Positions 1 to 64,000 of a DNA stretch of 64,000 bases are shown one piece after another. This DNA is from Roseomonas gilardii. GTDB lineage: Bacteria; Pseudomonadota; Alphaproteobacteria; Acetobacterales; Acetobacteraceae. Below the pieces are notes generated by a model, which was not told where the DNA came from, searched no databases, and was given only the letters and a program-made list of their open reading frames with translations. Position numbers and translations under genes: made by a program. Position 1 is the stretch's first letter, and each line of letters starts with the position of its first letter. The DNA lies in NCBI RefSeq assembly GCF_001941945.1, contig NZ_CP015583.1:3676001-3740000 (forward strand), given 5' to 3'.

Positions 1-1
1 T

Positions 2-103
2 GACCCGCGGAAGTGGCTGCGCGCGGGCGAGCTCGGCATCGTTGCCCGGCTGGAGGAAGCCTTCGCCGACCTTGGCTCCAAGGGCAAGAGCATCGCGGGC
101 TGA
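2..103 (+). CDS. C-terminal end of an unidentified protein (5' end outside window)
   Basis: An open frame enters from the left edge and stops at the TGA at 101-103, giving the last 33 residues of a protein (DPRKWLRAGE... ending GKSIAG). The tail is helical and charged and carries no motif I recognise, so no function is offered. It converges on the LysR gene that follows on the other strand; a strong hairpin at 150-186 separates the two. Confidence 0.55.
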   Translation, partial: DPRKWLRAGELGIVARLEEAFADLGSKGKSIAG

Positions 104-149
104 CGCCACTCCCCAACCGCCTTCCCCCGGCCGCGCGAGCGTGCCGGGG

Positions 150-186
150 CAGCCTCAGGCGGAGGCGGTGCCTCCGCCTGAGGCTG
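150..186. terminator. Bidirectional terminator hairpin overlapping the LysR stop codon
   Basis: A perfect 17-bp stem (150-166 against 170-186) closes on a GGT loop. It lies between two convergent genes, and its left arm contains the stop codon of the minus-strand LysR gene (TCA at 155-157), so the hairpin includes that gene's last codons. No T tract follows on either side, as is common for terminators in high-GC genomes. Confidence 0.75.
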
Positions 187-1075
187 CGATCTGCGGATCC
201 GCCGCCAGCAGCGCCCGCAGCACGGGCACGAGGGGATTCGCGCTCCCGGTCCGCCAGGCCAGCATCAACTCCGCGCTGGCCCGTTCCTCCTCCACCAGAG
301 AGTGGAAGGTGATATCGGGCGGGCAGAAGCGTTCGGCCGACTGCGGCAGCAGCGCCACCCCCAGCCCCGCGCCGACCAGCGCCATGATGGAGTGGGTCTG
401 CGTCACGTACTGCACGGCCGCCGGCGTTACGCCGGCCACGCGCAGCAGGCCGTCCACCAGCCCATAAAGATAAGGTCCTTCCACTGGCGGATAGGTGATC
501 AGCGTCTCGGCGGCCAGCTCCCCGAGGCGAATCGCCCCCGCCTGCGCCAGCCGATGCCCTGACGGGAGCGCCAGCACCAGCGGCTCGCGATACACGCGCA
601 TCGCTCGCATCCCAGGCAGCGTCACCGGGGGGCGCAGCAGGCCGAGATCGATCTGGTCCCCCTGCAGGGCGGCGAGTTGCTGCGGCGTTGTCATCTCCCG
701 CAGCACGAGATTGATGGCGGGCAGCCTCTGCCGCAGCAGGGTCACGAGGCGCGGCAGGAAGACGTAGCTGGAGGCGGCGGTGAAGGCGAGGGTAAGCTGC
801 CCCGCATCGCCGCTGGCGATCCGGCACGCATCCTGGGCCGCGCCCGCCACATCCTCCAGGATCCGCCGCGCCGAGCGCAGGAAGCTCTGCCCGGCCGGGG
901 TCAGGCGGATGGCGCGGCGGCTGCGGTCGATCAGCAACGTGCCGATGCCGTGCTCCAGGGCCTGGATCTGCCGGCTCAGGGGCGGCTGGGTCATGTTCAG
1001 CCGCAGCGCCGCACGCCGGAAGTTCATCTCCTCGGCCACGGCCAGGAAGCAGCGCAACTGGTCCAGGGTGATCAC
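155..1075 (-). CDS. LysR-family transcriptional regulator
   Basis: A 306-residue protein of normal LysR length. The N-terminal winged HTH (about residues 1-60) has the typical run LDQLRCFLAVAEEMNFRRAA followed by LNMTQPPLSRQIQALE. The rest is the periplasmic-binding-like effector domain. The start is a GTG (MITLDQL), the usual position for this family. It is divergent from the Ldh2-type dehydrogenase at 1142 across only 66 bp, so it most likely controls that gene and the MFS permease behind it. The effector is unknown; the neighbours suggest a 2-hydroxyacid or a related sugar acid. Confidence 0.93.
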   Translation of the reverse strand: MITLDQLRCFLAVAEEMNFRRAALRLNMTQPPLSRQIQALEHGIGTLLIDRSRRAIRLTPAGQSFLRSARRILEDVAGAAQDACRIASGDAGQLTLAFTAASSYVFLPRLVTLLRQRLPAINLVLREMTTPQQLAALQGDQIDLGLLRPPVTLPGMRAMRVYREPLVLALPSGHRLAQAGAIRLGELAAETLITYPPVEGPYLYGLVDGLLRVAGVTPAAVQYVTQTHSIMALVGAGLGVALLPQSAERFCPPDITFHSLVEEERASAELMLAWRTGSANPLVPVLRALLAADPQIAASGGGTASA

Positions 1076-1092
1076 CGATGCAGAATGAGCAT

Positions 1093-1130
1093 CATCCGAT
1101 CCCCAATCAAGCAGCCTGATGCATCGGATG
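1093..1130. promoter_or_regulatory. Inverted repeat in the LysR/dehydrogenase divergent region
   Basis: CATCCGAT (1093-1100) and ATCGGATG (1123-1130) form 8-bp arms 22 bp apart inside the 66-bp divergent intergenic region. The position suits a LysR-type operator with distal and proximal half sites. Binding is inferred from position only. Confidence 0.4.
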
Positions 1131-1141
1131 GAGTCTTATAG

Positions 1142-2272
1142 ATGATGCAACAGGCGGGGCCGAGAGGCCCGGCCATGCTTCGTCAGAGGGATGTCAGCTT
1201 GAACTCCATCGCACCGCCGGCCCGCATCATGCCCGACGCCCTGGCCCGGTTCGGGGCCACGCTCCTCGCCGCCGCCGGGCTGGAGGCGGAGAAGGCGAGG
1301 ACGGTGGCGGAGATCCTGGTGCTGACCGACATGATGGGCCGGCACACGCATGGCATGGCCCAGTGCCCCGCCTATCTGGAGCAGATCCTGGGCGGCGGCA
1401 TGGCCGGTGCCGGCGAGCCGGAGGTGGTGCGCGACCTGGGCGGCACCGTGGTCTGGGACGGCGGCTATCTGCCCGGCCTCTGGCTGATGGATCGGGCGCT
1501 GGCGCTGGGCTTCGAGCGACTGCCGCAGCATGGCGTCTTCACCCTGGCGATGCGGCGCAGCCACCATATCGGCTGCCTCGCGGCCCTGGCCCGGCAGGCC
1601 ACCGAACGGGGCCTCTACGCGATGATCGCCTCCTCCGGCCCGCACACGAAATTCGTCGCGCCCTTCGGCGGGAAGCAGGGGCTGTTCAGCCCGAATCCTT
1701 TCTGCTTCGCCTTTCCCGCCGGGCGGACGCCCGTGCTGGTGGATGCCTGTGCCTCCATCACCACCGTCTCCATGACGCGCGAGAAGGCCGCGGCCGGCGA
1801 GTTGTTCGAGCATGAATGGCTGCTGGACAGCGCGGGTCGGCCGACGCGCGACCCGCGGGTGATGGAGCGCCCCGACGACCGGGGCAGCCTGATGCTGCTG
1901 GGCGGCGAGGAATACGGGCACAAGGGCTTCGGCCTGGCGCTGATGGTGGAGGCGCTGACGCAGGGGCTGTCCGGCCATGGCCGGCGCGAGGCGCCGACGC
2001 GCTGGGGGGCCAGCGTCTATCTGCAACTGATCGATCCGGATGCCTTCGCCGGACGGGAGGCCTTCGAGGCGCAGACGGGCTTCCTGGCCGAGCAATGCCA
2101 CGCCAATCCGCCGATCGATCCGGCGCGCCCCGTGCGGCTGCCGGGCGAACAGGCCGAACGCAGCATCGAGCGCCACCGGCGGGACGGGGTCGCGCTTTCC
2201 GCCCGCACGGCCGCCGCGCTGCGGGACTGGGCCGGGCGGCTGGGGGTGGAGGCCAGCCTGCCGCCCGCCTGA
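1142..2272 (+). CDS. Ldh2/malate-L-sulfolactate-type NAD(P)-dependent dehydrogenase
   Basis: A 376-residue member of the Ldh2 (YlbC/MdH-type) oxidoreductase family, which reduces or oxidises 2-keto/2-hydroxy acids with NAD(P). Family marks are AEILVLTDMMGRHTHG near residue 60, the RRSHHIG segment near residue 140, and GEEYGHKGFGLAL towards the C-terminus. The ATG at 1142 is preceded by GGAG eight bases upstream, which supports it over in-frame ATGs at 1175 and 1229. It is divergent from a LysR gene, and an MFS permease follows 76 bp downstream, so it probably acts on an imported hydroxyacid. Substrate is not predictable within this family. Confidence 0.88.
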   Translation: MMQQAGPRGPAMLRQRDVSLNSIAPPARIMPDALARFGATLLAAAGLEAEKARTVAEILVLTDMMGRHTHGMAQCPAYLEQILGGGMAGAGEPEVVRDLGGTVVWDGGYLPGLWLMDRALALGFERLPQHGVFTLAMRRSHHIGCLAALARQATERGLYAMIASSGPHTKFVAPFGGKQGLFSPNPFCFAFPAGRTPVLVDACASITTVSMTREKAAAGELFEHEWLLDSAGRPTRDPRVMERPDDRGSLMLLGGEEYGHKGFGLALMVEALTQGLSGHGRREAPTRWGASVYLQLIDPDAFAGREAFEAQTGFLAEQCHANPPIDPARPVRLPGEQAERSIERHRRDGVALSARTAAALRDWAGRLGVEASLPPA

Positions 2273-2276
2273 GCGG

Positions 2277-2294
2277 CCGGCCCGGCGGGGCCGG
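2277..2294. terminator. Short GC hairpin followed by TTT between dehydrogenase and MFS genes
   Basis: CCGGCCC (2277-2283) pairs with GGGCCGG (2288-2294) around a GGCG loop and is followed by TTT. It sits four bases after the dehydrogenase stop and could attenuate rather than fully stop transcription into the permease gene. Confidence 0.45.
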
Positions 2295-2348
2295 TTTCCG
2301 ACACCACAACGTCCAGACCGCAAGAAGCCAAGCCATAAGGAGGAGCAG

Positions 2349-3680
2349 ATGCCGGATACCGGCGCTGAGCAGATCGTCGCGTCCCGCCTCAATGCATCCG
2401 AGGTGCCGCAGCCCCGTGCCACACGGGCGCGCTGGCTGATGCTGGGCCTCGTCTTCGTCGGCACGATCATCAACTATCTCGACCGCACCAACATGTCGAT
2501 CGTGGCGCCGCTGGTGTCGCGCGAGTTCGCGGTCGATCCCGTGGCCATGGGCTTCCTCTTCTCCGCCTTCGGCTGGGCCTTCATCATCGCGACACTGCCG
2601 GGCGGCTATTTCCTCGACCGCTTCGGCACGCGCATGACCTATGGCGTCTGCCAGGCGGGCTGGTCGGTGCTGACGGTGTTCCAGGCGGCGGCCAGCAGCT
2701 TTGGCATGCTGTTCGGGCTGCGCATGGGCGTCGGCGCGGCAGAGGCGCCGTCCTTTCCCGCGAACAACAAGCTCGTCACCGCCTGGTTCCCGCAGAGCGA
2801 GCGCGGTGTCGCCGGCAGTGTCTGCTCGATGGGCATCTATGTCGGCACGGCGGTGCTGACGCCGCTGTTGTTCTGGATCGCCTCCACCTATGGCTGGCGG
2901 GAGGTGTTCCTCTTCTCCGGCGGGCTCGGCGTGTTCTGGTCCGTGATCTGGTTCCTGTTCTACCGCGAGCCCTCGGAAAGCCGCCGCGCGAACAACGCGG
3001 AGCTGGACTACATCCGCCAGGGCGGCGCGCTCTCCTCGGCGCAGGCGGCCAGGGCGCCGTTCAGCTGGGCGGCGGTGGGGAAGCTGCTGCGCTTCCGCCA
3101 GGTCTGGGGCATCTGCATCGGCAAGCTGGCGGCCACCACGACGCTGTACTTCTTCCTGACCTGGTTCCCGACCTATCTGGTCAATGAGCGCGGCATGACC
3201 ATGCTCAAGGCCGGCGGCGCCTCGATCGCCCCCTACATGGCGGCGGCGGTGGGCGTGATGTTCGGCGGCTGGTGGGGCGACTACATGATCCGCCGCGGCG
3301 TCAGCGTGAACTTCGCCCGCAAGGCGCCGATGGTGGTGGGCCTGCTGCTGACCGGCAGCATCGTGCTGGCGAACTACACCAGTTCGAACATGCTGGTGAT
3401 CCTGATCATGTCCTTCGCCTTCTTCGCGCAGGGCATGTCTTCCACCAACTGGGTGGTGATCTCGGAGGTCGCGCCCTCCAACCTCGTGGGCATGACGGGC
3501 AGCATCATCAGCTTCGTCGGCAATGCCTCCAGCATCATCACGCCGATCGTCATCGGCTTCATCCTGAAGGCGACCGGTTCCTTCAACTGGGCGCTGGGCT
3601 TCTGCGCGCTCATGTCGCTGGTGGGGGTCTTCGCCTACACCGTGATCCTCGGGAAAGTCGAGCGGCTGCACGTGGATTGA
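2349..3680 (+). CDS. MFS transporter, anion:cation symporter (ACS) type
   Basis: A 443-residue inner-membrane permease with about 12 hydrophobic segments. The first loop reads NYLDRTNMSIVAP, the signature of the ACS family (galactonate, hexuronate, phthalate and tartrate permeases). The start at 2349 follows AAGGAGGAGCAG, a near-perfect ribosome binding site, and removes a long spurious extension into the dehydrogenase gene. It lies downstream of the Ldh2-type enzyme in the same direction and probably imports that enzyme's organic acid substrate by proton symport. It ends just before a 17-bp terminator hairpin. Confidence 0.92.
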   Translation: MPDTGAEQIVASRLNASEVPQPRATRARWLMLGLVFVGTIINYLDRTNMSIVAPLVSREFAVDPVAMGFLFSAFGWAFIIATLPGGYFLDRFGTRMTYGVCQAGWSVLTVFQAAASSFGMLFGLRMGVGAAEAPSFPANNKLVTAWFPQSERGVAGSVCSMGIYVGTAVLTPLLFWIASTYGWREVFLFSGGLGVFWSVIWFLFYREPSESRRANNAELDYIRQGGALSSAQAARAPFSWAAVGKLLRFRQVWGICIGKLAATTTLYFFLTWFPTYLVNERGMTMLKAGGASIAPYMAAAVGVMFGGWWGDYMIRRGVSVNFARKAPMVVGLLLTGSIVLANYTSSNMLVILIMSFAFFAQGMSSTNWVVISEVAPSNLVGMTGSIISFVGNASSIITPIVIGFILKATGSFNWALGFCALMSLVGVFAYTVILGKVERLHVD

Positions 3681-3703
3681 AGACAATCCGGCGCCGTTGC
3701 CCG

Positions 3704-3740
3704 TGCCCCCCGGGAGAGGCTTTGCCTCTCCCGGGGGGCA
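3704..3740. terminator. Strong bidirectional terminator hairpin
   Basis: A perfect 17-bp stem (3704-3720 with 3724-3740) closes on TTT, between convergent genes ending at 3680 and 3788. Its upper stem, GGGAGAGGC/GCCTCTCCC, is the same motif found at the ends of the two long repeats near 29.3 kb and 53.0 kb. Confidence 0.85.
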
Positions 3741-3787
3741 TCATGAAGCTGCAGCGCCTGATCGCTTGGGACCGATCCGCCCCTCCG

Positions 3788-5029
3788 TCAGTGCTGCGGA
3801 TGCTCCAGGAAGAAGCGCAGCATCTCGCGCGAGGCGTCGGGCCCCTTCGGATCGGTGTAGGAGCCGTCGGGCGAGCCGCCGGACCAGGCATGGCCGCCGC
3901 CATGCACCAGCCATTGCTCCAGCGGGTGGCGGCCGCTGCCATCGGCATAGAGCGTGCGGCGCCAGGCATGGCCGTTGGGCACGCGGCCTTCCTCCACCCG
4001 CATGCGCCAGTCCACCGGCAGGCTGTGCTGCAGCTGCTCGATGATCTGGTCGCCGTTGCGCGGGCTTACCGTGCTGTCGCCATCCGCGTGGAAGACGATG
4101 GTGGGCACCAGGCGTGCTCCCGCCCCGGCCGGCGGCCTCGGCAGGTCGGGCGCGCCCTGGCGCATGGCGGACAGAGCCGAGGGCAGGTCACGCGCGGCGC
4201 CGCAGCCCAGGCCGGAATGCACGCCGGCCGCGGCGAAGAGATCCGGGTAGCGGGCGGCCAGGATCGCTGCCGCCGCGCCGCCGGCCGAAAGCCCTGCGAC
4301 ATAGACGCGGCGCGGGTCGGCGCCGTCCTCGCGCAGGATCTCGCGCACCATGCCGGCGATCAGGCCGGGCTCGCCGGAATCGCGCTGCTGGTCGCCGGGG
4401 CGGAACCAGTTCCAGCAGCGCTGCATGTTGGCGCTGCCGGACTGGGCCGGATAGGCGACGAGGAAGCCCTTCTCCTCGGCGAGCTGGTTCATGCGTGTGC
4501 CGGCGGCGAAGTCCTCCGCCGACTGGGTGCAGCCATGCAGCATCACCACCAGCGGCATGGGCGTCGTGCCGCGGTTGGCGGGGATGTACAGGCGATAGGC
4601 GAGGCGGGCGCCTTCGCCTTCGAAGCTGCGGGCAAGGAACTGCGCGCCCTCGGGAGCCGGGGTCTGCGGTGCCTCGGGGCCCGACCGGCCGCCCTGGAGC
4701 ATGCCGGGCAGGCGGCCGGGCAGCTCCGACAGGCCGCGCAGGGCCTCGGGCAGGTTGGAGAGGAGTTGCTTCGCCATGGCTCCGGCCTCGGCCAGCCCTG
4801 TGCCTCCGATCGGGGACGAGCCCAGGGAGGAGGCTGGGGAAGACGCACCCGGGCGCGATCCGCGGGACGTCCCGCCAGGGCTGGCCTGAGCGGGATCCGA
4901 TGGGCCCGGCTGGGCGGGGGCTGGCCCGCCCGTCAGGTGCCGGCGCAGCAGCGCCGTCGCCTCGCTGAGCCGTCCGTCACGCGTGAGGCGCGCGGCCTCG
5001 GCGATGTCGCGCGGTAGGATGCTGGTCAT
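3788..5029 (-). CDS. PHB depolymerase-family esterase
   Basis: A 413-residue alpha/beta hydrolase of the esterase PHB depolymerase family (short-chain polyhydroxyalkanoate depolymerases, feruloyl/acetylxylan-type esterases). The oxyanion segment is HGCTQ (165-169) and the nucleophile elbow GLSAG places the catalytic serine at 248. FHADGDSTVSP and GGGHAWSGG carry the likely Asp and His. About 125 residues precede the hydrolase domain: a helical N-terminus, a low-complexity Pro/Gly/Ser linker, and a second helix. There is no clear signal peptide, so it may act inside the cell on PHB granules or be exported another way. Ribosome site AGGAGAAC lies 12 bases before the ATG. Confidence 0.87.
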   Translation of the reverse strand: MTSILPRDIAEAARLTRDGRLSEATALLRRHLTGGPAPAQPGPSDPAQASPGGTSRGSRPGASSPASSLGSSPIGGTGLAEAGAMAKQLLSNLPEALRGLSELPGRLPGMLQGGRSGPEAPQTPAPEGAQFLARSFEGEGARLAYRLYIPANRGTTPMPLVVMLHGCTQSAEDFAAGTRMNQLAEEKGFLVAYPAQSGSANMQRCWNWFRPGDQQRDSGEPGLIAGMVREILREDGADPRRVYVAGLSAGGAAAAILAARYPDLFAAAGVHSGLGCGAARDLPSALSAMRQGAPDLPRPPAGAGARLVPTIVFHADGDSTVSPRNGDQIIEQLQHSLPVDWRMRVEEGRVPNGHAWRRTLYADGSGRHPLEQWLVHGGGHAWSGGSPDGSYTDPKGPDASREMLRFFLEHPQH

Positions 5030-5121
5030 CTCGGCTGTGTTCTCCTGGCCAGGGCAAGGCGCGGCCGGGGCCGCCGCCTGTCCGGGAAGGGGGTTGTTGG
5101 GAAGTTTCGTGGAGAAGGCGT

Positions 5122-5544
5122 TCAGCCCATCCGGTCGGCCAGGGCCGCCTTCACGGCTGCGCTCGCCTGGAAGGCGCCGAGCACGGTGACCGACTCGATG
5201 GTGTCGCGGGCGAGTTCCGGGGAGACATCGGCGGCGATGCTGGCCAGGCCCAGGACGTGGAGGCGCAGCCTCTGCCCCGAGTCGCGAAGGCGTTCCAGCT
5301 CCGCCCGGCCGAGATGGCGCGTGCCGAGGTCGAACTGCTGCCGCGCCACCGATTGCCGCGTGGCCTCGGCATGGCGCTCCAGCTGGTTGCGGATGGCGGT
5401 GCGGATGAAGTCCGTCCGGTTGGAATAGAAGCCGTCCCGGACCAGCAGGTCGATATGGCCGAGATCGACGGGGCCGAGGTTGATCGTGATCTTCTCGGTC
5501 TCGCCGCCGCTGCGCGGCCTCAGGCTGTGAATCTCGGCGGTCAT
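5122..5544 (-). CDS. Ribbon-helix-helix (CopG-type) transcriptional regulator
   Basis: A 140-residue protein. Residues 18-55 form a ribbon-helix-helix unit: beta strand EKITINLGPVDLGHIDLLV, then SNRTDFIRTAIRNQLERH. The C-terminal half is helical and probably serves dimerisation. Antitoxins have this fold, but no toxin-like gene lies next to it, so a stand-alone repressor is more likely. A perfect dyad and a direct repeat lie just upstream of its start (5551-5579), consistent with autoregulation. It is divergent from the S9 peptidase gene, which it might also control. Confidence 0.8.
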   Translation of the reverse strand: MTAEIHSLRPRSGGETEKITINLGPVDLGHIDLLVRDGFYSNRTDFIRTAIRNQLERHAEATRQSVARQQFDLGTRHLGRAELERLRDSGQRLRLHVLGLASIAADVSPELARDTIESVTVLGAFQASAAVKAALADRMG

Positions 5545-5550
5545 CTCAGT

Positions 5551-5579
5551 ACCATCCTCTCACCATCCAGTTGGATGGT
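5551..5579. promoter_or_regulatory. Likely RHH operator: dyad ACCATCCA-GT-TGGATGGT plus upstream half site
   Basis: ACCATCCAGTTGGATGGT (5562-5579) is a perfect 8+8 inverted repeat around GT. The heptamer ACCATCC also occurs at 5551-5557, giving three copies of the half site in 29 bp, directly before the RHH gene start at 5544. Tandem short half sites next to the regulator's own start are typical of RHH autoregulation. Confidence 0.65.
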
Positions 5580-5713
5580 ATCTGGCGATGCGTCGAGGAT
5601 CTTCAAGGGCTACCTTGTTGCAGCGCAGCAGATGACGTCCGGTTGCCGGCATGACGTCATTGCGTCTGGCGGGCGCTTCCCAGGACGACATCCCGGTGCT
5701 GCAAATGGTCGCC

Positions 5714-7495
5714 ATGACCGAGCTGACCCGGCGGATCGACCGCCTCCTCGCCGCCCCTGCCGCCACCGCCCCGTCCTTCGCGGCGGATGGACGGCTGTAC
5801 TTCCTCAACGATGCCGGGGGATCGGCGCAGGTCTGGGAAATCCCGGCCGGGGGCGGCGAGGCGCGCCCGCGCAGCGCGCATCGCGACCCGGTGGCTTTCG
5901 TGGCGGGCAGCCCGGTGGATGGGGGCGCGGTCTTCGGGCGCGACATGGCGGGGGATGAGCGGGTGCAGCTTCACGCCCTGCCGCCGGAAGGGGAGGCGCG
6001 GGCGCTGACCGCGAATCCGAAGGCCATCCATGGCTGGGGCGCCTTCTCGCCGGATGGGCGGCGGATCGCCTGCACCGCCAACAGCCGCGACCCGGCGCAT
6101 ACCGATCCGGTGGTGATCGACCTTGCGACCGGGGAGGCGCGGCGGGTCCATGAGGTCGAGGGGCCGCACGAGCTGCGCGGCTGGACGCCGGACGGACAGG
6201 CGCTGGTGCTGGCCGTGGCGCCGCGGACCTTCGCCGACGATCTTCTGCGCGTGCCACTGGATGGCGGCGCGGTGACAGCGCTGGCGCCGCATGAGGGCGA
6301 CTGGCGGCATCTCTTCCCGCGCTGGAAGCGGGATGGCAGCGGCTTCTGGCTGGTGACCGACCGGGGGCGGGACTTCCTGGGTGCCGCCTTCATGGCACCG
6401 GGTGGGGAACCACGCTTCCTCTACGCGCCCGAGGCGGACCTGGAGGCGATGGAGGTCTCGCCCGACCAGTCCACCCTGGCGGTGGTGGTGAACGAGGGCG
6501 GCTGGTCGCGGCTGCGCCTGGTGGATGCCGCGAGCGGCGCGGTGGTGGAGGAGCCGGCGCATCCGCGCGGGGTGATCACCAAGATCACCTGGCGCAAGGA
6601 TGGGCGGGCGGTGGCCTTCGATCTCGCCCGGCCGACCGCGCCGGGGACGATCTGGCTGGCGGAGCGCGGCGGCGCGGCGCGGATGATCTTCGCCGCGAGC
6701 CCGGCCCCGGAGGACATGCGGGACTGGGAGACGGTCTCCTTCCCCACCTTCGACGGGCGGCAGATCCCGGCCTATCTCGCGCTTCCGGCCGGGAGCGCGC
6801 CGGAGGGCGGATGGCCCGTGCTGCTCTGGGTCCATGGCGGGCCAGAGGGGCAGGCGCGGCCGAACTGGCGGCCGGACCTGCAGACCGTGCTCTCGCTCGG
6901 CATCGCTGTGGTGGTGCCGAATGTGCGCGGCAGCACCGGCTATGGCCGCGCCTATGCGGCGCTGGACGACCGCGAGTTGCGGCTGGACAGCGTGCGCGAC
7001 CTGGCGGCGGCGCATGACTGGATCGGCGGGCAGCCGGGGCTGGACGGGTCGCGCATCGCCATCATGGGGCAGAGCTATGGCGGCTGGATGGTGCTGGCGG
7101 CGGTGACGGAATATCCGGGCCTCTGGGCGGCGGGTGTCGATTACTACGGCATCGCCCGCTGGAAGACCTTCTTCGAGCGCACCGGCCCCTGGCGCGTCGG
7201 GCACCGCGCGGCGGAATACGGCGATCCGGTAAAGGACGCGGCCCTGCTGGAACGGCTCTCTCCGCTGCACCGCGCCGACCGCATCGCCTGCCCGATGCTG
7301 GTGGCGCAGGGCCTGACCGACCCGCGCGTGCCGCCCTATGAGAGCGAGCAGATCGTGGCGGCGCTGAAGGCGCGGGGCGTGCCGGTGGAATACGTGGTCT
7401 TTCCCGACGAGGGCCACGGCTTCCTCAAGCGCGACAACAAGCGGCGGATCTACGAGGCCGTGGCGCGCTTCCTGCGCGGGCATCTGCGGGCCTGA
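5714..7495 (+). CDS. S9-family prolyl oligopeptidase-like serine peptidase
   Basis: A 593-residue two-domain enzyme. The N-terminal part (about 1-350) has repeated beta-propeller strands of the TolB/WD40-like type. The C-terminal alpha/beta hydrolase carries GQSYGG with catalytic Ser454, Asp536 (GLTDPRVPP) and His568 (EGHGF). Members cleave short oligopeptides or acylated peptides, usually in the cytoplasm; no signal peptide is seen. The frame is open from ATG 5651, but the family's conserved N-terminus begins at MTELTRR (5714), so I use that start; no good ribosome site helps decide. It ends before a 9-bp hairpin. Confidence 0.88.
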   Translation: MTELTRRIDRLLAAPAATAPSFAADGRLYFLNDAGGSAQVWEIPAGGGEARPRSAHRDPVAFVAGSPVDGGAVFGRDMAGDERVQLHALPPEGEARALTANPKAIHGWGAFSPDGRRIACTANSRDPAHTDPVVIDLATGEARRVHEVEGPHELRGWTPDGQALVLAVAPRTFADDLLRVPLDGGAVTALAPHEGDWRHLFPRWKRDGSGFWLVTDRGRDFLGAAFMAPGGEPRFLYAPEADLEAMEVSPDQSTLAVVVNEGGWSRLRLVDAASGAVVEEPAHPRGVITKITWRKDGRAVAFDLARPTAPGTIWLAERGGAARMIFAASPAPEDMRDWETVSFPTFDGRQIPAYLALPAGSAPEGGWPVLLWVHGGPEGQARPNWRPDLQTVLSLGIAVVVPNVRGSTGYGRAYAALDDRELRLDSVRDLAAAHDWIGGQPGLDGSRIAIMGQSYGGWMVLAAVTEYPGLWAAGVDYYGIARWKTFFERTGPWRVGHRAAEYGDPVKDAALLERLSPLHRADRIACPMLVAQGLTDPRVPPYESEQIVAALKARGVPVEYVVFPDEGHGFLKRDNKRRIYEAVARFLRGHLRA

Positions 7496-7510
7496 TCCCG
7501 GGCCAAGGGC

Positions 7511-7536
7511 GGCCAGGGAAAGCTCCATCCCTGGCC
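7511..7536. terminator. Hairpin terminator after the S9 peptidase
   Basis: GGCCAGGGA (7511-7519) pairs with TCCCTGGCC (7528-7536) across an 8-base loop, 15 bases after the peptidase stop. No T tract follows. Confidence 0.6.
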
Positions 7537-7580
7537 TGCGGCGGGCATCCACGGTATTTTTCCGGGTTAGCAATGTTACG

Positions 7581-7594
7581 TTGACGCAAGTCAA
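7581..7594. promoter_or_regulatory. Possible FNR/FixK-type box
   Basis: TTGACGCAAGTCAA fits the TTGAY-N4-RTCAA pattern of alphaproteobacterial FNR/FixK sites as a perfect 5+5 dyad with a 4-base spacer. It lies about 185 bp upstream of the secreted Calx-beta protein gene at 7778, with no other gene in between. The distance is long for direct activation, so the assignment is tentative. Confidence 0.4.
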
Positions 7595-7777
7595 TGAAGG
7601 GCGGCCCCTGGAAGCGGGAAATGGGCCCTGCGGGGCTCACCGGATCACGGTGCCAGCCGCCCCCGGGGCGACGGTGCGCCTGAGAGACGCGGAGCCGCAC
7701 CCGCGCGATGGGTTGGCGGGCGGCATCGCGCGGAATGAATTGGTGCCCGCGACAGGAAACGAACCGGAGGAACGCAG

Positions 7778-9439
7778 ATGTCCCAGATCACCGGCACCAC
7801 CGGGAATGACCTCCTGGCGGGGACCATGGCGGCCGATATCTTCGTGCCGCTGGGCGGGTCGGACGTCATCGCGGATTTCTCGCCGCTGCGCGCCGTGACG
7901 ATCGCCGATGTCGGCAGCACCTACGCGCCCGGCGAACCCTTCCGTCTCGAAAGCTTCTATGTGGCCGATCCCGGCGATGGCTATTACCCGGGCTTTCCGG
8001 GCTTCTACGCCAAGGAGATCCTGATCTCCTGGACCCATGATGGCGTGACGACGAGTGGCACGACGACGGAAGGCGACAGGGTCTTCACCTTCGCGTCCAC
8101 GCTCGTGGACCAGCTCACCGTCCAGTACAGGCAGATCGACTCCCATGCCGGATGGGTCACCTATGGGGCGCAGATCCAGGACCTGCACGTCACCCTCGGC
8201 CAGGGCGACACGATCCAGTTGCCGGCCGGTGCCGGGATCGAGGCCACGGTCGCCAGCGCCACATCCGATGGCGCCGGCGGGACCGTGCTGCAGGCCGGCG
8301 CCTCCGTCCTGACCCTGCCGCATGTCGATCCGGGCACGGTGTCGGCCGACTGGTTCATCCAGGCGCCGGAGGTGCTGCCGGTGCTCAGTCTTTCCCTGGT
8401 GAATCCCCATCTCGTGGAGGGTCTCGACAACAGCCTGGAGGCGATCGTCAGCCGCAGCAGCGGCGAAGGCAGCAGCAGCGTGACGCTGGAGTTCTACCCA
8501 CCGCCATCCCGGTACCTCGCGGGCGCGGACGACTTCACGAACCACATGGCGCCAGAAACCGTCACCTTCGCCCCGGGCGAGACGAGCAAGACGGTCTCCA
8601 TCGGTGTCGTGGACGACACGCTGCACGAGACGACCGGCGCCTTCCTGCTGCGCCTGGCCGATCCGGTGGGCGCCACGCTCGGCGATTCCACCGTCCAGGA
8701 GGGCTCGATCACCGATGACGACGCGCCGGTCCTCGCGATCTCGACGGCGACACCTGTCCTGACGGAGGGCGGCGGCGAGGCCTTCCGCTTCACCGTCACC
8801 CGGGTGGGCGGCGATCTTTCCATCGCGGGCACGGTCGGCGTTTCCATCCAGGCCGACGCAGCGGGCGCGCACCCGGCCTCGGCCGACGATATCGTGGGAG
8901 GCTTCAGCACCTACAGCCTGGACTTCGCCGCCGGGGAGACGCGCCGCAGCTTCGACGTCGCGGTGGCCGACGACAGGATTCACGAAGCGGATGAGAGCTT
9001 CGTCGCGCGCATCGCCTATGGCCTGTGGGAACCCGACCGCAACTTTCCCACTCCCCTTCTCACCACGGTCGATCAGGTCGTGGCGATCATCCGGGACGAT
9101 GGCCCGGCCCCCTGCGCGAGGGAGCTGGTGCTGACCCTGTCGGAGGATGCCTGGAAGGGCGACGCGCTTTTCGTGGCCTATCTCGACGGCCAGCCGCTCG
9201 GGGAGGCACAGGCCGTCACGGCGCTGCGTTCCGCGGGCGACAGCCAGAGCTTCGTCTTCCGGGTCGAAGCCGGCGAGGGCCCGCACCAGGTCACGGTCTC
9301 CTTCCTCAACGACGCCTATTGCGGCACGCCCGACACCGACCGCAATCTCTATGTCGAGAGCATCGGCTTCGACGGTGCGGTGCAGGAATTCCACCAGGCG
9401 ATGATGACCGCCGGCTGCATGGATTTCCAGATCGGCTGA
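7778..9439 (+). CDS. Secreted Calx-beta repeat protein with C-terminal carbohydrate-binding-like module
   Basis: A 553-residue acidic protein without cysteines until its end. Residues 6-22 (GTTGNDLLAGTMAADIF) resemble an RTX-type calcium-binding start. Two Calx-beta domains follow (about 205-315 and 320-445), each ending in a DDA/DDG turn. The last 95 residues (ELVLTLSEDAWKGDALFVAYLDG...) resemble calcium-dependent xylan-binding modules (CBM36/60-like). No Sec signal is seen; proteins of this build are usually exported by type I secretion and act at the surface in adhesion or polysaccharide binding. No T1SS genes are adjacent. The ATG follows GGAGGAACGCAG. Confidence 0.75.
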   Translation: MSQITGTTGNDLLAGTMAADIFVPLGGSDVIADFSPLRAVTIADVGSTYAPGEPFRLESFYVADPGDGYYPGFPGFYAKEILISWTHDGVTTSGTTTEGDRVFTFASTLVDQLTVQYRQIDSHAGWVTYGAQIQDLHVTLGQGDTIQLPAGAGIEATVASATSDGAGGTVLQAGASVLTLPHVDPGTVSADWFIQAPEVLPVLSLSLVNPHLVEGLDNSLEAIVSRSSGEGSSSVTLEFYPPPSRYLAGADDFTNHMAPETVTFAPGETSKTVSIGVVDDTLHETTGAFLLRLADPVGATLGDSTVQEGSITDDDAPVLAISTATPVLTEGGGEAFRFTVTRVGGDLSIAGTVGVSIQADAAGAHPASADDIVGGFSTYSLDFAAGETRRSFDVAVADDRIHEADESFVARIAYGLWEPDRNFPTPLLTTVDQVVAIIRDDGPAPCARELVLTLSEDAWKGDALFVAYLDGQPLGEAQAVTALRSAGDSQSFVFRVEAGEGPHQVTVSFLNDAYCGTPDTDRNLYVESIGFDGAVQEFHQAMMTAGCMDFQIG

Positions 9440-9514
9440 CGCCGCCCCGCACCGTGGCACCATGCTTGCTTGCGAGAGCCCGCGAACATGTGGGCAGAGG
9501 GGAGCGCGGGGACG

Positions 9515-11086
9515 ATGACATGGTGGCGAAGGACGCTTCTGGCGGCGGTGCTGGCGGCACCCGCACTCGGTTCGGCCGCGCCGGAGGCCAGGGCGAAGAC
9601 GATCAACGCCGTGCTGGAAGCGGAGATCGTCACGCTCGATCCGCATTTCATCGGTGCCTATATCACGCGCACCTTCGGCTACATGGTGTTCGACACGCTC
9701 TTCGCGCCGGACGGCAAGGGCAATATCCAGCCGCAGATGGTCGGCTCCTGGACCGTCTCCGACGACAGGCTGACCTGGGACTTCACGCTGCGCGACGGGC
9801 TGAAGTTCCATGACGGCGCACCGGTCACGGGCGAGGATGCCGTCGCCTCGCTGAAGCGCTGGGGTTCGCGTAGCGCGCTGGGCGGGCGGCTGCTGAAGGT
9901 GGCGGCCTCGCTGGAGGCGACGGGCGCGAAAAGCTTCCGGCTCGTGCTGCGGGAGCCCTATGGGCTGGTGCTCGATTCGCTGGGCACGACCTCCTCGCCC
10001 ACGCCCTTCATCATGCCGGCGCGTATCGCGGCGAACACACCGGGCAGCACGCAGGTCGCGGAGATCGTGGGTTCCGGCCCCTTCGTGTACAGCAAGGCGG
10101 ATCACCGGCCGGGCGACCGGATGCTGCTGCGGAAGAACCCGGACTATGTCCCGCGTTCCGAACCGGCGGACTTCCTGGCCGGCGGGCATGTGGTGAAGGT
10201 CGATGCGCTGGATATCCGCGTGGTGCCGGATGGCGCGACGGCGGCGGCGGCCCTGCAGCAGGGCGAGATCGACTACATGCAGTACGCGCCCTTCGACCTG
10301 CTGCCGGTGATGGAGAAGGACCGGCAGCTCAAGGTGCTGGACTTCAGCGGGCCGCACATGTTCACCGGCCACTACCGCATCAACACCGCCTCCAAGCCCT
10401 TCGACGACCCGGCGATCCGCCGCGTGCTGCTGCGGCTGGTGGACCAGAAGGAGGTGATCGCGGGGCTGGGGCTCGACAGCCGCTACGGCCAGAGCTGCGA
10501 CGCCTTCTTCATCTGCGGATCGACCAACGAGACGCATGTCGGCACGGAGCTGCTGCAGGACCCGTCGATCGAGGCGGCCGCCAAGGCGCTGAAGGAGACG
10601 AAGTACGACGGCACGCCGGTCGTGGTGATGATCGCCAGCGACCTGGAGGCGCCGCGCGTGGCCTCGCAGATCCTGGCCGACCGCCTGGCGCGGGCGGGGT
10701 TCAAGGTGGATGCGCAGCTCACCGACTGGGCGACGCTGCTGGCCCGCCGCACCCAGCGCGCGGGCTGGAGCGTCTATGGCGTGCATGCGCTGGGCCTCGA
10801 CCTGTCCTCGCCGCTGACCAATTCGGTGATCAACTTCAACTGCACGGATTCCGCCACGGCGGGCTTCATGTGCGAACAGCGGCTGGTGCCGCTCTTCGAC
10901 GAATTCGCCCGTGCCCCGACGCGCGAGGCGCAGCGCGAGGTCGCGGGGAAGATCCAGGCCATCGTCTATGAGCAGGGGCTGGGCATCCCCTTCGGGCAGT
11001 TCGCGCAGCCAGCGGCCTATCGTGCCAATCTGAGCGGCGTGATCCCCTCCGCCATCCCGCTCTTCTGGAACATCGAGAAGAACTGA
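9515..11086 (+). CDS. ABC transporter substrate-binding protein, peptide/nickel family (SBP_bac_5)
   Basis: A 523-residue periplasmic binding protein with an N-terminal signal peptide (MTWWRRTLLAAVLAAPALG, cleavage near ...EARA). Domain marks are ETVTLDP-like text (AEIVTLDPHF), FDTLFAPD and TWDFTLRDGLKFHDG, typical of dipeptide/oligopeptide/nickel binders. ATG 9515 is chosen over upstream TTG 9470 and ATG 9488 because it begins a proper signal peptide and has GGGGAGC upstream. No permease or ATPase genes are nearby. Instead a GMC oxidoreductase starts one base after the stop, so the pair is probably co-translated. Confidence 0.88.
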   Translation: MTWWRRTLLAAVLAAPALGSAAPEARAKTINAVLEAEIVTLDPHFIGAYITRTFGYMVFDTLFAPDGKGNIQPQMVGSWTVSDDRLTWDFTLRDGLKFHDGAPVTGEDAVASLKRWGSRSALGGRLLKVAASLEATGAKSFRLVLREPYGLVLDSLGTTSSPTPFIMPARIAANTPGSTQVAEIVGSGPFVYSKADHRPGDRMLLRKNPDYVPRSEPADFLAGGHVVKVDALDIRVVPDGATAAAALQQGEIDYMQYAPFDLLPVMEKDRQLKVLDFSGPHMFTGHYRINTASKPFDDPAIRRVLLRLVDQKEVIAGLGLDSRYGQSCDAFFICGSTNETHVGTELLQDPSIEAAAKALKETKYDGTPVVVMIASDLEAPRVASQILADRLARAGFKVDAQLTDWATLLARRTQRAGWSVYGVHALGLDLSSPLTNSVINFNCTDSATAGFMCEQRLVPLFDEFARAPTREAQREVAGKIQAIVYEQGLGIPFGQFAQPAAYRANLSGVIPSAIPLFWNIEKN

Positions 11087-11087
11087 C

Positions 11088-12656
11088 ATGTACGACGTGA
11101 TCGTGGTGGGCGCCGGTTCGGCCGGTGCCCCGGTGGCCGCGCGGCTTTCCGAGGATTCCCATCGCAAGGTGCTGCTGCTGGAGGCGGGGCGAGACTGGCG
11201 TTCCGCCGAGGCGCCGCACGAGCTGCGCAGCGCCAACATCATCCCTTTCATGCACGACCCCGCCTATCAGGCGAAGTGGCAGTGGCCGGGGCTGATGACC
11301 CGCCGCACCCGGGCGCAGGAGCCGAAGTTCTACTGGCGCGGCAAGGCGCTGGGCGGCTCCTCCACGGTGAACGCGCAGATCGCCATCCGCGGCGTGCCGC
11401 AGGCCTTCGACGGCTGGGCCGAGGCGGGCTGCGAGGGCTGGGCGGCGGAGGACGTGCTGCCGCTCTTCGACCGGATCGAGGACGATGCCGAGACGGGCAC
11501 GGCGCCGGGCGTCCGGCGCGGCGGGCCGCTGCCGGTCTATCGCGCGCCCTTCGACCAATGGGGGGTGGTGGACCTGGCGCTGCGCGATGCCGGTCTGGCC
11601 GAGGGCTATCCCTGGAAGGCCGACCTGAACGCGCCGACGGGCGAGGGCATCTCCTGCAACCCGATCAACAGCCGCGACGGCCGGCGCGTCACCACCAACG
11701 ACGGCTATCTGGAGCCGGCGCGCGGGCGGCCGAACCTGGAGATCCGCGGCGAGGCCCTGGTGGACAAGGTGCTCTTCGAGGGCAGCCGCGCCGTGGGCGT
11801 GCGGGTGCGCTTCGGCGGCGGGGCGTGGGAGGAGATCCGGGCGCGGGAGATCGTGCTCTGCGCCGGGGCGATCCACAGCCCCGCCATCCTGATGCGCTCC
11901 GGCATCGGCCCGGCGGCGAAGCTGGCGGCGCTGGGCATCCCGGTGCTGTTCGACCAGCCGGCCACCGGGCAGAACCTGATGGACCACCCGATCCTGCGCG
12001 CCACGCTAAAGCTGAAGCCGCAGCACCGCGCCCAGGGCGTGGATGCCCGGCACACCAACTGCTGCCTGACCTACAGCAGCCACCTCGGCAGCGGCGGCGA
12101 GCGCGACATGATCATGATCGCCTACAACCACCGTGGCGCCATCACGCCGGAGCCGGGGCCGGAGGGGGCCATCGGCGCGGCGCTCTACGACGCCTACTCG
12201 CGCGGCTCGCTGGATCTGGTCTCGGCCGATCCGGAGGCCAATCCGGTGGTCGAGGAGAACATGCTCGACCACCCCGACGACCGCCTGCGGCTGCGCGACG
12301 CGGTGCGCCGCTTGGCGCGCATCACCCTGCAGCCCGCCGTGGCGGATCTCTGCGACGGCATCACCTTCGGCGAGAGCCCGCTTTCCGTCGTACAGGCCGC
12401 CGCCCTGCCCGATGGCGAGCTGGACGCGCTGATGCTGCGGGAGGCGGGCGACATCCAGCACGCCGCCGGCACCTGCAGGATGGTGGCCTATGAGGACCCG
12501 CGCGGCGTGGTGAACCCGGACCTGACGGTGAAGGGCGTCACCGGGCTGCGCATCGCCGATGCCTCGATCATGCCGACCGACTGCCGCGCGAACCTGCACT
12601 TCACCTGTGTCATGATCGGCGAGAACCTCGCCCGCCGCATGCGGGCGGAGGGCTGA
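11088..12656 (+). CDS. GMC-family FAD-dependent oxidoreductase (choline/alcohol dehydrogenase type)
   Basis: A 522-residue flavoenzyme. The N-terminal dinucleotide fold is VIVVGAGSAGAPVAARL. GMC signature 1 is seen around WRGKALGGSSTVNAQIAIRG and signature 2 around GAIHSPAILMRSGIGP. The C-terminal catalytic region has QHAAGTCRM and DASIMPTDCRANLHFT. Relatives oxidise choline, aliphatic or aromatic alcohols, or sugars. It lacks a signal peptide. The ATG overlaps the end of the binding-protein gene (TGACATG), so the imported compound may be its substrate. Substrate cannot be read from sequence alone. Confidence 0.9.
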   Translation: MYDVIVVGAGSAGAPVAARLSEDSHRKVLLLEAGRDWRSAEAPHELRSANIIPFMHDPAYQAKWQWPGLMTRRTRAQEPKFYWRGKALGGSSTVNAQIAIRGVPQAFDGWAEAGCEGWAAEDVLPLFDRIEDDAETGTAPGVRRGGPLPVYRAPFDQWGVVDLALRDAGLAEGYPWKADLNAPTGEGISCNPINSRDGRRVTTNDGYLEPARGRPNLEIRGEALVDKVLFEGSRAVGVRVRFGGGAWEEIRAREIVLCAGAIHSPAILMRSGIGPAAKLAALGIPVLFDQPATGQNLMDHPILRATLKLKPQHRAQGVDARHTNCCLTYSSHLGSGGERDMIMIAYNHRGAITPEPGPEGAIGAALYDAYSRGSLDLVSADPEANPVVEENMLDHPDDRLRLRDAVRRLARITLQPAVADLCDGITFGESPLSVVQAAALPDGELDALMLREAGDIQHAAGTCRMVAYEDPRGVVNPDLTVKGVTGLRIADASIMPTDCRANLHFTCVMIGENLARRMRAEG

Positions 12657-12671
12657 TCCGGACGGCGTCCG
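12657..12671. terminator. Small hairpin between convergent GMC and Crp/Fnr genes
   Basis: CCGGAC (12657-12662) pairs with GTCCGG (12666-12671) around a GGC loop directly after the GMC stop codon. It is a weak 6-bp stem in a 43-bp convergent gap. Confidence 0.4.
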
Positions 12672-12699
12672 GTGTTGCGGCCCTTCCGCGCGATCCGCG

Positions 12700-13377
12700 T
12701 CAGGCCTCCTCGGCGATCCGCCGCAGCCGGGCTGGGTCGCGCAGGCGCAGCCCGGCGCGCGAGGGTTCGACCAGACCCTGCTGGCGGAACTCGGTGAGCA
12801 GGTGGTTCACCCTCGGCCGGGTGGCGGCGGCCAGGGAGGCGATCTGCGCCTGGGGCAGCCGGACGAGGCCCGTGGGCTCCACGGCGGCGAGGCGCAGGAG
12901 GACCGCGGCCAGGCGCTGCCGCAGGCTGTGCAGCCCGATCGCCTCGACCTGCGCGCTCGACTGCCGCAGGCGGGCGGCCAGGGTCCGCAGCAGGGCCCCG
13001 GCGAAGGCCACGTCCGTGGCGATCAGCGGAGCCACGTCGTCATGCCGCATGAGCAGCGCCGAGACCGGCGTGAAGGTCGTCGCGTCGGCGCTGCGCGGGC
13101 CGCCATCCACCAGGGCCAGCTCGCCGATCGGCTCCCCCCGGCCGACCAGCGCCAGGGAAAGCTCGCGGCCATCGGCCGTGGAGAGGTGTATCCGCACCAG
13201 GCCGTCCAGCACGATCAGCATGCCCTCCCCCGCGTCGCCACGGCGGAAGAGCGCCCGGCCGGACGGGTAGTGGACGGGGCGCGCGATCCCGGTCAGCCGC
13301 TCCTTCGCGGATGCCGGGACCAGCGCCAGAAAGGCCACGCCGTCGAGAAGGCGGCGCGTATCCGGATGGGATGCCAT
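12700..13377 (-). CDS. Crp/Fnr-family transcriptional regulator
   Basis: A 225-residue protein with an N-terminal cyclic-nucleotide-binding-like beta barrel (PSGRALFRRGDAGEGMLIVLDGLVRIHL, about residues 30-70) and a C-terminal Crp-type winged helix (LPQAQIASLAAATRPRVNHLLTEFRQQGL, about 170-205). It has no N-terminal cysteine cluster, so it is not an oxygen-sensing FNR with a 4Fe-4S centre. Effector and targets are unknown. It converges on the GMC gene and is followed upstream by 280 bp with no other gene. Confidence 0.9.
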   Translation of the reverse strand: MASHPDTRRLLDGVAFLALVPASAKERLTGIARPVHYPSGRALFRRGDAGEGMLIVLDGLVRIHLSTADGRELSLALVGRGEPIGELALVDGGPRSADATTFTPVSALLMRHDDVAPLIATDVAFAGALLRTLAARLRQSSAQVEAIGLHSLRQRLAAVLLRLAAVEPTGLVRLPQAQIASLAAATRPRVNHLLTEFRQQGLVEPSRAGLRLRDPARLRRIAEEA

Positions 13378-13657
13378 GACGCGTCCATGCCCGCTGCGGT
13401 CTGCAAACCACGCCGGAGCGGCCCCCTGCCCGGGAATGTTCCGGCGAAGCGGCCGGCCGGGAAAGCCGGTGCGGAGCCGTGCGGAAGGAAAGGCGTGTCC
13501 GTGCCCCGGTCGCTGGAACTCAGGACGAGGATGTTAACGCGCCGGGGCGGCGGGCTTCAATGTTTCGATTTCGAACTGTTCTCTGCGGGACAGCCTGGCC
13601 CGTCGCGGGAGAGCAAGGATGGGGGTGTCGCAACAACATACACGGGAGCCCACGTCC

Positions 13658-14008
13658 ATGCGCACCACCCTTCTCGCCGCCACGGGCCTGGCCCTGACGC
13701 TGTCCCTCTGGAACATGGCTGCGCGGGCCGAGAGCCTGGATTTCTCCAACGACGCCTCGAGCCGGACCTTCGGCTCCGCCCGCTATGAGCGGACATCGCG
13801 GACCGATCTCGGTTCCTCGCCGACGGATTTCAGCAATACGGGGTCGAGCGACATCGACGCGCGCTATGCCCGGATCGCCGGGCAGATGAACACGACGGCG
13901 AACATGCCGGGCGGGTCACCCACCGACTTCAGCGAGGCCGGCTCCGGTGCCGGTAGGACCCCCGGAACCCTGCTTCGCGCGCCGCTTCGCGACTTCGCGG
14001 AACGGTAG
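13658..14008 (+). CDS. Small secreted protein with repeated DFS motif, unknown function
   Basis: A 116-residue protein. Residues 1-24 are a clear signal peptide (MRTTLLAATGLALTLSLWNM then AARA). The mature part is polar and carries three related blocks: LDFSNDAS, PTDFSNTGS and PTDFSEAGS. I do not recognise the family. The frame is open from 13619, but the signal peptide fixes the start at 13658. It stands alone on the plus strand between a Crp/Fnr gene and a convergent MFS gene, with a strong terminator after it. Confidence 0.6.
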   Translation: MRTTLLAATGLALTLSLWNMAARAESLDFSNDASSRTFGSARYERTSRTDLGSSPTDFSNTGSSDIDARYARIAGQMNTTANMPGGSPTDFSEAGSGAGRTPGTLLRAPLRDFAER

Positions 14009-14053
14009 GGGCGACCCGCCAGGGCCGCCCTCATGGCGTCGCCGCGCGGCGCG

Positions 14054-14078
14054 GGGGCCGGGGACACCCCCCGGCCCC
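14054..14078. terminator. Bidirectional terminator hairpin
   Basis: GGGGCCGGGG (14054-14063) pairs perfectly with CCCCGGCCCC (14069-14078) around an ACACC loop. It lies between convergent genes ending at 14008 and 14088. Confidence 0.75.
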
Positions 14079-14087
14079 GGCCCGGCA

Positions 14088-15386
14088 CTATTCCGCCGGG
14101 GCGGTGGAGGCGCGTTCCAGGGCGCGGTTGTGGCCCAGGACGAGGACCAGCACGATCGACATGATCGGCAGCGCGGCCAGGAAGAGCAGGCCGTAATAGT
14201 CGGCGCCGGTGCGGTCCTTGATGATGCCGAAGACCTGCGGGCCGAAATAGCCGCCGAGATTGCCGACCGAGTTGATCCAGGCGATGCCGGCCGCGGCGGC
14301 GGTGCCGCTGAGCACGGCGGTCGGCAGGGTCCAGAAGATCGGCAGGGCGGAGAAGATGCCGAAGCTGGCCAGCGCCAGCGCCAGGATCTTCAGCGTCAGG
14401 TCCGGCGTGCTGGCGGCCAGGATGAGGCCCGCGGTGACGCAGAGCGCGGCGAAGATCGTGCTCCACTTCCGGTCTCCGGTGCGGTCGGAGAAATAGCCCC
14501 AGAGCACCATGCTGATGGCGCCCACCGCATAGGGGAAGGCGTTCAGGAAGCCAAGCTGGACGTTGGAGATCTCGCCCACCGCCTTGAGGATCTGCGGCTG
14601 GAAGAAGCCCAGCGCGTAGAGCGGCGAGACCAGGCCGAGATAGATCAGCCCGTAGCCCAGCACGCGCGGGTTCAGCAGGGTCTGCCACCATTCCATGCGA
14701 TGGACGGATTCACGCGTCTGCTGCTCGGCGCGGAGCTGGCGGTCCAGCCATTCCTTCTCGTCCGGCTCCAGCCACTTCGCTTCCGCCGGGCGGTCGGTCA
14801 GGTACCAGAGCACGCCGCCGGTTAGCAGCAGGGCCGGGATGGCTTCGATGATGAACATCCACTGCCAGCCATGCAGGCCCCAGACCCCGTTCATGTTCAG
14901 CAGGTAGCCCGAGATGGGCGAGCCGATGGCCGAGGAGAAGGGAATGGCGAACATGAACCAGCCGATGATCCGCCCGCGATAGGCGGAGGGGAACCAGAGC
15001 GTCAGGTAGAAGATCACGCCGGGAAAGAAGCCGGCCTCGGCGGCGCCGAGCAGGACGCGGACGACATTGAAGCTGGTCTCGCCGGTCACGAAGGCCTGGG
15101 CGCCGGAGAGCAGGCCCCAGGTGAACATGATCCGGGCGATCCACATCCGGGCCCCGAAGCGGTTCAGGGCGAGGTTGCTCGGCACCTCGAAGATGAAATA
15201 GGCCAGGAAGAAGATGCCCGCCGCCGTGCCGAAGGCGGTGGCGGACAGGCCCAGATCGGCCCGCATGGCGGGGCCGGCGAAGCCGACATTCACGCGGTCC
15301 AGATAGGACACGAAGTAGCAGAGGATCAGGAAGGGGATGAGCCGCCAGGCCACCTTCCGGATCGTCCGTTGCTCGACGGATTCCAT
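14088..15386 (-). CDS. MFS transporter, ACS family
   Basis: A 432-residue, 12-helix permease whose first loop reads YFVSYLDRVNVGFAG, characteristic of the ACS family of organic-anion importers (tartrate, phthalate and 4-hydroxyphenylacetate permeases among them). The start at 15386 (MESVEQRT) follows GGAGGAAACGC, and so the 40 extra codons of the open frame are rejected. It has no enzyme partner: a DHA2 efflux gene lies upstream on the same strand after 131 bp and is unrelated in role. Confidence 0.9.
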   Translation of the reverse strand: MESVEQRTIRKVAWRLIPFLILCYFVSYLDRVNVGFAGPAMRADLGLSATAFGTAAGIFFLAYFIFEVPSNLALNRFGARMWIARIMFTWGLLSGAQAFVTGETSFNVVRVLLGAAEAGFFPGVIFYLTLWFPSAYRGRIIGWFMFAIPFSSAIGSPISGYLLNMNGVWGLHGWQWMFIIEAIPALLLTGGVLWYLTDRPAEAKWLEPDEKEWLDRQLRAEQQTRESVHRMEWWQTLLNPRVLGYGLIYLGLVSPLYALGFFQPQILKAVGEISNVQLGFLNAFPYAVGAISMVLWGYFSDRTGDRKWSTIFAALCVTAGLILAASTPDLTLKILALALASFGIFSALPIFWTLPTAVLSGTAAAAGIAWINSVGNLGGYFGPQVFGIIKDRTGADYYGLLFLAALPIMSIVLVLVLGHNRALERASTAPAE

Positions 15387-15517
15387 GCGTTTCCTCCATT
15401 GCCCCCGGAACATGCGGGAGAGGCGCTCTCGGGGGCGCTTGCGGCGGACGCTACCAGCCGCCGCGGAGGACGGAAAGCGGGGTGTGGCGGCCGGGCCAGC
15501 CCGCACCCCCCTGGCGG

Positions 15518-17047
15518 CTACTCCATCACCATCGCATGGTCATCCGCCGGGGCGGACGAGGCCCGTGGCGGGCGCAGCAGGAGCAGCAACGGCATCACCG
15601 CGACCGAGAGCAGCATCAGCAGCTTGAAGTCGTCGATATAGGCGATCAGTGTCGCCTGCTGCGTCACCAGCCCGTCCAGCGTGGCGCGGCCGTCCAGCGT
15701 CGTCGGGTCCAGGAAGGCGCGCAGGGCGGGGTGCCGCAGCACGCCGTTGAAGGCGGTGACGGCGCGGCCGATCTCCTCGTGGTTCTGCTGCGTGTTCTGG
15801 CTGATCAGCGCGGTGACGAGGGAGATGCCCACCGCCGAGCCGATGTTGCGGGACAGGTTGTAGAGGCCCGTCCCCTCCGGGCGGGAGGCGGCCGGCAGGG
15901 TCGAGAAGGTCACGGTGGTCAGCGGCACGAAGAGGAAGCCCAGCCCCGCGCCCTGGATGAAGCCGGTGGAGACGATGGTCCATTGCGAGACATCGGCGGT
16001 CCAGCCGGTCATGTCGTACATGGCCCAGGCGGTGAGGCCGAGGCCGGTGGCCAGCAGCAGCCGCGTGTCCACCCGCCCGATCAGCCGCCCGACCAGGAAC
16101 ATGCAGACCATGGTGCCCACGCCGCGCGGCCCCATGACGATGCCGGCGGTGACCACGGGATAGCCCATGAGGGTCTGCAGATAGGGCGTCATCAGCGCCA
16201 GCGAGGCAAGGTAGGTGATGCCGACGACGAAGATGAAGAGCAGGCCGACGCAGAAATTCCGGTCGAGGAAGAGGCGCGGGTTGACGAAGGACTTGCCGCG
16301 CGCCGTGAAGGTGTGCACGAGGAAGACGTAGAAGGCCGCGGCGGCGATGGTCATCTCGACGATGATCTCGCCCGAGCTGAACCAGTTGAGCTGCTCCCCC
16401 CGGTCGAGCGCGAGCTGGAGCGCGCCGATGGCGATGCTGAGCGAGCCGAAGCCCAGCCAGTCCAGCCGCGCCGCGCGGTTCACCGGGGTTTCCTGCACGA
16501 AGGCGGAGATGCCGAGGAAGGCCAGGGCGCCGAGCGGCACGTTGATGTAGAAGACCCAGCGCCAGGAGAGGTTGTCGGTCAGCCAGCCGCCGATCACCGG
16601 ACCCAGCACCGGCCCGACCATCACCGAGACGCCGAACAGCGCCATGGCGGAGCCGCGTTCCTCCGGCGTGTAGATGTCGAGCAGGATGGACTGGGAGAGC
16701 GGCACCAGCGCCGCGCCGAAGAAACCCTGGAGCAGGCGGAAGCCCACGATCTGCACCAGCGACTGTGCCAGCCCGCAGAGCACAGAGGCGGCGACGAAGC
16801 CCGCCACCGAGGCCAGCAGCACGCGCTTGCGCCCGAAGCGGCCGGCGAGCCAGCCCGAGGGCGGCGTCATGATCGCCGCCGCCACGATATAGGAGGTGAG
16901 CACCCAGTTGATCTGGTCCGCGCTCGCCGCCACGCTGCCCTGGATATAGGGCAGCGCCACATTGGCGATGGTGGTGTCCAGCGCCTGCATGATCACCGCG
17001 AGGATCACGCAGGCGGTGATGGCGCCGCGGTTGGCGACGGGGGCCAT
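15518..17047 (-). CDS. DHA2-family multidrug efflux permease (EmrB-like)
   Basis: A 509-residue, 14-helix drug:proton antiporter. Motif C-type text is present (VMVGPVLGPVIGGWL), as are MQALDTTIANVALP in helix 1 and GRFGRKRVLL in the loop after helix 2. It is the inner-membrane pump of an EmrAB-type tripartite exporter. The ATG at 17047 lies four bases after the stop of the membrane-fusion gene, so the two are translationally coupled. The outer-membrane channel (TolC-like) is not in the window. Confidence 0.93.
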   Translation of the reverse strand: MAPVANRGAITACVILAVIMQALDTTIANVALPYIQGSVAASADQINWVLTSYIVAAAIMTPPSGWLAGRFGRKRVLLASVAGFVAASVLCGLAQSLVQIVGFRLLQGFFGAALVPLSQSILLDIYTPEERGSAMALFGVSVMVGPVLGPVIGGWLTDNLSWRWVFYINVPLGALAFLGISAFVQETPVNRAARLDWLGFGSLSIAIGALQLALDRGEQLNWFSSGEIIVEMTIAAAAFYVFLVHTFTARGKSFVNPRLFLDRNFCVGLLFIFVVGITYLASLALMTPYLQTLMGYPVVTAGIVMGPRGVGTMVCMFLVGRLIGRVDTRLLLATGLGLTAWAMYDMTGWTADVSQWTIVSTGFIQGAGLGFLFVPLTTVTFSTLPAASRPEGTGLYNLSRNIGSAVGISLVTALISQNTQQNHEEIGRAVTAFNGVLRHPALRAFLDPTTLDGRATLDGLVTQQATLIAYIDDFKLLMLLSVAVMPLLLLLRPPRASSAPADDHAMVME

Positions 17048-17051
17048 GGTG

Positions 17052-18239
17052 CTACCGGCTGGCCGAGGCGGCGAGCGCGGTGCCCGGCGCCTTCTCCGGG
17101 CCAAGCAGATCCTGGACGAAGCTGGGCAGGCCGCGCGGCTTGCCGGTATCGACGGCGATGACCGCGCTCATCCCCGCGCGGAGCTGCGGCTTGCCGGCGA
17201 CGTCCTCGATGCGCACACGCATGGGGATGCGCTGCACCACCTTCACCCAGTTGCCGCTGCTGTTCTGCGCCGGCAGGAGGCTGAAGCTGCCGGAGGAGGC
17301 GGGGTTGATGCTGTCCACCGTGCCGTGCCACTCGACGCCGGGATAGGTGTCGATCGTCACCGTCACCACCTGGCCGGGCACCACGTTGGTCAGCTCCGTC
17401 TCCTTCGGGTCGGCATCGACCCAGAGATGGTCGGCGGCCACGATGCTGAAGGCGGGCGTGGCAGCGGCGAGGTACTGGCCGGGCTGGAGGGAGGGGACGT
17501 TGGTCACCGTGCCGTCCATGGGCGCACGCACGGTGGTGTGGGCGAGCTGCCGCGCCGCTTCCTCCCGTTCCGCCACGGCCTCCAGGTAGCGGGGATGCCG
17601 CTCCAGCGCGATATCGGGGTCGCCGGCGAGGTTGGCGACGATGCCGCCGAGCTGCTGGTTCAGGGATGCGACCTTCTGCCGCGCGAATTGCAGGTTGCGG
17701 CGCGCCTGGTCGAACGCGGCCTCCGAGGCGAAGCTCCGCGCCACGAGCTGGCGCTGGCGATCCTGTTCCCGGCTGTAGAAATCCACATCGACCTGGGCCT
17801 GGGCGATCTGCGCCTGCATGTCGCGATAGCTGGCCTTCAAGGCGGCGATATCGTTGGTGACGATGCCGAGCTGCGCCTCCGCCCGGGCGAGCGCGTAGCG
17901 GAAGGGAGCGTCATCCAGGGTGAAGAGCAGGTCGCCGGCCTTCACCGGCTGGTTCTGCCGCACGGCGATCCGCTTCACGATGCCGGAGACGTCGGTGGAG
18001 ACACCCAGCATGTCCGCCCGGACATAGGCATTCTCGGTGGACATCACCCGCCCGCCGGTGACGTAGAGATAGCCGCCCGCGACCAGCGCGACCGGCAGCA
18101 GCAGGAAGAGGAAAGGCCGCAGCCAGCGGCGCCGCGGGCGCTCGGCCGCCTGCGTGGGGTGGGCCGAGGGCTGTGGCGCGGCCGGCGTGGCGGGGGCGGG
18201 CCGGTCGCCGTCCCGGTTTCTGGCTGTGGTCAGGCTCAT
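17052..18239 (-). CDS. HlyD/EmrA-family membrane fusion protein
   Basis: A 395-residue periplasmic adaptor. One membrane helix lies near residues 38-58 (FLFLLLPVALVAGGYLYV). A coiled-coil hairpin flanked by lipoyl halves follows (NQPVKAGDLLFTLDDAPF near 115 and APMDGTVTNVPSLQPGQYL near 250). It links the EmrB-like pump to an outer-membrane channel. It follows the marR gene by 21 bp, so marR-emrA-emrB form one operon. Confidence 0.93.
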   Translation of the reverse strand: MSLTTARNRDGDRPAPATPAAPQPSAHPTQAAERPRRRWLRPFLFLLLPVALVAGGYLYVTGGRVMSTENAYVRADMLGVSTDVSGIVKRIAVRQNQPVKAGDLLFTLDDAPFRYALARAEAQLGIVTNDIAALKASYRDMQAQIAQAQVDVDFYSREQDRQRQLVARSFASEAAFDQARRNLQFARQKVASLNQQLGGIVANLAGDPDIALERHPRYLEAVAEREEAARQLAHTTVRAPMDGTVTNVPSLQPGQYLAAATPAFSIVAADHLWVDADPKETELTNVVPGQVVTVTIDTYPGVEWHGTVDSINPASSGSFSLLPAQNSSGNWVKVVQRIPMRVRIEDVAGKPQLRAGMSAVIAVDTGKPRGLPSFVQDLLGPEKAPGTALAASASR

Positions 18240-18260
18240 GGAGTTTCCTCGGTCGCCGCC

Positions 18261-18767
18261 TTAGGCCCGGCGGCGCAGCGGCGTGTTCTCGGGGTCGCGG
18301 TCTTCGGACGGGACCGCTTCGGGCGGCCGCTCGCAGGCCGCGATCAGATTCTTCCGCATCAGGGAGAGCGAGCGCAGCAATACGGCGCGCTCCTCGTCGC
18401 CCAGCCCGGCCAGCGCCTCCTGCCGGGTGCGGTCGCCGATCTCGTGCATGCGCGCGACGATGGGATGGGCGGCGGGCGTCAGGAAGAGCTGCCAAGCGCG
18501 GCGGTCGGTGGGGTGGCGGCGGCGTTCGATCAGGCCCTGCGCCTGCAGGCGATCCAGCAGGCGGGCCAGGGTGATCGGCTCCACCTCCAGTTGGTCCGCC
18601 AACTGGTTCTGCTGGAGGCCTTCCCCCCGGCTCAGCCAGGCCAGGGCCTGCCATTGCGCGCGGGTCAGTTCCAGGCCGCTGGCACGCGCATTCTGCTCGA
18701 AACGCCGCCGCAGGAAGCGGGCGACGTCGTTCAGCACGAAGCCGAGTGTGGGTTGGGGATCAGGCAT
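18261..18767 (-). CDS. MarR-family repressor of the efflux operon
   Basis: A 168-residue winged-helix regulator. The DNA-binding part reads LTRAQWQALAWLSRGEGLQQ then QLADQLEVEPITLARLLDRLQAQGLIERR, and the wing has DRRAWQLFLT. It is first in an operon with the membrane-fusion and DHA2 genes, the classical emrRAB layout, so it most likely represses its own operon until a drug-like ligand binds. The start MPDPQPTLGF (18767) is chosen over an upstream in-frame ATG because the promoter lies in between. Confidence 0.9.
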   Translation of the reverse strand: MPDPQPTLGFVLNDVARFLRRRFEQNARASGLELTRAQWQALAWLSRGEGLQQNQLADQLEVEPITLARLLDRLQAQGLIERRRHPTDRRAWQLFLTPAAHPIVARMHEIGDRTRQEALAGLGDEERAVLLRSLSLMRKNLIAACERPPEAVPSEDRDPENTPLRRRA

Positions 18768-18794
18768 CTGGGCGATATTTAGTATGCTTTGCTT

Positions 18795-18800
18795 ATTATA
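18795..18800 (-). promoter_or_regulatory. -10 element of the marR-emrAB promoter
   Basis: On the minus strand a perfect TATAAT occupies 18800-18795, about 28 bases before the marR start, in an AT-rich island (18775-18825) that stands out from the surrounding GC-rich sequence. No good -35 hexamer is seen. Repressor binding here would suit a MarR protein, though I find no clean dyad. Confidence 0.5.
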
Positions 18801-19024
18801 AGGGAATGAAACTAAATTCAGGGCAGCCATGCCGAAAAGGCGTGAGCCTCGGGGCGAGGACATCTGGGCCCAGAGTCGTGACGACCGGGCCGGGCGCGTG
18901 AACAGAGATTCCGAAGGACGACACTCGCGGCGTCCATGGGGCTTCCGTGCCGGGAATGAGGGAAATCCCCCATTCCCGTTCGCCGGAGGACACCTATTTT
19001 CCGTGCCGGTCGAGGAGAAACGAA

Positions 19025-19891
19025 ATGAGCATCCTATCCCTCAGCAAGAAGCCGCAGCCTGACGAAGCCGAGTTCAACGCCTTCTTCCCCTCTCCCTTCT
19101 CGCTGAAGCAGTTCACCAGCCCGAAGAGCGATCTGGAGGGTGCCGACTATCCGCGACCCTATCGCGGCACGCGCCGTATCCTGGTGATCGGCACCGACGA
19201 GCGGTATCTGAAAACCGAGAACGGCACGCTGTTCTCGACCGGCAACCATCCGGTCGAGACGCTCGTGCCGATGTACCACCTGCACAAGGCCGGTTTCGAG
19301 TTCGATATCGCAACCGTGTCCGGCAACCCGGTGAAGTTCGAATTCTGGGCCATGCCCAAGGAGGACGAGGCGATCACCGGCCTGCACGGCGCCTATCTCG
19401 AACAGTTCCAGAAACCATTGAAGCTCTCCGATGTGGTCGCCGGCCTCGGTCCCGAGAGTGACTATGCCGCCGTGTTCATTCCCGGCGGGCATGGTCCCCT
19501 GGCCGGCCTGCCGTTCAGCGAGGATGTCGCCGCGGTGATCCGCTGGGCCTTCGGCGCCGACCGACACATCATCTCGATCTGTCATGGTCCCGCGGCCTTC
19601 CTCGCCTGCGCGAAAGACGATGCCGGGGACTTCCCCTTCGCGGGCTACTCGATCACGGCCTTCCCCGACGCGGCCGACCGCATGACCCCGGACATCGGCT
19701 ACATGCCCGGGCAACTCACCTGGCATTTCGGCGAGAGGCTGAAGGCGCGCGGCGTCACCATCCTCAACACCGAGCCGGACAACTCGACGCACAAGGACCG
19801 TAAGGTGCTGACCGGCGCCAGTCCGTTTGCCGCCAACGCACTCGGCAGGCTCGCGGCCGAGACGCTGCTCGCCGAGGTCGCCGGGGGCTGA
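19025..19891 (+). CDS. hchA: HchA/Hsp31-type glyoxalase III / protein deglycase
   Basis: A 288-residue DJ-1/PfpI-superfamily protein matching Hsp31 in length and order: FNAFFPSPFSLKQFTSPKSD near the N-terminus, IPGGHGPLAGLP near 155, and the nucleophile elbow ISICHGPAAF near 185 with the catalytic cysteine. Family members convert methylglyoxal to lactate without glutathione and repair glycated proteins. The start follows GAGGAGAAACGA. A luxR-type gene starts one base after its stop, suggesting co-expression. Identity as HchA is well supported. Confidence 0.92.
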   Translation: MSILSLSKKPQPDEAEFNAFFPSPFSLKQFTSPKSDLEGADYPRPYRGTRRILVIGTDERYLKTENGTLFSTGNHPVETLVPMYHLHKAGFEFDIATVSGNPVKFEFWAMPKEDEAITGLHGAYLEQFQKPLKLSDVVAGLGPESDYAAVFIPGGHGPLAGLPFSEDVAAVIRWAFGADRHIISICHGPAAFLACAKDDAGDFPFAGYSITAFPDAADRMTPDIGYMPGQLTWHFGERLKARGVTILNTEPDNSTHKDRKVLTGASPFAANALGRLAAETLLAEVAGG

Positions 19892-19892
19892 C

Positions 19893-20603
19893 ATGGACCG
19901 GCCGGGGCTGGCCACGACGGTCGTCGCGATCGAGCGGAGCGCGGAGATGGACGCGCTCCGCGGGGCCGTCCGCGCCTTCGCCGGCCCGCTGGGATATGAT
20001 CGCTTCGTCCTCTACGCCGCGCCGCCCGCCGGCGAAGGCATCGTCGAGCAGCTGTTCTGGCTGGAGGGCGACTGGTTCGGCGAAGGGAGCGAGGTCGAGC
20101 CCAAGACCTATCTGGCGCGTTGTCCGGTCAACCGGCACGTGCTGGAAACCGATCATCCCTTCTTCTGGACGAAGAAGGGTGAGCCGGGCCATGAAGCCTA
20201 TAAGGTCGTCCGTCGCCCAAGCGGACCGGGCATCCATGGGCTGCAGGTGCCGGTGTTCGGCCATACAGGGCTGATTGGCGCGATGAGCTTCGGCGGCACT
20301 TCGATCAGCAGTGCGGTCGAGACCCGGCTGGCCCTGACGCTGATCGCAGGAGCTGCCTTTTACACGGCTCAGCGCCTCGCCGGCCAGGACGGGCGCGTCT
20401 CCATGCCGCGCCTGTCCGAACGCGAGATGGAGGTGATCCGCTGGGTCGCTTCCGGCCGTCGGCAAGCCGATATCGCGCTGCTTCTGGGTCTGTCCGAGCG
20501 CACCGTCGAGAATCATCTGCGTCGCATCCGCCAGCGCCTTGGCGCGGCCAGCACAGCGCAAGCCGTGCATCTCATGCTCCGCGCCGGAGACCTGGAGGTG
20601 TGA
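19893..20603 (+). CDS. LuxR-family regulator with N-terminal autoinducer-binding-like domain
   Basis: A 236-residue protein. The N-terminal 160 residues resemble the autoinducer-binding fold of quorum-sensing LuxR proteins (YDRFVLYAAPP near 30; FWLEGDWFGEG near 60). The C-terminal HTH reads LSEREMEVIRWVASGRRQAD then IALLLGLSERTVENHLRRI. No LuxI-type synthase is in the window, so it is a LuxR solo whose ligand could be a foreign signal or a metabolite. It starts one base after hchA, an unusual pairing. It is followed by two terminator hairpins. Confidence 0.85.
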   Translation: MDRPGLATTVVAIERSAEMDALRGAVRAFAGPLGYDRFVLYAAPPAGEGIVEQLFWLEGDWFGEGSEVEPKTYLARCPVNRHVLETDHPFFWTKKGEPGHEAYKVVRRPSGPGIHGLQVPVFGHTGLIGAMSFGGTSISSAVETRLALTLIAGAAFYTAQRLAGQDGRVSMPRLSEREMEVIRWVASGRRQADIALLLGLSERTVENHLRRIRQRLGAASTAQAVHLMLRAGDLEV

Positions 20604-20702
20604 TGCGCCGCCGGTGACATCTCCCGGCCCCACTTGCCCGGCTTCTATCCCGCTCCGGGAAGGACCACGCAGACCGATTCGGGCCTTTTCCGCGGGAGGT
20701 CA

Positions 20703-20720
20703 GGGAGGCCACCGCCTCCC
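20703..20720. terminator. Terminator hairpin 1 between luxR and tctA
   Basis: GGGAGGC (20703-20709) pairs with GCCTCCC (20714-20720) around a CACC loop, in a 152-bp convergent gap. Confidence 0.6.
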
Positions 20721-20727
20721 CGAACGA

Positions 20728-20749
20728 CGGGCCGGAAGCCTCCGGCCCG
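20728..20749. terminator. Terminator hairpin 2 between luxR and tctA
   Basis: CGGGCCGG (20728-20735) pairs with CCGGCCCG (20742-20749) around AAGCCT, seven bases before the end of tctA. Together with hairpin 1 it separates the convergent transcripts. Confidence 0.65.
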
Positions 20750-20755
20750 CCCCCG

Positions 20756-22291
20756 TCAGGCGTCCACCCCGTCGCTGCTGCTGTTGCCGCCCATCAGCCC
20801 CCGGCGCCGGGCCCAGGCGCCGTAGAGGCGCGGGCCGAGCAGGGCGAAAGCGGCGATGACCAGCAGCGCCAGCGAGATCGGGCGGGTGAGGAAGACGGTC
20901 CAGTCGCCCTGGCTGATGGTCAGCGCCTGGCGCATCGCCTGTTCCGCCATGGGCCCCAGGATCATGCCGATGACCACGGGCGCGGTGGGGAAGTCGAAGC
21001 GGCGCATGAACATGCCGATCGTGCCGATCACGTAGAGCAGGATCAGGTCGGTCACGCTGTTGCTGATGCCGTAGGTACCGATGGTGGCGAAGACCAGGAT
21101 GCCGGCATAGAGCTGCGGCGTCGGGATGGTGAGGATGCGCGCCCAGAGCCCGACCAGCGGCAGGTTCAGCACCACCAGCATGACGTTCGCGATGTAGAGC
21201 GAGGCGATCAGCGTCCAGACCAGTTCGGGCTGCGAGGTGAAGAGCAGCGGCCCGGGCTGGATGCCGTAGGACTGGAAGGCGTTGAGCATGATGGCGGCCG
21301 TGGCCGAGGTCGGCAGGCCGAGGGTGAGCATGGGCACCAGGATGCCGGCGGCCGCGGCGTTGTTGGCGGCCTCCGGCCCGGCCACGCCCTCGATCGCGCC
21401 GGTGGTGCCGAACTCCTTCTCGTATTCCGGCTTCACCATCCGGCGCTCGGCGTAATAGCTCAGCATGGTCGGCATCTCGGTGCCGCCCGCCGGCATGACG
21501 CCGAAGGGAAAGCCCAGCGCCGATCCGCGGATCCAGGGCCAGAAGGAGCGCCGCCAGTCGGTGCGGCTCATCCACAGGCGGCCGACGGGGCGGACGATCT
21601 GGTTCCCCTCCACATGCCGCCAGGCGAGGTAGAGCGTCTCCCCCACCGCGAAGAGGGCTACGGCGACGAGCACCACGTCGATACCGTCCAGCAGGTCGAT
21701 CATGCCGAAGGTCATGCGCGGCTGGCCGGTCTGCAGGTCCACGCCGACGAGGCCCAGCATCAGCCCGAAGGCGAGCGAGGTGAGGCCGCGCAGCGCCGAG
21801 CCGCCGAGGACGGCGGAGACGGTGACGAAGCAGAGCACCATCAGGCAGAAATACTCGGCCGGGCCGAGCTTCAGCGCCAGTTCCACCAGGATCGGGCCGA
21901 GGAAGGAGATGCCCAGCGTGCCCACCGTGCCGGCGATGAAGGAGCCGACCGCCGCCGTCACCAGCGCCGGGCCGGCGCGGCCGTTGCGGGCCATCTTGGC
22001 GCCTTCCAGCGCGGTGATGATGGAGCCGCTCTCGCCCGGCGTGTTCAGCAGGATGGAGGTGGTGGAGCCGCCATACATCGCGCCGTAGAAGACGCCGCAG
22101 AACAGGATGAAGGCGCCGGTGGCCGAGACCTTGAAGGTGATCGGCAGCAGCAGCGCGATGGTGAGCGCCGGGCCGATGCCCGGCAGCACGCCGACCGCGG
22201 TGCCGAGGAAGCAGCCGAGCAGCGCCCAGCCGAGATTGGCCGGCGACAGCGCGTTGCCGAAGCCGAGCGAGAGGCCCGAGAGCGTGTCCAT
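20756..22291 (-). CDS. tctA: Tripartite tricarboxylate transporter, large permease TctA
   Basis: A 511-residue membrane protein with about 12 helices, matching TctA in length. Family marks include [20 protein letters not shown] near the start, [14 protein letters not shown], and [25 protein letters not shown] (around residues 85-110). It forms the channel of a sodium- or proton-driven, binding-protein-dependent importer of carboxylates. It is last in the tctC-tctB-tctA operon, starting four bases after tctB. Confidence 0.95.
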
Positions 22292-22295
22292 GGCG

Positions 22296-22775
22296 TCAGA
22301 GGATCCCTTCCAGCACGCCCGCGCCGATGTTCACGCCGAGGAGGTGGCTGAAGGCGAGGTAGGCGAGCAGCGTGACCACGGCGCCGATCAGCAGGTCGCG
22401 CAACGGGTGGCGCGAGCCGAAGGCGGCGCAGACCAGGACGTAGAGGATGGTGGAGGCGATGACGAAGCCGAGCCATTCGATCAGCGCGACCTGCACCACC
22501 AGGGCGGCTGCCAGCAGGCCCAGCGATCGCCAGTTGACCGGCGGCGGGTCCTGCATGTCCTCCAGCCCGTGGCTCCAGCCGCCGCGCAGGGCGGAGGCGC
22601 AGAGGCCGATCCCCAGGGCGAGGAGCAGCACCGCCACCAGCCAGGGGACCAGCGTGGCGCTGACCTCCGCATAGACGGGGGTGGGGGGGATGACGAGGGC
22701 CTGCCAGACCGTCAGCAGGCCCAGCCCCACCACCCCGAGCCCGACCAGGAGGTCGGACCGGGAGGCTTGGTTCAT
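22296..22775 (-). CDS. tctB: Tripartite tricarboxylate transporter, small permease TctB
   Basis: A 159-residue protein with four predicted helices, the usual TctB build. Its ATG overlaps the tctC stop in an ATGA junction, so translation is coupled. It pairs with TctA in the inner membrane. Confidence 0.93.
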
Positions 22776-23755
22776 GCCGCGAGCCCGAGATCCTTGAGGA
22801 CGGATTCGGTGGTCTTCGTGTCCTCCGCCAGGAAGGTCTCGAAGGCCTTGCCGGCGAGGAAGTCGTCGTCCCAGCCCCGCGTCTCCAGCAGCTGCTTCCA
22901 GGCCGGCAGGCCGTGCAGGGCGGTGACGAAGCGGATCAGTGCCTCCTGTCCGTCGGGCTTCAGCCCCGGCGGGCCGAAGACGCCGCGCCAGTTGGTGGCC
23001 ACCACGTCGAGGCCGCTCTCCTTCAGCGTGGGCACGTCGGGAACGACGCGCTTCTCGCCGGAGGTGGCGAGCGCGCGCAGGCGGCCGGCCTTCACCTGCT
23101 CGGAGAACTCGGCCCAGCCGGAGATGCCGGCCTTGACCTGGCCGCCCAGGATCGCGGCCATGGCCGGGCCGCCGCCGGCGAAGGCGACGAAGTTGGCGTC
23201 CCTGGCCGAACGGCCCATGGTCTTGATGAGCTGGCCCAGCACGATGTGGTCGGTGCCGCCGGCGCTGCCGCCCGCCACCGGCACGGCGCGCGGGTCGGCC
23301 TTCAGCGCGGCGGCGAACTGGCCGACATCCTTGTAGGCGCTGTCGGCGGGCACCACGATGGCGGCGGCCTCGGCGGTCAGCCGGGCGATCGGGGCCACGT
23401 CCTTGAGGCTGTAGGGCGATTTGTTGCTGATCGCCGCGCCGACCATGATGCTGCCGCCGACCAGCAGGCTGTCCGGCTTGTTGCGGCGCTGGGAAATGAA
23501 GCGGGGCAGGCCGACCATGCCACCGGCGCCGCCGACATTCTCGAACTGGAAGGTTTCCACCAGCCCGCCCTCGCGTGCCACCTGCTCGATGGCGCGGCCG
23601 AGGCCGTCCCAGCCGCCGCCGGGATTGGCGGGGACGAACATGTGCAGGCTGCGGAAGAGCGGCGCCGCCAGGGCGTGGCGGGGCAGGCCGGCGAGCAGTG
23701 CGGCCCCCGCGGCGGGTGCCAGCAGGGAGGAAAGCAGGAGGCTGCGACGGAGCAC
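22772..23755 (-). CDS. tctC: Tripartite tricarboxylate transporter substrate-binding protein TctC (Bug family)
   Basis: A 327-residue periplasmic binding protein. The signal peptide (LRRSLLLSSLLAPAAGAALL...ALAA) is followed by the Bug-family core: MFVPANPGGGWDGLGRAIEQ near 45 and FENVGGAGGMVGLPRF near 80. No ATG precedes the signal peptide, so I take the GTG at 23755 (VLRRSLL), with AGGGA nine bases upstream. The much longer open frame reaching 25825 is an artefact running antisense through the next genes. Ligand is probably a di- or tricarboxylate; the Bug fold does not reveal which. Confidence 0.92.
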   Translation of the reverse strand: MLRRSLLLSSLLAPAAGAALLAGLPRHALAAPLFRSLHMFVPANPGGGWDGLGRAIEQVAREGGLVETFQFENVGGAGGMVGLPRFISQRRNKPDSLLVGGSIMVGAAISNKSPYSLKDVAPIARLTAEAAAIVVPADSAYKDVGQFAAALKADPRAVPVAGGSAGGTDHIVLGQLIKTMGRSARDANFVAFAGGGPAMAAILGGQVKAGISGWAEFSEQVKAGRLRALATSGEKRVVPDVPTLKESGLDVVATNWRGVFGPPGLKPDGQEALIRFVTALHGLPAWKQLLETRGWDDDFLAGKAFETFLAEDTKTTESVLKDLGLAA

Positions 23756-23773
23756 GATGACGTTCCCTATTGT

Positions 23774-23791
23774 TGTCGGGTTATGACGACA
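23774..23791. promoter_or_regulatory. Dyad in the tctC / repeat-protein divergent region
   Basis: TGTCG (23774-23778) and CGACA (23787-23791) flank an 8-base AT-rich centre, 19 bases upstream of the tctC start and about 110 bp upstream of the gene at 23902. It is a short dyad of the kind bound by GntR-type or response regulators; neither lies adjacent, so the regulator is unknown. Confidence 0.3.
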
Positions 23792-23901
23792 GCTTAACAA
23801 GCGGCCCGGAAAGGGCAATTCACGGCTCGGGTCGGTGCCGCGTGGCTTGCGCCCGGAGGGGTGGTTGTGAATCTTGGGTCTCTGGATTCGGGGGATTGTG
23901 G

Positions 23902-25182
23902 ATGCGGGCATGCGTACCGGGGGCGGCGGGCCTTCTGGCCCTCTCCCTGCTGGCCGGCATCGCAGCCTTCCTGCCCGCCGTTCCGGGGGCATGGGCCGCG
24001 ACGCCACCGCGCCAGCCGCAGGCCCCGGCCCGCACGGCGGAGCGCGAGGCGGTGGTGCAGAACGCCACCGACATGCCGCTGCGGGAACTGTACCTGCGGC
24101 CGGAGGGCGCCGCGGAACGGGGGGCGGACCGGCTGGGCAACGAGATGCTCGGCCCGGATGCCAGCACGCGGCTGCGGCTGGGCCGGGGGCGGGAATGCGT
24201 CTTCGACGTGACGGCGGTCTTCGCCGACGATTCGGAGGAGAAGCGGGCGCGGCAGGATCTGTGCCGCAATCCGCGTCTGGTCTTCGGCGACCCGGCGGTG
24301 CCGAAGCGGTCGCTACTGATCGAAAATCGGTCCGGTCAGGCGCTGCGTGAACTCTACGCCCTGCCCGCTGGCCGGCTGCGCGACCAGAACGGCACCCCGA
24401 ACAACACCCCGAACAACACCCCGAACTGGGGGGTGGACCGGCTGGGCGAGGAGCCCGTGGGGGACGGGGAGACCTTCCGCCTGACGCTGCGCGTGCCCGA
24501 CTGCCGCGTGGACCTGCGGGCCGTTTACGAAGATGACGAGGCGGAGGAGAAGCGCGGGGTGGATGCCTGCGCGGTGCGGAACCTGGTCTTCGATGGCAGC
24601 GGCGTGCCGCACCCGCCGGACATCCCGCTGAGCTTCCTGAACCGGCATGACGCGCCGATCGCGGAGCTCTACGTCTCCGGCACCGACAAGGACGAATGGG
24701 GGCCGGACCGGCTGGAAACGCCGCTGGAGCGCGGCAGCCGGCGGCGCCTCGACATCCCGGTGGACTGCACCGCCGACATGCGCATCGTCTTCCCCAACGG
24801 CGCGGCGGAGGAGCGGCGGGAGGTGGATCTCTGCGCCGAGACGCTGATCGTCCTCCGCCCCGGCTGGACCGTGGCCGCGCGGCTGGATGCCGGGCTGGCG
24901 GAACCGCCGCCGCCACGCCCGGGCAGCCTGCGCCTGCGCAACGCCGCGCGGGTGCCGGTGGTGCAGCTCTACGTGGATGCGGGCCGGAAGGAAGGCGGGG
25001 GACCGGAGCGGGGGCCGGACCGGCTGGGCCGCAACGTGCTGGGGGTGGGCGAGACGCTGGATCTGGCGCCCCCGGAACCCGGCGCCTGCGGCGCGCGCCT
25101 GCTCGCCGTGCTGCGGGACGGGACCGAGATCCACCACGATTCCGTCGATCTGTGCTCCGGCCAGGAACTCGCCCTGCGATGA
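23902..25182 (+). CDS. Exported protein with four cysteine-paired repeats, unknown function
   Basis: A 426-residue protein with a signal peptide (residues 1-32, ending ...GAWAA). Four repeats of about 80-90 residues follow (about 50-130, 137-231, 241-320, 341-426). Each has an ELY/QLY strand, a GPDRLG-like turn and two cysteines exactly 22 residues apart (C99/C121, C201/C223, C289/C311, C396/C418), ending DLC or DAC. Each pair probably forms a disulfide within its repeat. Single-repeat proteins of this type occur in other alphaproteobacteria as hypothetical exported proteins; I know of no function. It overlaps the next gene by 4 bp (ATGA), so the two are coupled. Confidence 0.75.
   Translation: MRACVPGAAGLLALSLLAGIAAFLPAVPGAWAATPPRQPQAPARTAEREAVVQNATDMPLRELYLRPEGAAERGADRLGNEMLGPDASTRLRLGRGRECVFDVTAVFADDSEEKRARQDLCRNPRLVFGDPAVPKRSLLIENRSGQALRELYALPAGRLRDQNGTPNNTPNNTPNWGVDRLGEEPVGDGETFRLTLRVPDCRVDLRAVYEDDEAEEKRGVDACAVRNLVFDGSGVPHPPDIPLSFLNRHDAPIAELYVSGTDKDEWGPDRLETPLERGSRRRLDIPVDCTADMRIVFPNGAAEERREVDLCAETLIVLRPGWTVAARLDAGLAEPPPPRPGSLRLRNAARVPVVQLYVDAGRKEGGGPERGPDRLGRNVLGVGETLDLAPPEPGACGARLLAVLRDGTEIHHDSVDLCSGQELALR
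24394..24426 (+). repeat. In-frame 12-bp tandem repeat
   Basis: The unit ACCCCGAACAAC occurs twice in full plus nine bases of a third copy, encoding TPNN-TPNN-TPN inside the second repeat of the exported protein (residues 165-175). Copy-number change would add or remove four residues without a frameshift. Confidence 0.85.
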
Positions 25183-26144
25183 AGCCCCCTTCCCCGCGAT
25201 CCGGCTCCCTGCGGTCCGGCCCCGCTCTTTCCGGCTGGTTGGCGGCCCTGGCTTTGCCCGTGCTGCTGCTGGCCGCCATGCCTGTCGCCGCCCAGACGCC
25301 GCACGCCATCCCCGTGACGCTGCGCGGCAACTGGTTCGCCGGTTCCTGCGAGGCACCGGAGGCGATGCTGGCGCTGACCGCCCGCTCCGCTGCGCGGATC
25401 GGCAAGGGCTCCTCGCGGCTCGACCGCTTCACCGCCTTGCGTGACATCCCCGGCTGGCTGCTCGGCACCTCCGAAGGGGTGGAGGCCCCGCGCCTGTTGC
25501 TGCGGGCGCGCGATGCGGGGCTGGAAACGGCGGAGCCCGAGGCCAAGACCCTGGATGCGGGCCTGCCCGGCGATGTCCCGGTGACCGCCTGGCGCCGCTG
25601 CGATCCGCCGCCCCTGGCCTGGATGCTGCGGCATGGCGAAGGGGCGGCCGTGCTGGGCGCGGTGGAGCGGATGGAGGCGGGCTGCGTGCCCGGCACCACC
25701 GCCCTGGCCTGCGCGGAGGCGGTGGTCGCGGCGGCGGACGTGTCGGGCGACCGGCTGCTCGGCCCGGCCGAGATCGCCCGCATCGCACGTGGCCTGGGCT
25801 GGATGATCGCCGTGCGGGCGGGCACGGCGGGGGATGACGACCTGATTTCCGTGGGCGGACCGCTGCTGGGCGGGCTGGCCGCCGCCCGGGTGATGCTGGG
25901 CAGCCTGGATTACGATGGCGACGGCAGGCTTTCGGCCCGGGAACTGGCGCAGGACCGGGGAACCCTCTCCCCCTCGCCCGCCGCCGGGGCAGGCCCTGGT
26001 GTCCTGCCCGGCGCTGCGGCGGGGTCCCCCGCAGGCTCCCCCGCCTTGGGCGCGGCTGCGGGCCGGCCGCTGAAGCTGGACGGGCTGGAACAGGGGGCGG
26101 GGCTGTTGCGGGATCTGCTGGACGGGCTGTTGGGCGGGGGGTAG
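25179..26144 (+). CDS. Exported protein with two EF-hand-like calcium loops
   Basis: A 321-residue protein with a signal peptide (residues 1-39, ending ...MPVAAQ). Two 12-residue EF-hand loops are visible: DVSGDRLLGPAE (187-198, atypical) and DYDGDGRLSARE (244-255, canonical Dx[DS]xDGxxxxxE). The segments between contain cysteines 57, 141, 169 and 178. The last 60 residues are Gly/Pro/Ala rich and end in a short helix with GGG. I do not recognise the family. Its ATG overlaps the stop of the four-repeat protein, so the two are probably made together and may act as a pair outside the membrane. Confidence 0.72.
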   Translation: MKPPSPRSGSLRSGPALSGWLAALALPVLLLAAMPVAAQTPHAIPVTLRGNWFAGSCEAPEAMLALTARSAARIGKGSSRLDRFTALRDIPGWLLGTSEGVEAPRLLLRARDAGLETAEPEAKTLDAGLPGDVPVTAWRRCDPPPLAWMLRHGEGAAVLGAVERMEAGCVPGTTALACAEAVVAAADVSGDRLLGPAEIARIARGLGWMIAVRAGTAGDDDLISVGGPLLGGLAAARVMLGSLDYDGDGRLSARELAQDRGTLSPSPAAGAGPGVLPGAAAGSPAGSPALGAAAGRPLKLDGLEQGAGLLRDLLDGLLGGG

Positions 26145-26390
26145 CCCCCGGCGGGGAGGCGCTGTAACCTCGTGACATTCATCCATGAAGGTAAGTCAGC
26201 CGTCAGTCCTCTGTTCCAGCACCCCCGCCGCCCTGGCCGCATGGCCTTGGCCTCGCTTTTCCGTCGCGCTCCCGCGCCGGCGGACCGGTTCCGGTGCCAC
26301 CACCCCGGCCCGCCCGCCCCCTTCGATCGCGCCACCCCGTCCCGGGCCTGTCCGGCCCCTGGACCCCGGCGCGCTGAGGTCTGAACCGCC

Positions 26391-27152
26391 ATGTCGATGC
26401 TGAATACCGCTGCCGCGGTGCTGCGCTGCTTCTCGCCGGACCATCCGGAACTGACCACCTCCGAGGTGGCGGACCTGCTGCACCTGCCGAAGAGCAACGC
26501 TTCCCGCGTGCTGCGCGCGATGCGGGAGGCCGGCTTCGTCGATGCGGTGCCCGGTTCCCGCCGCTATCGTCCGGGGCTGCTGCATCTCGAACTGGGTCAG
26601 GTCCTGCGAAACGGTTCCGTCCAGTGGCGGGAGGCCCAGGCGGTGCTGCTGCGCCTGTCCCGGCTCGGGCGGCTGAGCGGCGAGGTCAGCCTGCGGGACG
26701 GCGCGGAGGTGGTGCGGCTGCTGCGGATGAAGGACGGCCTGCCGCTGCCCCCGGCGCCCGGATGCGCCCCCGGGCGGGCGCCCGTCTGGGACGATGCGGC
26801 GGGGCTGGCGCTGCTGGCGCGTCTGCCCGAGGCCGCCCTGTCGGCGCTGCTGGCCCAGGTACCGCCGGAACCCGGGGCGGAAGCGGTGGCCCAGGCCGTG
26901 GCGGCGGCGCGGCGGGAAAGCTTCGTGCGCCTGCCGGGGCCGGATGAGCGGCTGGAAAGCCTGGCCTTTGCCGTGCTCGACCCGGCGCGGGAGGAAGCCG
27001 TCGCCATCAGCCTGCTGGTGCCCGACCTCTCCTATCCCGAGGGGCAGAGGCTGCTCCCGGCCATCCTGACCGAGATGCGGAGCCTCGCGGCCCTGATCGG
27101 CGACCGGGACCTGCTGCGCGGCCTCGCCCCGGCCCAGCCCCGGGCCGCCTGA
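26391..27152 (+). CDS. IclR-family transcriptional regulator
   Basis: A 253-residue protein. The N-terminal winged HTH reads LNTAAAVLRCF then LTTSEVADLLHLPKSNASRVLRAMREAGFV (about 4-50). The C-terminal half is the IclR effector domain (AISLLVPDLSYPEGQRLLP near 215). No catabolic operon is adjacent, so its target is unclear; the 246-bp gap before it contains a TTCATCCATGAA dyad at 26178-26189 that could be its site. An MdoH-like gene follows 125 bp downstream. Confidence 0.87.
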   Translation: MSMLNTAAAVLRCFSPDHPELTTSEVADLLHLPKSNASRVLRAMREAGFVDAVPGSRRYRPGLLHLELGQVLRNGSVQWREAQAVLLRLSRLGRLSGEVSLRDGAEVVRLLRMKDGLPLPPAPGCAPGRAPVWDDAAGLALLARLPEAALSALLAQVPPEPGAEAVAQAVAAARRESFVRLPGPDERLESLAFAVLDPAREEAVAISLLVPDLSYPEGQRLLPAILTEMRSLAALIGDRDLLRGLAPAQPRAA

Positions 27153-27277
27153 AGCGGCGCTCCCTGCCCGCCGCGCCGCAGGTCCGGCACCTTGCCATCC
27201 GGAATACCCGGGCGGACGGCAGGAACGCCCTTCCGATACCGGCTGGCCAGGGAGACACGCCTGCGCCAGGAGGAGGC

Positions 27278-28978
27278 GTGCCGCCTGAACCGCCGCGACC
27301 CTCTCTCCGATTCCGACGCCTCTGCTTCGGGCTGTTCTGCGCCCTGACCGGGCTGCTGCTGGCCTGGCTGGCCTGGCGGACGATGGCGCCGGGCGGCTGG
27401 ACGGGGTGGGAGATCCTGGGCTTCGCCGCCTTCGTCGGGCTGCTCCCCTGGGCGGCGCTCAGCGCGGCGAACGGGGTGATCGGAGGGGTCTTGCTGCTGG
27501 GATCGCGCGATCCGGCGGCGGCGGTGATGCCACAGCTCCGCATGGCGCCGATCCACACGCCCCTGGCGCCCCCTGGGCTCAGGACGGGCATCCTCTGCTG
27601 CGTGCGGGACGAGCCGGTGGAAGCCGTGCTGCCGCCGGTGGAACGGCTGCTGGCCGGACTGGAGGCCGCCGGGGTGGGCGGGAGCTTCGTCTTCTGGCTG
27701 CTTTCCGACACGCGCGACGATGCGCTGGCGGCGCAGGAGGCGGCGGGCGTGGCGGCGCTCGCGCTGCGCTTTCCCGGCCGGGCGCATTACCGGCGGCGGC
27801 GCGAGAACACAGGCTTCAAGGCTGGGAACGTGATGGAGTTCCTGGACCGCCATGCCGGGGGACTGGACCTTTTCCTCTGCCTGGACGCGGATTCCGGGAT
27901 GAGCGCCCCGGCGGTGCTGCGGCTGGTCGGCTGCATGGAGGCCGATCCACGCCTGGCTGTGGTGCAGCCGCTGATCGTCGGCCGGCCCGCGGAATCCGCC
28001 TTTCCCCGGCTGTTCCAGTTCGGGATGCGGGCGGGGATGCGGGCCTGGGCCACGGGGCAGGCCTGGTGGCAGGGGGATGACGGGCCCTATTGGGGGCACA
28101 ACGCCGTGCTGCGGATCGCGCCCTTCCGCGCCCACGCCCGGCTGGCGCCGCTGCCGGGCGGGCGGGCCATCCTGTCGCATGACCAGGTGGAGGCGGTGCA
28201 GCTCCAGGCCGCCGGCTGGGGGGTGCGGTGCCTGCCGGTGGAGGAAGGCAGCCTGGAGGGCAACCCACCCACCCTGCCGGATTTCCTGGCGCGCGACGGC
28301 CGCTGGGGCGAGGGGAACATGCAGTACTGGCGCCTGCTGTTCCGCCCGGGGCTGCGGGCCATGGGGCGGTGGCAGCTCCTGCAGGCGATCCTGCTCTTCG
28401 CCGGGGCGCCGCTCTGGGTGCTGCTGGCCGTGGCGGCGGTGGGCAACGTGGCCAACGGCGGCGGCGAGGCCACGCCCCGCGCGGCCCTGGCCCTGCTTCT
28501 GGCGGCGACCTGGCTCTGCACCTATGCGCCGAAGCTGATGGGCTATGCCGAGTTGCTGCTCCGCCCGGGCCGGGCAGTGCCCTATGGGGGGCGGGGCGCC
28601 GTGCTGCGGGGCGCGGGGGCGGAAATCCTGTTCACCACCCTGCTCGACCCGGTCAGCCTGCTGAACAAGGCGATGGTGCTGATCGCCCTGCCCTTCGGGC
28701 GCCGGGGCGGCTGGGGGGTGCAGCAGCGCGCGGCGCGGGGGCTACGGGTGCAGGAGGCGCTGCGCCTGCTCTGGCCGCATACGCTGCTGGGCATCCTCCT
28801 GCTGCTGTTGCTGGGGCTGCATTCCCTGGGCGCGCTTCTCTGGGGCCTGCCCTTCCTGCTGGGTCTCGCCCTGGCCGTGCCCTTCTGCCTGCTGACAGCC
28901 GATCCATGCTTTTCCGCCCTGCTGCGCCGCCACGGGATCGCGGCAACGCCGGAGGAACGGGCCGGCAGCCCGGAATGA
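27278..28978 (+). CDS. MdoH/OpgH-like glucan glucosyltransferase
   Basis: A 566-residue membrane glycosyltransferase of family GT2. Two helices (about 12-34 and 43-65) precede the catalytic domain: CVRDEPVEAV, LCLDADSGM (DxD metal site near 205), LSHDQVEAVQLQAAGWGV (acceptor-site Asp) and GNMQYWRLLF (Q-x-x-R-W-like). Several helices form the C-terminus. MdoH builds beta-1,2-linked osmoregulated periplasmic glucans from UDP-glucose. It is shorter than the E. coli protein (about 850), and no mdoG partner is here. The GTG at 27278 follows CCAGGAGGAGGC, a strong ribosome site. Confidence 0.83.
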   Translation: MPPEPPRPSLRFRRLCFGLFCALTGLLLAWLAWRTMAPGGWTGWEILGFAAFVGLLPWAALSAANGVIGGVLLLGSRDPAAAVMPQLRMAPIHTPLAPPGLRTGILCCVRDEPVEAVLPPVERLLAGLEAAGVGGSFVFWLLSDTRDDALAAQEAAGVAALALRFPGRAHYRRRRENTGFKAGNVMEFLDRHAGGLDLFLCLDADSGMSAPAVLRLVGCMEADPRLAVVQPLIVGRPAESAFPRLFQFGMRAGMRAWATGQAWWQGDDGPYWGHNAVLRIAPFRAHARLAPLPGGRAILSHDQVEAVQLQAAGWGVRCLPVEEGSLEGNPPTLPDFLARDGRWGEGNMQYWRLLFRPGLRAMGRWQLLQAILLFAGAPLWVLLAVAAVGNVANGGGEATPRAALALLLAATWLCTYAPKLMGYAELLLRPGRAVPYGGRGAVLRGAGAEILFTTLLDPVSLLNKAMVLIALPFGRRGGWGVQQRAARGLRVQEALRLLWPHTLLGILLLLLLGLHSLGALLWGLPFLLGLALAVPFCLLTADPCFSALLRRHGIAATPEERAGSPE

Positions 28979-29035
28979 TGCGGGCGCCGGCCGAAGGCCT
29001 GGGTCGCGCCTTGCGCGTCCGGCGTTGCGCCGTCC

Positions 29036-29344
29036 CTGGGGAAAGGCTCCGCCTTTCCCCAGACCCCTATCCGCCAGGACCCTGCGGGCCCTGAACCCGA
29101 TGAGTTGGCGCTCGCTGCGGTCGGATCGCGCCGGAGAGCCATGCTCTCCGGCGGGCTGTCGGCGCCACCAGCGCGGGCAGGATGCTTTCCTGCTTTTCGG
29201 GAGCCCCGCGTCTCCACCTGTTCCCAGGGATCGGGCGACAGGCCAATGGCTCTCACCGGCGCCCACTCAAGGCGGGGTCCGGGGACCGGCTTCGGTTCCC
29301 GGCGGTGAGGGGGTCCGGGCGGAGAGGCAGGGCCTCTCCCCCGG
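29036..29344 (+). repeat. Intergenic repeat element, copy A (about 310 bp, three stem-loops)
   Basis: This gene-free stretch between mdoH-like and rph matches copy B (52994-53306) in reverse complement, about 93% identical by eye. Three hairpins are conserved: a left end of 12 bp (29036-29047 with 29051-29062), a centre CCGGAGAGC/GCTCTCCGG (29131-29151), and a right end with GGAGAGGC/GCCTCTCC and one bulge (29315-29344). Differences between copies change amino acids freely in every frame, so it is not coding. There are no flanking target duplications I can see. Confidence 0.85.
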
Positions 29345-29431
29345 GGGCTGGCCATGGAGCGCAACCCGGCCGGGCAAGGCGCCACCGTTGCTCCGGCGAT
29401 GGCGGGGGCCGTGCCTTTGCCGGATCGGCGG

Positions 29432-29437
29432 TTGACA
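29432..29437 (+). promoter_or_regulatory. Possible -35 of the rph promoter
   Basis: A consensus TTGACA sits 47 bases upstream of the rph start, between the repeat element and the gene. The region about 17 bases downstream (GATGCC) is a poor -10, so only the -35 half is convincing. Confidence 0.35.
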
Positions 29438-29483
29438 CACGGTCCTGTCGCGCGGATGCCTCGACCGGATGACGGAGTTTTCC

Positions 29484-30215
29484 ATGACGCGCCCCTCTGG
29501 CCGCGCCCCCGACGCGTTGCGCCCTGTTTCCATCGAACCCGGCGTGGCCCGCCATGCGGAGGGCTCCTGCCGCATCCGCATGGGCCTGACCGAGGTGCTC
29601 TGCACCGCCAGCGTGGAGGGACGGGTGCCCGGCTTCCTGCGCGGCAAGGGGCAGGGCTGGGTGACGGCGGAATACGGCATGCTGCCCCGCGCCACGCACC
29701 AGCGCGGCGACCGGGAGGCAGCGAAGGGGAAGCAGTCCGGCCGCACGCAGGAGATCCAGCGCCTGATCGGCCGTTCGCTGCGCGCCGTGACCGACCGTGC
29801 CGCCATGGGCGAGATGAGCGTGGTGCTGGACTGCGACGTGCTGACCGCCGATGGCGGCACCCGCTGCGCCGCCATCACCGGCGCCTGGGTGGCGCTGCAC
29901 CTGGCCTTCGAGCATTGCCGGCGGATGCGCATCCTGTCGCGCAACCCGCTGACCGGGCATGTGGCCGCGGTCTCGGCCGGGCTGTGGCAGGGCGAGGCGG
30001 TGCTCGACCTCGACTATGCCGAGGACAGCGCCGCCGAGGCGGACGCCAATTTCGTGCTGACCGACGCTGGCGGGATCGTCGAGATCCAGGCCACGGCGGA
30101 GGCCGCGCCCTTCACCGGGGAGCAGTTCGACGGCCTGCTGGCCCTGGCGCGGCGTGGCACGGAGGAGCTCTTCGCCGCGCAACGGCGGGCCATCGGCGAA
30201 GGAGCCAAGGCATGA
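29484..30215 (+). CDS. rph: Ribonuclease PH
   Basis: A 243-residue phosphorolytic 3'-5' exoribonuclease that trims tRNA 3' ends using phosphate. Characteristic stretches are [18 protein letters not shown] at the start, [20 protein letters not shown] (about 65-85, containing RNA and phosphate contacts) and [17 protein letters not shown]. The start at 29484 follows GGAG six bases upstream; the alternative ATG 29469 adds five residues and has no ribosome site. It overlaps rdgB by 4 bp, a common pairing in alphaproteobacteria. Confidence 0.96.
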
Positions 30216-30838
30216 CCCGCCGCCTGACGGAGAAGCGCCTGATCCTGGCCACCCACAATGCCGGCAAGGTGCGCGAGGTCGCGGCCCTGCTGGCGCCCTG
30301 GGGGCTGGAGGTAACGGGCGTGGGCGATCTTGGCCTGCCGGAGCCGGAGGAAACGGAGACCAGCTTCCTCGGCAATGCCCGGATCAAGGCCCTGGCCGCC
30401 GCCATGGCCACGGGGCAGGTGGCGCTGGCCGATGATTCCGGCTTCTCGGTCGCAGCGCTGGACGGGATGCCGGGAGTCTGGACCGCCGACTGGGCGAAGC
30501 AGCCGGACGGCACGCGCGACTATGCCAAGGCCATGGCCGAGGTCGCCCGCAAGGCCGGCGAGGCCGATCCGGAAGGCAAGGACCGTGGCGCCTGGTTCTC
30601 CTGCGCCCTGGTGCTCGCCTGGCCGGACGGGCACACGGAAGGCTTCCTGGGCGAGGCGCATGGCACCTGGATCTGGCCGGGCCGGGGCACGGAGGGACAT
30701 GGCTATGACCCGATCTTCGTGCCGGCCGGGGAGACGCTGAGCTTCGCCGAGATGGACCCGGCACGGAAGAACGCGATCAGCCACCGCGCCCGCGCCTTCG
30801 CCCTGCTGGCCGAGGCCTGCCTGCCGCCGCTGCGCTGA
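30212..30838 (+). CDS. rdgB: Non-canonical purine NTP pyrophosphatase (RdgB/HAM1)
   Basis: A 208-residue cytoplasmic enzyme that hydrolyses ITP, dITP and XTP to monophosphates, keeping deaminated purines out of nucleic acids. Family marks: [16 protein letters not shown] (nucleotide entry), [23 protein letters not shown] and [10 protein letters not shown], with ISHRARA near the end. The ATG overlaps the rph stop (ATGA). The open frame extends far upstream antisense to nothing real; the rph overlap defines the start. Confidence 0.96.
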
Positions 30839-30877
30839 GGCAGAGGGCGGAGCGGCCGCCATGGACCGGGGGCCGGC

Positions 30878-32044
30878 CTACCGCGCCGTCTCCTTCGGCG
30901 GGTAGAAGGCGAAGCTCACGGGCTTCGGCACGGTCAGCGAATTCGCCGTGCCGGTGAGCCTGCCGGACACCGCGTCCACCGCGAACTGGGTGACGGTGCC
31001 GGACGCCTCGTTGGCCACCAGCATCCAGCGCCCCGAGGGATCGATCGCGAAGCTCCACGGGGAATGGCCGCCCGCGGGCACGCGCTGCACCTCGCTCAGT
31101 GCCCCCGACATCCCGTCCACCGCATAGGCCACGAGGCTGTCGGAAGCACGGCTGGACACGTACAGGAAGCTGCCGTCGCCGGAGATGGCGATCTCCGCCG
31201 AACTTCTTTCGGTGCCGCCAGGGGGATCGATATCGGTGCGGGACAGCAGTGTCAGGCGGCCCTCCCGCGCGTCCCAGCGATAGACATGGACCTCGCCGGT
31301 CAGCTCGGTGTTGACGAAGGCGAAGCGGCCGTCCGGCGAGAAGACCAGATGGCGCGGTCCGGAACCGGGCGGCAGGACCTCCGCCGCGGGGCCATCCGGC
31401 GACAGCGCCCCCGTCGCCGGATCGAGGCGATGGATGAAGATGCGGTCCGCCCCCAGATCGGGCACGAGCAGGAAGTTGCCGCCCGGATCGACGACGGCCG
31501 CATGGGCATGCGGCCCCTTCTGCCGGCGATGCGGGCCGGAACCGGCATGGGCCTGGACGGAACGCAGGCCCGCCAGCGAGCCATCCGCCAGCACCGGGAT
31601 CGCGCTCACCCGGCCATCCCCGTAATTCGCCACGAACAGGGTTCCCGACCCGGCCCCGTAGGCCAAGTGCGTCGCGCCGCCCCCGCCGGAATCCACGCGG
31701 CTCAGCGGGGTGAGCCGTCCTGTCGGAACATCGATCGAGAAGCTCTGGACGCCGGCCTGGGACTTGCCGTCATTCCCGGTCTCGCTGACCGAATAGAGGA
31801 CCGACCGCTCGGGATCGCTGACCTGCCATGTCGGCCGCTCGATCCGCGCCGCGAGGACCGGACCCGCCAGGGCGCCTGTGGCCGGATCGAGGCGGGCCAG
31901 GAAAATTCCCTCCCCGGGGCCCGAACCCCCATGCGTGCCGATATAGACCAGCGTCCCGCCGGCATCCTGCGCACGGGGCGACGGGACGCCGCCGGCCAGG
32001 AGCCCGGCCGAGAGGAGTAGGATATTCGCCCGCCGGCTCATCAT
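30878..32044 (-). CDS. Exported seven-bladed beta-propeller lactonase (6-phosphogluconolactonase-like)
   Basis: A 388-residue protein with a signal peptide (MMSRRANILLLSAGLLAGG, cleavage after PRAQ). The mature part has repeated propeller blades (GTHGGSGPGEGIFLARLDPATG, then PSGRWMLVANEASGTV near the end) of the Pgl/YbhE lactonase family, which also includes carboxy-muconate cyclases. A periplasmic position argues against a role in the pentose phosphate route. It lies 57 bp after the ring-cleaving dioxygenase gene on the same strand, so a lactone made in aromatic breakdown is a plausible substrate. GGAGGT precedes the start by eight bases. Confidence 0.85.
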   Translation of the reverse strand: MMSRRANILLLSAGLLAGGVPSPRAQDAGGTLVYIGTHGGSGPGEGIFLARLDPATGALAGPVLAARIERPTWQVSDPERSVLYSVSETGNDGKSQAGVQSFSIDVPTGRLTPLSRVDSGGGGATHLAYGAGSGTLFVANYGDGRVSAIPVLADGSLAGLRSVQAHAGSGPHRRQKGPHAHAAVVDPGGNFLLVPDLGADRIFIHRLDPATGALSPDGPAAEVLPPGSGPRHLVFSPDGRFAFVNTELTGEVHVYRWDAREGRLTLLSRTDIDPPGGTERSSAEIAISGDGSFLYVSSRASDSLVAYAVDGMSGALSEVQRVPAGGHSPWSFAIDPSGRWMLVANEASGTVTQFAVDAVSGRLTGTANSLTVPKPVSFAFYPPKETAR

Positions 32045-32101
32045 GGGATGGCACCTCCGAAGATCGCGGCCCATCGCATTCCCGCGCCGGGCCCACAGGG
32101 A

Positions 32102-33091
32102 TCAGGTGCCGCTCAGGGACGTCCAACGGGCGAGCGGGCCGCCCGCCGGCTCGATGCCGGTGAAGTGCGTCATCTGTTCCCGCCACTGCTGCGGCGGGCC
32201 GCCGCCCCAGGGCACCAGCGAGACGCCCTGGGTCGAATCCCAGGCATTCGGCACGTCCTCCGGGTCCATGAACTGCATGGGGGGCAGGATGAACTCGATC
32301 CGGTGCCCGTCGGGATCGCGGAAATAGAGGAAGACGCCGTTCGGCGGGCCATGCCGGCCCGGCCCGTGCTCGACATCGCGGCCATAGCCGAGATTCCCGG
32401 CGATGTCGGCCGCCCGGAGCATCGTCTGCAGGTCGGAGACGACGAAGGCCACGTGGTGCAGGCGCGGCCCGGCGGCCTGCGCCAGGACGAGGTCGTGCGG
32501 GTTGTTCTTGCGCGTGAGGAAGATGCTCAGCAGCTTGCCGGTCTCGACATGGGTCGTGTACTTCGAGGGGCGGAAGCCCAGCGCCATGAACTTCGCCACG
32601 GTGCCCGGCACGTCCGGCACGGCGCACTGGTAGTGATCGAGCCGGAGTGCCCGTCCTCCCTTCTGCGCCGGGAAGTTGTTGAGCAGGCGCGGCAGCACCG
32701 GCATGGAGGAGCACAGCTCGATCGGCGGCGTCCCCGGGCCGAAGGAGGTGAGCAGCGTCGGGCCCTGATGGGCGCGCTCGACGAATTCGGCACTGCCGCC
32801 GGCGGCGATGAAATGGTCGCGCGCGCGGTGCAGGTCGTCCTCGGAGGCGACGCGCATCCCCAGGCATTCGGCGGAAGGGCCGTCCTCCGACGCGACGAGA
32901 ACGACGCTGTGATGGCAGCTTTCCTCGATGCCACGCAGATAGGCGACGCCACCTTCCTGGTCGCTGACGACCATGCCGAGCACCTCGGTGTAGAAGCGGA
33001 GGCTCTTGTCCAGGTCCCCGACGCGATACCGCACATGGCTCGACCGCGTGATGTTGAAGGGCGGCGAAAGCTCTACCTTCGGAATGGACAC
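32102..33091 (-). CDS. Extradiol (type I, VOC fold) ring-cleavage dioxygenase
   Basis: A 329-residue protein with two glyoxalase/bleomycin-type modules (about 17-125 and 150-270), like catechol 2,3-dioxygenase. The iron ligands of the second module are visible: His153 (LDHYQCAV), His212 or 213 (LHHVAFVV) and Glu266 in FLYFRDPDGHRIEF, which fits the extradiol signature. Such enzymes open catechols next to the hydroxyls using O2. The GTG at 33091 follows AGGAGG by five bases and replaces a spurious 60-residue extension. With the lactonase and LigJ genes nearby it is the likely ring-opening step of the island. Confidence 0.88.
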   Translation of the reverse strand: MSIPKVELSPPFNITRSSHVRYRVGDLDKSLRFYTEVLGMVVSDQEGGVAYLRGIEESCHHSVVLVASEDGPSAECLGMRVASEDDLHRARDHFIAAGGSAEFVERAHQGPTLLTSFGPGTPPIELCSSMPVLPRLLNNFPAQKGGRALRLDHYQCAVPDVPGTVAKFMALGFRPSKYTTHVETGKLLSIFLTRKNNPHDLVLAQAAGPRLHHVAFVVSDLQTMLRAADIAGNLGYGRDVEHGPGRHGPPNGVFLYFRDPDGHRIEFILPPMQFMDPEDVPNAWDSTQGVSLVPWGGGPPQQWREQMTHFTGIEPAGGPLARWTSLSGT

Positions 33092-33276
33092 TCGATCCTC
33101 CTGACACACTGTTCTCCGGCGCGCTGCTGGGAAGCCCACCGGATGAGAATTTCCGGCACCAGGAACCGGCCCTCCATGGCCGGGAGGCGTGGATTCCTCC
33201 CGCATCGCGCCATGCGGGGATGGCCGGACCGGCCCGCGCCGCTGCCGCAAGCTATCAGCGGCGGGACGCAACGGCC

Positions 33277-33295
33277 CGATTGATTCCCGGGCCGG
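33277..33295 (+). promoter_or_regulatory. Shared intergenic 12-mer (copy 1)
   Basis: CGATTGATTCCC followed by GGGCCGG lies in the gap between the dioxygenase and LysR genes. The same 12-mer followed by CGGCCG occurs at 44509-44526, upstream of the aldolase operon. A common regulatory site is possible but unproven. Confidence 0.3.
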
Positions 33296-33343
33296 CGCGA
33301 TCGGTTGTCGCAGGCCGCGATGTCCGCGTGGCCCATCGCGGCG

Positions 33344-34585
33344 TCATCCCACGACCCGGAGGTGACGGCGCCCGTTCACCATGTGGACATGGTTGCGGAC
33401 GAGCGCGATGAAATCGGCATGTAGCCTCGTGGGCAGCCAGTTCGAGCGCATGGTGACGCCGATCGACGGCGCCTGGCCGATCGGCGCGAACGGCAGCGAG
33501 CGCAGCCGGCCATCGGCGTATTGCAGCTCATAGGTCGTCATCAGCGTCACGCGGTCGCTGCGTTCCAGAAGCCGCCGGATCACCGGCGTCGCGCAGGTGG
33601 CGATCTGCGCCTGCGGCCCCTGGCGGCCGGCGAAGATCCGCTCGAAGCAGCGCCGGCGGCTCGACCCATGGGTGCCGATGATCCAGTCGCAGGCGACCAG
33701 ATCCTCGATGGTGACGCCGTCCTTCACCGTCAGCGGATGCCCGCGCCGGACCACGACCAGATAGGGTGTCTCGGCGAAGGCCTCGCTCGTCAGCTCCTCG
33801 GCATGCATCTCGGGCAACAGGCCGACCACCAGATCGACATCGCCGGCGCGCAGGTTCTTCGCCATCTCCGCCGTGCTGTCGCTGACGATCTTGATGTCCG
33901 CCTGAGGATGCATCCGCAGGAAGTCGTCGAGCGCGGAGGCGAGGAGGACGCTGCCGCCGAAGGGCATGGCGCCGATCACGATCTGGCGGCTGGCGCCGCC
34001 ACGGACCGCCTCCAGCTCGTCGATGCCCAGCTCGATTTCCTGCGATGCCAGCTTCATCTGCTGGCCGAAGCGGGCGCCGGCCGGGCTGACGAGCATCCCG
34101 GCCGCGGTGCGGTAGAACAGGGAGACGCGGAGGTTCCCTTCCAGATCCCGCGCGGCGCGCTGGACCGAGGCGGAGGAGATGCCGAGCCCCTTCGCTGCCG
34201 CCTCGAAGGAGCCATGCTCGATCGCTCCGACCAGCGTCCGCACCTGCGAGCGGGTCAGGCGGTTGACGATCGGCTTCGCGGCGGCCGCGGTCGCCGCCGC
34301 GCCGGTGGCGATGACCGCCCGCTCCGTCTGGTCGAAGAAGCGCTTCACACGGGCATGGAAGATTTCGCCAAGTTCGTTGAGGTAGCTGCCGCTGGCGCGG
34401 CGATCGACCAGCACCGCGCCGATCTGTTCCTCGAGCTTCGCGAGGGCCTGGGTGACCGCGGGCTGCGAGAGGCCGCATCCCTCGGATGCGCGGCGGACGC
34501 TCCGGAAATCGCCGATGGCCTCGAACAGGCGAAGCTGGCGGAAGCTGAGGGCGCCGGCAGGTGTGTCGGCTGGCTGGTTCGACAT
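33344..34585 (-). CDS. LysR-type regulator with two N-terminal HTH domains
   Basis: A 413-residue protein, about 100 longer than normal LysR proteins. Two complete LysR-type winged helices are seen in tandem: residues 15-75 (FRQLRLFEAIGDFRSVRRAS...LSQPAVTQALAKLEEQIG) and 110-172 (LTRSQVRTLVGAIEHGSFEA...ISSASVQRAARDLEGNLRV). The usual effector domain follows. It lies between the dioxygenase-lactonase genes (same strand) and the decarboxylase-ligJ-amidohydrolase genes (divergent), so it probably controls both. Double-HTH LysR proteins are uncommon and their mode of DNA recognition is not well known to me. Confidence 0.88.
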   Translation of the reverse strand: MSNQPADTPAGALSFRQLRLFEAIGDFRSVRRASEGCGLSQPAVTQALAKLEEQIGAVLVDRRASGSYLNELGEIFHARVKRFFDQTERAVIATGAAATAAAAKPIVNRLTRSQVRTLVGAIEHGSFEAAAKGLGISSASVQRAARDLEGNLRVSLFYRTAAGMLVSPAGARFGQQMKLASQEIELGIDELEAVRGGASRQIVIGAMPFGGSVLLASALDDFLRMHPQADIKIVSDSTAEMAKNLRAGDVDLVVGLLPEMHAEELTSEAFAETPYLVVVRRGHPLTVKDGVTIEDLVACDWIIGTHGSSRRRCFERIFAGRQGPQAQIATCATPVIRRLLERSDRVTLMTTYELQYADGRLRSLPFAPIGQAPSIGVTMRSNWLPTRLHADFIALVRNHVHMVNGRRHLRVVG

Positions 34586-35054
34586 TCTTATATCCTCCCC
34601 GATATTCGTTTTCCGGAAATCCTATCGGGGCACGGTGCTCCATCCAAGCGGCCCGAAGGCTTGCCGGCGCGCGCGGCCGGGCGCGAATGCCGGGAGAAGC
34701 CACGACGTTTCAGCCGTAAAATTATTCAATATCAATGATTTATTCTGCATGACGCGCCGCACGCGCGGGACATCGGGCGCCCTCGGGCCGGATGTCGAAT
34801 CTATCACTCCGGTGGCTGATCTTATATCGGTGCAGCGCAATATCGATCACCTCTGGCCACGCCGCAAAAGCAACAATCCTATCGCACGGCAGGACCGGAT
34901 CGGGGGATCGGACCGGGCGTCTATAAGTTCTGTGTCGCGGCTGGTTCGTTTGATCGAGGTCGCGTTGACAGCCGCCGGTCCCGCTCGCTTCCCTCAGGCC
35001 GATCACTGGGCCTCCGCCACAGGCCGGCCCGCGCTGCCCCCGAGGGAGAAAGAC
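34586..35054. promoter_or_regulatory. Divergent control region, 469 bp, no gene
   Basis: No credible gene lies here. The segment is AT-rich for this genome, most strongly at 34715-34755 (TTCAGCCGTAAAATTATTCA and following bases). It separates the double-HTH LysR gene from the decarboxylase-like gene, so promoters for both directions and the LysR site should lie here. I cannot fix the boxes. Confidence 0.5.
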
Positions 35055-36041
35055 ATGGCCGACAAGCTCCATCTGACGCTGGCGATCGCCGAGCATCCGC
35101 ACACCTCGGCGATCCGCGACGGCTCGATCCCGATCGAGGGCGTCGATGCCGAGATCATCACCGTGAAGCCGCAGATCGGCGCGTTCCGGCGGATGGTCCG
35201 TGACGTCGAGTTCGATGTCTGCGAGCTGGCGCCGACAACCTACATCATCGCCCGCGCCTATGGCGCGCCCTTCGTGGCTCTGCCGATCTTCGTGGTCCGG
35301 CGCTTCCACCATTCGGGCATGCTGGTCCGCCCCGATGCGGGCATCGCCACGCCGAAGGACCTGGAGGGCAAGAAGGTCGGCGTCCGCGCCTATTCGGTGA
35401 CGACGGGCGTGTGGCTGCGGCAGGCGCTGATGGACGATTGCGGGCTGGATGCGTCGAAGGTCACCTGGGTGGTCGATGACGAGGAGCATGTCACGCAGCT
35501 CAGGCTCCCGCCCAATGTCGTCCATGCGCCGGAGGGACGCAGCCTCGCCGACATGATGGCCGCGGGCGAGCTTTCCGCCGGGGTCGAGGGCGCGGCCGGG
35601 ATCGGGCGCACCGGCGCGCCGACCGGCGGCTGGCAGGAGGTCGAGGCCGACTACCCGGACCTGCTGCCCAACGCGGCGGAACTTGAGGCGGACTACTATC
35701 GCCGCACCGGCGTCTATCCGATGCACGGCACCATCGTGGTCAAGGATTCCGTGCTCGCCGAGCATCCCTGGGTCGCGAAGTCCCTCTACGACGCCTTCGA
35801 CCGCGCCAAGCGCGAGTGGCTGGAGCGCATGCGCGCCGAGGGGCCGAAGAACGCCACCGAGAAGAAGTACATGAAGCTGACCGGGATCGTCGGCCCCGAC
35901 CCCCTGCCCTATGGCATCGAGGAGAACCTGGCGACGATCAAGGCGCTGGAGGAGACCGCGTTCAGGCAGGGCCTCACCCCGCGCCGGATGCGCATCGACG
36001 AGCTCTTCGTCGATCCGGTCCGCGTTCCGGAACGGATCTGA
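35055..36041 (+). CDS. 4,5-dihydroxyphthalate decarboxylase-like protein (PBP2 fold)
   Basis: A 328-residue protein resembling Pht5/PhtD-type decarboxylases, which have the fold of periplasmic binding proteins but act in the cytoplasm. Typical stretches are FDVCELAPTTYIIARAYGAP near 55, LEGKKVGVRAYSVTTGVWLRQ near 105 and YRRTGVYPMHGTIVVKDSV near 220. It has no signal peptide, which favours the enzyme reading over an ABC ligand-binder. It opens an operon with the LigJ-type hydratase 42 bp downstream. GGGAG lies just before the ATG at 35055. A second, distant paralogue is at 42385-43278. Confidence 0.78.
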   Translation: MADKLHLTLAIAEHPHTSAIRDGSIPIEGVDAEIITVKPQIGAFRRMVRDVEFDVCELAPTTYIIARAYGAPFVALPIFVVRRFHHSGMLVRPDAGIATPKDLEGKKVGVRAYSVTTGVWLRQALMDDCGLDASKVTWVVDDEEHVTQLRLPPNVVHAPEGRSLADMMAAGELSAGVEGAAGIGRTGAPTGGWQEVEADYPDLLPNAAELEADYYRRTGVYPMHGTIVVKDSVLAEHPWVAKSLYDAFDRAKREWLERMRAEGPKNATEKKYMKLTGIVGPDPLPYGIEENLATIKALEETAFRQGLTPRRMRIDELFVDPVRVPERI

Positions 36042-36083
36042 GCCGCCTCCCGCCCCAACCCAGCGCGCGCACTGGAAAGCAAG

Positions 36084-37106
36084 ATGATCATCGATTGCCA
36101 CGGCCATTTCACCACCGTGCCCAAGTCCTTCCGGGACTGGCGCGCCCGGCAGGTGGAAACCGCCGACGACCCGCTGAACGCGCCGGACAAGCGCGATGCC
36201 GTCCTCTCGGACGACCAGATCCGGGAAGCGATCGAGGGTGGGCAGCTCAGGCTCCAGCAGGAGCGCGGCAGCGACCTGACGCTCTTCTCGCCGATCGCGG
36301 GGCTGATGAGCCACCATCTCGGCAACGAGCGCACCAGCCTGGAATGGGCGGAAATCTCGAACAACAACGTGAAGCGGGTGACCGAGCTGTTCCCGCAGAA
36401 CTTCGCGCCGGTCTGCCAGTTGCCGCAGTCGCCCGGTGCGCCGCCGGCCAACAGCATCCCGGAACTGCGCCGCTGCGTCGAGGAGATGGACTTCGTCGGC
36501 TGCAACATCAATCCCGACCCGACCGGCGGCTACTGGACCGGCAAGCCTTTCACCGACCGTGAATGGTATCCGCTGTTCGAGGCGATGTGCGAGCTGGACG
36601 TGCCGGGGATGGTCCATGTCGCCGCCTCCTGCAACCCGAACTTCCATGGCACCGGCGCGCATTACCTCAACGCCGACACCTCGGTGTTCATGCAGATCCT
36701 CCAGTCCGACCTGTTCAGGGATTTCCCGACGCTGCGGCTGGTCATCCCGCATGGCGGCGGCGCGGTGCCCTATCACTGGGGCCGGTATCGCGGCATGTCG
36801 CTGGAGATGATGGAGCGTCCGCTCGAAGGGCTGCTCGACAACATCTTCTTCGACACCTGCGTGTACCACAAGCCGGGCGTCGCCCTGCTGACCGAGGTCA
36901 TCCCGGCCGACAACGTCCTCTTCGGCTCGGAGATGATCGGCGCGGTGCGCGGCAAGGACCCCTGCACCGGCCACCACTTCGACGACACCAAGCGCTATGT
37001 CGACGGGCTGGCGCTGAGTGCGGAGGACAAGCGGAAGATCTTCGAGGGCAATGCACGCCGGGTCTATCCGCGGCTCGATGCCCTTCTCAGGGCGCAGGGC
37101 CGCTGA
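36084..37106 (+). CDS. ligJ: 4-oxalomesaconate hydratase (LigJ type)
   Basis: A 340-residue amidohydrolase-2 family protein whose length and sequence follow LigJ closely: MIIDCHGHFTT at the start (metal ligands His6, His8), QQERGSDLTLFSPIAG near 60, INPDPTGGYWTG near 145, HYLNADTSVFMQILQ near 190 and IPHGGGAVPYHWGRYRG near 220. LigJ adds water to 4-oxalomesaconate, giving 4-carboxy-4-hydroxy-2-oxoadipate in the protocatechuate 4,5-cleavage and gallate pathways. This is the most specific functional call in the island. It sits between the decarboxylase-like gene and a second amidohydrolase. Confidence 0.88.
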   Translation: MIIDCHGHFTTVPKSFRDWRARQVETADDPLNAPDKRDAVLSDDQIREAIEGGQLRLQQERGSDLTLFSPIAGLMSHHLGNERTSLEWAEISNNNVKRVTELFPQNFAPVCQLPQSPGAPPANSIPELRRCVEEMDFVGCNINPDPTGGYWTGKPFTDREWYPLFEAMCELDVPGMVHVAASCNPNFHGTGAHYLNADTSVFMQILQSDLFRDFPTLRLVIPHGGGAVPYHWGRYRGMSLEMMERPLEGLLDNIFFDTCVYHKPGVALLTEVIPADNVLFGSEMIGAVRGKDPCTGHHFDDTKRYVDGLALSAEDKRKIFEGNARRVYPRLDALLRAQGR

Positions 37107-37221
37107 AGGGCGGATGCGGGAAAGTTATGGCCCGCGACGGAAGATGAACTTCCCGGGGCATCCGGCGCGGTCCCCAATGCAACACCGGCATGGACCGCGC
37201 CGACCCAGTTGAGAGGCCCAG

Positions 37222-38073
37222 ATGTCATCGATCATCGATATCCACCCGCATGTGATTTCGGACGACGAGGGGCGCTATCCCCCGGCGCCGCTGTTCGGCA
37301 AGCGGTCCGACTGGTCGCAGGAACGCCCCTGCACGGTCGAGACGCTGATCGCCGCGATGGACGAGGCCGGGGTGGACAAGGCCGCCGTCGTGCACTCCTC
37401 GACCACCTACGGCTTCGACAACAGCTATGTCGTCGATGCCTGCAGCCGCTATCCGGGCCGGCTGGTCGCGGTCGGCTCGGTGGACGTGCTGGAGCCGGAT
37501 GCCGTGGAAACCATCCGGCGCTGGGTGGACAAGGGGCTCAAGGGGCTGCGCCTCTTCACGGGCGGCAGCACCAAGGAGTTCGATCCCAGCGAGCTCGACG
37601 ACCCCCGCGCCTTCCCCGCCTGGGAACTGTGCGGCGAGCTCGGCCTGCCGATGTGCATCCAGACCGGGGCGGTCGGTCTGCCGCAGGTGACCGCCCTCGC
37701 CAAGCGCTTCCCGGACGTGCCGATCATCCTCGACCACCTCGCCCGCCCCGACGTGTCCGACGGGCCGCCCTATGCGGCGGCGCAAAGCCTGTTCGACCTG
37801 GCGGCGATCCCGTCGATCCATCTCAAGCTGACGCCGCGGATCATGGGCGATTCCCGGAAGGGCGCGGCGACGCCGGAAACGTTCTTTCCCAGGCTCGTCG
37901 AGGTGTTCGGCGCGGACCGGCTGGCCTGGGGATCGAACTTCCCGACATCGCCGGGCACGCTGTCCGAGATCAGGAAGACCGCCGAGGACCGTCTGTCGTC
38001 GCTGAGCGAAGCCGACCGTGCGACGATCTTCGGGCGGACCGCGAAGAAGCTCTATCCCGCGCTGGCCGACTGA
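37222..38073 (+). CDS. Amidohydrolase-2 family protein, candidate lactone (PDC-type) hydrolase
   Basis: A 283-residue TIM-barrel metal hydrolase. IDIHPH at the start carries the first metal ligands, ILDHLARPDVSD near 175 and WGSNFPTSPGT near 238 the later ones. Relatives include LigI (2-pyrone-4,6-dicarboxylate hydrolase) and 4-sulfomuconolactone hydrolase. Its place after ligJ in the same direction (115-bp gap) suggests the preceding lactone-opening step, but it is not a close LigI match by eye. GAGAGG precedes the ATG. Confidence 0.8.
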   Translation: MSSIIDIHPHVISDDEGRYPPAPLFGKRSDWSQERPCTVETLIAAMDEAGVDKAAVVHSSTTYGFDNSYVVDACSRYPGRLVAVGSVDVLEPDAVETIRRWVDKGLKGLRLFTGGSTKEFDPSELDDPRAFPAWELCGELGLPMCIQTGAVGLPQVTALAKRFPDVPIILDHLARPDVSDGPPYAAAQSLFDLAAIPSIHLKLTPRIMGDSRKGAATPETFFPRLVEVFGADRLAWGSNFPTSPGTLSEIRKTAEDRLSSLSEADRATIFGRTAKKLYPALAD

Positions 38074-38410
38074 TACATCGGGCTGCCCGGCGGCGCCCCC
38101 GCTTTCACCACGGCCCCGATCCTGGCCTTCTTCGTGCCGGGATCGGTGCCGGAAATCGCGCCCATCCCTTTGCCCGTTCCGATCGACCTGCACACGGCGC
38201 ATGACGCGATGCCGGCCGTCCTGGCGATGGGCATCGGTCTCGTTATCGCCACCGCGCGCCGGTCCCTCTCCCTGATTCCGATCCCAGGGACTTCGCCAGG
38301 GCATTCCGCTGCGAGTTCCGCACGGGTCCTGCATCTTCTCCCATGCGGAAATCGCCTTCTTGACCCGGTGGCCATTCCGGGCGGCGTCCTGTCGTCAATC
38401 TTCGGAGTGA
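38074..38410. other. Gene-free stretch before the lld control region
   Basis: Between the amidohydrolase stop and the first lld operator I find no ribosome-site-backed gene. A plus-strand frame of 98 codons (38134-38430) has a proline-rich, partly hydrophobic product with no family I recognise and runs into the operator, so I treat it as non-coding or as a decayed remnant. Confidence 0.35.
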
Positions 38411-38431
38411 ATTTTTGGTCTGACCAATAAT
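38411..38431. promoter_or_regulatory. LldR-type operator O1 (distal)
   Basis: TTGGT-CTG-ACCAA (38415-38427) is the FadR/PdhR/LldR-type TTGGTNNNACCAA dyad, with pairing continued outward except for one mismatch. Its centre lies 96 bp upstream of the centre of O2. Confidence 0.72.
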
Positions 38432-38455
38432 CCAGCTCAGACTGTTAAAAGACAG

Positions 38456-38483
38456 TTGACCATGCAAAGTCCGGGTCGATAGA
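38456..38483 (+). promoter_or_regulatory. Candidate lldP promoter between the two operators
   Basis: TTGACC (38456-38461) and GATAGA (38478-38483), 16 bases apart, make a plausible -35/-10 pair placed between O1 and O2. A short ACTGT/ACAGT dyad (38441-38456) touches the -35. Confidence 0.45.
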
Positions 38484-38505
38484 ACCGGATCTCAGGGAAA
38501 ACACA

Positions 38506-38528
38506 CTGAATTGGTCCTACCAATTCAG
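38506..38528. promoter_or_regulatory. LldR-type operator O2 (proximal), perfect dyad
   Basis: CTGAATTGGT-CCT-ACCAATTCAG is a perfect 10+10 inverted repeat with the AATTGGTNNNACCAATT core of LldR/PdhR sites, 44 bp upstream of lldP. Repressor bound here would block transcription starting near 38490. Confidence 0.82.
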
Positions 38529-38572
38529 TCTCACCGAGAGCCACTCGCACCCGTGAGTGTGGAGGACGATCC

Positions 38573-40291
38573 ATGTCGGCCTGGCCGCAGAACTACGACC
38601 CCTTGGGCAATATCTGGTTGTCGAGCCTGATCGCCTTCGTGCCGATCGCCTTCTTCTTCCTGGCGCTGACGGTCCTGCGGCTGAAGGGCTATGTCGCCAG
38701 CACGATCACGGTGGCGCTCGCCCTCGCGGTCGCCGTGCTGTTCTACGGCATGCCCATGGGGCAGGCCGTCGCTTCCGGGGCCTATGGCTTCGTCTATGGG
38801 CTCTGGCCGATCGCCTGGATCATCATCGGGGCGGTCTTCCTCTACAAGATCTCGGTCCGGACGGGGCAGTTCGAGATCGTGCGGGCCTCGATCCTCTCGA
38901 TCACCGAGGACCAGCGGCTGCAGCTCCTGATCGTCGGCTTCTCCTTCGGCGCCTTCCTGGAGGGCGCCGCGGGCTTCGGCGCGCCGGTCGCGATCACCGC
39001 CGCGCTGCTGGTCGGCCTGGGCTTCCGGCCGCTCTACGCGGCGGGGCTCTGCCTGATCGTGAACACGGCACCGGTGGCCTTCGGGGCCATGGGCATTCCC
39101 GTCATCGTGGCCGGGCAGGTGACGGGGCTGGACCCCTTTGTCATCGGCCAGATGGCGGGCCGCCAGCTTCCCTTCATGACGCTCATCGTGCTGTTCTGGG
39201 TCATGGCCATCATGGATGGCTGGCGCGGCGTGCGCGAAACCTGGCCGGCGGTCGTGGTCGCGGGCGGCTCCTTCGCCATCGTGCAGTTCCTGACCTCGAA
39301 CTTCATCGGCCCCGAGTTGCCGGACATCACCTCCTCCCTGGCCTCCCTGCTCTGCCTCACCCTCTTCCTGCGTGTCTGGAAGCCGGCGCGGATCTTCCGC
39401 TTCGAGACGGCGGAGGCGGAGGCTTCGGGCCTGGCCCGGGCGCGGCCCGCCGGGGCGCAGGTCGCGGCGGTCGGCGATGCGGCGTCGGCCCCCGCTTCCT
39501 CCCCCGGGCGCCGCCACACGCCGGGCGAGATCGCGCTGGCCTGGTCGCCCTTCCTGATCCTCACGGCGATGGTGACGCTGTGGAGCATCAAGCCCTTCAA
39601 GGCCCTCTTCGCCGCGGGCGGGGCGCTGAGCGGCTGGGTCCTCGCCATCCCCGTGCCCTCGCTGCACCGGCTGGTCGAGAAGATGCCGCCGATCACCGCC
39701 GCGCCGGTGCCCTATGACGCGATCTACCGCCTCGACTGGTTCTCCGCGACCGGCACGGCGATCTTCCTGGCCGCCCTGCTCTCGGCCCTGCTGCTGCGCC
39801 AGCGGCCGGTGGACACGGTGCGGACCTTCGGCGAGACACTGGCCGAGCTGCGCACGCCGATCTATTCCATCGGCATGGTGCTGGCCTTCGCCTTCATCGC
39901 CAACTATTCCGGCCTCTCGGCGACGCTGGCGCTCGCCCTGGCGCATACCGGGGCGGCCTTCCCCTTCTTCTCGCCCTTCCTGGGCTGGGTCGGCGTCTTC
40001 CTGACCGGCTCGGACACGTCGTCGAATGCGCTCTTCGGTGCCTTGCAGGCGACGACGGCGCAGCAGATCGGGGTGTCGGATATCCTGATGGTGGCGGCGA
40101 ACACCACCGGCGGCGTGACGGGCAAGATGATCTCGCCGCAGTCGATCGCCATCGCCTGCGCCGCGGTGGGGCTGGTCGGGCGCGAATCCGACCTCTTCCG
40201 CTTCACGGTGCGGCACAGCCTGGCCTTCGCCTGCATGGCCGGCCTGATCACCCTGGTGCAGGCCTACTGGCTGACCGGTATGATCCCCTGA
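38573..40291 (+). CDS. lldP: L-lactate permease
   Basis: A 572-residue membrane protein of the LctP family with about 13 helices, importing L-lactate (and often glycolate) with protons. Family stretches: [21 protein letters not shown] near 125, [14 protein letters not shown] near 482 and [20 protein letters not shown] near 507. The ATG follows TGTGGAGGACGATCC. It is first in lldP-lldR-lldD, with stops and starts overlapping between all three genes, and lies behind a pair of LldR-type operators. Confidence 0.95.
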
Positions 40292-41136
40292 TGGACCAGG
40301 CCGCGACATCCCCCGCCGACGGCGAACGGCTCGCCTCGCAGCTCGCCACGGCGCTGCGGAAGCGGATCGTGGCGGGGGATTTCGGGGTGGGCGACCGGCT
40401 GCCGGCCGAACGCGCGCTGGCCGGCGAGTTCGGCGTGTCCCGCTCCTCGGTGCGGGAGGCCATCCAGATGCTCGCCAGCCAGGGCCTGCTGTCGAGCCGC
40501 CAGGGCGGCGGCACCTTCGTCCGGGCGCTGCCGGATGCCCATGGGGAGAGCTGGGGACGGCAGGCGATCGTGGAGCCGCTGGAGCAGCTGTTCCGCGACA
40601 ACCCGGACTACCGCTACGACGTGCTGGAGCTCCGCCTCTCGCTGGAAGGCGCGGCCGCCGCCCATGCCGCGCGGCGGGCCACGGCGGAGGACCGCGAGCG
40701 GCTGCGCGAGCGTTTCGAGGCGACGTTGCAGGATGGCGACGACGCCACGCCGGCCGTGCTGGCCCGGGTGGATGCCGCCTTCCACCTCGCCATCGCCGAG
40801 GCGTCGCACAACCTCGTGCTGCAGCAGGTCATCCGCGGCATGTTCGACCTTCTGGCGGCCAGCACCTCGCAGAGCCTGGAGAAGCTCTATCTCGTGCCAC
40901 GGGTCCCCGAGGCCCTGGCGGAACAGCACCGGCTGCTGATGCAGGCGGTGCTCGACGGCGATCCCGACGGTGCACGCGCCGCCTCGGATGCCCATATCGA
41001 CTTCGTGCGCCTCACCCTGAAGGCGATCGACGAGGACGAGGCCCGCCTCGCCCGTTCCAACCCGCCACGTTCCCCCCTGCCCCATCCCCATCGGCCAGGA
41101 CGAAGCGGTGGCGCTGACCGGAAGACAGACCCGTGA
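40291..41136 (+). CDS. lldR: FadR/GntR-family regulator of lactate use
   Basis: A 281-residue GntR protein of the FadR subfamily. The winged HTH reads [20 protein letters not shown] then [25 protein letters not shown] (about 18-65), and the all-helical FCD effector domain follows ([20 protein letters not shown] near 110). It starts on the last base of the lldP stop (TGATG). E. coli LldR binds two operators around its promoter and is relieved by L-lactate; the same arrangement is visible here. Confidence 0.93.
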
Positions 41137-42320
41137 TCCTTTCCCCCATCATCTCCTCCCCTTCCGACTATCGCGAAGCCGCCCGCCGGAGGCTGCCACC
41201 CTTCCTGTTCCACTACGCCGATGGCGGCGCCTATGCGGAGCGCACGCTGCGCCGCAACGTCGATGACCTGGCCGAGATCGCGCTGCGGCAGCGCGTGCTG
41301 CAGAACATGTCCGACCTGAGCCTGGAAACGCGCGTGCTGGGGCAGGACCTGTCGATGCCCGTGGTGCTGGCGCCGGTCGGGCTGACGGGCATGTTCGCCC
41401 GGCGCGGCGAGGTGCAGGCGGCGCGCGCGGCCGAGGCCAAGGGCATCCCCTTCACCCTTTCCACCGTCTCGGTCTGCGACATCGAGGAGGTGAGCGCGGC
41501 GGTCACGAAGCCGATCTGGTTCCAGCTCTACGTGCTGCGCGACCGCGGCTTCATGCGCAATGCGCTGGAGCGGGCCAAGGCGGCCGGGATCACCACCCTG
41601 GTCTTCACCGTGGACATGCCGACCCCCGGCGCGCGCTACCGCGACGCGCATTCGGGCATGAGCGGGCCGAACGCGGCGTTCCGCCGCATGGTCCAGGCGA
41701 TGACGCATCCCCTCTGGGCCTGGGATGTCGGGCTGAAGGGCAAGCCGCACGACCTGGGCAACGTGTCGCGCTATCGCGGCCAGGCGACCGGGCTCGCGGA
41801 CTATATCGGCTGGCTCGGCGCCAATTTCGATCCGTCGATCTCCTGGAAGGACCTGGAATGGATCCGCGACTTCTGGGAGGGGCCGATGGTCATCAAGGGC
41901 ATCCTCGACCCGGAGGATGCGCGTGACGCGGTGAGCTTCGGCGCGGATGGCATCGTCGTGTCGAACCATGGCGGCCGGCAGCTCGACGGCGTGCTTTCCT
42001 CGGCGCGGGCCCTGCCCGCCATCGCCGCGGCGGTGAAGGGAAAGCTCTCGATCCTGGCGGATTCCGGCTTCCGCAACGGGCTGGACGTGGTCCGCGCGCT
42101 GGCCATGGGGGCGGATGCGGTGATGCTGGGCCGGGCCTTCGTCTATGCGCTGGCCACGGGCGGCGAGGCGGCGGTGCTGAACCTGCTGAACCTGATCGAC
42201 AAGGAGATGCGGGTGGCCATGACCCTCACCGGCGCGGCCCGGGTGACCGACCTGAACGAGAATTTCCTGGAACGCGGCCCGGTGGCCGCCAGGGTGGAGC
42301 GGCAGGGCGCGCTGTCGTAA
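41133..42320 (+). CDS. lldD: FMN-dependent L-lactate dehydrogenase
   Basis: A 395-residue alpha-hydroxyacid dehydrogenase that oxidises L-lactate to pyruvate and passes electrons to the respiratory chain. Key stretches: the N-terminal [17 protein letters not shown], the FMN-binding [13 protein letters not shown] (near 75), LYVLRDRG, and the active-site [10 protein letters not shown] (His near 280) with the phosphate-binding [20 protein letters not shown]. It begins with GTG overlapping the lldR stop (GTGA). Other enzymes of this family use glycolate or mandelate, but the operon favours lactate. Confidence 0.94.
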
Positions 42321-42384
42321 CCCGGGCCGGCGGCAGCCCTCCGCCCGAAGACTCCGGCTGCCGCCCCCTCCGTGACGCTCCTTC

Positions 42385-43278
42385 CTATCCTTCCAGGCTG
42401 CCCGTCACATCGTCGAACAGCTCGTCCATCGAGAGCTTCCGCGGGATGATCTTCTGCTCATGGGCCCAGTCGATGGCGAGCTGGATGCCCTTGCGGTTGG
42501 CCTCGAAGCCCATGGGCGGAAAGGGGTCCGGCAGGCCGCCCTCGGTCAGCCGCCGGCTCTCGCCGATCATGCGGTAGATCTCGCGGACAATGTCCGGCCG
42601 CTTCTTCACGAGATCCTCGTGCACGACGAACAGGTGGTTGATCGGCACCACGCCCTCGCGTGCGTACCAGTCCCGCGCGGCGGCCTGCGCGTTGGGGATC
42701 AGCCGTTCGACACGCGGGTCCTTGGGAAGGTCCACGCCCTGGAGCGTCGCCGCGAGTTCGCCATCGAGCATCATCTGGCCGATGTCGGACCCCTTGGGCA
42801 GGCGCTCGCAGTTCGGCGGGTCGGAATACTCGGCGAGATGCCCCTCGCCGACCGTGCACCAGGTCACCTTGTCGAGATCGACGCCGTACTCGTGCTGGAG
42901 GACGCCGCGGACCCACAGACCGGTCGTCTGCGCATAGGTGCGCACGCCGACGCGCCTGCCTTCGATATCCTTTGGGTTCAGGTGGCCGAGCTCGCGGTTG
43001 AAGCCGGCGCAATGGTGCTGGAAGCGCCCCGAGATAGGCGCCGGCAAGGCGAGGAAGGGCTTCCCGTAGACCTTGGCCTGCAGGTAGGTGACGATCGCCA
43101 GCTCGCCCGCGTCGAACCTGTTCTCGCGCAGCATCGGCTTAAAGCCGTCATGGGCCTGCACCGGGCCGCAATACTCCAGATCCACGATATCGGACGTCAC
43201 GCGCCCGTCCTTCATCGCCCTGGTCTGCGGGTAGTCGGCCAGGTTGGTCTTCAGCGTCATCACCGCCGTGGTCACCAT
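42385..43278 (-). CDS. Second 4,5-dihydroxyphthalate decarboxylase-like protein
   Basis: A 297-residue protein of the same PBP2-fold family as the gene at 35055, but clearly diverged and about 30 residues shorter. Shared stretches are RFDAGELAIVTYLQAKVYGKP near 55, IEGRRVGVRTYAQTTGLWVRG near 105 and REGVVPINHLFVVHEDLV near 210. No signal peptide is seen. AGGAGAGGGACGC precedes the ATG. It follows the HpcH/HpaI aldolase gene on the same strand after 146 bp, so both probably serve one pathway. Confidence 0.77.
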   Translation of the reverse strand: MVTTAVMTLKTNLADYPQTRAMKDGRVTSDIVDLEYCGPVQAHDGFKPMLRENRFDAGELAIVTYLQAKVYGKPFLALPAPISGRFQHHCAGFNRELGHLNPKDIEGRRVGVRTYAQTTGLWVRGVLQHEYGVDLDKVTWCTVGEGHLAEYSDPPNCERLPKGSDIGQMMLDGELAATLQGVDLPKDPRVERLIPNAQAAARDWYAREGVVPINHLFVVHEDLVKKRPDIVREIYRMIGESRRLTEGGLPDPFPPMGFEANRKGIQLAIDWAHEQKIIPRKLSMDELFDDVTGSLEG

Positions 43279-43424
43279 GCGTCCCTCTCCTTGCCTCGGT
43301 TAGAGCTTGACTTCGATCGGCACCGGGCCCTCCGCCGCGACGGAGGGCACGCTCTCCGGGCGGATATCGCCGGCAGGCGGAAGCCGGCCGCCGCACAAGG
43401 CGGCGGGGCTCCCGGCGCCGTTCG

Positions 43425-44285
43425 TCAGTAGCCCGCCAGTTCCCGGCCCTGTCCGACCACGCCGTAGCTGCGGCTGGGCGCCGACATCAGGAACCGGTAG
43501 CCTTCCTGGAGCAGCCGCTCGACATTCTTCGCGGTCACATGCGGGTTGCCGACCACCACCTTGTGCCTGTGGCAGGTCTCCGCGATCCTGCGCATCGCAT
43601 CGACGACCACCGGATGCTCGTACTGGCGCGGATAGCCCAGCTCCTGGCTCAGATCGCCCTCGCCGATCAGGCAGAAGCCGATGCCGGGCACGTTCGCCAG
43701 CATGTCGTCCAGATTCTCGATCGCCGTCGTGCTCTCGATCATCAGCCCGACCAGCAGCTCGCCCTGCGGCGCCAGCGGCCAGACATCCGCCTTCGCGTAG
43801 TACTCCGTCTGGGTCAGCCCCCAGTAGCGCGCCGCCGCCGCCGGGCCGTCGCCGCGCACGCCCTTGGGCTCGTACAGCGGCGCATCCTTCGGGCGGGCAT
43901 AGCGGCAGGAGGCGACGGCGTTGTAGGCCTGTTCGACGGTATGGACATGCGGCCAGACCACGCCATAGACGCCGCGGTCGAGCACCTGCTTGGCGAAGGC
44001 CTGGTTCATCTCGATGCCGTTGGCGGGGATGCGCGCGAGTGGCGTCACCGACGGCGCGACCGAGCCGGAAGCGGCGATCTGCTTGCGGTTGAGCATGTAC
44101 TGGAGCGCATCGCCCAGCCCGGCGACGTCGTAGGGATTGTGCTCCATCTCATAGACGATGCCGTCATAGGGCGCGTCGGTCATCTCGGTCGCGGTCTGCC
44201 TGTCCACCTTGGCGAAGGCGGTGAAGGCGGGCTTGCCCTGTTCCCATGCCCGGATGACGCCATTGAGACGTTGGCTGTCGGTCAT
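43425..44285 (-). CDS. HpcH/HpaI-family class II aldolase
   Basis: A 286-residue TIM-barrel protein. Metal ligands Glu and Asp are seen in LMIESTTAIENLDDML and LIGEGDLSQELG (about residues 175-215), and the phosphate/carboxylate-binding arginine in LARIPANG near 85. Family members split 4-hydroxy-2-oxo acids to pyruvate and an aldehyde or keto acid. In this context the natural substrate would be the product of LigJ (4-carboxy-4-hydroxy-2-oxoadipate), replacing the unrelated LigK; that is inference. Confidence 0.84.
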   Translation of the reverse strand: MTDSQRLNGVIRAWEQGKPAFTAFAKVDRQTATEMTDAPYDGIVYEMEHNPYDVAGLGDALQYMLNRKQIAASGSVAPSVTPLARIPANGIEMNQAFAKQVLDRGVYGVVWPHVHTVEQAYNAVASCRYARPKDAPLYEPKGVRGDGPAAAARYWGLTQTEYYAKADVWPLAPQGELLVGLMIESTTAIENLDDMLANVPGIGFCLIGEGDLSQELGYPRQYEHPVVVDAMRRIAETCHRHKVVVGNPHVTAKNVERLLQEGYRFLMSAPSRSYGVVGQGRELAGY

Positions 44286-44623
44286 CGCTGTATCCCCGTG
44301 AGCTGGTTGCGGAGCCTAGAGCATCGCCCGGCGGCGCGCCGATTGGTATGGCCGGGCATGCGATTGAATCTGCGTCCGCTCGCCCGAAGGGCGCGAGGCC
44401 CATGGAGGCCGTTGCATCCTGCGGCGCGGCGGGCCTCGTGCGGATGCGACGCCCGGCCCAGGGCTTCGCCGGAGGCCCGCGCGACGGCCATCATTTCTGC
44501 CCCGGGCGCGATTGATTCCCCGGCCGCTCCCGGCGACTGCCGGACCCCGTCTGCTATGCAGGCACCTTCCGGGGCAGAGACCGACACGGCGCACCGCCCC
44601 GCAGGACCCGCGGAGGAACGGCC
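44286..44623. other. Divergent gap before the Bug-family gene, no gene
   Basis: The 338-bp gap between the aldolase gene and the Bug binding-protein gene has no credible frame. It holds the second copy of the CGATTGATTCCC 12-mer (44509-44520) and should contain promoters for both directions. Confidence 0.45.
44509..44526 (+). promoter_or_regulatory. Shared intergenic 12-mer (copy 2)
   Basis: CGATTGATTCCC followed by CGGCCG matches the site at 33277, same orientation. It is 224 bp upstream of the aldolase start and 98 bp upstream of the Bug gene. Confidence 0.3.
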
Positions 44624-45661
44624 ATGAAGATCCAGAACGATCCGCCAGGTTGGAACACGCCCGTCGCCCGGCGCATGGCATCGAGGCGATCGCTCCTCGC
44701 TGCTTCCCTGGGTGCATCGGCCCTTGGTGCCTTCGGCCTGCGCGACGCCGCGCATGCGCAGCCCGGCTTCCCGAACAAGCCGATCCGCATCATCGTGAAC
44801 AACGCGCCCGGCGGCGTGGGCGACCTGGTGGTGCGGCTGACGGCGCAGAAGCTGTCCAAGGCCGTCGGCCAGCCGGTGGTGGTGGACAACCGCGCGGGCG
44901 CGGGCGGCATCCTCGCGGGGAACCAGCTGATGGCCTCGGCACCCGACGGTTACACGCTGATGACCTCCGGCAACGCCACGGCGATCCGGCCTTCCCTGTT
45001 CAAGTCCTATCCCTTCGACATCCAGAAGGATTTCGCCAGCGTCACCACCCTGGCCTTCTTCCCGATCGCCATCGTGGTGGCATCCAGCTCGCCTCTCCGC
45101 ACCGCGGCGGATTTCCTGCGGCAGGCGCGGCAGGACGGCGGCAACATGAACATCGGGACCATCGCCGTCGGCAGCACGCAGTTCCTGGCGGCGGAGATGT
45201 TCAAGTCCCTCGCCGGCTCGCCCGCCACCACCGTGCCGTTCAACTCGACGCCCCAGCTGATCAACGCGCTGCTGCGCGGCGACGTGCAGGTGGGTTTCGA
45301 AACGCTGGGGCCGCTCTGGTCGCAGATGCAGGGCGGGGAGCTGCGCGTGCTGGCGGTGACGCAGGCGAAGCGGGTGGTCAACCTGCCGGACGTGCCGACG
45401 CTCATCGAGACCGGCCTGCCGGACTTCGACGTCGCATCCTGGAACTCCCTCGTCGCGCCGGCCGGCACGCCGATCGAGATCCGGCAGAGGCTGAGCAGGG
45501 AGGTCAACGCCATCCTCCGCATGCCCGATGTGGAGAAGATCCTGCTGGAGGCCGGGGTGGAGCCGCGCGGCTCCACCCCGGAAGATCTGGATGCGCTGAC
45601 CGCGAAGGAGATGGAGCGCTGGCGCGTCGTGATCGAGAAGGCGGGCATCGAGAAGCAATAG
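44624..45661 (+). CDS. Bug-family (TctC-type) substrate-binding protein, orphan
   Basis: A 345-residue periplasmic binding protein. The N-terminus carries a twin-arginine-like RRSLLAASLGASALGAF signal ending ...AAHAQ. Bug-family marks are FPNKPIRIIVNNAPGGVGDLVVR near 50, VVVDNRAGAGGILAGNQLMA near 85 and LPDVPTLIETGLPDFDVASW near 260. No TctA/TctB genes lie beside it; it may feed the tctBA permease at 20.7 kb or another one. Position next to the aldolase operon hints at an aromatic acid or its breakdown product. GGAGGAACGGCC precedes the ATG. Confidence 0.92.
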   Translation: MKIQNDPPGWNTPVARRMASRRSLLAASLGASALGAFGLRDAAHAQPGFPNKPIRIIVNNAPGGVGDLVVRLTAQKLSKAVGQPVVVDNRAGAGGILAGNQLMASAPDGYTLMTSGNATAIRPSLFKSYPFDIQKDFASVTTLAFFPIAIVVASSSPLRTAADFLRQARQDGGNMNIGTIAVGSTQFLAAEMFKSLAGSPATTVPFNSTPQLINALLRGDVQVGFETLGPLWSQMQGGELRVLAVTQAKRVVNLPDVPTLIETGLPDFDVASWNSLVAPAGTPIEIRQRLSREVNAILRMPDVEKILLEAGVEPRGSTPEDLDALTAKEMERWRVVIEKAGIEKQ

Positions 45662-45779
45662 GCCGCCGGATCACAACCTCTGCGGCCACGGCTAGGCAGC
45701 CGGGGGATGCGGGACCAGATCCCGGGCGTGAAGGCAGGGGGGACCGCCCCGGCCAGGAGCGCCAAGGAGGGTTCGGGGC

Positions 45780-46322
45780 ATGGACAGTCCCGCGGGCTAC
45801 GGCATCGTCAGCCGCACGCTGCACTGGCTGATGGCCGCCTGCTTCGCCTGGCACTTCGCCGGCGCCCTGCTCTATGTCACCGTGCCCGAAGCCGGGGTGA
45901 CGAAACTCGTCGGCAGCACGCATTTCACCATGGGCTTCACGCTGCTCGTGCTCGTGCTGCTGCGCGGCGCCTGGGGGTTGCTGAACATTCGGCGCCGCCC
46001 GCCGCATCCGGGCCGGCTGGGGCACCTCGCGACCATGGGGCACCTGGTGCTCTACGCGCTGATGATCCTCATCCCCAGTTTGGCGCTGTTGCGGCAATAC
46101 GGGTCGGGAGAGCCCTTCACGCCCTATGGCATTCCGGTGATGCGCGGCTTCGAGGGCAAGATCGCCTGGATGATGGCGCCGGGCGACCTGCTGCACAGCT
46201 TCCTGGGTTGGGTGCTGCTGGCGCTCATTCTGGGCCATGTCGCGATGGCCCTGGTGCACCGCTACCTCTGGCACGACGACGTGCTGGGCCTGATGACACG
46301 CGGCCGCCGTCGGCGCGTCTGA
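45780..46322 (+). CDS. Cytochrome b561-family membrane protein
   Basis: A 180-residue protein with four membrane helices and histidines placed for two b-type haems: LHWLMAACFAWHF (helix 1), GSTHFTMGF (helix 2), LGHLATMGHLVLYALMI (helix 3) and LLHSFLGWVLLALILGHVAMALVH (helix 4). Bacterial members move electrons from ubiquinol, some acting as superoxide:ubiquinone reductases. GGAGGG precedes the ATG. It stands alone between the Bug gene and the convergent dicarboxylate symporter, so its partner is unknown. Confidence 0.9.
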   Translation: MDSPAGYGIVSRTLHWLMAACFAWHFAGALLYVTVPEAGVTKLVGSTHFTMGFTLLVLVLLRGAWGLLNIRRRPPHPGRLGHLATMGHLVLYALMILIPSLALLRQYGSGEPFTPYGIPVMRGFEGKIAWMMAPGDLLHSFLGWVLLALILGHVAMALVHRYLWHDDVLGLMTRGRRRRV

Positions 46323-46366
46323 AGCGCGCCCTCCGACGCCCCCCCCGCCGGAGAGGGCGGCTTCTG

Positions 46367-47677
46367 TCAGGCCACCGGGGCGGTGGCGGCCTCCCGCGTT
46401 TCGGCCTCGTCGAAGGTGCCGGGCAGCGGTTCCGGCTGCGGTGCCGAGCCGGGTTCCGGCGTCCGGTCGCCCTCCCACTTGCCGACCACGGCCGCCGCCA
46501 GGGAATTGCCGATGACGTTGGTGGCGGACCGGCCCATGTCCAGGAACTGGTCGATGCCGATGATCAGCAGCAGCCCGGCCTCGGGGATGTTGAAGGTGGA
46601 GAGCGTGGCCGCGATCACCACCAGCGAGGCGCGCGGCACGCCGGCCATGCCCTTGCTGGTCAGCATGAGCACCAGCAGCATGACCGCCTGCTGCCCCCAG
46701 GTGAGGTCGATATTGTAGGCCTGGGCGATGAAGACGACGGCGAAGGTGCAGTACATCATCGAGCCGTCGAGGTTGAAGGAATAGCCCAGCGGCAGCACGA
46801 AGCTGATCACCTTCGGGCTCACGCCGAATCGCGCGAGCTGCTCCATCAGGCGCGGATAGGCGGCCTCGCTGCTGGCGGTGCTGAAGGCCAGCAGGAAGGG
46901 CTGCCGCACCAGCGAGACCAGCTCGATCACCCGCCGCCCGAAGAACAGGAAGCCCACCGCCGTCAGCAGGCACCAGAGGATCGCCAGGCCGAGATAGAAT
47001 TCCGCCACGAACTTGCCGTAGGTGACGAGGATGCCCAGCCCCTGCGTGGTCACGATCGCCGCCATGGAGGCGAAGACCGCCAGCGGCGCCATCAGCATGA
47101 CATAGCCGGTGACGCGCAGGATGATGTGCGAGAGCGCCTCGATCCATACCACCACGGGGCGCGCCTTCTCCCCCAGCGCGGCGGCGGCCACGCCGAAGAG
47201 CAGCGAGAAGACGACGATCTGCAGGATCTCGTTGCGCGCCATGGCGTCGAAGATCGAGACGGGCACGAGATGCGCCACGAAGTCCCGCAGCGTGAGCGAG
47301 GAGGCCTGGACGCTGCTCGTCGCCCCGGCCGCGGGCAGCGGCAGGTCCAGGCTGGCCCCCGGCTGCAGGAGGTTGACGAGGAGTAGTCCCAGCAGTAGCG
47401 AGACCAGCGATGCGGTGACGAACCACAGCATCGCCTTGCCCCCGATCCGCCCCACCGCCCCGACATCGCCCATATGCGCGACGCCCACGACCAGGGTGGA
47501 GAAGACCAGCGGTGCGATGATCATCTTGATCAGGCGCAGGAAGATGTCGCTGATCAGCGAGATGTAGCCGGCGATGGCGCGGGAGGTGTTCGGATCGGGC
47601 CAGACCTCGTGACAGGCATAGCCGACGCCGATGCCGAGCAGCATGGCGACGAGGATGTAGGTGGTCAGTCTCTGCAT
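46367..47677 (-). CDS. Dicarboxylate/amino acid:cation symporter (DctA/GltP type)
   Basis: A 436-residue transporter of the DAACS family with eight helices and two re-entrant loops. Family marks: IKMIIAPLVFSTLVVGVAHMGD near 55, the serine-rich hairpin AFSTASSEAAYPRLMEQL near 270, PLGYSFNLDGSMMY near 300 and GIDQFLDMGRSATNVIGNSLA near 380. It imports C4-dicarboxylates or glutamate/aspartate. The start MQRLTTYIL (47677) is the natural first residue; the open frame extends about 70 codons upstream without support. The long Pro/Glu-rich tail (about 25 residues) is unusual. Confidence 0.93.
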   Translation of the reverse strand: MQRLTTYILVAMLLGIGVGYACHEVWPDPNTSRAIAGYISLISDIFLRLIKMIIAPLVFSTLVVGVAHMGDVGAVGRIGGKAMLWFVTASLVSLLLGLLLVNLLQPGASLDLPLPAAGATSSVQASSLTLRDFVAHLVPVSIFDAMARNEILQIVVFSLLFGVAAAALGEKARPVVVWIEALSHIILRVTGYVMLMAPLAVFASMAAIVTTQGLGILVTYGKFVAEFYLGLAILWCLLTAVGFLFFGRRVIELVSLVRQPFLLAFSTASSEAAYPRLMEQLARFGVSPKVISFVLPLGYSFNLDGSMMYCTFAVVFIAQAYNIDLTWGQQAVMLLVLMLTSKGMAGVPRASLVVIAATLSTFNIPEAGLLLIIGIDQFLDMGRSATNVIGNSLAAAVVGKWEGDRTPEPGSAPQPEPLPGTFDEAETREAATAPVA

Positions 47678-48074
47678 GGTGTGGTCTTCATTCTTCGTTC
47701 GGCAGGCTGGAATGGCATGGAGCCCGGAGCGGGCCCTGTTAGGGATCACTTCCCTGCGATGCCAGGGTGATTGGCTGAATTTCCTTCCCTCTCCCGGCCG
47801 GCGACCGGATCGCCGCCGGCGCCTGGCAGGCGACCCTTGACAGCTTCCGAGAGCCAGGAGGATCGTCCTGGAAACCGAATCCGGCCCCGGCACTCCAGTG
47901 CATGGTTACAGAACAGAACCGAAACGGTTCGCCCGAGGAAAACGCCGTGTCTCCGCCCTTGCCGCCTTTCTCCTGAGCCGCTCCCCATCGACGGGGGGCT
48001 CCGGGCGGCGCCTGTAGCCCTGCCTGCTCAGGCGCTGGAAGCGGAGCGCCAGAACAATCCGAACGGAGCAACGC
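47678..48074. promoter_or_regulatory. Divergent control region with a GAACCG-AAA-CGGTTC dyad
   Basis: The 397-bp gap between the symporter and the alcohol dehydrogenase operon has no credible gene. A perfect 6+6 dyad lies at 47916-47930 in an AT-richer stretch (TGGTTACAGAACAGAACCGA), 145 bp upstream of the operon. Its regulator is not evident. Confidence 0.45.
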
Positions 48075-49244
48075 ATGTCCACCGGTCCTCTGCCCACCTT
48101 CGAGTTTCGCACGGTCCCCTCGGTCCAGGTCGAATGGGGTGGGGCGAAACGCCTGGGCGAGATGCTGGCCGCCCGCTACGGCGGGCGCCGCGTCCTGGTG
48201 GTGACGGATGCGGGGCTGGTGAAGGCAGGGTTGCTCGCTCCCGTCCTGGCCGGGCTGGAGGCGCAGGGTTTCCATGCCGCCGTCTTCGACGCGGTGGTGG
48301 CGGACCCGCCGGAATCCGTGCTGCTCGACTGCGTGCGGCAGGGGCGCGAGGCCGGGGCTGAGATCGTGCTCGGCCTGGGCGGCGGCTCCTCGCTCGATGT
48401 CGCCAAGCTGGCCGCGGTGCTGCTGGTCGCGGAGCAGGAGTTGTCGCAGATCTACGGCATCGGCAAGGTGACGGGCTCCCGCCTGCCGCTGGTGCTGGTG
48501 CCCACCACCGCCGGCACGGGGTCAGAGGTCACCAACATCTCCATCCTCACCACCGGCGAGACCACCAAGATGGGCGTGGTGGCGCCGCAGCTCTATGCGG
48601 ATGCGGTGCTGCTGGACGCGGAGCTGACGCTGGGCCTGCCGGCGCTGCACACCGCCGCCACCGGCATCGACGCCATGGTCCATGCGATCGAGGCCTATAC
48701 CAGCCGGCACAAGAAGAACCCGCTCTCCGACGCCCTGGCGCGGGAGGCGCTGCGCCTGCTCGGCGGCAACCTCCTCGCCGCCTGCCGGGACGGGCGGGAC
48801 CGCGCGGCACGCGAGGCCATGCTGCTCGGTGCCATGCTGGCGGGCCAGGCCTTCGCCAACGCGCCGGTCGCGGCGGTGCATGCGCTGGCCTATCCGCTGG
48901 GCGGGCACTACCACGTGCCGCACGGCCTCTCCAACGCGCTGATGCTGGGGCCGGTGCTGCGCTTCAACGCCCGTGCCGCCGCGCCCCTCTATGCCGAACT
49001 CGACACCGTGCTGAACGGTCCCGGCGCGGGCGGGTCCGAGGAACGCGCCCTGCATTTCGTGGACAGCATGCAGCGGCTGATGGATGGCAGCGGCGCACCG
49101 CGGCGCCTGCGCGATGTGGGCGTCACCGACAACAGCCTCGCCATGCTCGCCGCCGATGCGATGAAGCAGACGCGGCTGCTGGTGAACAACCCGGTGGAGG
49201 TGACGGAGGCCGACGCCCTCGCCCTCTACCGCGAAGCCTTCTGA
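48075..49244 (+). CDS. Iron-containing alcohol dehydrogenase (first of two)
   Basis: A 389-residue group III alcohol dehydrogenase. NAD-binding GLGGGSSLDVAKLAAVL lies near 97 and VPTTAGTGSEVTNISIL near 140. Iron ligands follow the family pattern: Asp and His in TGIDAMVHAIEAYTSR, His in AAVHALAYPLGG and His in VPHGLSNAL. Together with the AttM-like lactonase next door, it resembles 4-hydroxybutyrate dehydrogenase (BlcB/AttL) of gamma-butyrolactone breakdown. The paralogue at 50071 has the same motifs. Confidence 0.9.
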   Translation: MSTGPLPTFEFRTVPSVQVEWGGAKRLGEMLAARYGGRRVLVVTDAGLVKAGLLAPVLAGLEAQGFHAAVFDAVVADPPESVLLDCVRQGREAGAEIVLGLGGGSSLDVAKLAAVLLVAEQELSQIYGIGKVTGSRLPLVLVPTTAGTGSEVTNISILTTGETTKMGVVAPQLYADAVLLDAELTLGLPALHTAATGIDAMVHAIEAYTSRHKKNPLSDALAREALRLLGGNLLAACRDGRDRAAREAMLLGAMLAGQAFANAPVAAVHALAYPLGGHYHVPHGLSNALMLGPVLRFNARAAAPLYAELDTVLNGPGAGGSEERALHFVDSMQRLMDGSGAPRRLRDVGVTDNSLAMLAADAMKQTRLLVNNPVEVTEADALALYREAF

Positions 49245-49279
49245 GGCGACGGAACAACGATCAGCGACAGGGAAACGCC

Positions 49280-50071
49280 ATGAGCGATATCCGGCTCTAT
49301 ATGCTCCAGTCGGGCACGCTGAAGTGCAAGGTCCACAACATCAAGATGAACCAGGGCGACGGCGCGCCCTACGAGATCCCCGTGCCCTTCTTCCTGATCA
49401 CCCATCCGCAGGGCCACACCATCATCGATGGCGGCAATGCGGTGGAGGTCGCCACCGACGCGCGGGGCCACTGGGGCGGCATCTGCGACGTGTACTGGCC
49501 GGAGATGAAGCCCGAGGAAGGCTGCGTCGCGCAACTGGAACGCCTCGGCATCCGGCCGCAGGACGTGCGCTTCGTGCTGCAATCCCACCTGCATCTCGAC
49601 CATACCGGCGCGATCGGCCGCTTCCCCAACGCCACGCATGTGGTGCAGCGGGCGGAATACGAATACGCCTTCACCCCGGACTGGTTCGCCGCCGGCGGCT
49701 ATATCCGCAAGGATTTCGACCGCCCCGGCCTGCGCTGGGAGTTCCTGAACGGCACGGCCGACGACCATTTCGACCTCTATGGCGACGGCACGCTCACCAC
49801 GGTCTTCACCCCGGGCCATGCGCCGGGGCACCAGAGCTTCCTGGTCCGCCTGCCGAAGTCCGGGCCGATGCTGCTGACCGTGGATGCCGCCTATACCACC
49901 GACCACTGGGAGGAGAAGGCGCTGCCCGGCTTCCTCGCCTCCACGGTGGACACGGTGCGCTCCGTGCAGAAGCTGCGCCACCTGGCGGAGCGCACGAAGG
50001 CCCAGGTGGTGACCGGCCATGACCCGGATGCCTGGCCCGGCTTCCGCAAGGCCCCGGAATACTACGACTGA
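49280..50071 (+). CDS. Metallo-beta-lactamase-fold lactonase (AttM/BlcC-like)
   Basis: A 263-residue enzyme of the AHL-lactonase/gamma-lactonase group. The zinc motif is SHLHLDHTGAIG (HxHxDH, near 105), with further ligands in FTPGHAPGHQS (near 180), TVDAAYTTDHW and VTGHDPDAW. AttM of Agrobacterium hydrolyses gamma-butyrolactone and, as a side activity, acyl-homoserine lactones. It lies between two iron-type alcohol dehydrogenases, which favours a catabolic lactonase over quorum quenching. Its stop overlaps the next start (TGATG). Confidence 0.9.
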   Translation: MSDIRLYMLQSGTLKCKVHNIKMNQGDGAPYEIPVPFFLITHPQGHTIIDGGNAVEVATDARGHWGGICDVYWPEMKPEEGCVAQLERLGIRPQDVRFVLQSHLHLDHTGAIGRFPNATHVVQRAEYEYAFTPDWFAAGGYIRKDFDRPGLRWEFLNGTADDHFDLYGDGTLTTVFTPGHAPGHQSFLVRLPKSGPMLLTVDAAYTTDHWEEKALPGFLASTVDTVRSVQKLRHLAERTKAQVVTGHDPDAWPGFRKAPEYYD

Positions 50072-51228
50072 TGCCCGGCTTCACCTTCCTTTCCGTCCCC
50101 CGCATCGTCGCGGAGACGGGTGGCCTGGACCGGCTGGGCACGCTGATGGCCGGGTTGGGCGCGCGGCGTGTCGCCATCGTCTGCGACCGCGGCATCGTGG
50201 AGGGCGGGCTGGCGGCGCGCGCCCGTTCCGCCCTCACCGCCGCTGGCCTCACCGCGCGCGTGCTCGATGGCGTGCAGGCCGATCCGCCGGTGGCCGTGGT
50301 GCGCGCCACCCTGGCCGCCGCGCGGGACTTCGCGGCGGATGGCGTGGTCGGCCTCGGCGGCGGCAGCTCGCTCGACACGGCGAAGCTGGTGGCGCTGCTG
50401 CTGCGCTCCGACCAGGCGATCGAGGATCTCTACGGCCAGGACAAGGCGCGCGGGCAGCGCGTGCCGCTGATCCAGGTGCCGACCACCGCCGGGACCGGCT
50501 CCGAGGTCACCTGGGCCTCGGTCGTCACCAGCGAGCGCAACGAGAAGCAGGCGATCTACGCGCCGCAGCTCCTGCCCGACATCGCCCTGCTGGATGCGGG
50601 GCTGACGCTGGGCATGCCGCCGCGCGTCACCGCCGCGACCGGCCTGGATGCGATGGTCCATGCCATCGAGGCCTATACCAGCCGCACGCGCAAGAACCCG
50701 GTCTCCGACGCGCTGGCGGTGAAGGCGCTGGCGCTGCTCGGCGGCAACCTGCGCCGCGTGGTGGCGGATGGCACGGACCTCCAGGCACGTGAGGCGATGC
50801 TGGAAGGCGCGATGCTGGCCGGCATGGCCTTCGTCAACGCCTCCGTCGCGGCGGTGCATGCGTTGTCCTACCCGCTCGGGGCGCGCTTCCATGTGCCACA
50901 CGGGCACAGCAACGCGCTGGTGATGGGGCCGGTCTTCCGCTTCAATCTGCCCGCGGCGGCGCAAGCCTATGCCGAACTGGCCCCCTGCCTGCTGCCCGGC
51001 CGCCGCTTCGCCAGCGCGGGGGAGGCCGCCGAGGCCTTCGTCGCCACGCTGGAGGAACTCGTCGGCAGCGTCGGCCTCGAAACGCGGATGAGCCAACTTG
51101 GCGTCGCTGAGACGGACCTTCCCGGCATGGCGGAGGAGGTGGTCGGCGGGCTGCAACGCCTGCTCGCCAACAACCCGCGCGACATGGCACGCGAGGATGT
51201 CGTCGCGATGTACCGCGCGGTGCTGTAG
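50071..51228 (+). CDS. Iron-containing alcohol dehydrogenase (second of two)
   Basis: A 385-residue paralogue of the protein at 48075 with the same NAD-binding (GLGGGSSLDTAKLVALL), hinge (VPTTAGTGSEVTWASVV) and iron-binding elements (TGLDAMVHAIEAYTSR, AAVHALSYPLGA, VPHGHSNAL). The two copies are well diverged, so the duplication is not recent and they may act on different alcohols. It starts on the last base of the lactonase stop codon. The operon ends here before the convergent cyanase gene. Confidence 0.9.
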   Translation: MPGFTFLSVPRIVAETGGLDRLGTLMAGLGARRVAIVCDRGIVEGGLAARARSALTAAGLTARVLDGVQADPPVAVVRATLAAARDFAADGVVGLGGGSSLDTAKLVALLLRSDQAIEDLYGQDKARGQRVPLIQVPTTAGTGSEVTWASVVTSERNEKQAIYAPQLLPDIALLDAGLTLGMPPRVTAATGLDAMVHAIEAYTSRTRKNPVSDALAVKALALLGGNLRRVVADGTDLQAREAMLEGAMLAGMAFVNASVAAVHALSYPLGARFHVPHGHSNALVMGPVFRFNLPAAAQAYAELAPCLLPGRRFASAGEAAEAFVATLEELVGSVGLETRMSQLGVAETDLPGMAEEVVGGLQRLLANNPRDMAREDVVAMYRAVL

Positions 51229-51281
51229 CGGCGCGGCCGGCCGGCGCGTTTCCCCCGGGACATGGCAAGCGGGGCTGCGCC

Positions 51282-51731
51282 TCAGTACTGTTTGTAGGGC
51301 AGGAACTTGCCGCTCATGGTGATGCTCACGCGGTCGCCGGCATTGTTGGGCTCGCGTTGCAGGTCCATGCGGAAGTCGATGGCGCTCATGATGCCATCGC
51401 CGAATTCCTCGTGGATCAGGGCCTTGAAGGTCGTGCCATAGACCGAGACCAGCTCGTAGAAGCGGTAGATCAGCGGATCGGTCGGCACCTGCGTCGGCAG
51501 CGAGCCGCGATAGGGCGGCTGCTGCAACAGCTTGGTCTCGTAGTCGTCGAGGCCGAGTTCCGCCCCGATCGCCTCCGCCGCTGGCCTGGGCAGGGGCATC
51601 TGCCCCATCAGGGCCGCGGTCACGTATTCCTTGCTCAGCCCTCCGGCCAGGGCGGTAAGGCCTGCCCAGGTGAGGTCCCGCTCGATCTTGATGCGGACGA
51701 TCTTCTCGGTGAGGTCTGCGCGTGCCGTCAT
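51282..51731 (-). CDS. cynS: Cyanase (cyanate hydratase)
   Basis: A 149-residue protein matching cyanase along its length. The N-terminal helical DNA-binding-like domain is followed by the catalytic part TDPLIYRFYELVSVYGTTFK and GDGIMSAIDF, with catalytic Arg90, Glu93 and Ser116 in the expected spacing (E. coli 96/99/122). It converts cyanate and bicarbonate to ammonia and CO2. The start MTARADLTEK is used; the open frame continues upstream into the Fur box, which rules out the longer version. No cynT carbonic anhydrase or transporter adjoins. Confidence 0.95.
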   Translation of the reverse strand: MTARADLTEKIVRIKIERDLTWAGLTALAGGLSKEYVTAALMGQMPLPRPAAEAIGAELGLDDYETKLLQQPPYRGSLPTQVPTDPLIYRFYELVSVYGTTFKALIHEEFGDGIMSAIDFRMDLQREPNNAGDRVSITMSGKFLPYKQY

Positions 51732-51780
51732 GGCCCCTGCTGCTCCGGAAGGCGGTTGCGGAGGACCGATCCAACCTGTA

Positions 51781-51797
51781 TTGATAATCATTATCAA
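51781..51797. promoter_or_regulatory. Fur box between cynS and the siderophore-interacting protein
   Basis: TTGATAATCATTATCAA is a perfect 8+8 dyad around C and matches the core of the Fur consensus (GATAATNATTATC). It is 75 bp before the siderophore-interacting protein and 50 bp before cynS on the other strand. It should make the former iron-repressed; control of cynS is possible. Confidence 0.82.
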
Positions 51798-51871
51798 ATA
51801 CCGGCCAGCCTCCTCTGCCGGCGTGTCACGACAAGTCCCGTGCGGACAAGTCCCATCCCAGGGGCCCCAGA

Positions 51872-52957
51872 ATGAACGCGATCACGACCCTGCGTGCCCG
51901 CACCCGGATCGAGCTTCCGGACCCGCCGCGCCAGTTCGACCGGCTCTGCGAGCATCTGGGCGAGTACGGCGCCACCGTCCGGCGGGAGGAAGGCCTCGCC
52001 TGGATCTCGCATCGCCTGGGCCGCACCATGATGACGGTCGAGGGCCGGGCGCTGAGCCTCGATGTCTCCTCCGGCGACGCGGCATCCCTTTCCATGCTGC
52101 GCGGCCTCCTGGCCTGGTATGTGGAGAATCTCGAAGAGGGGCTGAAGCCGGACTTCGCCTGGACGGGCGATGGCTGCGACACGGCGCAACTCCCCTATTT
52201 CCGCGCCATGCGCGTGGTCTCCAACCATGCCGTCACCCCGCATATGCGCCGCATCCGCCTCGCGGGGGCGGATCTGGCGCGCTTCGCGGTGGGCGGGTTG
52301 CATCTGCGCCTGCTGATCCCGCCGCCGGGCGTGCTGGCCCCCGAATGGCCCGTCGCCGGGCCGAATGGCGCGCCCGTCTGGCCGCAGGGGCCGCGTGCCG
52401 CCATCCCACGCGTCTATACCATCCGCCGCATCGACCCCGCCGCCGGCTGGATGGACGTGGACATGGTCGTGCATGGCGAGGACGATGACGAGGCGGGCTC
52501 AGGCCCCGGCTCGCGCTGGGCGCTGGCGGCGGAGACGGGAGATGTGGTCGGCATCCTCGGCCCCGGCGGCGGCGAGGGGCCGGCAGCGGACTGGGTGGTG
52601 CTGGCCGGGGACGAGACCGTCCTGCCCGCCATTGGCCGCATCCTGGAGGAGCTTCCCTCCGGGGCGCGTGGCATCGCCCTGGTCGAGGTTGCGGATGCGC
52701 GTGAGGAGCAGGCGCTGGTCCACCCGCCCGGCATCGAGCTGCGCTGGCTGCACCGCGACGGCCTCCCCGCCGGCACGCCCAACCTCCTGCCCGCCGCCCT
52801 GCGCGCCCTGTGCTGGCCGGAGAGCGGCAGCATCGCCGCCTGGGCCGCCGCCGAGTTCCAGGTCGCCCAGTCCATGCGCTGCCACCTGCGCGACGAGCGC
52901 GGGCTGGACAAGGACCATTGCTACTGCGCTGCCTATTGGCGGCGGGAACGCGGCTGA
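51872..52957 (+). CDS. DUF2218 - siderophore-interacting protein (ViuB-like) fusion
   Basis: A 361-residue protein. Residues 1-95 match DUF2218 (FDRLCEHLGEYGATVRREEG...; LLAWYVENLEEG). From about 115 the SIP ferric-siderophore reductase domain begins: FRAMRVVSNHAVTPHMRRIRL, then the FAD-binding RVYTIRRID near 177 and the C-terminal AAEFQVAQSMRCHLRDERGL and DKDHCYCAAYWRRE. Such proteins release iron from siderophores in the cytoplasm using NAD(P)H and FAD. A Fur box lies upstream. No siderophore receptor or synthesis gene is nearby. Confidence 0.9.
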   Translation: MNAITTLRARTRIELPDPPRQFDRLCEHLGEYGATVRREEGLAWISHRLGRTMMTVEGRALSLDVSSGDAASLSMLRGLLAWYVENLEEGLKPDFAWTGDGCDTAQLPYFRAMRVVSNHAVTPHMRRIRLAGADLARFAVGGLHLRLLIPPPGVLAPEWPVAGPNGAPVWPQGPRAAIPRVYTIRRIDPAAGWMDVDMVVHGEDDDEAGSGPGSRWALAAETGDVVGILGPGGGEGPAADWVVLAGDETVLPAIGRILEELPSGARGIALVEVADAREEQALVHPPGIELRWLHRDGLPAGTPNLLPAALRALCWPESGSIAAWAAAEFQVAQSMRCHLRDERGLDKDHCYCAAYWRRERG

Positions 52958-52993
52958 AGGCAGAGGTTCCGGCGCCGCGCCCGGCCTTTACCC

Positions 52994-53306
52994 CCGGGGG
53001 AGAGGCGCTGCCTCTCCCGCCGGCCCCCCTCACCGCCGGGGACCGAAGCCGGTCCCCGGACCCCGCCTTGAGTGGGCGCCGGTGAGAGCCGTTGGCCTTT
53101 CGGCCGATCCCTGGGAACAGGTGGAGACGCGGGGCTCCCGAGAAGAAGGAAAGCATCCTGTCCGTGCTGGTGGTGCCGGCAGCCCGCCGGAGAGCATGGC
53201 TCTCCGGCGCGATCCGACCGCGGCGAGCGTCGACTCATCGGGTTCAGGGCCCGCAGGGTCCTGGCGGATAGGGGGTCCGGGGCGAAAGGCGGAGCCTTTC
53301 CCCCGG
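52994..53306 (-). repeat. Intergenic repeat element, copy B (about 310 bp, inverted relative to copy A)
   Basis: The reverse complement of this segment aligns with 29036-29344 end to end. Hairpins are conserved: GAGAGGC/GCCTCTC end (52994-53023), centre CCGGAGAGC/GCTCTCCGG (53187-53207) and GAAAGGC/GCCTTTC end (53277-53306). It sits between the convergent siderophore-interacting and purD genes and fills nearly the whole 372-bp gap. No frame is conserved, so it is a structured non-coding repeat; its end hairpins could also serve as terminators here. Confidence 0.85.
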
Positions 53307-53329
53307 GGCCGGAAGTCACGAGCCGTGGA

Positions 53330-54607
53330 TCACCCCGCGCCGAGCGCCCGCCAGCCGATATCGCGGCGGCAGAAGCCTTCCGGCCAGTCCAGCGCATCCA
53401 CGGCGGCATAGGCGGCGTCGCGGGCCCCGCGCAGCGTCGGCGCGGTGGCGGTGATGCCCAGCACGCGCCCGCCGGTGGCGAGGACCTCGCCGCCCGGCCC
53501 GGCGGAGGTACCGGCGTGATAGACCACCACGCCCGGCACGGCGCCGGCCTCGTCCAGCCCACGGATTGCCGTGTTCTTCACATAGGGGCCAGGATAGCCG
53601 CGTGCCGCCATGACCACGACCATGGCGGGGTCGGAGGACCAGCGGAGATCGAAATCCTTCAGTTCCCCATCGCAGGCGGCGAGCAGCGCGGCCAGCAGGT
53701 CGGAGCGCAGCCGCGTCATCAGCACCTGGCATTCCGGGTCGCCGAAGCGGACATTGTACTCGATCAGCTTCGGCCCCTGCGCCGTCAGCATCAGCCCGGC
53801 GAAGAGCACGCCGCGGAAGGGAGTGCCGCGCCGCGCCATCTCCGCCAGGGTGGGTCGGACGATCCGCTCCATGGCCTCGGCCTGGAGGGCCTCGGTGAAG
53901 GCCGGGGCGGGGGAATAGGCGCCCATGCCGCCGGTGTTCGGCCCGGTGTCGCCGTCGCCGACGCGCTTGTGGTCCTGCGCGCCCACCAGCGGCAGGGCAT
54001 GGGTGCCGTCGCAAAGGGCGAAGAAGGAGACCTCCTCGCCGATCAGGCATTCCTCGACCAGGATCGCGGCGCCCGCCGCGCCGTGGATGCCGCCATCCAG
54101 CATGTCGGTGACGGCGGCCTCGGCCTCCTCCAGCGTGGCGGCCACCACCACGCCCTTGCCGGCGGCGAGGCCATCGGCCTTGATCACGATCGGCGCGCCC
54201 TTCGCCCGCACATAAGTCAGGGCCCCGGCGCTGTCGGTGAAGCGGGCCCATTCGGCGCCCGGCACCCCGGCGGCCTCGGTGACCTCGCGGGTGAAGCTCT
54301 TGGAGCCTTCCAGCCGCGCCGCGGCGGCAGAGGGGCCGAAGCAGCGGATGCCGGCCTCGGCGCAGGCATCGGCCAGGCCCAGGGTCAGCGGCGCTTCAGG
54401 GCCGACCACCACGAGGTCCACGCCCTTCTCCCGCGCCAGCGCGACCTGTCCGGCGACATCCTCGGCGGCCACGGGGAGGCATTCGGCGATCCCGGCGATC
54501 CCGGCATTGCCGGGGGCGACCCAGAGCTTCGTCAGCAGGGAGGAATCGAGCAGCTTCCGGGCCAGGGCGTGTTCCCGCCCCCCGCCGCCCACCAGCAGCA
54601 CCTTCAT
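53330..54607 (-). CDS. purD: Phosphoribosylamine-glycine ligase
   Basis: A 425-residue ATP-grasp enzyme, the second step of purine synthesis. MKVLLVGGGGREHALARKL opens the N-domain; ATP-grasp stretches include APIVIKADGLAAGKGVVVA near 135, EECLIGEEVSFFALCDG near 190 and the metal-binding EYNVRFGDPECQ near 285. The start at 54607 is the family's usual first residue. It is divergent from xseA across 83 bp, a neighbourhood common in alphaproteobacteria. Confidence 0.97.
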   Translation of the reverse strand: MKVLLVGGGGREHALARKLLDSSLLTKLWVAPGNAGIAGIAECLPVAAEDVAGQVALAREKGVDLVVVGPEAPLTLGLADACAEAGIRCFGPSAAAARLEGSKSFTREVTEAAGVPGAEWARFTDSAGALTYVRAKGAPIVIKADGLAAGKGVVVAATLEEAEAAVTDMLDGGIHGAAGAAILVEECLIGEEVSFFALCDGTHALPLVGAQDHKRVGDGDTGPNTGGMGAYSPAPAFTEALQAEAMERIVRPTLAEMARRGTPFRGVLFAGLMLTAQGPKLIEYNVRFGDPECQVLMTRLRSDLLAALLAACDGELKDFDLRWSSDPAMVVVMAARGYPGPYVKNTAIRGLDEAGAVPGVVVYHAGTSAGPGGEVLATGGRVLGITATAPTLRGARDAAYAAVDALDWPEGFCRRDIGWRALGAG

Positions 54608-54690
54608 CGCGCGATCTCCACCAGTCGCCCGGCGCCCCAGGGAAGGCCCGGTTTTGTCCATCGCCCCGGCGCGTAGCATAATGGGCGGCG

Positions 54691-56172
54691 ATGAGCGAAA
54701 CCGCCGCTGCCGCCTCGGCCTCCGCCAAGGCTTCCAACATCCCCGAATACACGGTGGCCGAGATCTCGGGCGCGGTGAAGCGCACGCTGGAGGGCACCTT
54801 CGGCCGCGTCCGCATCCGGGGCGAGGTCACGGAATGCCGTCCCTATGGCGCCAACCGCTTCTATTTCTCGCTGAAGGATGAGGGCGGACAGATCCGCGCG
54901 GTGATCTGGGCCTGGAGCGCCGGACGCACCGGGATCAGGCCCGAGAACGGCACCGAGGTGATCGCGACCGGCAAGATCACCGCCTATGGCGACCGCTCAA
55001 CCTACCAGATCGTGGTGGACCGGCTGGACTATGCCGGGGAGGGCGCGCTGCTCGCGCGGGTGGAGCGGCTGCGCAAGGCGCTGGAAGAGGAGGGGCTCTT
55101 CGGGGAGGAGCGCAAGCGCCCCCTCCCCACCTTCCCCCGGGTGATCGGCGTGGTGACCAGCGCCCAGGGCGCGGTGATCCAGGACATCCGCACCACCCTG
55201 CTGCGGCGCTTTCCCTCCCACATCCTGCTCTGGCCGGTGGCGGTGCAGGGCGTCGGCGCGGCGGAGCAGGTCGCCGCGGCCATTGCCGGCTTCAACGCCC
55301 TGCCGGACGGCTTCCCGCGCCCCGACGTGCTGATCGTGGCACGCGGCGGCGGCTCGCTGGAGGACCTGATGGCCTTCAACGAGGAGGCCGTGGTCCGTGC
55401 CGCCGCCGCCAGCCATATCCCGCTGATCTCGGCCGTGGGGCACGAGACGGATACGACGCTGATCGACTTCGCCTCGGACCGGCGCGCGCCCACCCCCACC
55501 GCCGCCGCCGAACTGGCCGTGCCGTCCCGTACCGAGTTGCTGGCCCAGGTGCAGCAGCGTGCCCTGCGCCTCACCCGCGCCGGGCAGTCGCATCTGGACC
55601 AGGTGCGCTACCGCCTCGCCCGTGCCGCCGCCGCCCTGCCGGACCTGCCGGGGATGCTGCTGAACGCCCGCCAGCGTCTCGACGACCGGGGGGAGCGCCT
55701 CGCCCTGGCGCCGCGCGTGCTGCTGCGCGACCGCCGGGCGCGGCTGAACGACGCCGCCGCCCGCCTGCTGCACCCGCGTGAGATGCTGGCCGCCCGCCGT
55801 GCCCGGCTGCAGCTCCTCGACGCCCGTTCCGGCGCCGCCGTCGCCCGGGTGCTGGACCGCGACAGGCGCCGCTTCGCCCGCCTGCCCGACCCGACGCCGC
55901 GCCTGCTCTTCCGGCTGCGGGAGGGACGGCTGGCGCTGGAGGGGCTTTCCGCCCGGCTGGAGGGCGCCTCCTATCAGGGGCTGCTGGCACGCGGCTTCGC
56001 GCTGGTGCGCGATGCCGATGGCCGGCCCGTCACCCGGGCGGCCCAGGTCGATCCCGGAGCCCGGCTGCAGATCGAATTCGCCGATGGCATCATCGAGGCC
56101 GCCGATACCAGGGGCGCCGCACCGCGCCGCGCCCGCACCGGCAAACCCAAGGACCAGGGCTCCCTGCTGTGA
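54691..56172 (+). CDS. xseA: Exodeoxyribonuclease VII large subunit
   Basis: A 493-residue protein with an N-terminal OB-fold (YTVAEISGAVKRTLEGTFGRVRIRGEVTE, about 12-110) and the exonuclease domain (IGVVTSAQGAVIQDIRTTLLRRFP near 150, ARGGGSLEDLMAFNEE near 217, SAVGHETDTTLIDFASDRRAPTPTAAAE near 245). A long coiled-coil stretch follows. It degrades single-stranded DNA with the XseB subunit, not in this window. Its stop overlaps the GTG of the next gene. Confidence 0.96.
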   Translation: MSETAAAASASAKASNIPEYTVAEISGAVKRTLEGTFGRVRIRGEVTECRPYGANRFYFSLKDEGGQIRAVIWAWSAGRTGIRPENGTEVIATGKITAYGDRSTYQIVVDRLDYAGEGALLARVERLRKALEEEGLFGEERKRPLPTFPRVIGVVTSAQGAVIQDIRTTLLRRFPSHILLWPVAVQGVGAAEQVAAAIAGFNALPDGFPRPDVLIVARGGGSLEDLMAFNEEAVVRAAAASHIPLISAVGHETDTTLIDFASDRRAPTPTAAAELAVPSRTELLAQVQQRALRLTRAGQSHLDQVRYRLARAAAALPDLPGMLLNARQRLDDRGERLALAPRVLLRDRRARLNDAAARLLHPREMLAARRARLQLLDARSGAAVARVLDRDRRRFARLPDPTPRLLFRLREGRLALEGLSARLEGASYQGLLARGFALVRDADGRPVTRAAQVDPGARLQIEFADGIIEAADTRGAAPRRARTGKPKDQGSLL

Positions 56173-57008
56173 TCGCGCGACGTCTGCTGCTGCCCCTGCC
56201 GGCCCTGCTGCTCACCCGCTGCGCCGGTTCCGCCGAGTCGCGGCCCGGCGTCGCCTCCGCCCCGATGCTGGAGATGAACCAGGCCGGGTTGACCCAGGGC
56301 GGTTTCGTCGCCGGGCGCACCGCGCCGGGCACACGCCTCGTCCTGGAAGGCAAGCCGGTGCCGGTCTCGGCGGATGGCCATTTCGCCCTGGGCTTCCCCC
56401 GCGATGCGGGGCCGGAGGCGGCGCTGGGTGTCACCCCCCCTGGCGGCCGTACGGAGATCCGCCGCCTCGCCATCGCGCCCCGGCACTGGGACATCCAGCG
56501 GCTGAACGGCCTGCCGCCCCGGCAGGTGACACCGAACGCGCAGGACCTCGCCCGCATCCGCGCCGAACAGGTGCGGATCAACGCCGCCCGCGCGGTGGAA
56601 ACCCCGGTGGCCCTCTATGCGGCGGGCTTCGACTGGCCCGCACGGGGCCGCATCAGCGGCGTCTATGGCAGCCAGCGGATCCTGAACGGTGAGCCGCGCG
56701 CCCCGCATCTGGGGCTGGACATCGCCGTGCCCACCGGCACGCCGGTCGCCCCCATGGCGCCGGGCCGCGTGACCCTGGCGGCCGATCTCTACTTCACCGG
56801 CAACACCTTGATCGTCGAGCATGGGCAGGGCGTGGCCAGCCTCTACGCCCATCTGTCGCGAATCGATGTGCGCGAGGGGCAGACGGTGGGACGGGGCGAG
56901 AGCATGGCGCATTCCGGCGCCACCGGGCGGGTGACCGGGCCGCATCTGCATCTGGGCTTCTTCGTCCGGGGCGTCTCGATCGATCCGGGTCCCGTGCTGG
57001 GGCTGTAG
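56169..57008 (+). CDS. M23-family murein endopeptidase lipoprotein
   Basis: A 279-residue protein with a signal ending in a lipobox-like LLTRC (Cys18), so it is probably lipid-anchored. The C-terminal LytM/M23 domain (about 160-275) has HLGLD (zinc His and Asp), the QGVASLYAHLS strand and the HLHLG active-site motif, all intact. Such enzymes cut peptide cross-links in peptidoglycan. The GTG start overlaps the xseA stop (GTGA), so translation is coupled. Confidence 0.88.
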   Translation: MIARRLLLPLPALLLTRCAGSAESRPGVASAPMLEMNQAGLTQGGFVAGRTAPGTRLVLEGKPVPVSADGHFALGFPRDAGPEAALGVTPPGGRTEIRRLAIAPRHWDIQRLNGLPPRQVTPNAQDLARIRAEQVRINAARAVETPVALYAAGFDWPARGRISGVYGSQRILNGEPRAPHLGLDIAVPTGTPVAPMAPGRVTLAADLYFTGNTLIVEHGQGVASLYAHLSRIDVREGQTVGRGESMAHSGATGRVTGPHLHLGFFVRGVSIDPGPVLGL

Positions 57009-57032
57009 CAGCCCGGCCCGGCGGGGGAGGCG

Positions 57033-58559
57033 TCAGCCCAGCGGCATCTCCACGACGATCCGGCCCCAGGGCACGTCGCGATCCACCTGGATCCCGTTGG
57101 GCTTGCGGGCCAGGGTCAGCAACAGGCGCATGCCGAGGCCACGGCTGCGGACCGGATCGAAATCGGCCGGGAAGCCCCGGCCTTCATCCTCGACCGAGAT
57201 CCGCGCCACCCCGTCGAGCGGCTGGACCGTGACGGAGACCGTGCCGCACCCGTATTTCAGCGCGTTGGTCACCAGCTCGGTGACGATCAGCCCCAGGGAC
57301 GTCAACTTGTCCGGCGACAACATCAGGGATTCCGTGGAAAGCCGGATATGCCGGCCCGCGCTCTCGTCCGACAGGCTGCCCCGGAGATCCTCCAGCAGCC
57401 CGCCGAGATAGGTGGCGAGATCCGCCTCAGTGACGTCACTGCCTTCATAAAGCCGCTTGTGCACCGCCGCGATGGTCAGCACCCGGCGGGCGGCCTCGCC
57501 CAGATGCGCCCGGGCGCTGCCGTCGTTCACATGCCCCGCCTGGAGCTGCAGCAGCGTGTGGACGAGCTGCAGGCTGTTGCGGATGCGGTGGTGCACCTCG
57601 CGCATCAGCAGGTCCTGCTGCCGCAGCAGCGCGTCCTTGGCCTCCACGGCCTTCACCCGGTCGGTGACGTCGCGGGAGATGGCGACGAACTGCTCGTCCT
57701 CGCCTGTCCCGCCCAGGGGCGCCACCAGCACGTCCCACCATTTCGGCGTGCCCTTGGCGGTGGGGCAGAAGGCCTCGAAATGCCCGATCCCGGTCTGGCG
57801 CGCCGCACCGATCGCGGCGCGGACATGCTCCACCTGTTCGACGGGCCAGAGTCTTTCCCAGGGGCAGTTCGCCACCTTGGAGAAATCGTCGATCTCCATC
57901 AGGCACAGGCCGTTGTGGTTCATCCGGAGCAGGGTGCCATCGCCCCGCAGCACCTTGATGCAGTCGGGGCTGCTCTCGAAGACGCTCTGCAGCATCGCCT
58001 CGCTGCGCGCGAGGGCCACCTGCCGCGCCTGCCGGTCCACCACCGCCGCGATGACGTTGGCCAGGGACTGGAGGAAGGCGATGTCCCGCGGCTCGAAATC
58101 CGTGCGGTCGCCGCTGTCCACCTCCAGCACGCCATAGGGCACGGACTGGCCGCTGCCGATCAGCACGTTCAGCGCGCGCTTGACCCCGTGCTCCATCAGC
58201 AGGGCGGGTGTGCGCAAGCGGGCTTCCTCCGTCAGGTGGTTGGAGATGACAGGTCGCCCGGTGCGGAAGGCATAGCCCGCGGGGCTTTCCAGGTCCGCCC
58301 CCAGCCGGGCATGGCCCACGACCCCGGCATGCCAGCCGACCCCCGCCTGCACCAGGAAGGCATTCTCCCCGGACAGAAAGCGCAAGACCTTGGCGAAGGG
58401 CACGTCCAGACCGTCAGCCGCCACCCGGCAGACCTCGTCCAGCGAAGGTTGCAGGCTGTCGCCCCGGAGGGCGAAAAGACCGAATTCGGCGATCAGCTCC
58501 TGCTGCCGCAGCCTCTGATGGGCTTCGGCGCGCTGGGGCTCCATATCGGGGGACAGCAT
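57033..58559 (-). CDS. GAF-PAS sensor histidine kinase (HisKA_2/HWE type)
   Basis: A 508-residue soluble sensor. A GAF domain (about 24-175; DVPFAKVLRFLSGENAFLVQ) and a PAS domain (about 190-310; SVFESSPDCIKVLRGDGTLL) precede the phosphoacceptor segment MREVHHRIRNSLQLVHTLLQ and the ATPase domain (LIVTELVTNALKYG, VEDEGRGFP, GLGMRLL). The GAF resembles those in bacteriophytochrome-like proteins, but I cannot see a chromophore cysteine. In alphaproteobacteria such kinases often feed the general stress response through PhyR. No response regulator adjoins. Start MLSPDMEPQ is preferred; MEPQ at 58544 is possible. Confidence 0.88.
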   Translation of the reverse strand: MLSPDMEPQRAEAHQRLRQQELIAEFGLFALRGDSLQPSLDEVCRVAADGLDVPFAKVLRFLSGENAFLVQAGVGWHAGVVGHARLGADLESPAGYAFRTGRPVISNHLTEEARLRTPALLMEHGVKRALNVLIGSGQSVPYGVLEVDSGDRTDFEPRDIAFLQSLANVIAAVVDRQARQVALARSEAMLQSVFESSPDCIKVLRGDGTLLRMNHNGLCLMEIDDFSKVANCPWERLWPVEQVEHVRAAIGAARQTGIGHFEAFCPTAKGTPKWWDVLVAPLGGTGEDEQFVAISRDVTDRVKAVEAKDALLRQQDLLMREVHHRIRNSLQLVHTLLQLQAGHVNDGSARAHLGEAARRVLTIAAVHKRLYEGSDVTEADLATYLGGLLEDLRGSLSDESAGRHIRLSTESLMLSPDKLTSLGLIVTELVTNALKYGCGTVSVTVQPLDGVARISVEDEGRGFPADFDPVRSRGLGMRLLLTLARKPNGIQVDRDVPWGRIVVEMPLG

Positions 58560-58738
58560 GCCGGGAATTCTACACGCTCCCCGCCCCCTGGGAACAGGAT
58601 AAGACCCGGAGGCCCCGTGCCGGCCTCCGGTCGCCCATGCTCGATGGCCGCGTGGCTCCGGGGGGCAGCGGGGCCCCCGGGGCGTCACCTCGACCATTCG
58701 CAGGCGTCGCTCCCGGGCAGGCGCACCGGCAGGCCGGT

Positions 58739-60211
58739 TCAGCGCTTCGGCGGCGGCGGCAGGTCCGGCTTTCCGCTGGGTGGGCTGGCTCCGAAATGAT
58801 CGGCCAGTTGCGAGGCGCTATAGGCTTCGGTGAAGCTCTCCTCGATCTCCGGCAGCATCGTCTCGTTCCAGGCGAGCCAGTCCTGTTCCAGGCGCTCGAA
58901 GACGGCAGGCTGGCGGGTCTTCAGGTTCGCCCGCTCCATCGGGTCCTCGACCACGTTGAACAGGAAGCTGTTCTCCCCGATCTTCAGGTACTTCAGGTCG
59001 CCATCGCGCATCGCCCGCTGGGCGTTGGCCTTGTAGCGCCAGTACAGCCGGCGCGGCACCGGCGCCGCGCCGTCGAGGGCCGGGAGCAGGTCCATCCCAT
59101 CCGGTGGATAGGCCGAATCGGCCTGCCCGCCGGCGGCGGCCAGCAGGGTGGGCAGCCAGTCCATGCTGGCCATCACCTGCTCCGAGGTGCTGCCGGGCCT
59201 GACCCGGGCGGGCCAGCGGATGATGGCGGGGATGCGCAGCCCGCCCTCCAGCAGCTCCGTCTTGCGGCCGTTGAAGGGCCAGACATCCGAGAAACGCTCG
59301 CCGCCATTGTCGCTGGTGAAGATGACGATGGTGTCGCGGGCGATCCCCCTCTCCTCCAGCTCCGCCAGCACGCGACCGATCTGCTCGTCCATCGAGACGA
59401 CCATGCGGCCATAGGTCTTCAGCGTGCCGCCGTCGAAGTTCCGCAGGTCCTTGCCCTTCAGCCGCTCGGATTCCGCCTCGTCACCCGGGGCGACCCAGGG
59501 CCAGTGCGGGGCATTGAAGTGCAGGCTGAGGAAGAAGGGCCGGCCGGCCTGCGCGAAGTCCCGCACCACCTCCACCGCCTTCTGGCCGAGCAGTTCGGTG
59601 GCATAGCCATGCTGGTCGATGGCCAGGTCGCCATCCCAGAGGTCGGGTTTCCCATCCGTGCCACGATGCGTGTAGTAGTCGATGGTGCCGCCGCGGAAAC
59701 CCCAGAACCGGTCGTAGCCACTCTTCAGCGGTCCGAACTTCGGTAGGGCGCCCAGGTGCCACTTGCCGACCAGGGCTGTGCTGTAGCCGGCGCGCTTCAG
59801 CAGCGAGGGCAGGGTCGGATGCTCCGGCGGCAGGCCAACCTCGTTGGTGCGCGACAGCGGCTCCCACAGCCCGAGGGGCAGCCGGTACTGGTAGCGGCCG
59901 GTGATCAGGGCCGTGCGGGTCGCCGAGCAGACGGCGGAACTGGCATAGGCCTGGAGGAAGCGCAGCCCCTGCCCGGCCAGGCCATCCACCGCCGGGGTGC
60001 GGAAGGCGCGCTGGCCGTAGCAGGAAACATCCGCCACCCCCAGGTCGTCGGCCATGATGAAGATGATGTTGGGCTGTCGCGTGACGGGCGCAGCCTGGGC
60101 CGGGGCCTGAGTCTGGGCCTGTGCGCCGGGCGGCGCCAGGCCGGTGCCCAGGGTGGCCGCGCCCATGGCGCTGGCGGACAGCAATCCGCGCCGACTCATC
60201 TCCGTCGTCAT
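58739..60211 (-). CDS. Tat-exported sulfatase
   Basis: A 490-residue type I sulfatase. The N-terminus has a twin-arginine motif (SRRGLLSASAMGAATLG). Metal-binding Asp55-Asp56 lie in FIMADDLG, and VCSATRTALITGRY has the formylglycine site Cys95 with Ala at the usual Pro position (C-S-A-T-R), an accepted variant. FTSDNGGE near 300 holds further metal ligands. It releases sulfate from sulfate esters in the periplasm. No formylglycine-generating enzyme is in the window. AGGAAAACAA precedes the ATG. It is divergent from a LysR gene. Confidence 0.9.
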   Translation of the reverse strand: MTTEMSRRGLLSASAMGAATLGTGLAPPGAQAQTQAPAQAAPVTRQPNIIFIMADDLGVADVSCYGQRAFRTPAVDGLAGQGLRFLQAYASSAVCSATRTALITGRYQYRLPLGLWEPLSRTNEVGLPPEHPTLPSLLKRAGYSTALVGKWHLGALPKFGPLKSGYDRFWGFRGGTIDYYTHRGTDGKPDLWDGDLAIDQHGYATELLGQKAVEVVRDFAQAGRPFFLSLHFNAPHWPWVAPGDEAESERLKGKDLRNFDGGTLKTYGRMVVSMDEQIGRVLAELEERGIARDTIVIFTSDNGGERFSDVWPFNGRKTELLEGGLRIPAIIRWPARVRPGSTSEQVMASMDWLPTLLAAAGGQADSAYPPDGMDLLPALDGAAPVPRRLYWRYKANAQRAMRDGDLKYLKIGENSFLFNVVEDPMERANLKTRQPAVFERLEQDWLAWNETMLPEIEESFTEAYSASQLADHFGASPPSGKPDLPPPPKR

Positions 60212-60377
60212 TTGTTTTCCTCCCGTGCAGATTAGTTATGCTTCATAATTAACTCGGTCTTTTGTGCCCTGCCAAGGACGGCACCGATCCTGCCACGGGT
60301 CATCATCGCGGCAGGATCATAAAATTTTTGCATGATAAATCTTGCATCAGCACATTCACGCATGATTGGCTCGGTCC
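60212..60377. promoter_or_regulatory. Sulfatase/LysR divergent control region
   Basis: The region is strikingly AT-rich. It holds an imperfect dyad AGTTAT-GCTTC-ATAATT near 60233-60249 and a direct repeat TTGCATGA/TTGCATCA near 60329-60352. Spaced T-N11-A-type dyads like this are usual LysR sites, so the regulator probably controls the sulfatase from here. Confidence 0.5.
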
Positions 60378-61349
60378 GTGGAACTCCGGCAGCTTGAGAC
60401 CTTCTGCGCCATCATCGTGGGCGGCAGCCTGACCGCGGCGGCACGGCTGACGGGCCGTTCCCAGCCGGCGATCTCGCGCCAGTTGCAGGAGCTGGAAACG
60501 GCCCTCGGCTTTGCCCTTTTCGAACGCAACGGCCCCCGCGTTACTCCGACCGAACAGGGCCTGCGGTTCCATGACGAGGTGGAGCCTTCCCTGGCCGGCC
60601 TCCGGCGCCTGGAGGAACGGGCCGAGGCCATCGCCCGGGGCGAGCTGGCCTCGCTCGATATCGCCGCCATCCCCGCCCTGGCCACGGGTCTGCTTCCCCG
60701 GGCCCTGGCGCGGCTGCCAGCGGAGGACCTACCGCGCAACCTGGGGCTGAGCGCCGCCCCGGCGGGCGAGGTGGTGCGGCAGTTGCTCGACCGCCGCGCC
60801 GGGCTGGGCTTCGCCAGCCTGCCGGTGGATCACCAGGGGCTGGACGTCCACTGGCTGGGCGAGAGCCGCTGCGTCGCGGTGCTGCCCGCCACCCATCCCC
60901 TGGCCGGGGAGACCTGCCTGCCGCTGCGCGCCCTGGATGGGGAGCGGCTGATCACCGTGGCCGACCCGCACCGCCTGCGCCACCGGATCGAGACGGCGCT
61001 GGCCCGCGCCGGGGCGCGCCCGCGCGGCCTGCTGGCGGTGAATGCCTCGATCCTGGCGGCCTCGGCGGCCCAGGCCGGGCTGGGCGTGGCGCTGATCGAC
61101 CCGGTGACGGCGCAGGGCCTGCCGGCCGCGGGGCTCGCGATCCGGCCGCTCGACACGGCGATCCCCTTCTTCTGGAGCGTGCTGACCCCGGCGGCGCGGC
61201 CACCCTCCCCCCTCACCCGCCGGGTGATCGAGGCGGCGCGCGAGGCGGCGGAGGAGCTGCCGGGTTTCCGCCTTCATCCGCCCCGGTCCATGGACCTGCT
61301 GACCGCCCGCCAGGCGGCCTTCCCCCAAGACAAAGAGGAGCCGGCATGA
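60378..61349 (+). CDS. LysR-family transcriptional regulator
   Basis: A 323-residue LysR protein. The HTH reads ELRQLETFCAIIVGGSLTAA then LTGRSQPAISRQLQELETALG (about 2-58), followed by the effector domain. I use the GTG at 60378, which gives the family's usual MELRQL start; a TTG four codons upstream (60366) is the alternative. It is divergent from the sulfatase and overlaps the monooxygenase gene by 4 bp, so it may control both. Confidence 0.9.
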   Translation: MELRQLETFCAIIVGGSLTAAARLTGRSQPAISRQLQELETALGFALFERNGPRVTPTEQGLRFHDEVEPSLAGLRRLEERAEAIARGELASLDIAAIPALATGLLPRALARLPAEDLPRNLGLSAAPAGEVVRQLLDRRAGLGFASLPVDHQGLDVHWLGESRCVAVLPATHPLAGETCLPLRALDGERLITVADPHRLRHRIETALARAGARPRGLLAVNASILAASAAQAGLGVALIDPVTAQGLPAAGLAIRPLDTAIPFFWSVLTPAARPPSPLTRRVIEAAREAAEELPGFRLHPPRSMDLLTARQAAFPQDKEEPA

Positions 61350-62812
61350 TGACCGAGCCCGTGCAATCCCACGACCCGGCCGTGGCGGAAGCGCCGCACG
61401 GCCTTCCGGCCCTGGAGGCGCGGCTGCGCGCCGACCTCGAATGGCTGGAACTGCCTGGCAAGCCCTGGGTCCCGGCGCGGGAGGCGGATGGCCGGCCCGT
61501 GACCGACGTGGCCATCATCGGCGGCGGCATGTGCGGGCTGGCGGCCTCGGCGGCGCTGCGGCTGCTCGGCATCGACAACCAGCAGGTGCTGGACCGCGCG
61601 CCGGAGGGCGAGGAAGGCCCCTGGATCACCTGGGCGCGGATGGAAACGCTGCGCTCGCCCAAGACGCTGGCCGGGCCGGCACTGGGCCTGCCGGCGCTGA
61701 CCTTCCGCGCCTGGTACGAGGCGCAGCACGGCCGCGCCGCCTGGGACGCGCTGGGCAAGATCCCGCGCCCGATGTGGATGGACTATCTGCGCTGGTACCG
61801 TCACGCGATGCGGGTGCCGGTGCGCAACGGCGTCGCCGTCTCCCTGCTGCGCCCGCGCGCGGATGGGTTGATCGCGGTGGAGAACAGCGCGGGGCCCGCC
61901 ATCCTGGCGCGGCGCGTGGTGCTGGCCACCGGGCGCGACGGGTTGGGCGGCGCCTTCGTGCCGGAACTGGCGCGCGGGATCGACCGGCGCTTCTGGGCGC
62001 ATTCGCGCGATGCCATCGACTTCGCCGCACTGCGGGGGAAGCGTGTGGCCGTCATCGGCGCCGGTGCCTCGGCCATGGACAATGCCGCCACGGCGCTGGA
62101 GGAGGGCGCGGCCAGCCTGGACATGTTCGTTCGGCGCCAGGCCCTGCCCCGCGTCAACAAGTTCACCGGGATCGGCAGCCAGGGCGTGGTGCATGGCTTC
62201 GCCGGCCTGCCGGACGAATGGAAGTGGCGCTTCATGCACCATGTCCTGAGCGAACAGACGCCGCCACCACGCGACAGCACGCTGCGCGTGTCCCGCCATC
62301 CGCAGGCGCGGCTGCATCTCGGCAGCCCGGTCCTGTCGCTGCGCGAGGAAGGCGGCGCAGTCGTGCTGGAAACGCCGCAGGGCCGCCATGCGGTGGACTT
62401 CGTGATCTTCGCCACCGGCTTCGGCGTCGATCTCGCGCAACGGCCGGAACTGGCGCTGGTGGCGGGCGAGATCCGCTTCTGGCGCGACCGCTTCGCCCCG
62501 GAACCGGGCGAGGAGAATGGCGAGCTGGCGCATTCGCCGGACCTCGCGCCGGATTTCAGCTTCCTGGAGCGGCATCCGGGCGCCTGCCCGGCGCTGTCGC
62601 GCATCCACTGCTTCAACTACCCCTCCTCGCTCAGCCATGGGAAGCTGACCGGCGACATCCCCGCCGTCAGCGCCGGGGCGCAGCGCCTCGCCCAGGCCAT
62701 CGCGCGGCACTTCTTCGTCGAGGACCGGGAGGTGCATTACGACCGGCTGCGTGCCTTCGCGGTGCCGGAACTCCTGGGGGATGAATGGGCGCCGGCGGAG
62801 GTGGCGGCTTGA
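61346..62812 (+). CDS. FAD/NAD(P)-dependent monooxygenase-like oxidoreductase
   Basis: A 488-residue flavoprotein with two dinucleotide-binding folds: VAIIGGGMCGLAASAAL (FAD, near 55) and KRVAVIGAGASAMDNAATAL (NAD(P), near 233). FATGFGVDL near 355 is the usual segment before the active site. It resembles flavin-containing/Baeyer-Villiger-type monooxygenases, but I do not see the full FxGxxxHxxxW/P signature, so the exact class is open. The ATG overlaps the LysR stop (ATGA). Confidence 0.83.
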   Translation: MMTEPVQSHDPAVAEAPHGLPALEARLRADLEWLELPGKPWVPAREADGRPVTDVAIIGGGMCGLAASAALRLLGIDNQQVLDRAPEGEEGPWITWARMETLRSPKTLAGPALGLPALTFRAWYEAQHGRAAWDALGKIPRPMWMDYLRWYRHAMRVPVRNGVAVSLLRPRADGLIAVENSAGPAILARRVVLATGRDGLGGAFVPELARGIDRRFWAHSRDAIDFAALRGKRVAVIGAGASAMDNAATALEEGAASLDMFVRRQALPRVNKFTGIGSQGVVHGFAGLPDEWKWRFMHHVLSEQTPPPRDSTLRVSRHPQARLHLGSPVLSLREEGGAVVLETPQGRHAVDFVIFATGFGVDLAQRPELALVAGEIRFWRDRFAPEPGEENGELAHSPDLAPDFSFLERHPGACPALSRIHCFNYPSSLSHGKLTGDIPAVSAGAQRLAQAIARHFFVEDREVHYDRLRAFAVPELLGDEWAPAEVAA

Positions 62813-62906
62813 GGCGCCTCCCCGGGCGCCGGATGATACCGCAGGCGCCCGCGAAGGGTGGTGCAACGAAAGCGATGCCCCGAAAGCCATGAAGGGATTT
62901 TCCGGA

Positions 62907-64000
62907 ATGCAGAGACGACATCTTCTCGCCGGCCTCGGCGCCGCCTCCCTTCTGCCGTTGGTGGGAAGGGCACAGGCGCAGGGCGGCCGGAAGCTGACCA
63001 TCGCCTTCGGCGATCCGGTCTCCTCGCTCGATCCGCAGCTCAACAACTTCGCCGGCGACCGTTCGGTGGACCTGCACTTCTTCGACCTGCTGATCGAGAA
63101 CCGCACCGAGGGCGGGCTGCAGCCGGGGCTGGCGCTGTCCTGGAAGCCGGTGGGCGAGAAAGTCTGGGAATTCGCCCTGCGCCCCGGCGTCACCTGGTCG
63201 GACGGCAGGCCCTTCACCGCGGATGACGTGGTCTTCTCCTATGCCCGCGCGCCGGAGGTTCCGGGCAGCACGGCGAGCTTCGCCGGCTATCTCCGCACGG
63301 TGGAGAAGGTGGAGGCCACGGGGCCGCTGACGCTGCGCGTCACGACCAAGGAGCCGAACCCGCTGTTGCCGCTGAACCTCGCCTCCGTGCACATCGTCAG
63401 CCGGCACGCGACCGAAGGCGCGTCGAGCAGCGATTTCAACAGCGGCAAGGCGATGGTGGGGACCGGCCCTTATACCTTCTTGTCCTTCACGCCCGGCGAG
63501 CGCGTGCGGATGACGGCGCGGCCCGATTACTGGGGCGGCAAACAGGAATGGGACGAGGTGGACTACCGCTACATCGCCAGCGCCCCGGCGCGCACGGCGG
63601 CGCTGCTGGCGGGCGATGTGGATGTGATCGACAAGGTCTCGGTCTCCGACCTCGCGCAGATCCGCGCCCGCAAGGAGGTGGTGCTCTACGCCTATCCCGG
63701 TCTGCGGATGCTGTTGCTGCAGCCGAGCTTCTCGGAGAAGCCGAGCCCCTTCGCCGTCGCCAATGACGGATCGCCATTGCCGAGGAACCCGATGCTGGAC
63801 ATCCGGGTTCGGCGCGCGCTGACCATGGCGGTGAACCGCGATGCGCTCTGCGAGCGGCTGATGAACGGCACCGCCACGCCGACCGGACAGTGGATGCCGG
63901 AGGGCAGCTTCGGTTACGACCCCTCGATCAGGCCGCCCGGTTTCGAGCCCGACAAGGCCAGGGCGCTGCTGGCCGAGGCAGGCTATCCCGATGGCTTCCA
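62907..64000 (+). CDS. ABC transporter substrate-binding protein, peptide/nickel family (3' end outside window)
   Basis: The first 364 residues of an SBP_bac_5 protein. The twin-arginine-like QRRHLLAGLGAASLLPLVG signal is followed by SSLDPQLNN, WEFALRPGVTWSDGRPFTADDVVFSYAR (about 90-118), GTGPYTFLSFTPGERV and VRRALTMAVNRDALCERLMNG. ATG 62907 has AGGGA nine bases upstream and starts the signal directly; ATG 62889 would add six residues. It continues past the right edge, so permease genes may lie just outside. Its place after the sulfatase-LysR-monooxygenase set suggests uptake of an organosulfur or peptide-like compound. Confidence 0.9.
   Translation, partial: MQRRHLLAGLGAASLLPLVGRAQAQGGRKLTIAFGDPVSSLDPQLNNFAGDRSVDLHFFDLLIENRTEGGLQPGLALSWKPVGEKVWEFALRPGVTWSDGRPFTADDVVFSYARAPEVPGSTASFAGYLRTVEKVEATGPLTLRVTTKEPNPLLPLNLASVHIVSRHATEGASSSDFNSGKAMVGTGPYTFLSFTPGERVRMTARPDYWGGKQEWDEVDYRYIASAPARTAALLAGDVDVIDKVSVSDLAQIRARKEVVLYAYPGLRMLLLQPSFSEKPSPFAVANDGSPLPRNPMLDIRVRRALTMAVNRDALCERLMNGTATPTGQWMPEGSFGYDPSIRPPGFEPDKARALLAEAGYPDGF

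Follow-up and report, generated by a model that had tools for sequence, protein, structure and literature searches.

Comparison of sequences showed that two genes of Roseomonas gilardii, designated P1 and P2, are passed on together in Roseomonas-type bacteria, the stop of the first overlapping the start of the second. Judged from their sequences, the products look like an uncharacterized pair of envelope proteins, a variant of the exported bacterial EF-hand proteins in which the partner is built of an unnamed module. The genes lie in the analyzed stretch of 64,000 nucleotides of contig NZ_CP015583.1 (the window), from whose first letter all positions are counted. P1 (23902..25182, + strand) runs from an ATG at 23902 to a TGA at 25180-25182 and encodes 426 amino acids comprising a leader and four Cys-pair modules predicted to be beta-sandwiches. 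P2 (25179..26144, + strand) runs from an ATG at 25179 to a stop codon at 26142-26144 and encodes 321 amino acids, with a leader, a small predicted beta-barrel, an EF-hand lobe, a low-confidence linker and a C-terminal helix. These codons agree with the coordinates given for both genes in an earlier note on this DNA. Each protein starts with a hydrophobic leader that was judged by eye to be Sec-like. Upstream on the - strand are genes for a tripartite tricarboxylate transporter, tctC (binding protein, 22772..23767), tctB (22296..22775) and tctA (20756..22291); the divergent neighbor tctC is linked in part of the family alone. A block around GCGCCGTGGC between tctC and P1 was common to 11 (L056-L066) of 18 aligned rows.

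The P1 stop and the P2 start share an ATGA (25179..25182, + strand), at which translation may be coupled. The earlier note had reported this junction, and it proved to be conserved in relatives: it was present in 19 of 19 neighborhoods and in 52 of 53 named loci with P1, the remaining locus overlapping by 1 bp (TGATG). A third set of loci had the ATGA overlap in 13 of 17; in three of the other four the nearest P2 start lay 14 to 17 bp past the stop, and L177, a member of this set, had no in-frame P1/P2 overlap. The counts from the three sets are not additive because the sets overlap: 16 of the 19 neighborhoods have exact 60-mers in common with named loci, and three third-set loci (L184, L185, and L187) repeat named loci. 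Stop/start overlaps are common in bacterial operons, and the noteworthy point is the conservation of this one rather than its mere presence.

Rare co-occurrence of the homologues, the outcome that the earlier note had named as speaking against a joint system, was not what was found. P1 was directly upstream of P2, with stop and start overlapping, in 53 of the 57 named loci with P2, and the other four were unreadable at the P1 position, so that all 53 readable loci were paired. A search of 299 genomes of the host's family detected P2 matches in 56, with P1 adjacent in 49; four were cut at contig ends, two were distant matches without P1, and one was marginal. The distant P2 relatives L181 and L182 had no P1 in the stretches read. 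No other neighbor of P1 or P2 was found as widely as the partner gene. The dependence is one-way, as P1-type arrays were found in genomes without any P2 match; in L201, for example, a 408-residue P1-like frame ends after the linker and the genome has no P2 match.

The cysteine repeat noted earlier in the first protein is real. Its modules, all on the + strand, are Ra (24043..24291, residues 48-130, Cys99-Cys121), Rb (24301..24597, residues 134-232, Cys201-Cys223), Rc (24616..24861, residues 239-320, Cys289-Cys311) and the C-terminal module Rd (24922..25179, residues 341-426, Cys396-Cys418). Among 54 aligned rows, 42 had five Cys pairs and 12 had four, as does the window protein, whose four pairs were invariant. 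Equally invariant were Asn54, Asn142, Asn247, and Asn347, one in each module from Ra to Rd, and in the predicted model each is the last residue of its strand, Asn54 closing the first strand of Ra. Structure predictions were made on whole P1 and whole P2, and in the former each module was predicted to be a beta-sandwich with six strands of at least three residues. P1 belonged to no Pfam or NCBIfam family and had no Pfam match at an E value of 10. Sequence searches of solved structures with P1 or a P1 profile yielded nothing credible, and the profile had no sequence match in the PDB.

Comparison with solved structures brought up the Vps13 VAB domain, described as a series of beta-sandwich modules in tandem, the first strand of each ending in an invariant Asn (PMC8978259). 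P1 likewise has tandem modules, predicted to be beta-sandwiches, with an invariant Asn closing strand 1 of each, but it differs in having six strands per module (counting those of at least three residues) versus nine and in carrying Cys pairs. An Asn ending a strand is not unique to VAB, whose domains are further characterized by binding of Pro-X-Pro peptides. Foldseek placed a VAB structure (7u8t) first for the P1 model (E, 2.8e-7; TM-score, 0.16; rmsd, 19.2) and a streptococcal T-antigen second (E, 3.7e-7); because the latter was so close behind, VAB does not stand clear. VIA-align gave a Z of 5.9 at an rmsd of 15.4 for P1 against VAB, and the VAB profile PF25036 had no match in this genome at an E value of 10, control genomes being equally silent. 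Identification of P1 as a VAB domain was rejected on the grounds that the modules differ in their number of strands, the array as a whole superposes poorly and the T-antigen scores as well; the likeness serves as no more than a lead. A resemblance to the beta-sandwich of the PepT2 extracellular domain (5a9h; Z, 8.1 over 83 residues) was also observed.

The P1 module, a domain that has no name, is more widespread than this pair. Of 299 genomes drawn from the host phylum, 35 had it, and it occurred in short proteins as well as in fusions to trypsin-like peptidases; hence it is not specific to the pair. The peptidase fusions suggest a binding role. The Cys-pair module proteins that were scanned had no Pfam match above cut-off, and a scan of NCBIfam, performed with P1 alone, gave none either.

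Sequence, family matches and predicted fold all lend good support to an EF-hand lobe in P2. Loop 1 (25737..25772, + strand; residues 187-198, DVSGDRLLGPAE) reads D187-V-S189-G-D191-R-L-L-G-P-A-E198, with Ser at position 3, and loop 2 (25908..25943, + strand; residues 244-255) reads DYDGDGRLSARE. Conservation was examined in 52 aligned P2 rows, namely, the window and 51 of the 57 named loci, a set found with three patterns of which one came from loop 2 and which thus favors loci keeping that loop. Left out were L085 (1-bp overlap), L111 (short frame, the P2 frame stopping at 184 residues before a complete loop 1), and L093, L116, L127, and L128 (no P1 read). The ligands at positions 1, 3, 5, and 12 of loop 2 were present in 52, 52, 51, and 52 rows, bearing out the earlier description of this loop as canonical. 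Loop 1 had been called degenerate, a description that was rejected: D187, S189, D191, and E198 were kept in 51, 47, 52, and 52 of the 52 homologues, and positions 1, 5, and 12 were kept in all 17 loci of the third set. Two distant P2 homologues of one genus (L174 and L178) had lost the final acidic ligand (position 12) of loop 2, and seven further homologues had Ser at position 5 of this loop. Pfam EF-hand_5 matched 51 of the 52 members at an E value of ≤0.1 (best, 1.4e-8), the window protein scoring 14.7 bits against a cut-off of 25.9, and the Pfam EF-hand pair model matched 49 of the 52 at the same limit. The EF-hand part is probably calcium binding. The NCBIfam family XopAW matched 28 of the 52 members at an E value of ≤0.01 (best, 3.2e-5), and the window protein scored 14.6 bits, below the cut-off of 120 bits, in a match of 22 residues located at the EF hand; this identity was rejected because the match covers the EF hand alone. 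Sequence searches of solved structures gave two weak matches with P2 itself and, with the P2 profile, mainly EF-hand proteins among the 60 of 117 matches listed (best E, 0.0016).

The predicted lobe aligned to KChIP, NCS-1, calcineurin B, and calmodulin at Z values of 8 to 10, a range for which the alignment tool cautions that proteins made of helices may have no more than a general arrangement in common. Neuronal calcium sensors, calcineurin B, and calmodulin are eukaryotic proteins of the cytoplasm that carry four EF-hand motifs, whereas P2 has two, and we read the match to their lobes as a likeness of predicted fold and claim no close kinship. Ahead of this two-site lobe P2 was predicted to form a small lipocalin-like barrel (25320..25601, + strand; residues 48-141) of eight strands. 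Gly50, Trp52, Cys57, Arg140, and Cys141 were invariant in 52 of 52 rows, and Gly50, Trp52, and Arg140 supply the lipocalin motif, an N-terminal GxW and a late Arg; the protein has two Cys pairs. The barrel aligned to the eight-strand barrel of pallilysin Tp0751 (5jk2) at a Z of 8.2 (rmsd, 3.4; 95 residues). Foldseek gave an E value of about 0.04 for the barrel, its match list being filled by the EF-hand part, and the Pfam matches of the 52 members included no lipocalin family. The barrel is shorter than those of classical lipocalins. A predicted C-terminal helix (26076..26135, + strand; residues 300-319) is amphipathic, its moment reaching at least the 90th percentile of shuffled sequences in 46 of the 52 members, and is a candidate internal plug of the EF-hand groove.

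Two exported EF-hand proteins offer a comparison. EfhP (PA4107) of Pseudomonas aeruginosa is described as having a leader and two canonical EF loops, as predicted to be periplasmic and as exposing more hydrophobic surface on Ca2+ binding (PMC9132961), and CaBP of Caulobacter is described as periplasmic with three EF motifs (PMC13171946). P2 resembles both in its leader and EF hands but differs in its predicted lipocalin-like barrel, two Cys pairs, C-terminal helix, and tied partner gene. The earlier note knew of no role for either protein, and none was found here. In one library of open-access papers we found no work joining EF-hand, periplasm, and Roseomonas; the matches listed for bacterial EF-hand, lipocalin, and calcium binding looked unrelated, as did, from the listing, those for Roseomonas calcium-binding protein.

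The sequences of the pair point to Rd as a candidate docking site for P2. Rd has 13 invariant positions, versus 6, 7, and 11 in the other three modules. An Rd-type module ended all 15 partnered P1 proteins examined (of 16 partnered loci, L177 being omitted because its P1 fragment was too short), and the 12 of these that lay outside the model's rows scored 74.5 to 125.6 bits. Among 12 P1-like proteins without P2, hand-picked from the list of genomes searched, 8 had no Rd (14.0 to 32.2 bits), 2 were strong, and 2 were weaker; because these 4 arrays keep Rd and the rows are related, the association may reflect descent. In 28 loci the P1 and P2 distances stayed correlated after tctA and tctC had been accounted for (partial r, 0.44; 0 of 2,000 permutations, which do not preserve relatedness). 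Position or rate explains part of this value, since tct itself gave partial correlations of 0.28 and 0.37 with P1 and P2.

We tentatively propose that P1 and P2 pair up as the subunits of an envelope adaptor complex that binds calcium, a reading that we regard as plausible but short of probable. Sec would export both proteins, disulfides would form in the periplasm and overlapping translation would fix their ratio. P2 would dock onto Rd. Without calcium, the groove of the EF lobe would hold P2's own C-terminal helix; calcium in the EF loops would open the lobe and free the groove, and the opened P2 could then grip P1 or a client. The remaining modules of P1, variable in number, would bind the client, and possible cargoes are proteins, glycans or, for the barrel, a small ligand. 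The two-part, calcium-responsive system proposed in the earlier note is partly supported, by the pairing and by the EF-hand lobe (through sequence, family and predicted fold), and its description is corrected in that loop 1 keeps its ligand positions, the dependence is one-way and the P1 module occurs more widely.

A rather unlikely alternative to this adaptor, though one that deserves weight, is that calcium is permanently bound and does no more than stabilize P2, the pair forming a static envelope scaffold. An array of repeats whose Cys pairs are invariant would suit a structural protein shaped like a rod, and according to PMC9132961 periplasmic calcium reflects or exceeds the level outside; because it can be high, the EF sites might always be filled. 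The likeness of the predicted lobe to sensor lobes argues for switching, as does retention of the amphipathic helix, but both are compatible with a structural role. Some calcium sensors have such a C-terminal helix. We doubt more strongly that the proteins form no complex and share a message because both are needed under one condition: overlapping genes are common in bacteria and P1-type proteins occur alone in other genomes, but P2 depends on P1 across many genera and Rd is associated with partnered P1.

It is very unlikely that the pair is an accessory to the divergent transporter, for instance in calcium-citrate handling for TctC. A close tctC was found upstream in 17 of 19 neighborhoods. 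Among the 53 P1-bearing named loci, 31 had one, and in some of the remaining 22 the upstream stretch was not long enough to tell. However, no close tct was found in loci of Belnapia, Neoroseomonas, Crenalkalicoccus, and Paeniroseomonas that had P1 and a full P2 frame (L111 excepted), and L104 had ABC transporter genes in place of tct; loci without a close tct thus keep the pair, which is why dependence on tct was rejected as the principal reading. No work joining tripartite tricarboxylate, calcium, periplasmic, and EF-hand was found in the same library of open-access papers. Binding of another metal by the lobe, such as a lanthanide, instead of calcium seems least credible. Alphaproteobacterial EF-hand proteins that bind lanthanides are known, and lanmodulin has Pro at EF loop position 2, but in the 52 P2 rows this position was never Pro, being Val, Ile, Ala, or Leu in loop 1 and Tyr or Phe in loop 2.

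A bolder version of the adaptor proposal, which we consider improbable, would make P1 a bacterial counterpart of the Vps13 VAB array, its end module binding a dedicated EF-hand protein that gives a calcium-dependent grip. The pair would then be a periplasmic, calcium-gated adaptor recruiting envelope clients, and the module would be a general binding module of Pseudomonadota that also aims trypsin-like peptidases.

To our knowledge, it is mostly unclear what bacterial EF-hand proteins act on. Here the genome itself suggests a target, through a conserved partner gene encoding a variable chain of modules and, in the cases examined, a constant end module. Owing to this conserved partner, what a bacterial EF-hand protein switches becomes directly testable with two purified proteins. 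The finding also highlights the unnamed Cys-pair module.

P1, an array of Cys-pair modules (positions 23902-25182, 426 aa), is followed directly by the EF-hand protein gene P2 (25179-26144, 321 aa), with the start ATG of P2 overlapping the stop TGA of P1 as ATGA; a hydrophobic leader was visible by eye at the start of each product. The sequence bore out the description of this pair in the earlier note with respect to coordinates, leaders, and junction. Searches of Pfam and NCBIfam detected no family match for P1 and only weak EF-hand matches for P2. The closest named relative found was Roseomonas mucosa ATCC BAA-692 (L072), with identities of 94% for P1 and 91% for P2, which suggests Roseomonas or a near neighbor as the source of the window. 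No literature on the pair was found in the open papers searched, a scope outside which many journals lie.

The coupling of the two genes proposed in the earlier note was upheld by a survey of gene neighborhoods. P2 was present in 20 of 60 relatives (counting the window genome), with a long P1 match adjoining in each, and the ATGA overlap was kept in all 19 neighborhoods fetched in addition to the window. A scan of named genomes with three patterns, one of them derived from EF loop 2, detected 57 loci with P2. P1 adjoined in 53 of these, with an overlap of four bases in 52 and of one base in 1, while three of the remaining four loci started at a contig end and one had an unread stretch there. 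In a family sample of 299 genomes, the window genome among them, a P2 match was detected in 56 and a P1 profile match, in many cases partial, in 160. A manual comparison of match positions, together with inspection of 20 stretches, indicated that P1 adjoins P2 in 49 of the 56; a contig end cut the locus in four (G324, G301, G319, and G196), two (G095 and G170) had a distant P2 relative with P1 absent from the stretch read, and one (G229) had a marginal P2 match. A third set of 17 loci from a family-wide search had a four-base overlap in 13 and a nearest P2 start 14 to 17 bases on in 3, and one (L177) was without an in-frame overlap. These locus sets are not independent: identical sequence stretches link 16 of the 19 neighborhoods to named loci, and among the 17 third-set loci, 3 are repeats of named ones. 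Overall, P1 and P2 are a conserved, real gene pair.

P2 depends on P1, but not the reverse. Several genomes had long P1-type arrays and no P2 match, and the P2 profile had no match in any of 12 examined loci with such arrays. A P1-type module was detected in 35 of 299 genomes sampled across the phylum, mostly within open frames of <200 aa. The window genome itself has a two-module P1 relative (L129, contig C1, match at 2419092-2419691), for which a Pfam match was absent at an E value of 0.1, and one module fused to a Trypsin_2 peptidase domain (L130, contig C1, match at 4154870-4155196; E = 4.6e-26). The Trypsin_2 fusion was present in two other genomes (L137 and L202), and five modules were joined to a trypsin-like peptidase in L202 and L203 (Pfam scan for L202 only). 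In L195 and L199, three-module P1-like genes were followed by a similar frame with a hydrophobic stretch, noted by eye, whose product is possibly another partner of P1-type arrays.

Upstream of P1 in the window, and divergent from it, lie the tripartite tricarboxylate transporter genes tctC, tctB, and tctA. A tctC match was found in 17 of 19 neighborhoods. Of the 53 named loci, 31 had a close tctC (56% or more), and among the remaining 22 some were too short upstream to judge; no other neighbor was detected as widely. In several Falsiroseomonas loci, a distance of 1.5 to 2.1 kb separated tctC from P1, and some of these loci had an intervening permease gene. Eleven rows (L056 to L066) had in common a DNA block around GCGCCGTGGC before P1, in the P1-tctC spacer, and a roughly 1.4-kb open frame was shared by L058 and L059 between tctC and tctBA. 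Where tct was absent, the upstream genes in Belnapia arida (L104) encoded a binding protein (SBP_bac_3) and a permease (BPD_transp_1); in Neoroseomonas marina (L114), an OmpA-family protein was encoded upstream and one of YjbF type downstream. As the neighbors vary in this way, the P1-P2 pair appears to form an independent unit. Among 28 loci holding all four genes, P1 and P2 distances had a correlation of 0.87 and a partial correlation, allowing for tctA and tctC, of 0.44, which was reached by none of 2,000 permutations. This gave weak support to the proposed P1-P2 complex, because partial correlations with tctC persisted (0.28 for P1 and 0.37 for P2) and the permutations ignore relatedness.

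The predicted model of P1 (mean pLDDT, 85.0; pTM, 0.61) had four beta-sandwich modules in a chain. In every module, two Cys residues at a spacing of 22 and the Asn ending the first strand were invariant in 54 rows; the number of Cys pairs per protein was five in 42 rows and four in 12. The top Foldseek match was the VAB domain of Vps13 (7u8t; E = 2.8e-7; probability, 1.00), a module described as having nine strands and an Asn ending strand 1 (PMC8978259). Over this match the TM-score was 0.16 and the rmsd 19.2, and a streptococcal T-antigen followed at an E value of 3.7e-7. By VIA-align, VAB had a Z score of 5.9 at an rmsd of 15.4, below PepT2 at 8.1. VPS13C has a calmodulin partner, which binds the opposite end of that protein (PMC13430412). 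Kinship of P1 with VAB is unlikely.

The C-terminal module of P1, Rd, had 13 invariant positions versus 6, 7, and 11 in the other modules and was terminal in all 15 scored P1 proteins with a P2 neighbor. Three of these repeat rows of the Rd model (110.7 to 126.3 bits); the other 12, independent of those rows, scored 74.5 to 125.6 bits. Among 12 unpartnered P1-like proteins drawn from 11 genomes, the C-terminal score was 14.0 to 32.2 bits in eight, 67.9 to 69.3 in two, and 97.5 to 100.5 in two. This pattern points to Rd as a candidate docking site for P2, an association that falls short of proof since partnered and unpartnered scores nearly touch or overlap and the rows are related.

The P2 model (mean pLDDT, 79.6; pTM, 0.74) had eight strands (residues 50 to 139), helices and two loops (146 to 258), and a poorly predicted linker followed by a helix (300 to 319). 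Foldseek detected no match at an E value of 0.001 (best, 0.024). In structural alignments, the strands matched pallilysin (Z = 8.2; rmsd, 3.4; 95 residues) and the helical part matched EF-hand lobes at Z scores of 8 to 10, mostly over 70 to 90 residues; for helical folds, a Z score of less than about 13 can mean little with this tool, and hence the identification of the putative lobe rests also on sequence, where the evidence is strong. Four cysteines, Gly50, Trp52, and Arg140 were invariant across 52 homologues, and the EF ligands were nearly or fully kept. The amphipathic moment of the last 24 residues reached the 90th percentile of shuffles or higher in 46 of the 52. Loop 1 had been called degenerate, a view that did not survive comparison with the third set, which reaches further than the 52 homologues: positions 1, 5, and 12 of loop 1 were kept in 17 of 17 loci, whereas loop 2 had Ser at position 5 in 7 of 17 and, in L174 and L178 (one genus), Gln or Ala for the last acidic ligand with loop 1 kept. 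Loop 1 is therefore the better kept at distance, and in the window protein its residues at positions 3 (Ser) and 6 (Arg) may weaken it. EF-hand loops were present in the distant P2 relatives in L181 and L182, in which a GxW start and a C-terminal helix were also visible by eye; P1 was absent from the stretch read. In a Belnapia locus (L111), the P2 frame stops at 184 aa.

The nearest described proteins to P2 are EfhP (PMC9132961) and Caulobacter CaBP (PMC13171946), for neither of which do the available portions of these reports describe a P1-like partner. EfhP is predicted to be periplasmic, and its binding of calcium, at 13.7 micromolar, is accompanied by increased hydrophobicity (PMC9132961). 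For P1 and P2, the pairing, the gene overlap, and the EF-hand sequence are firm, and export, disulfides, and calcium binding are probable. Conjecturally, P2 would dock on Rd, its C-terminal helix would act as a plug, and calcium would switch the grip on a client.
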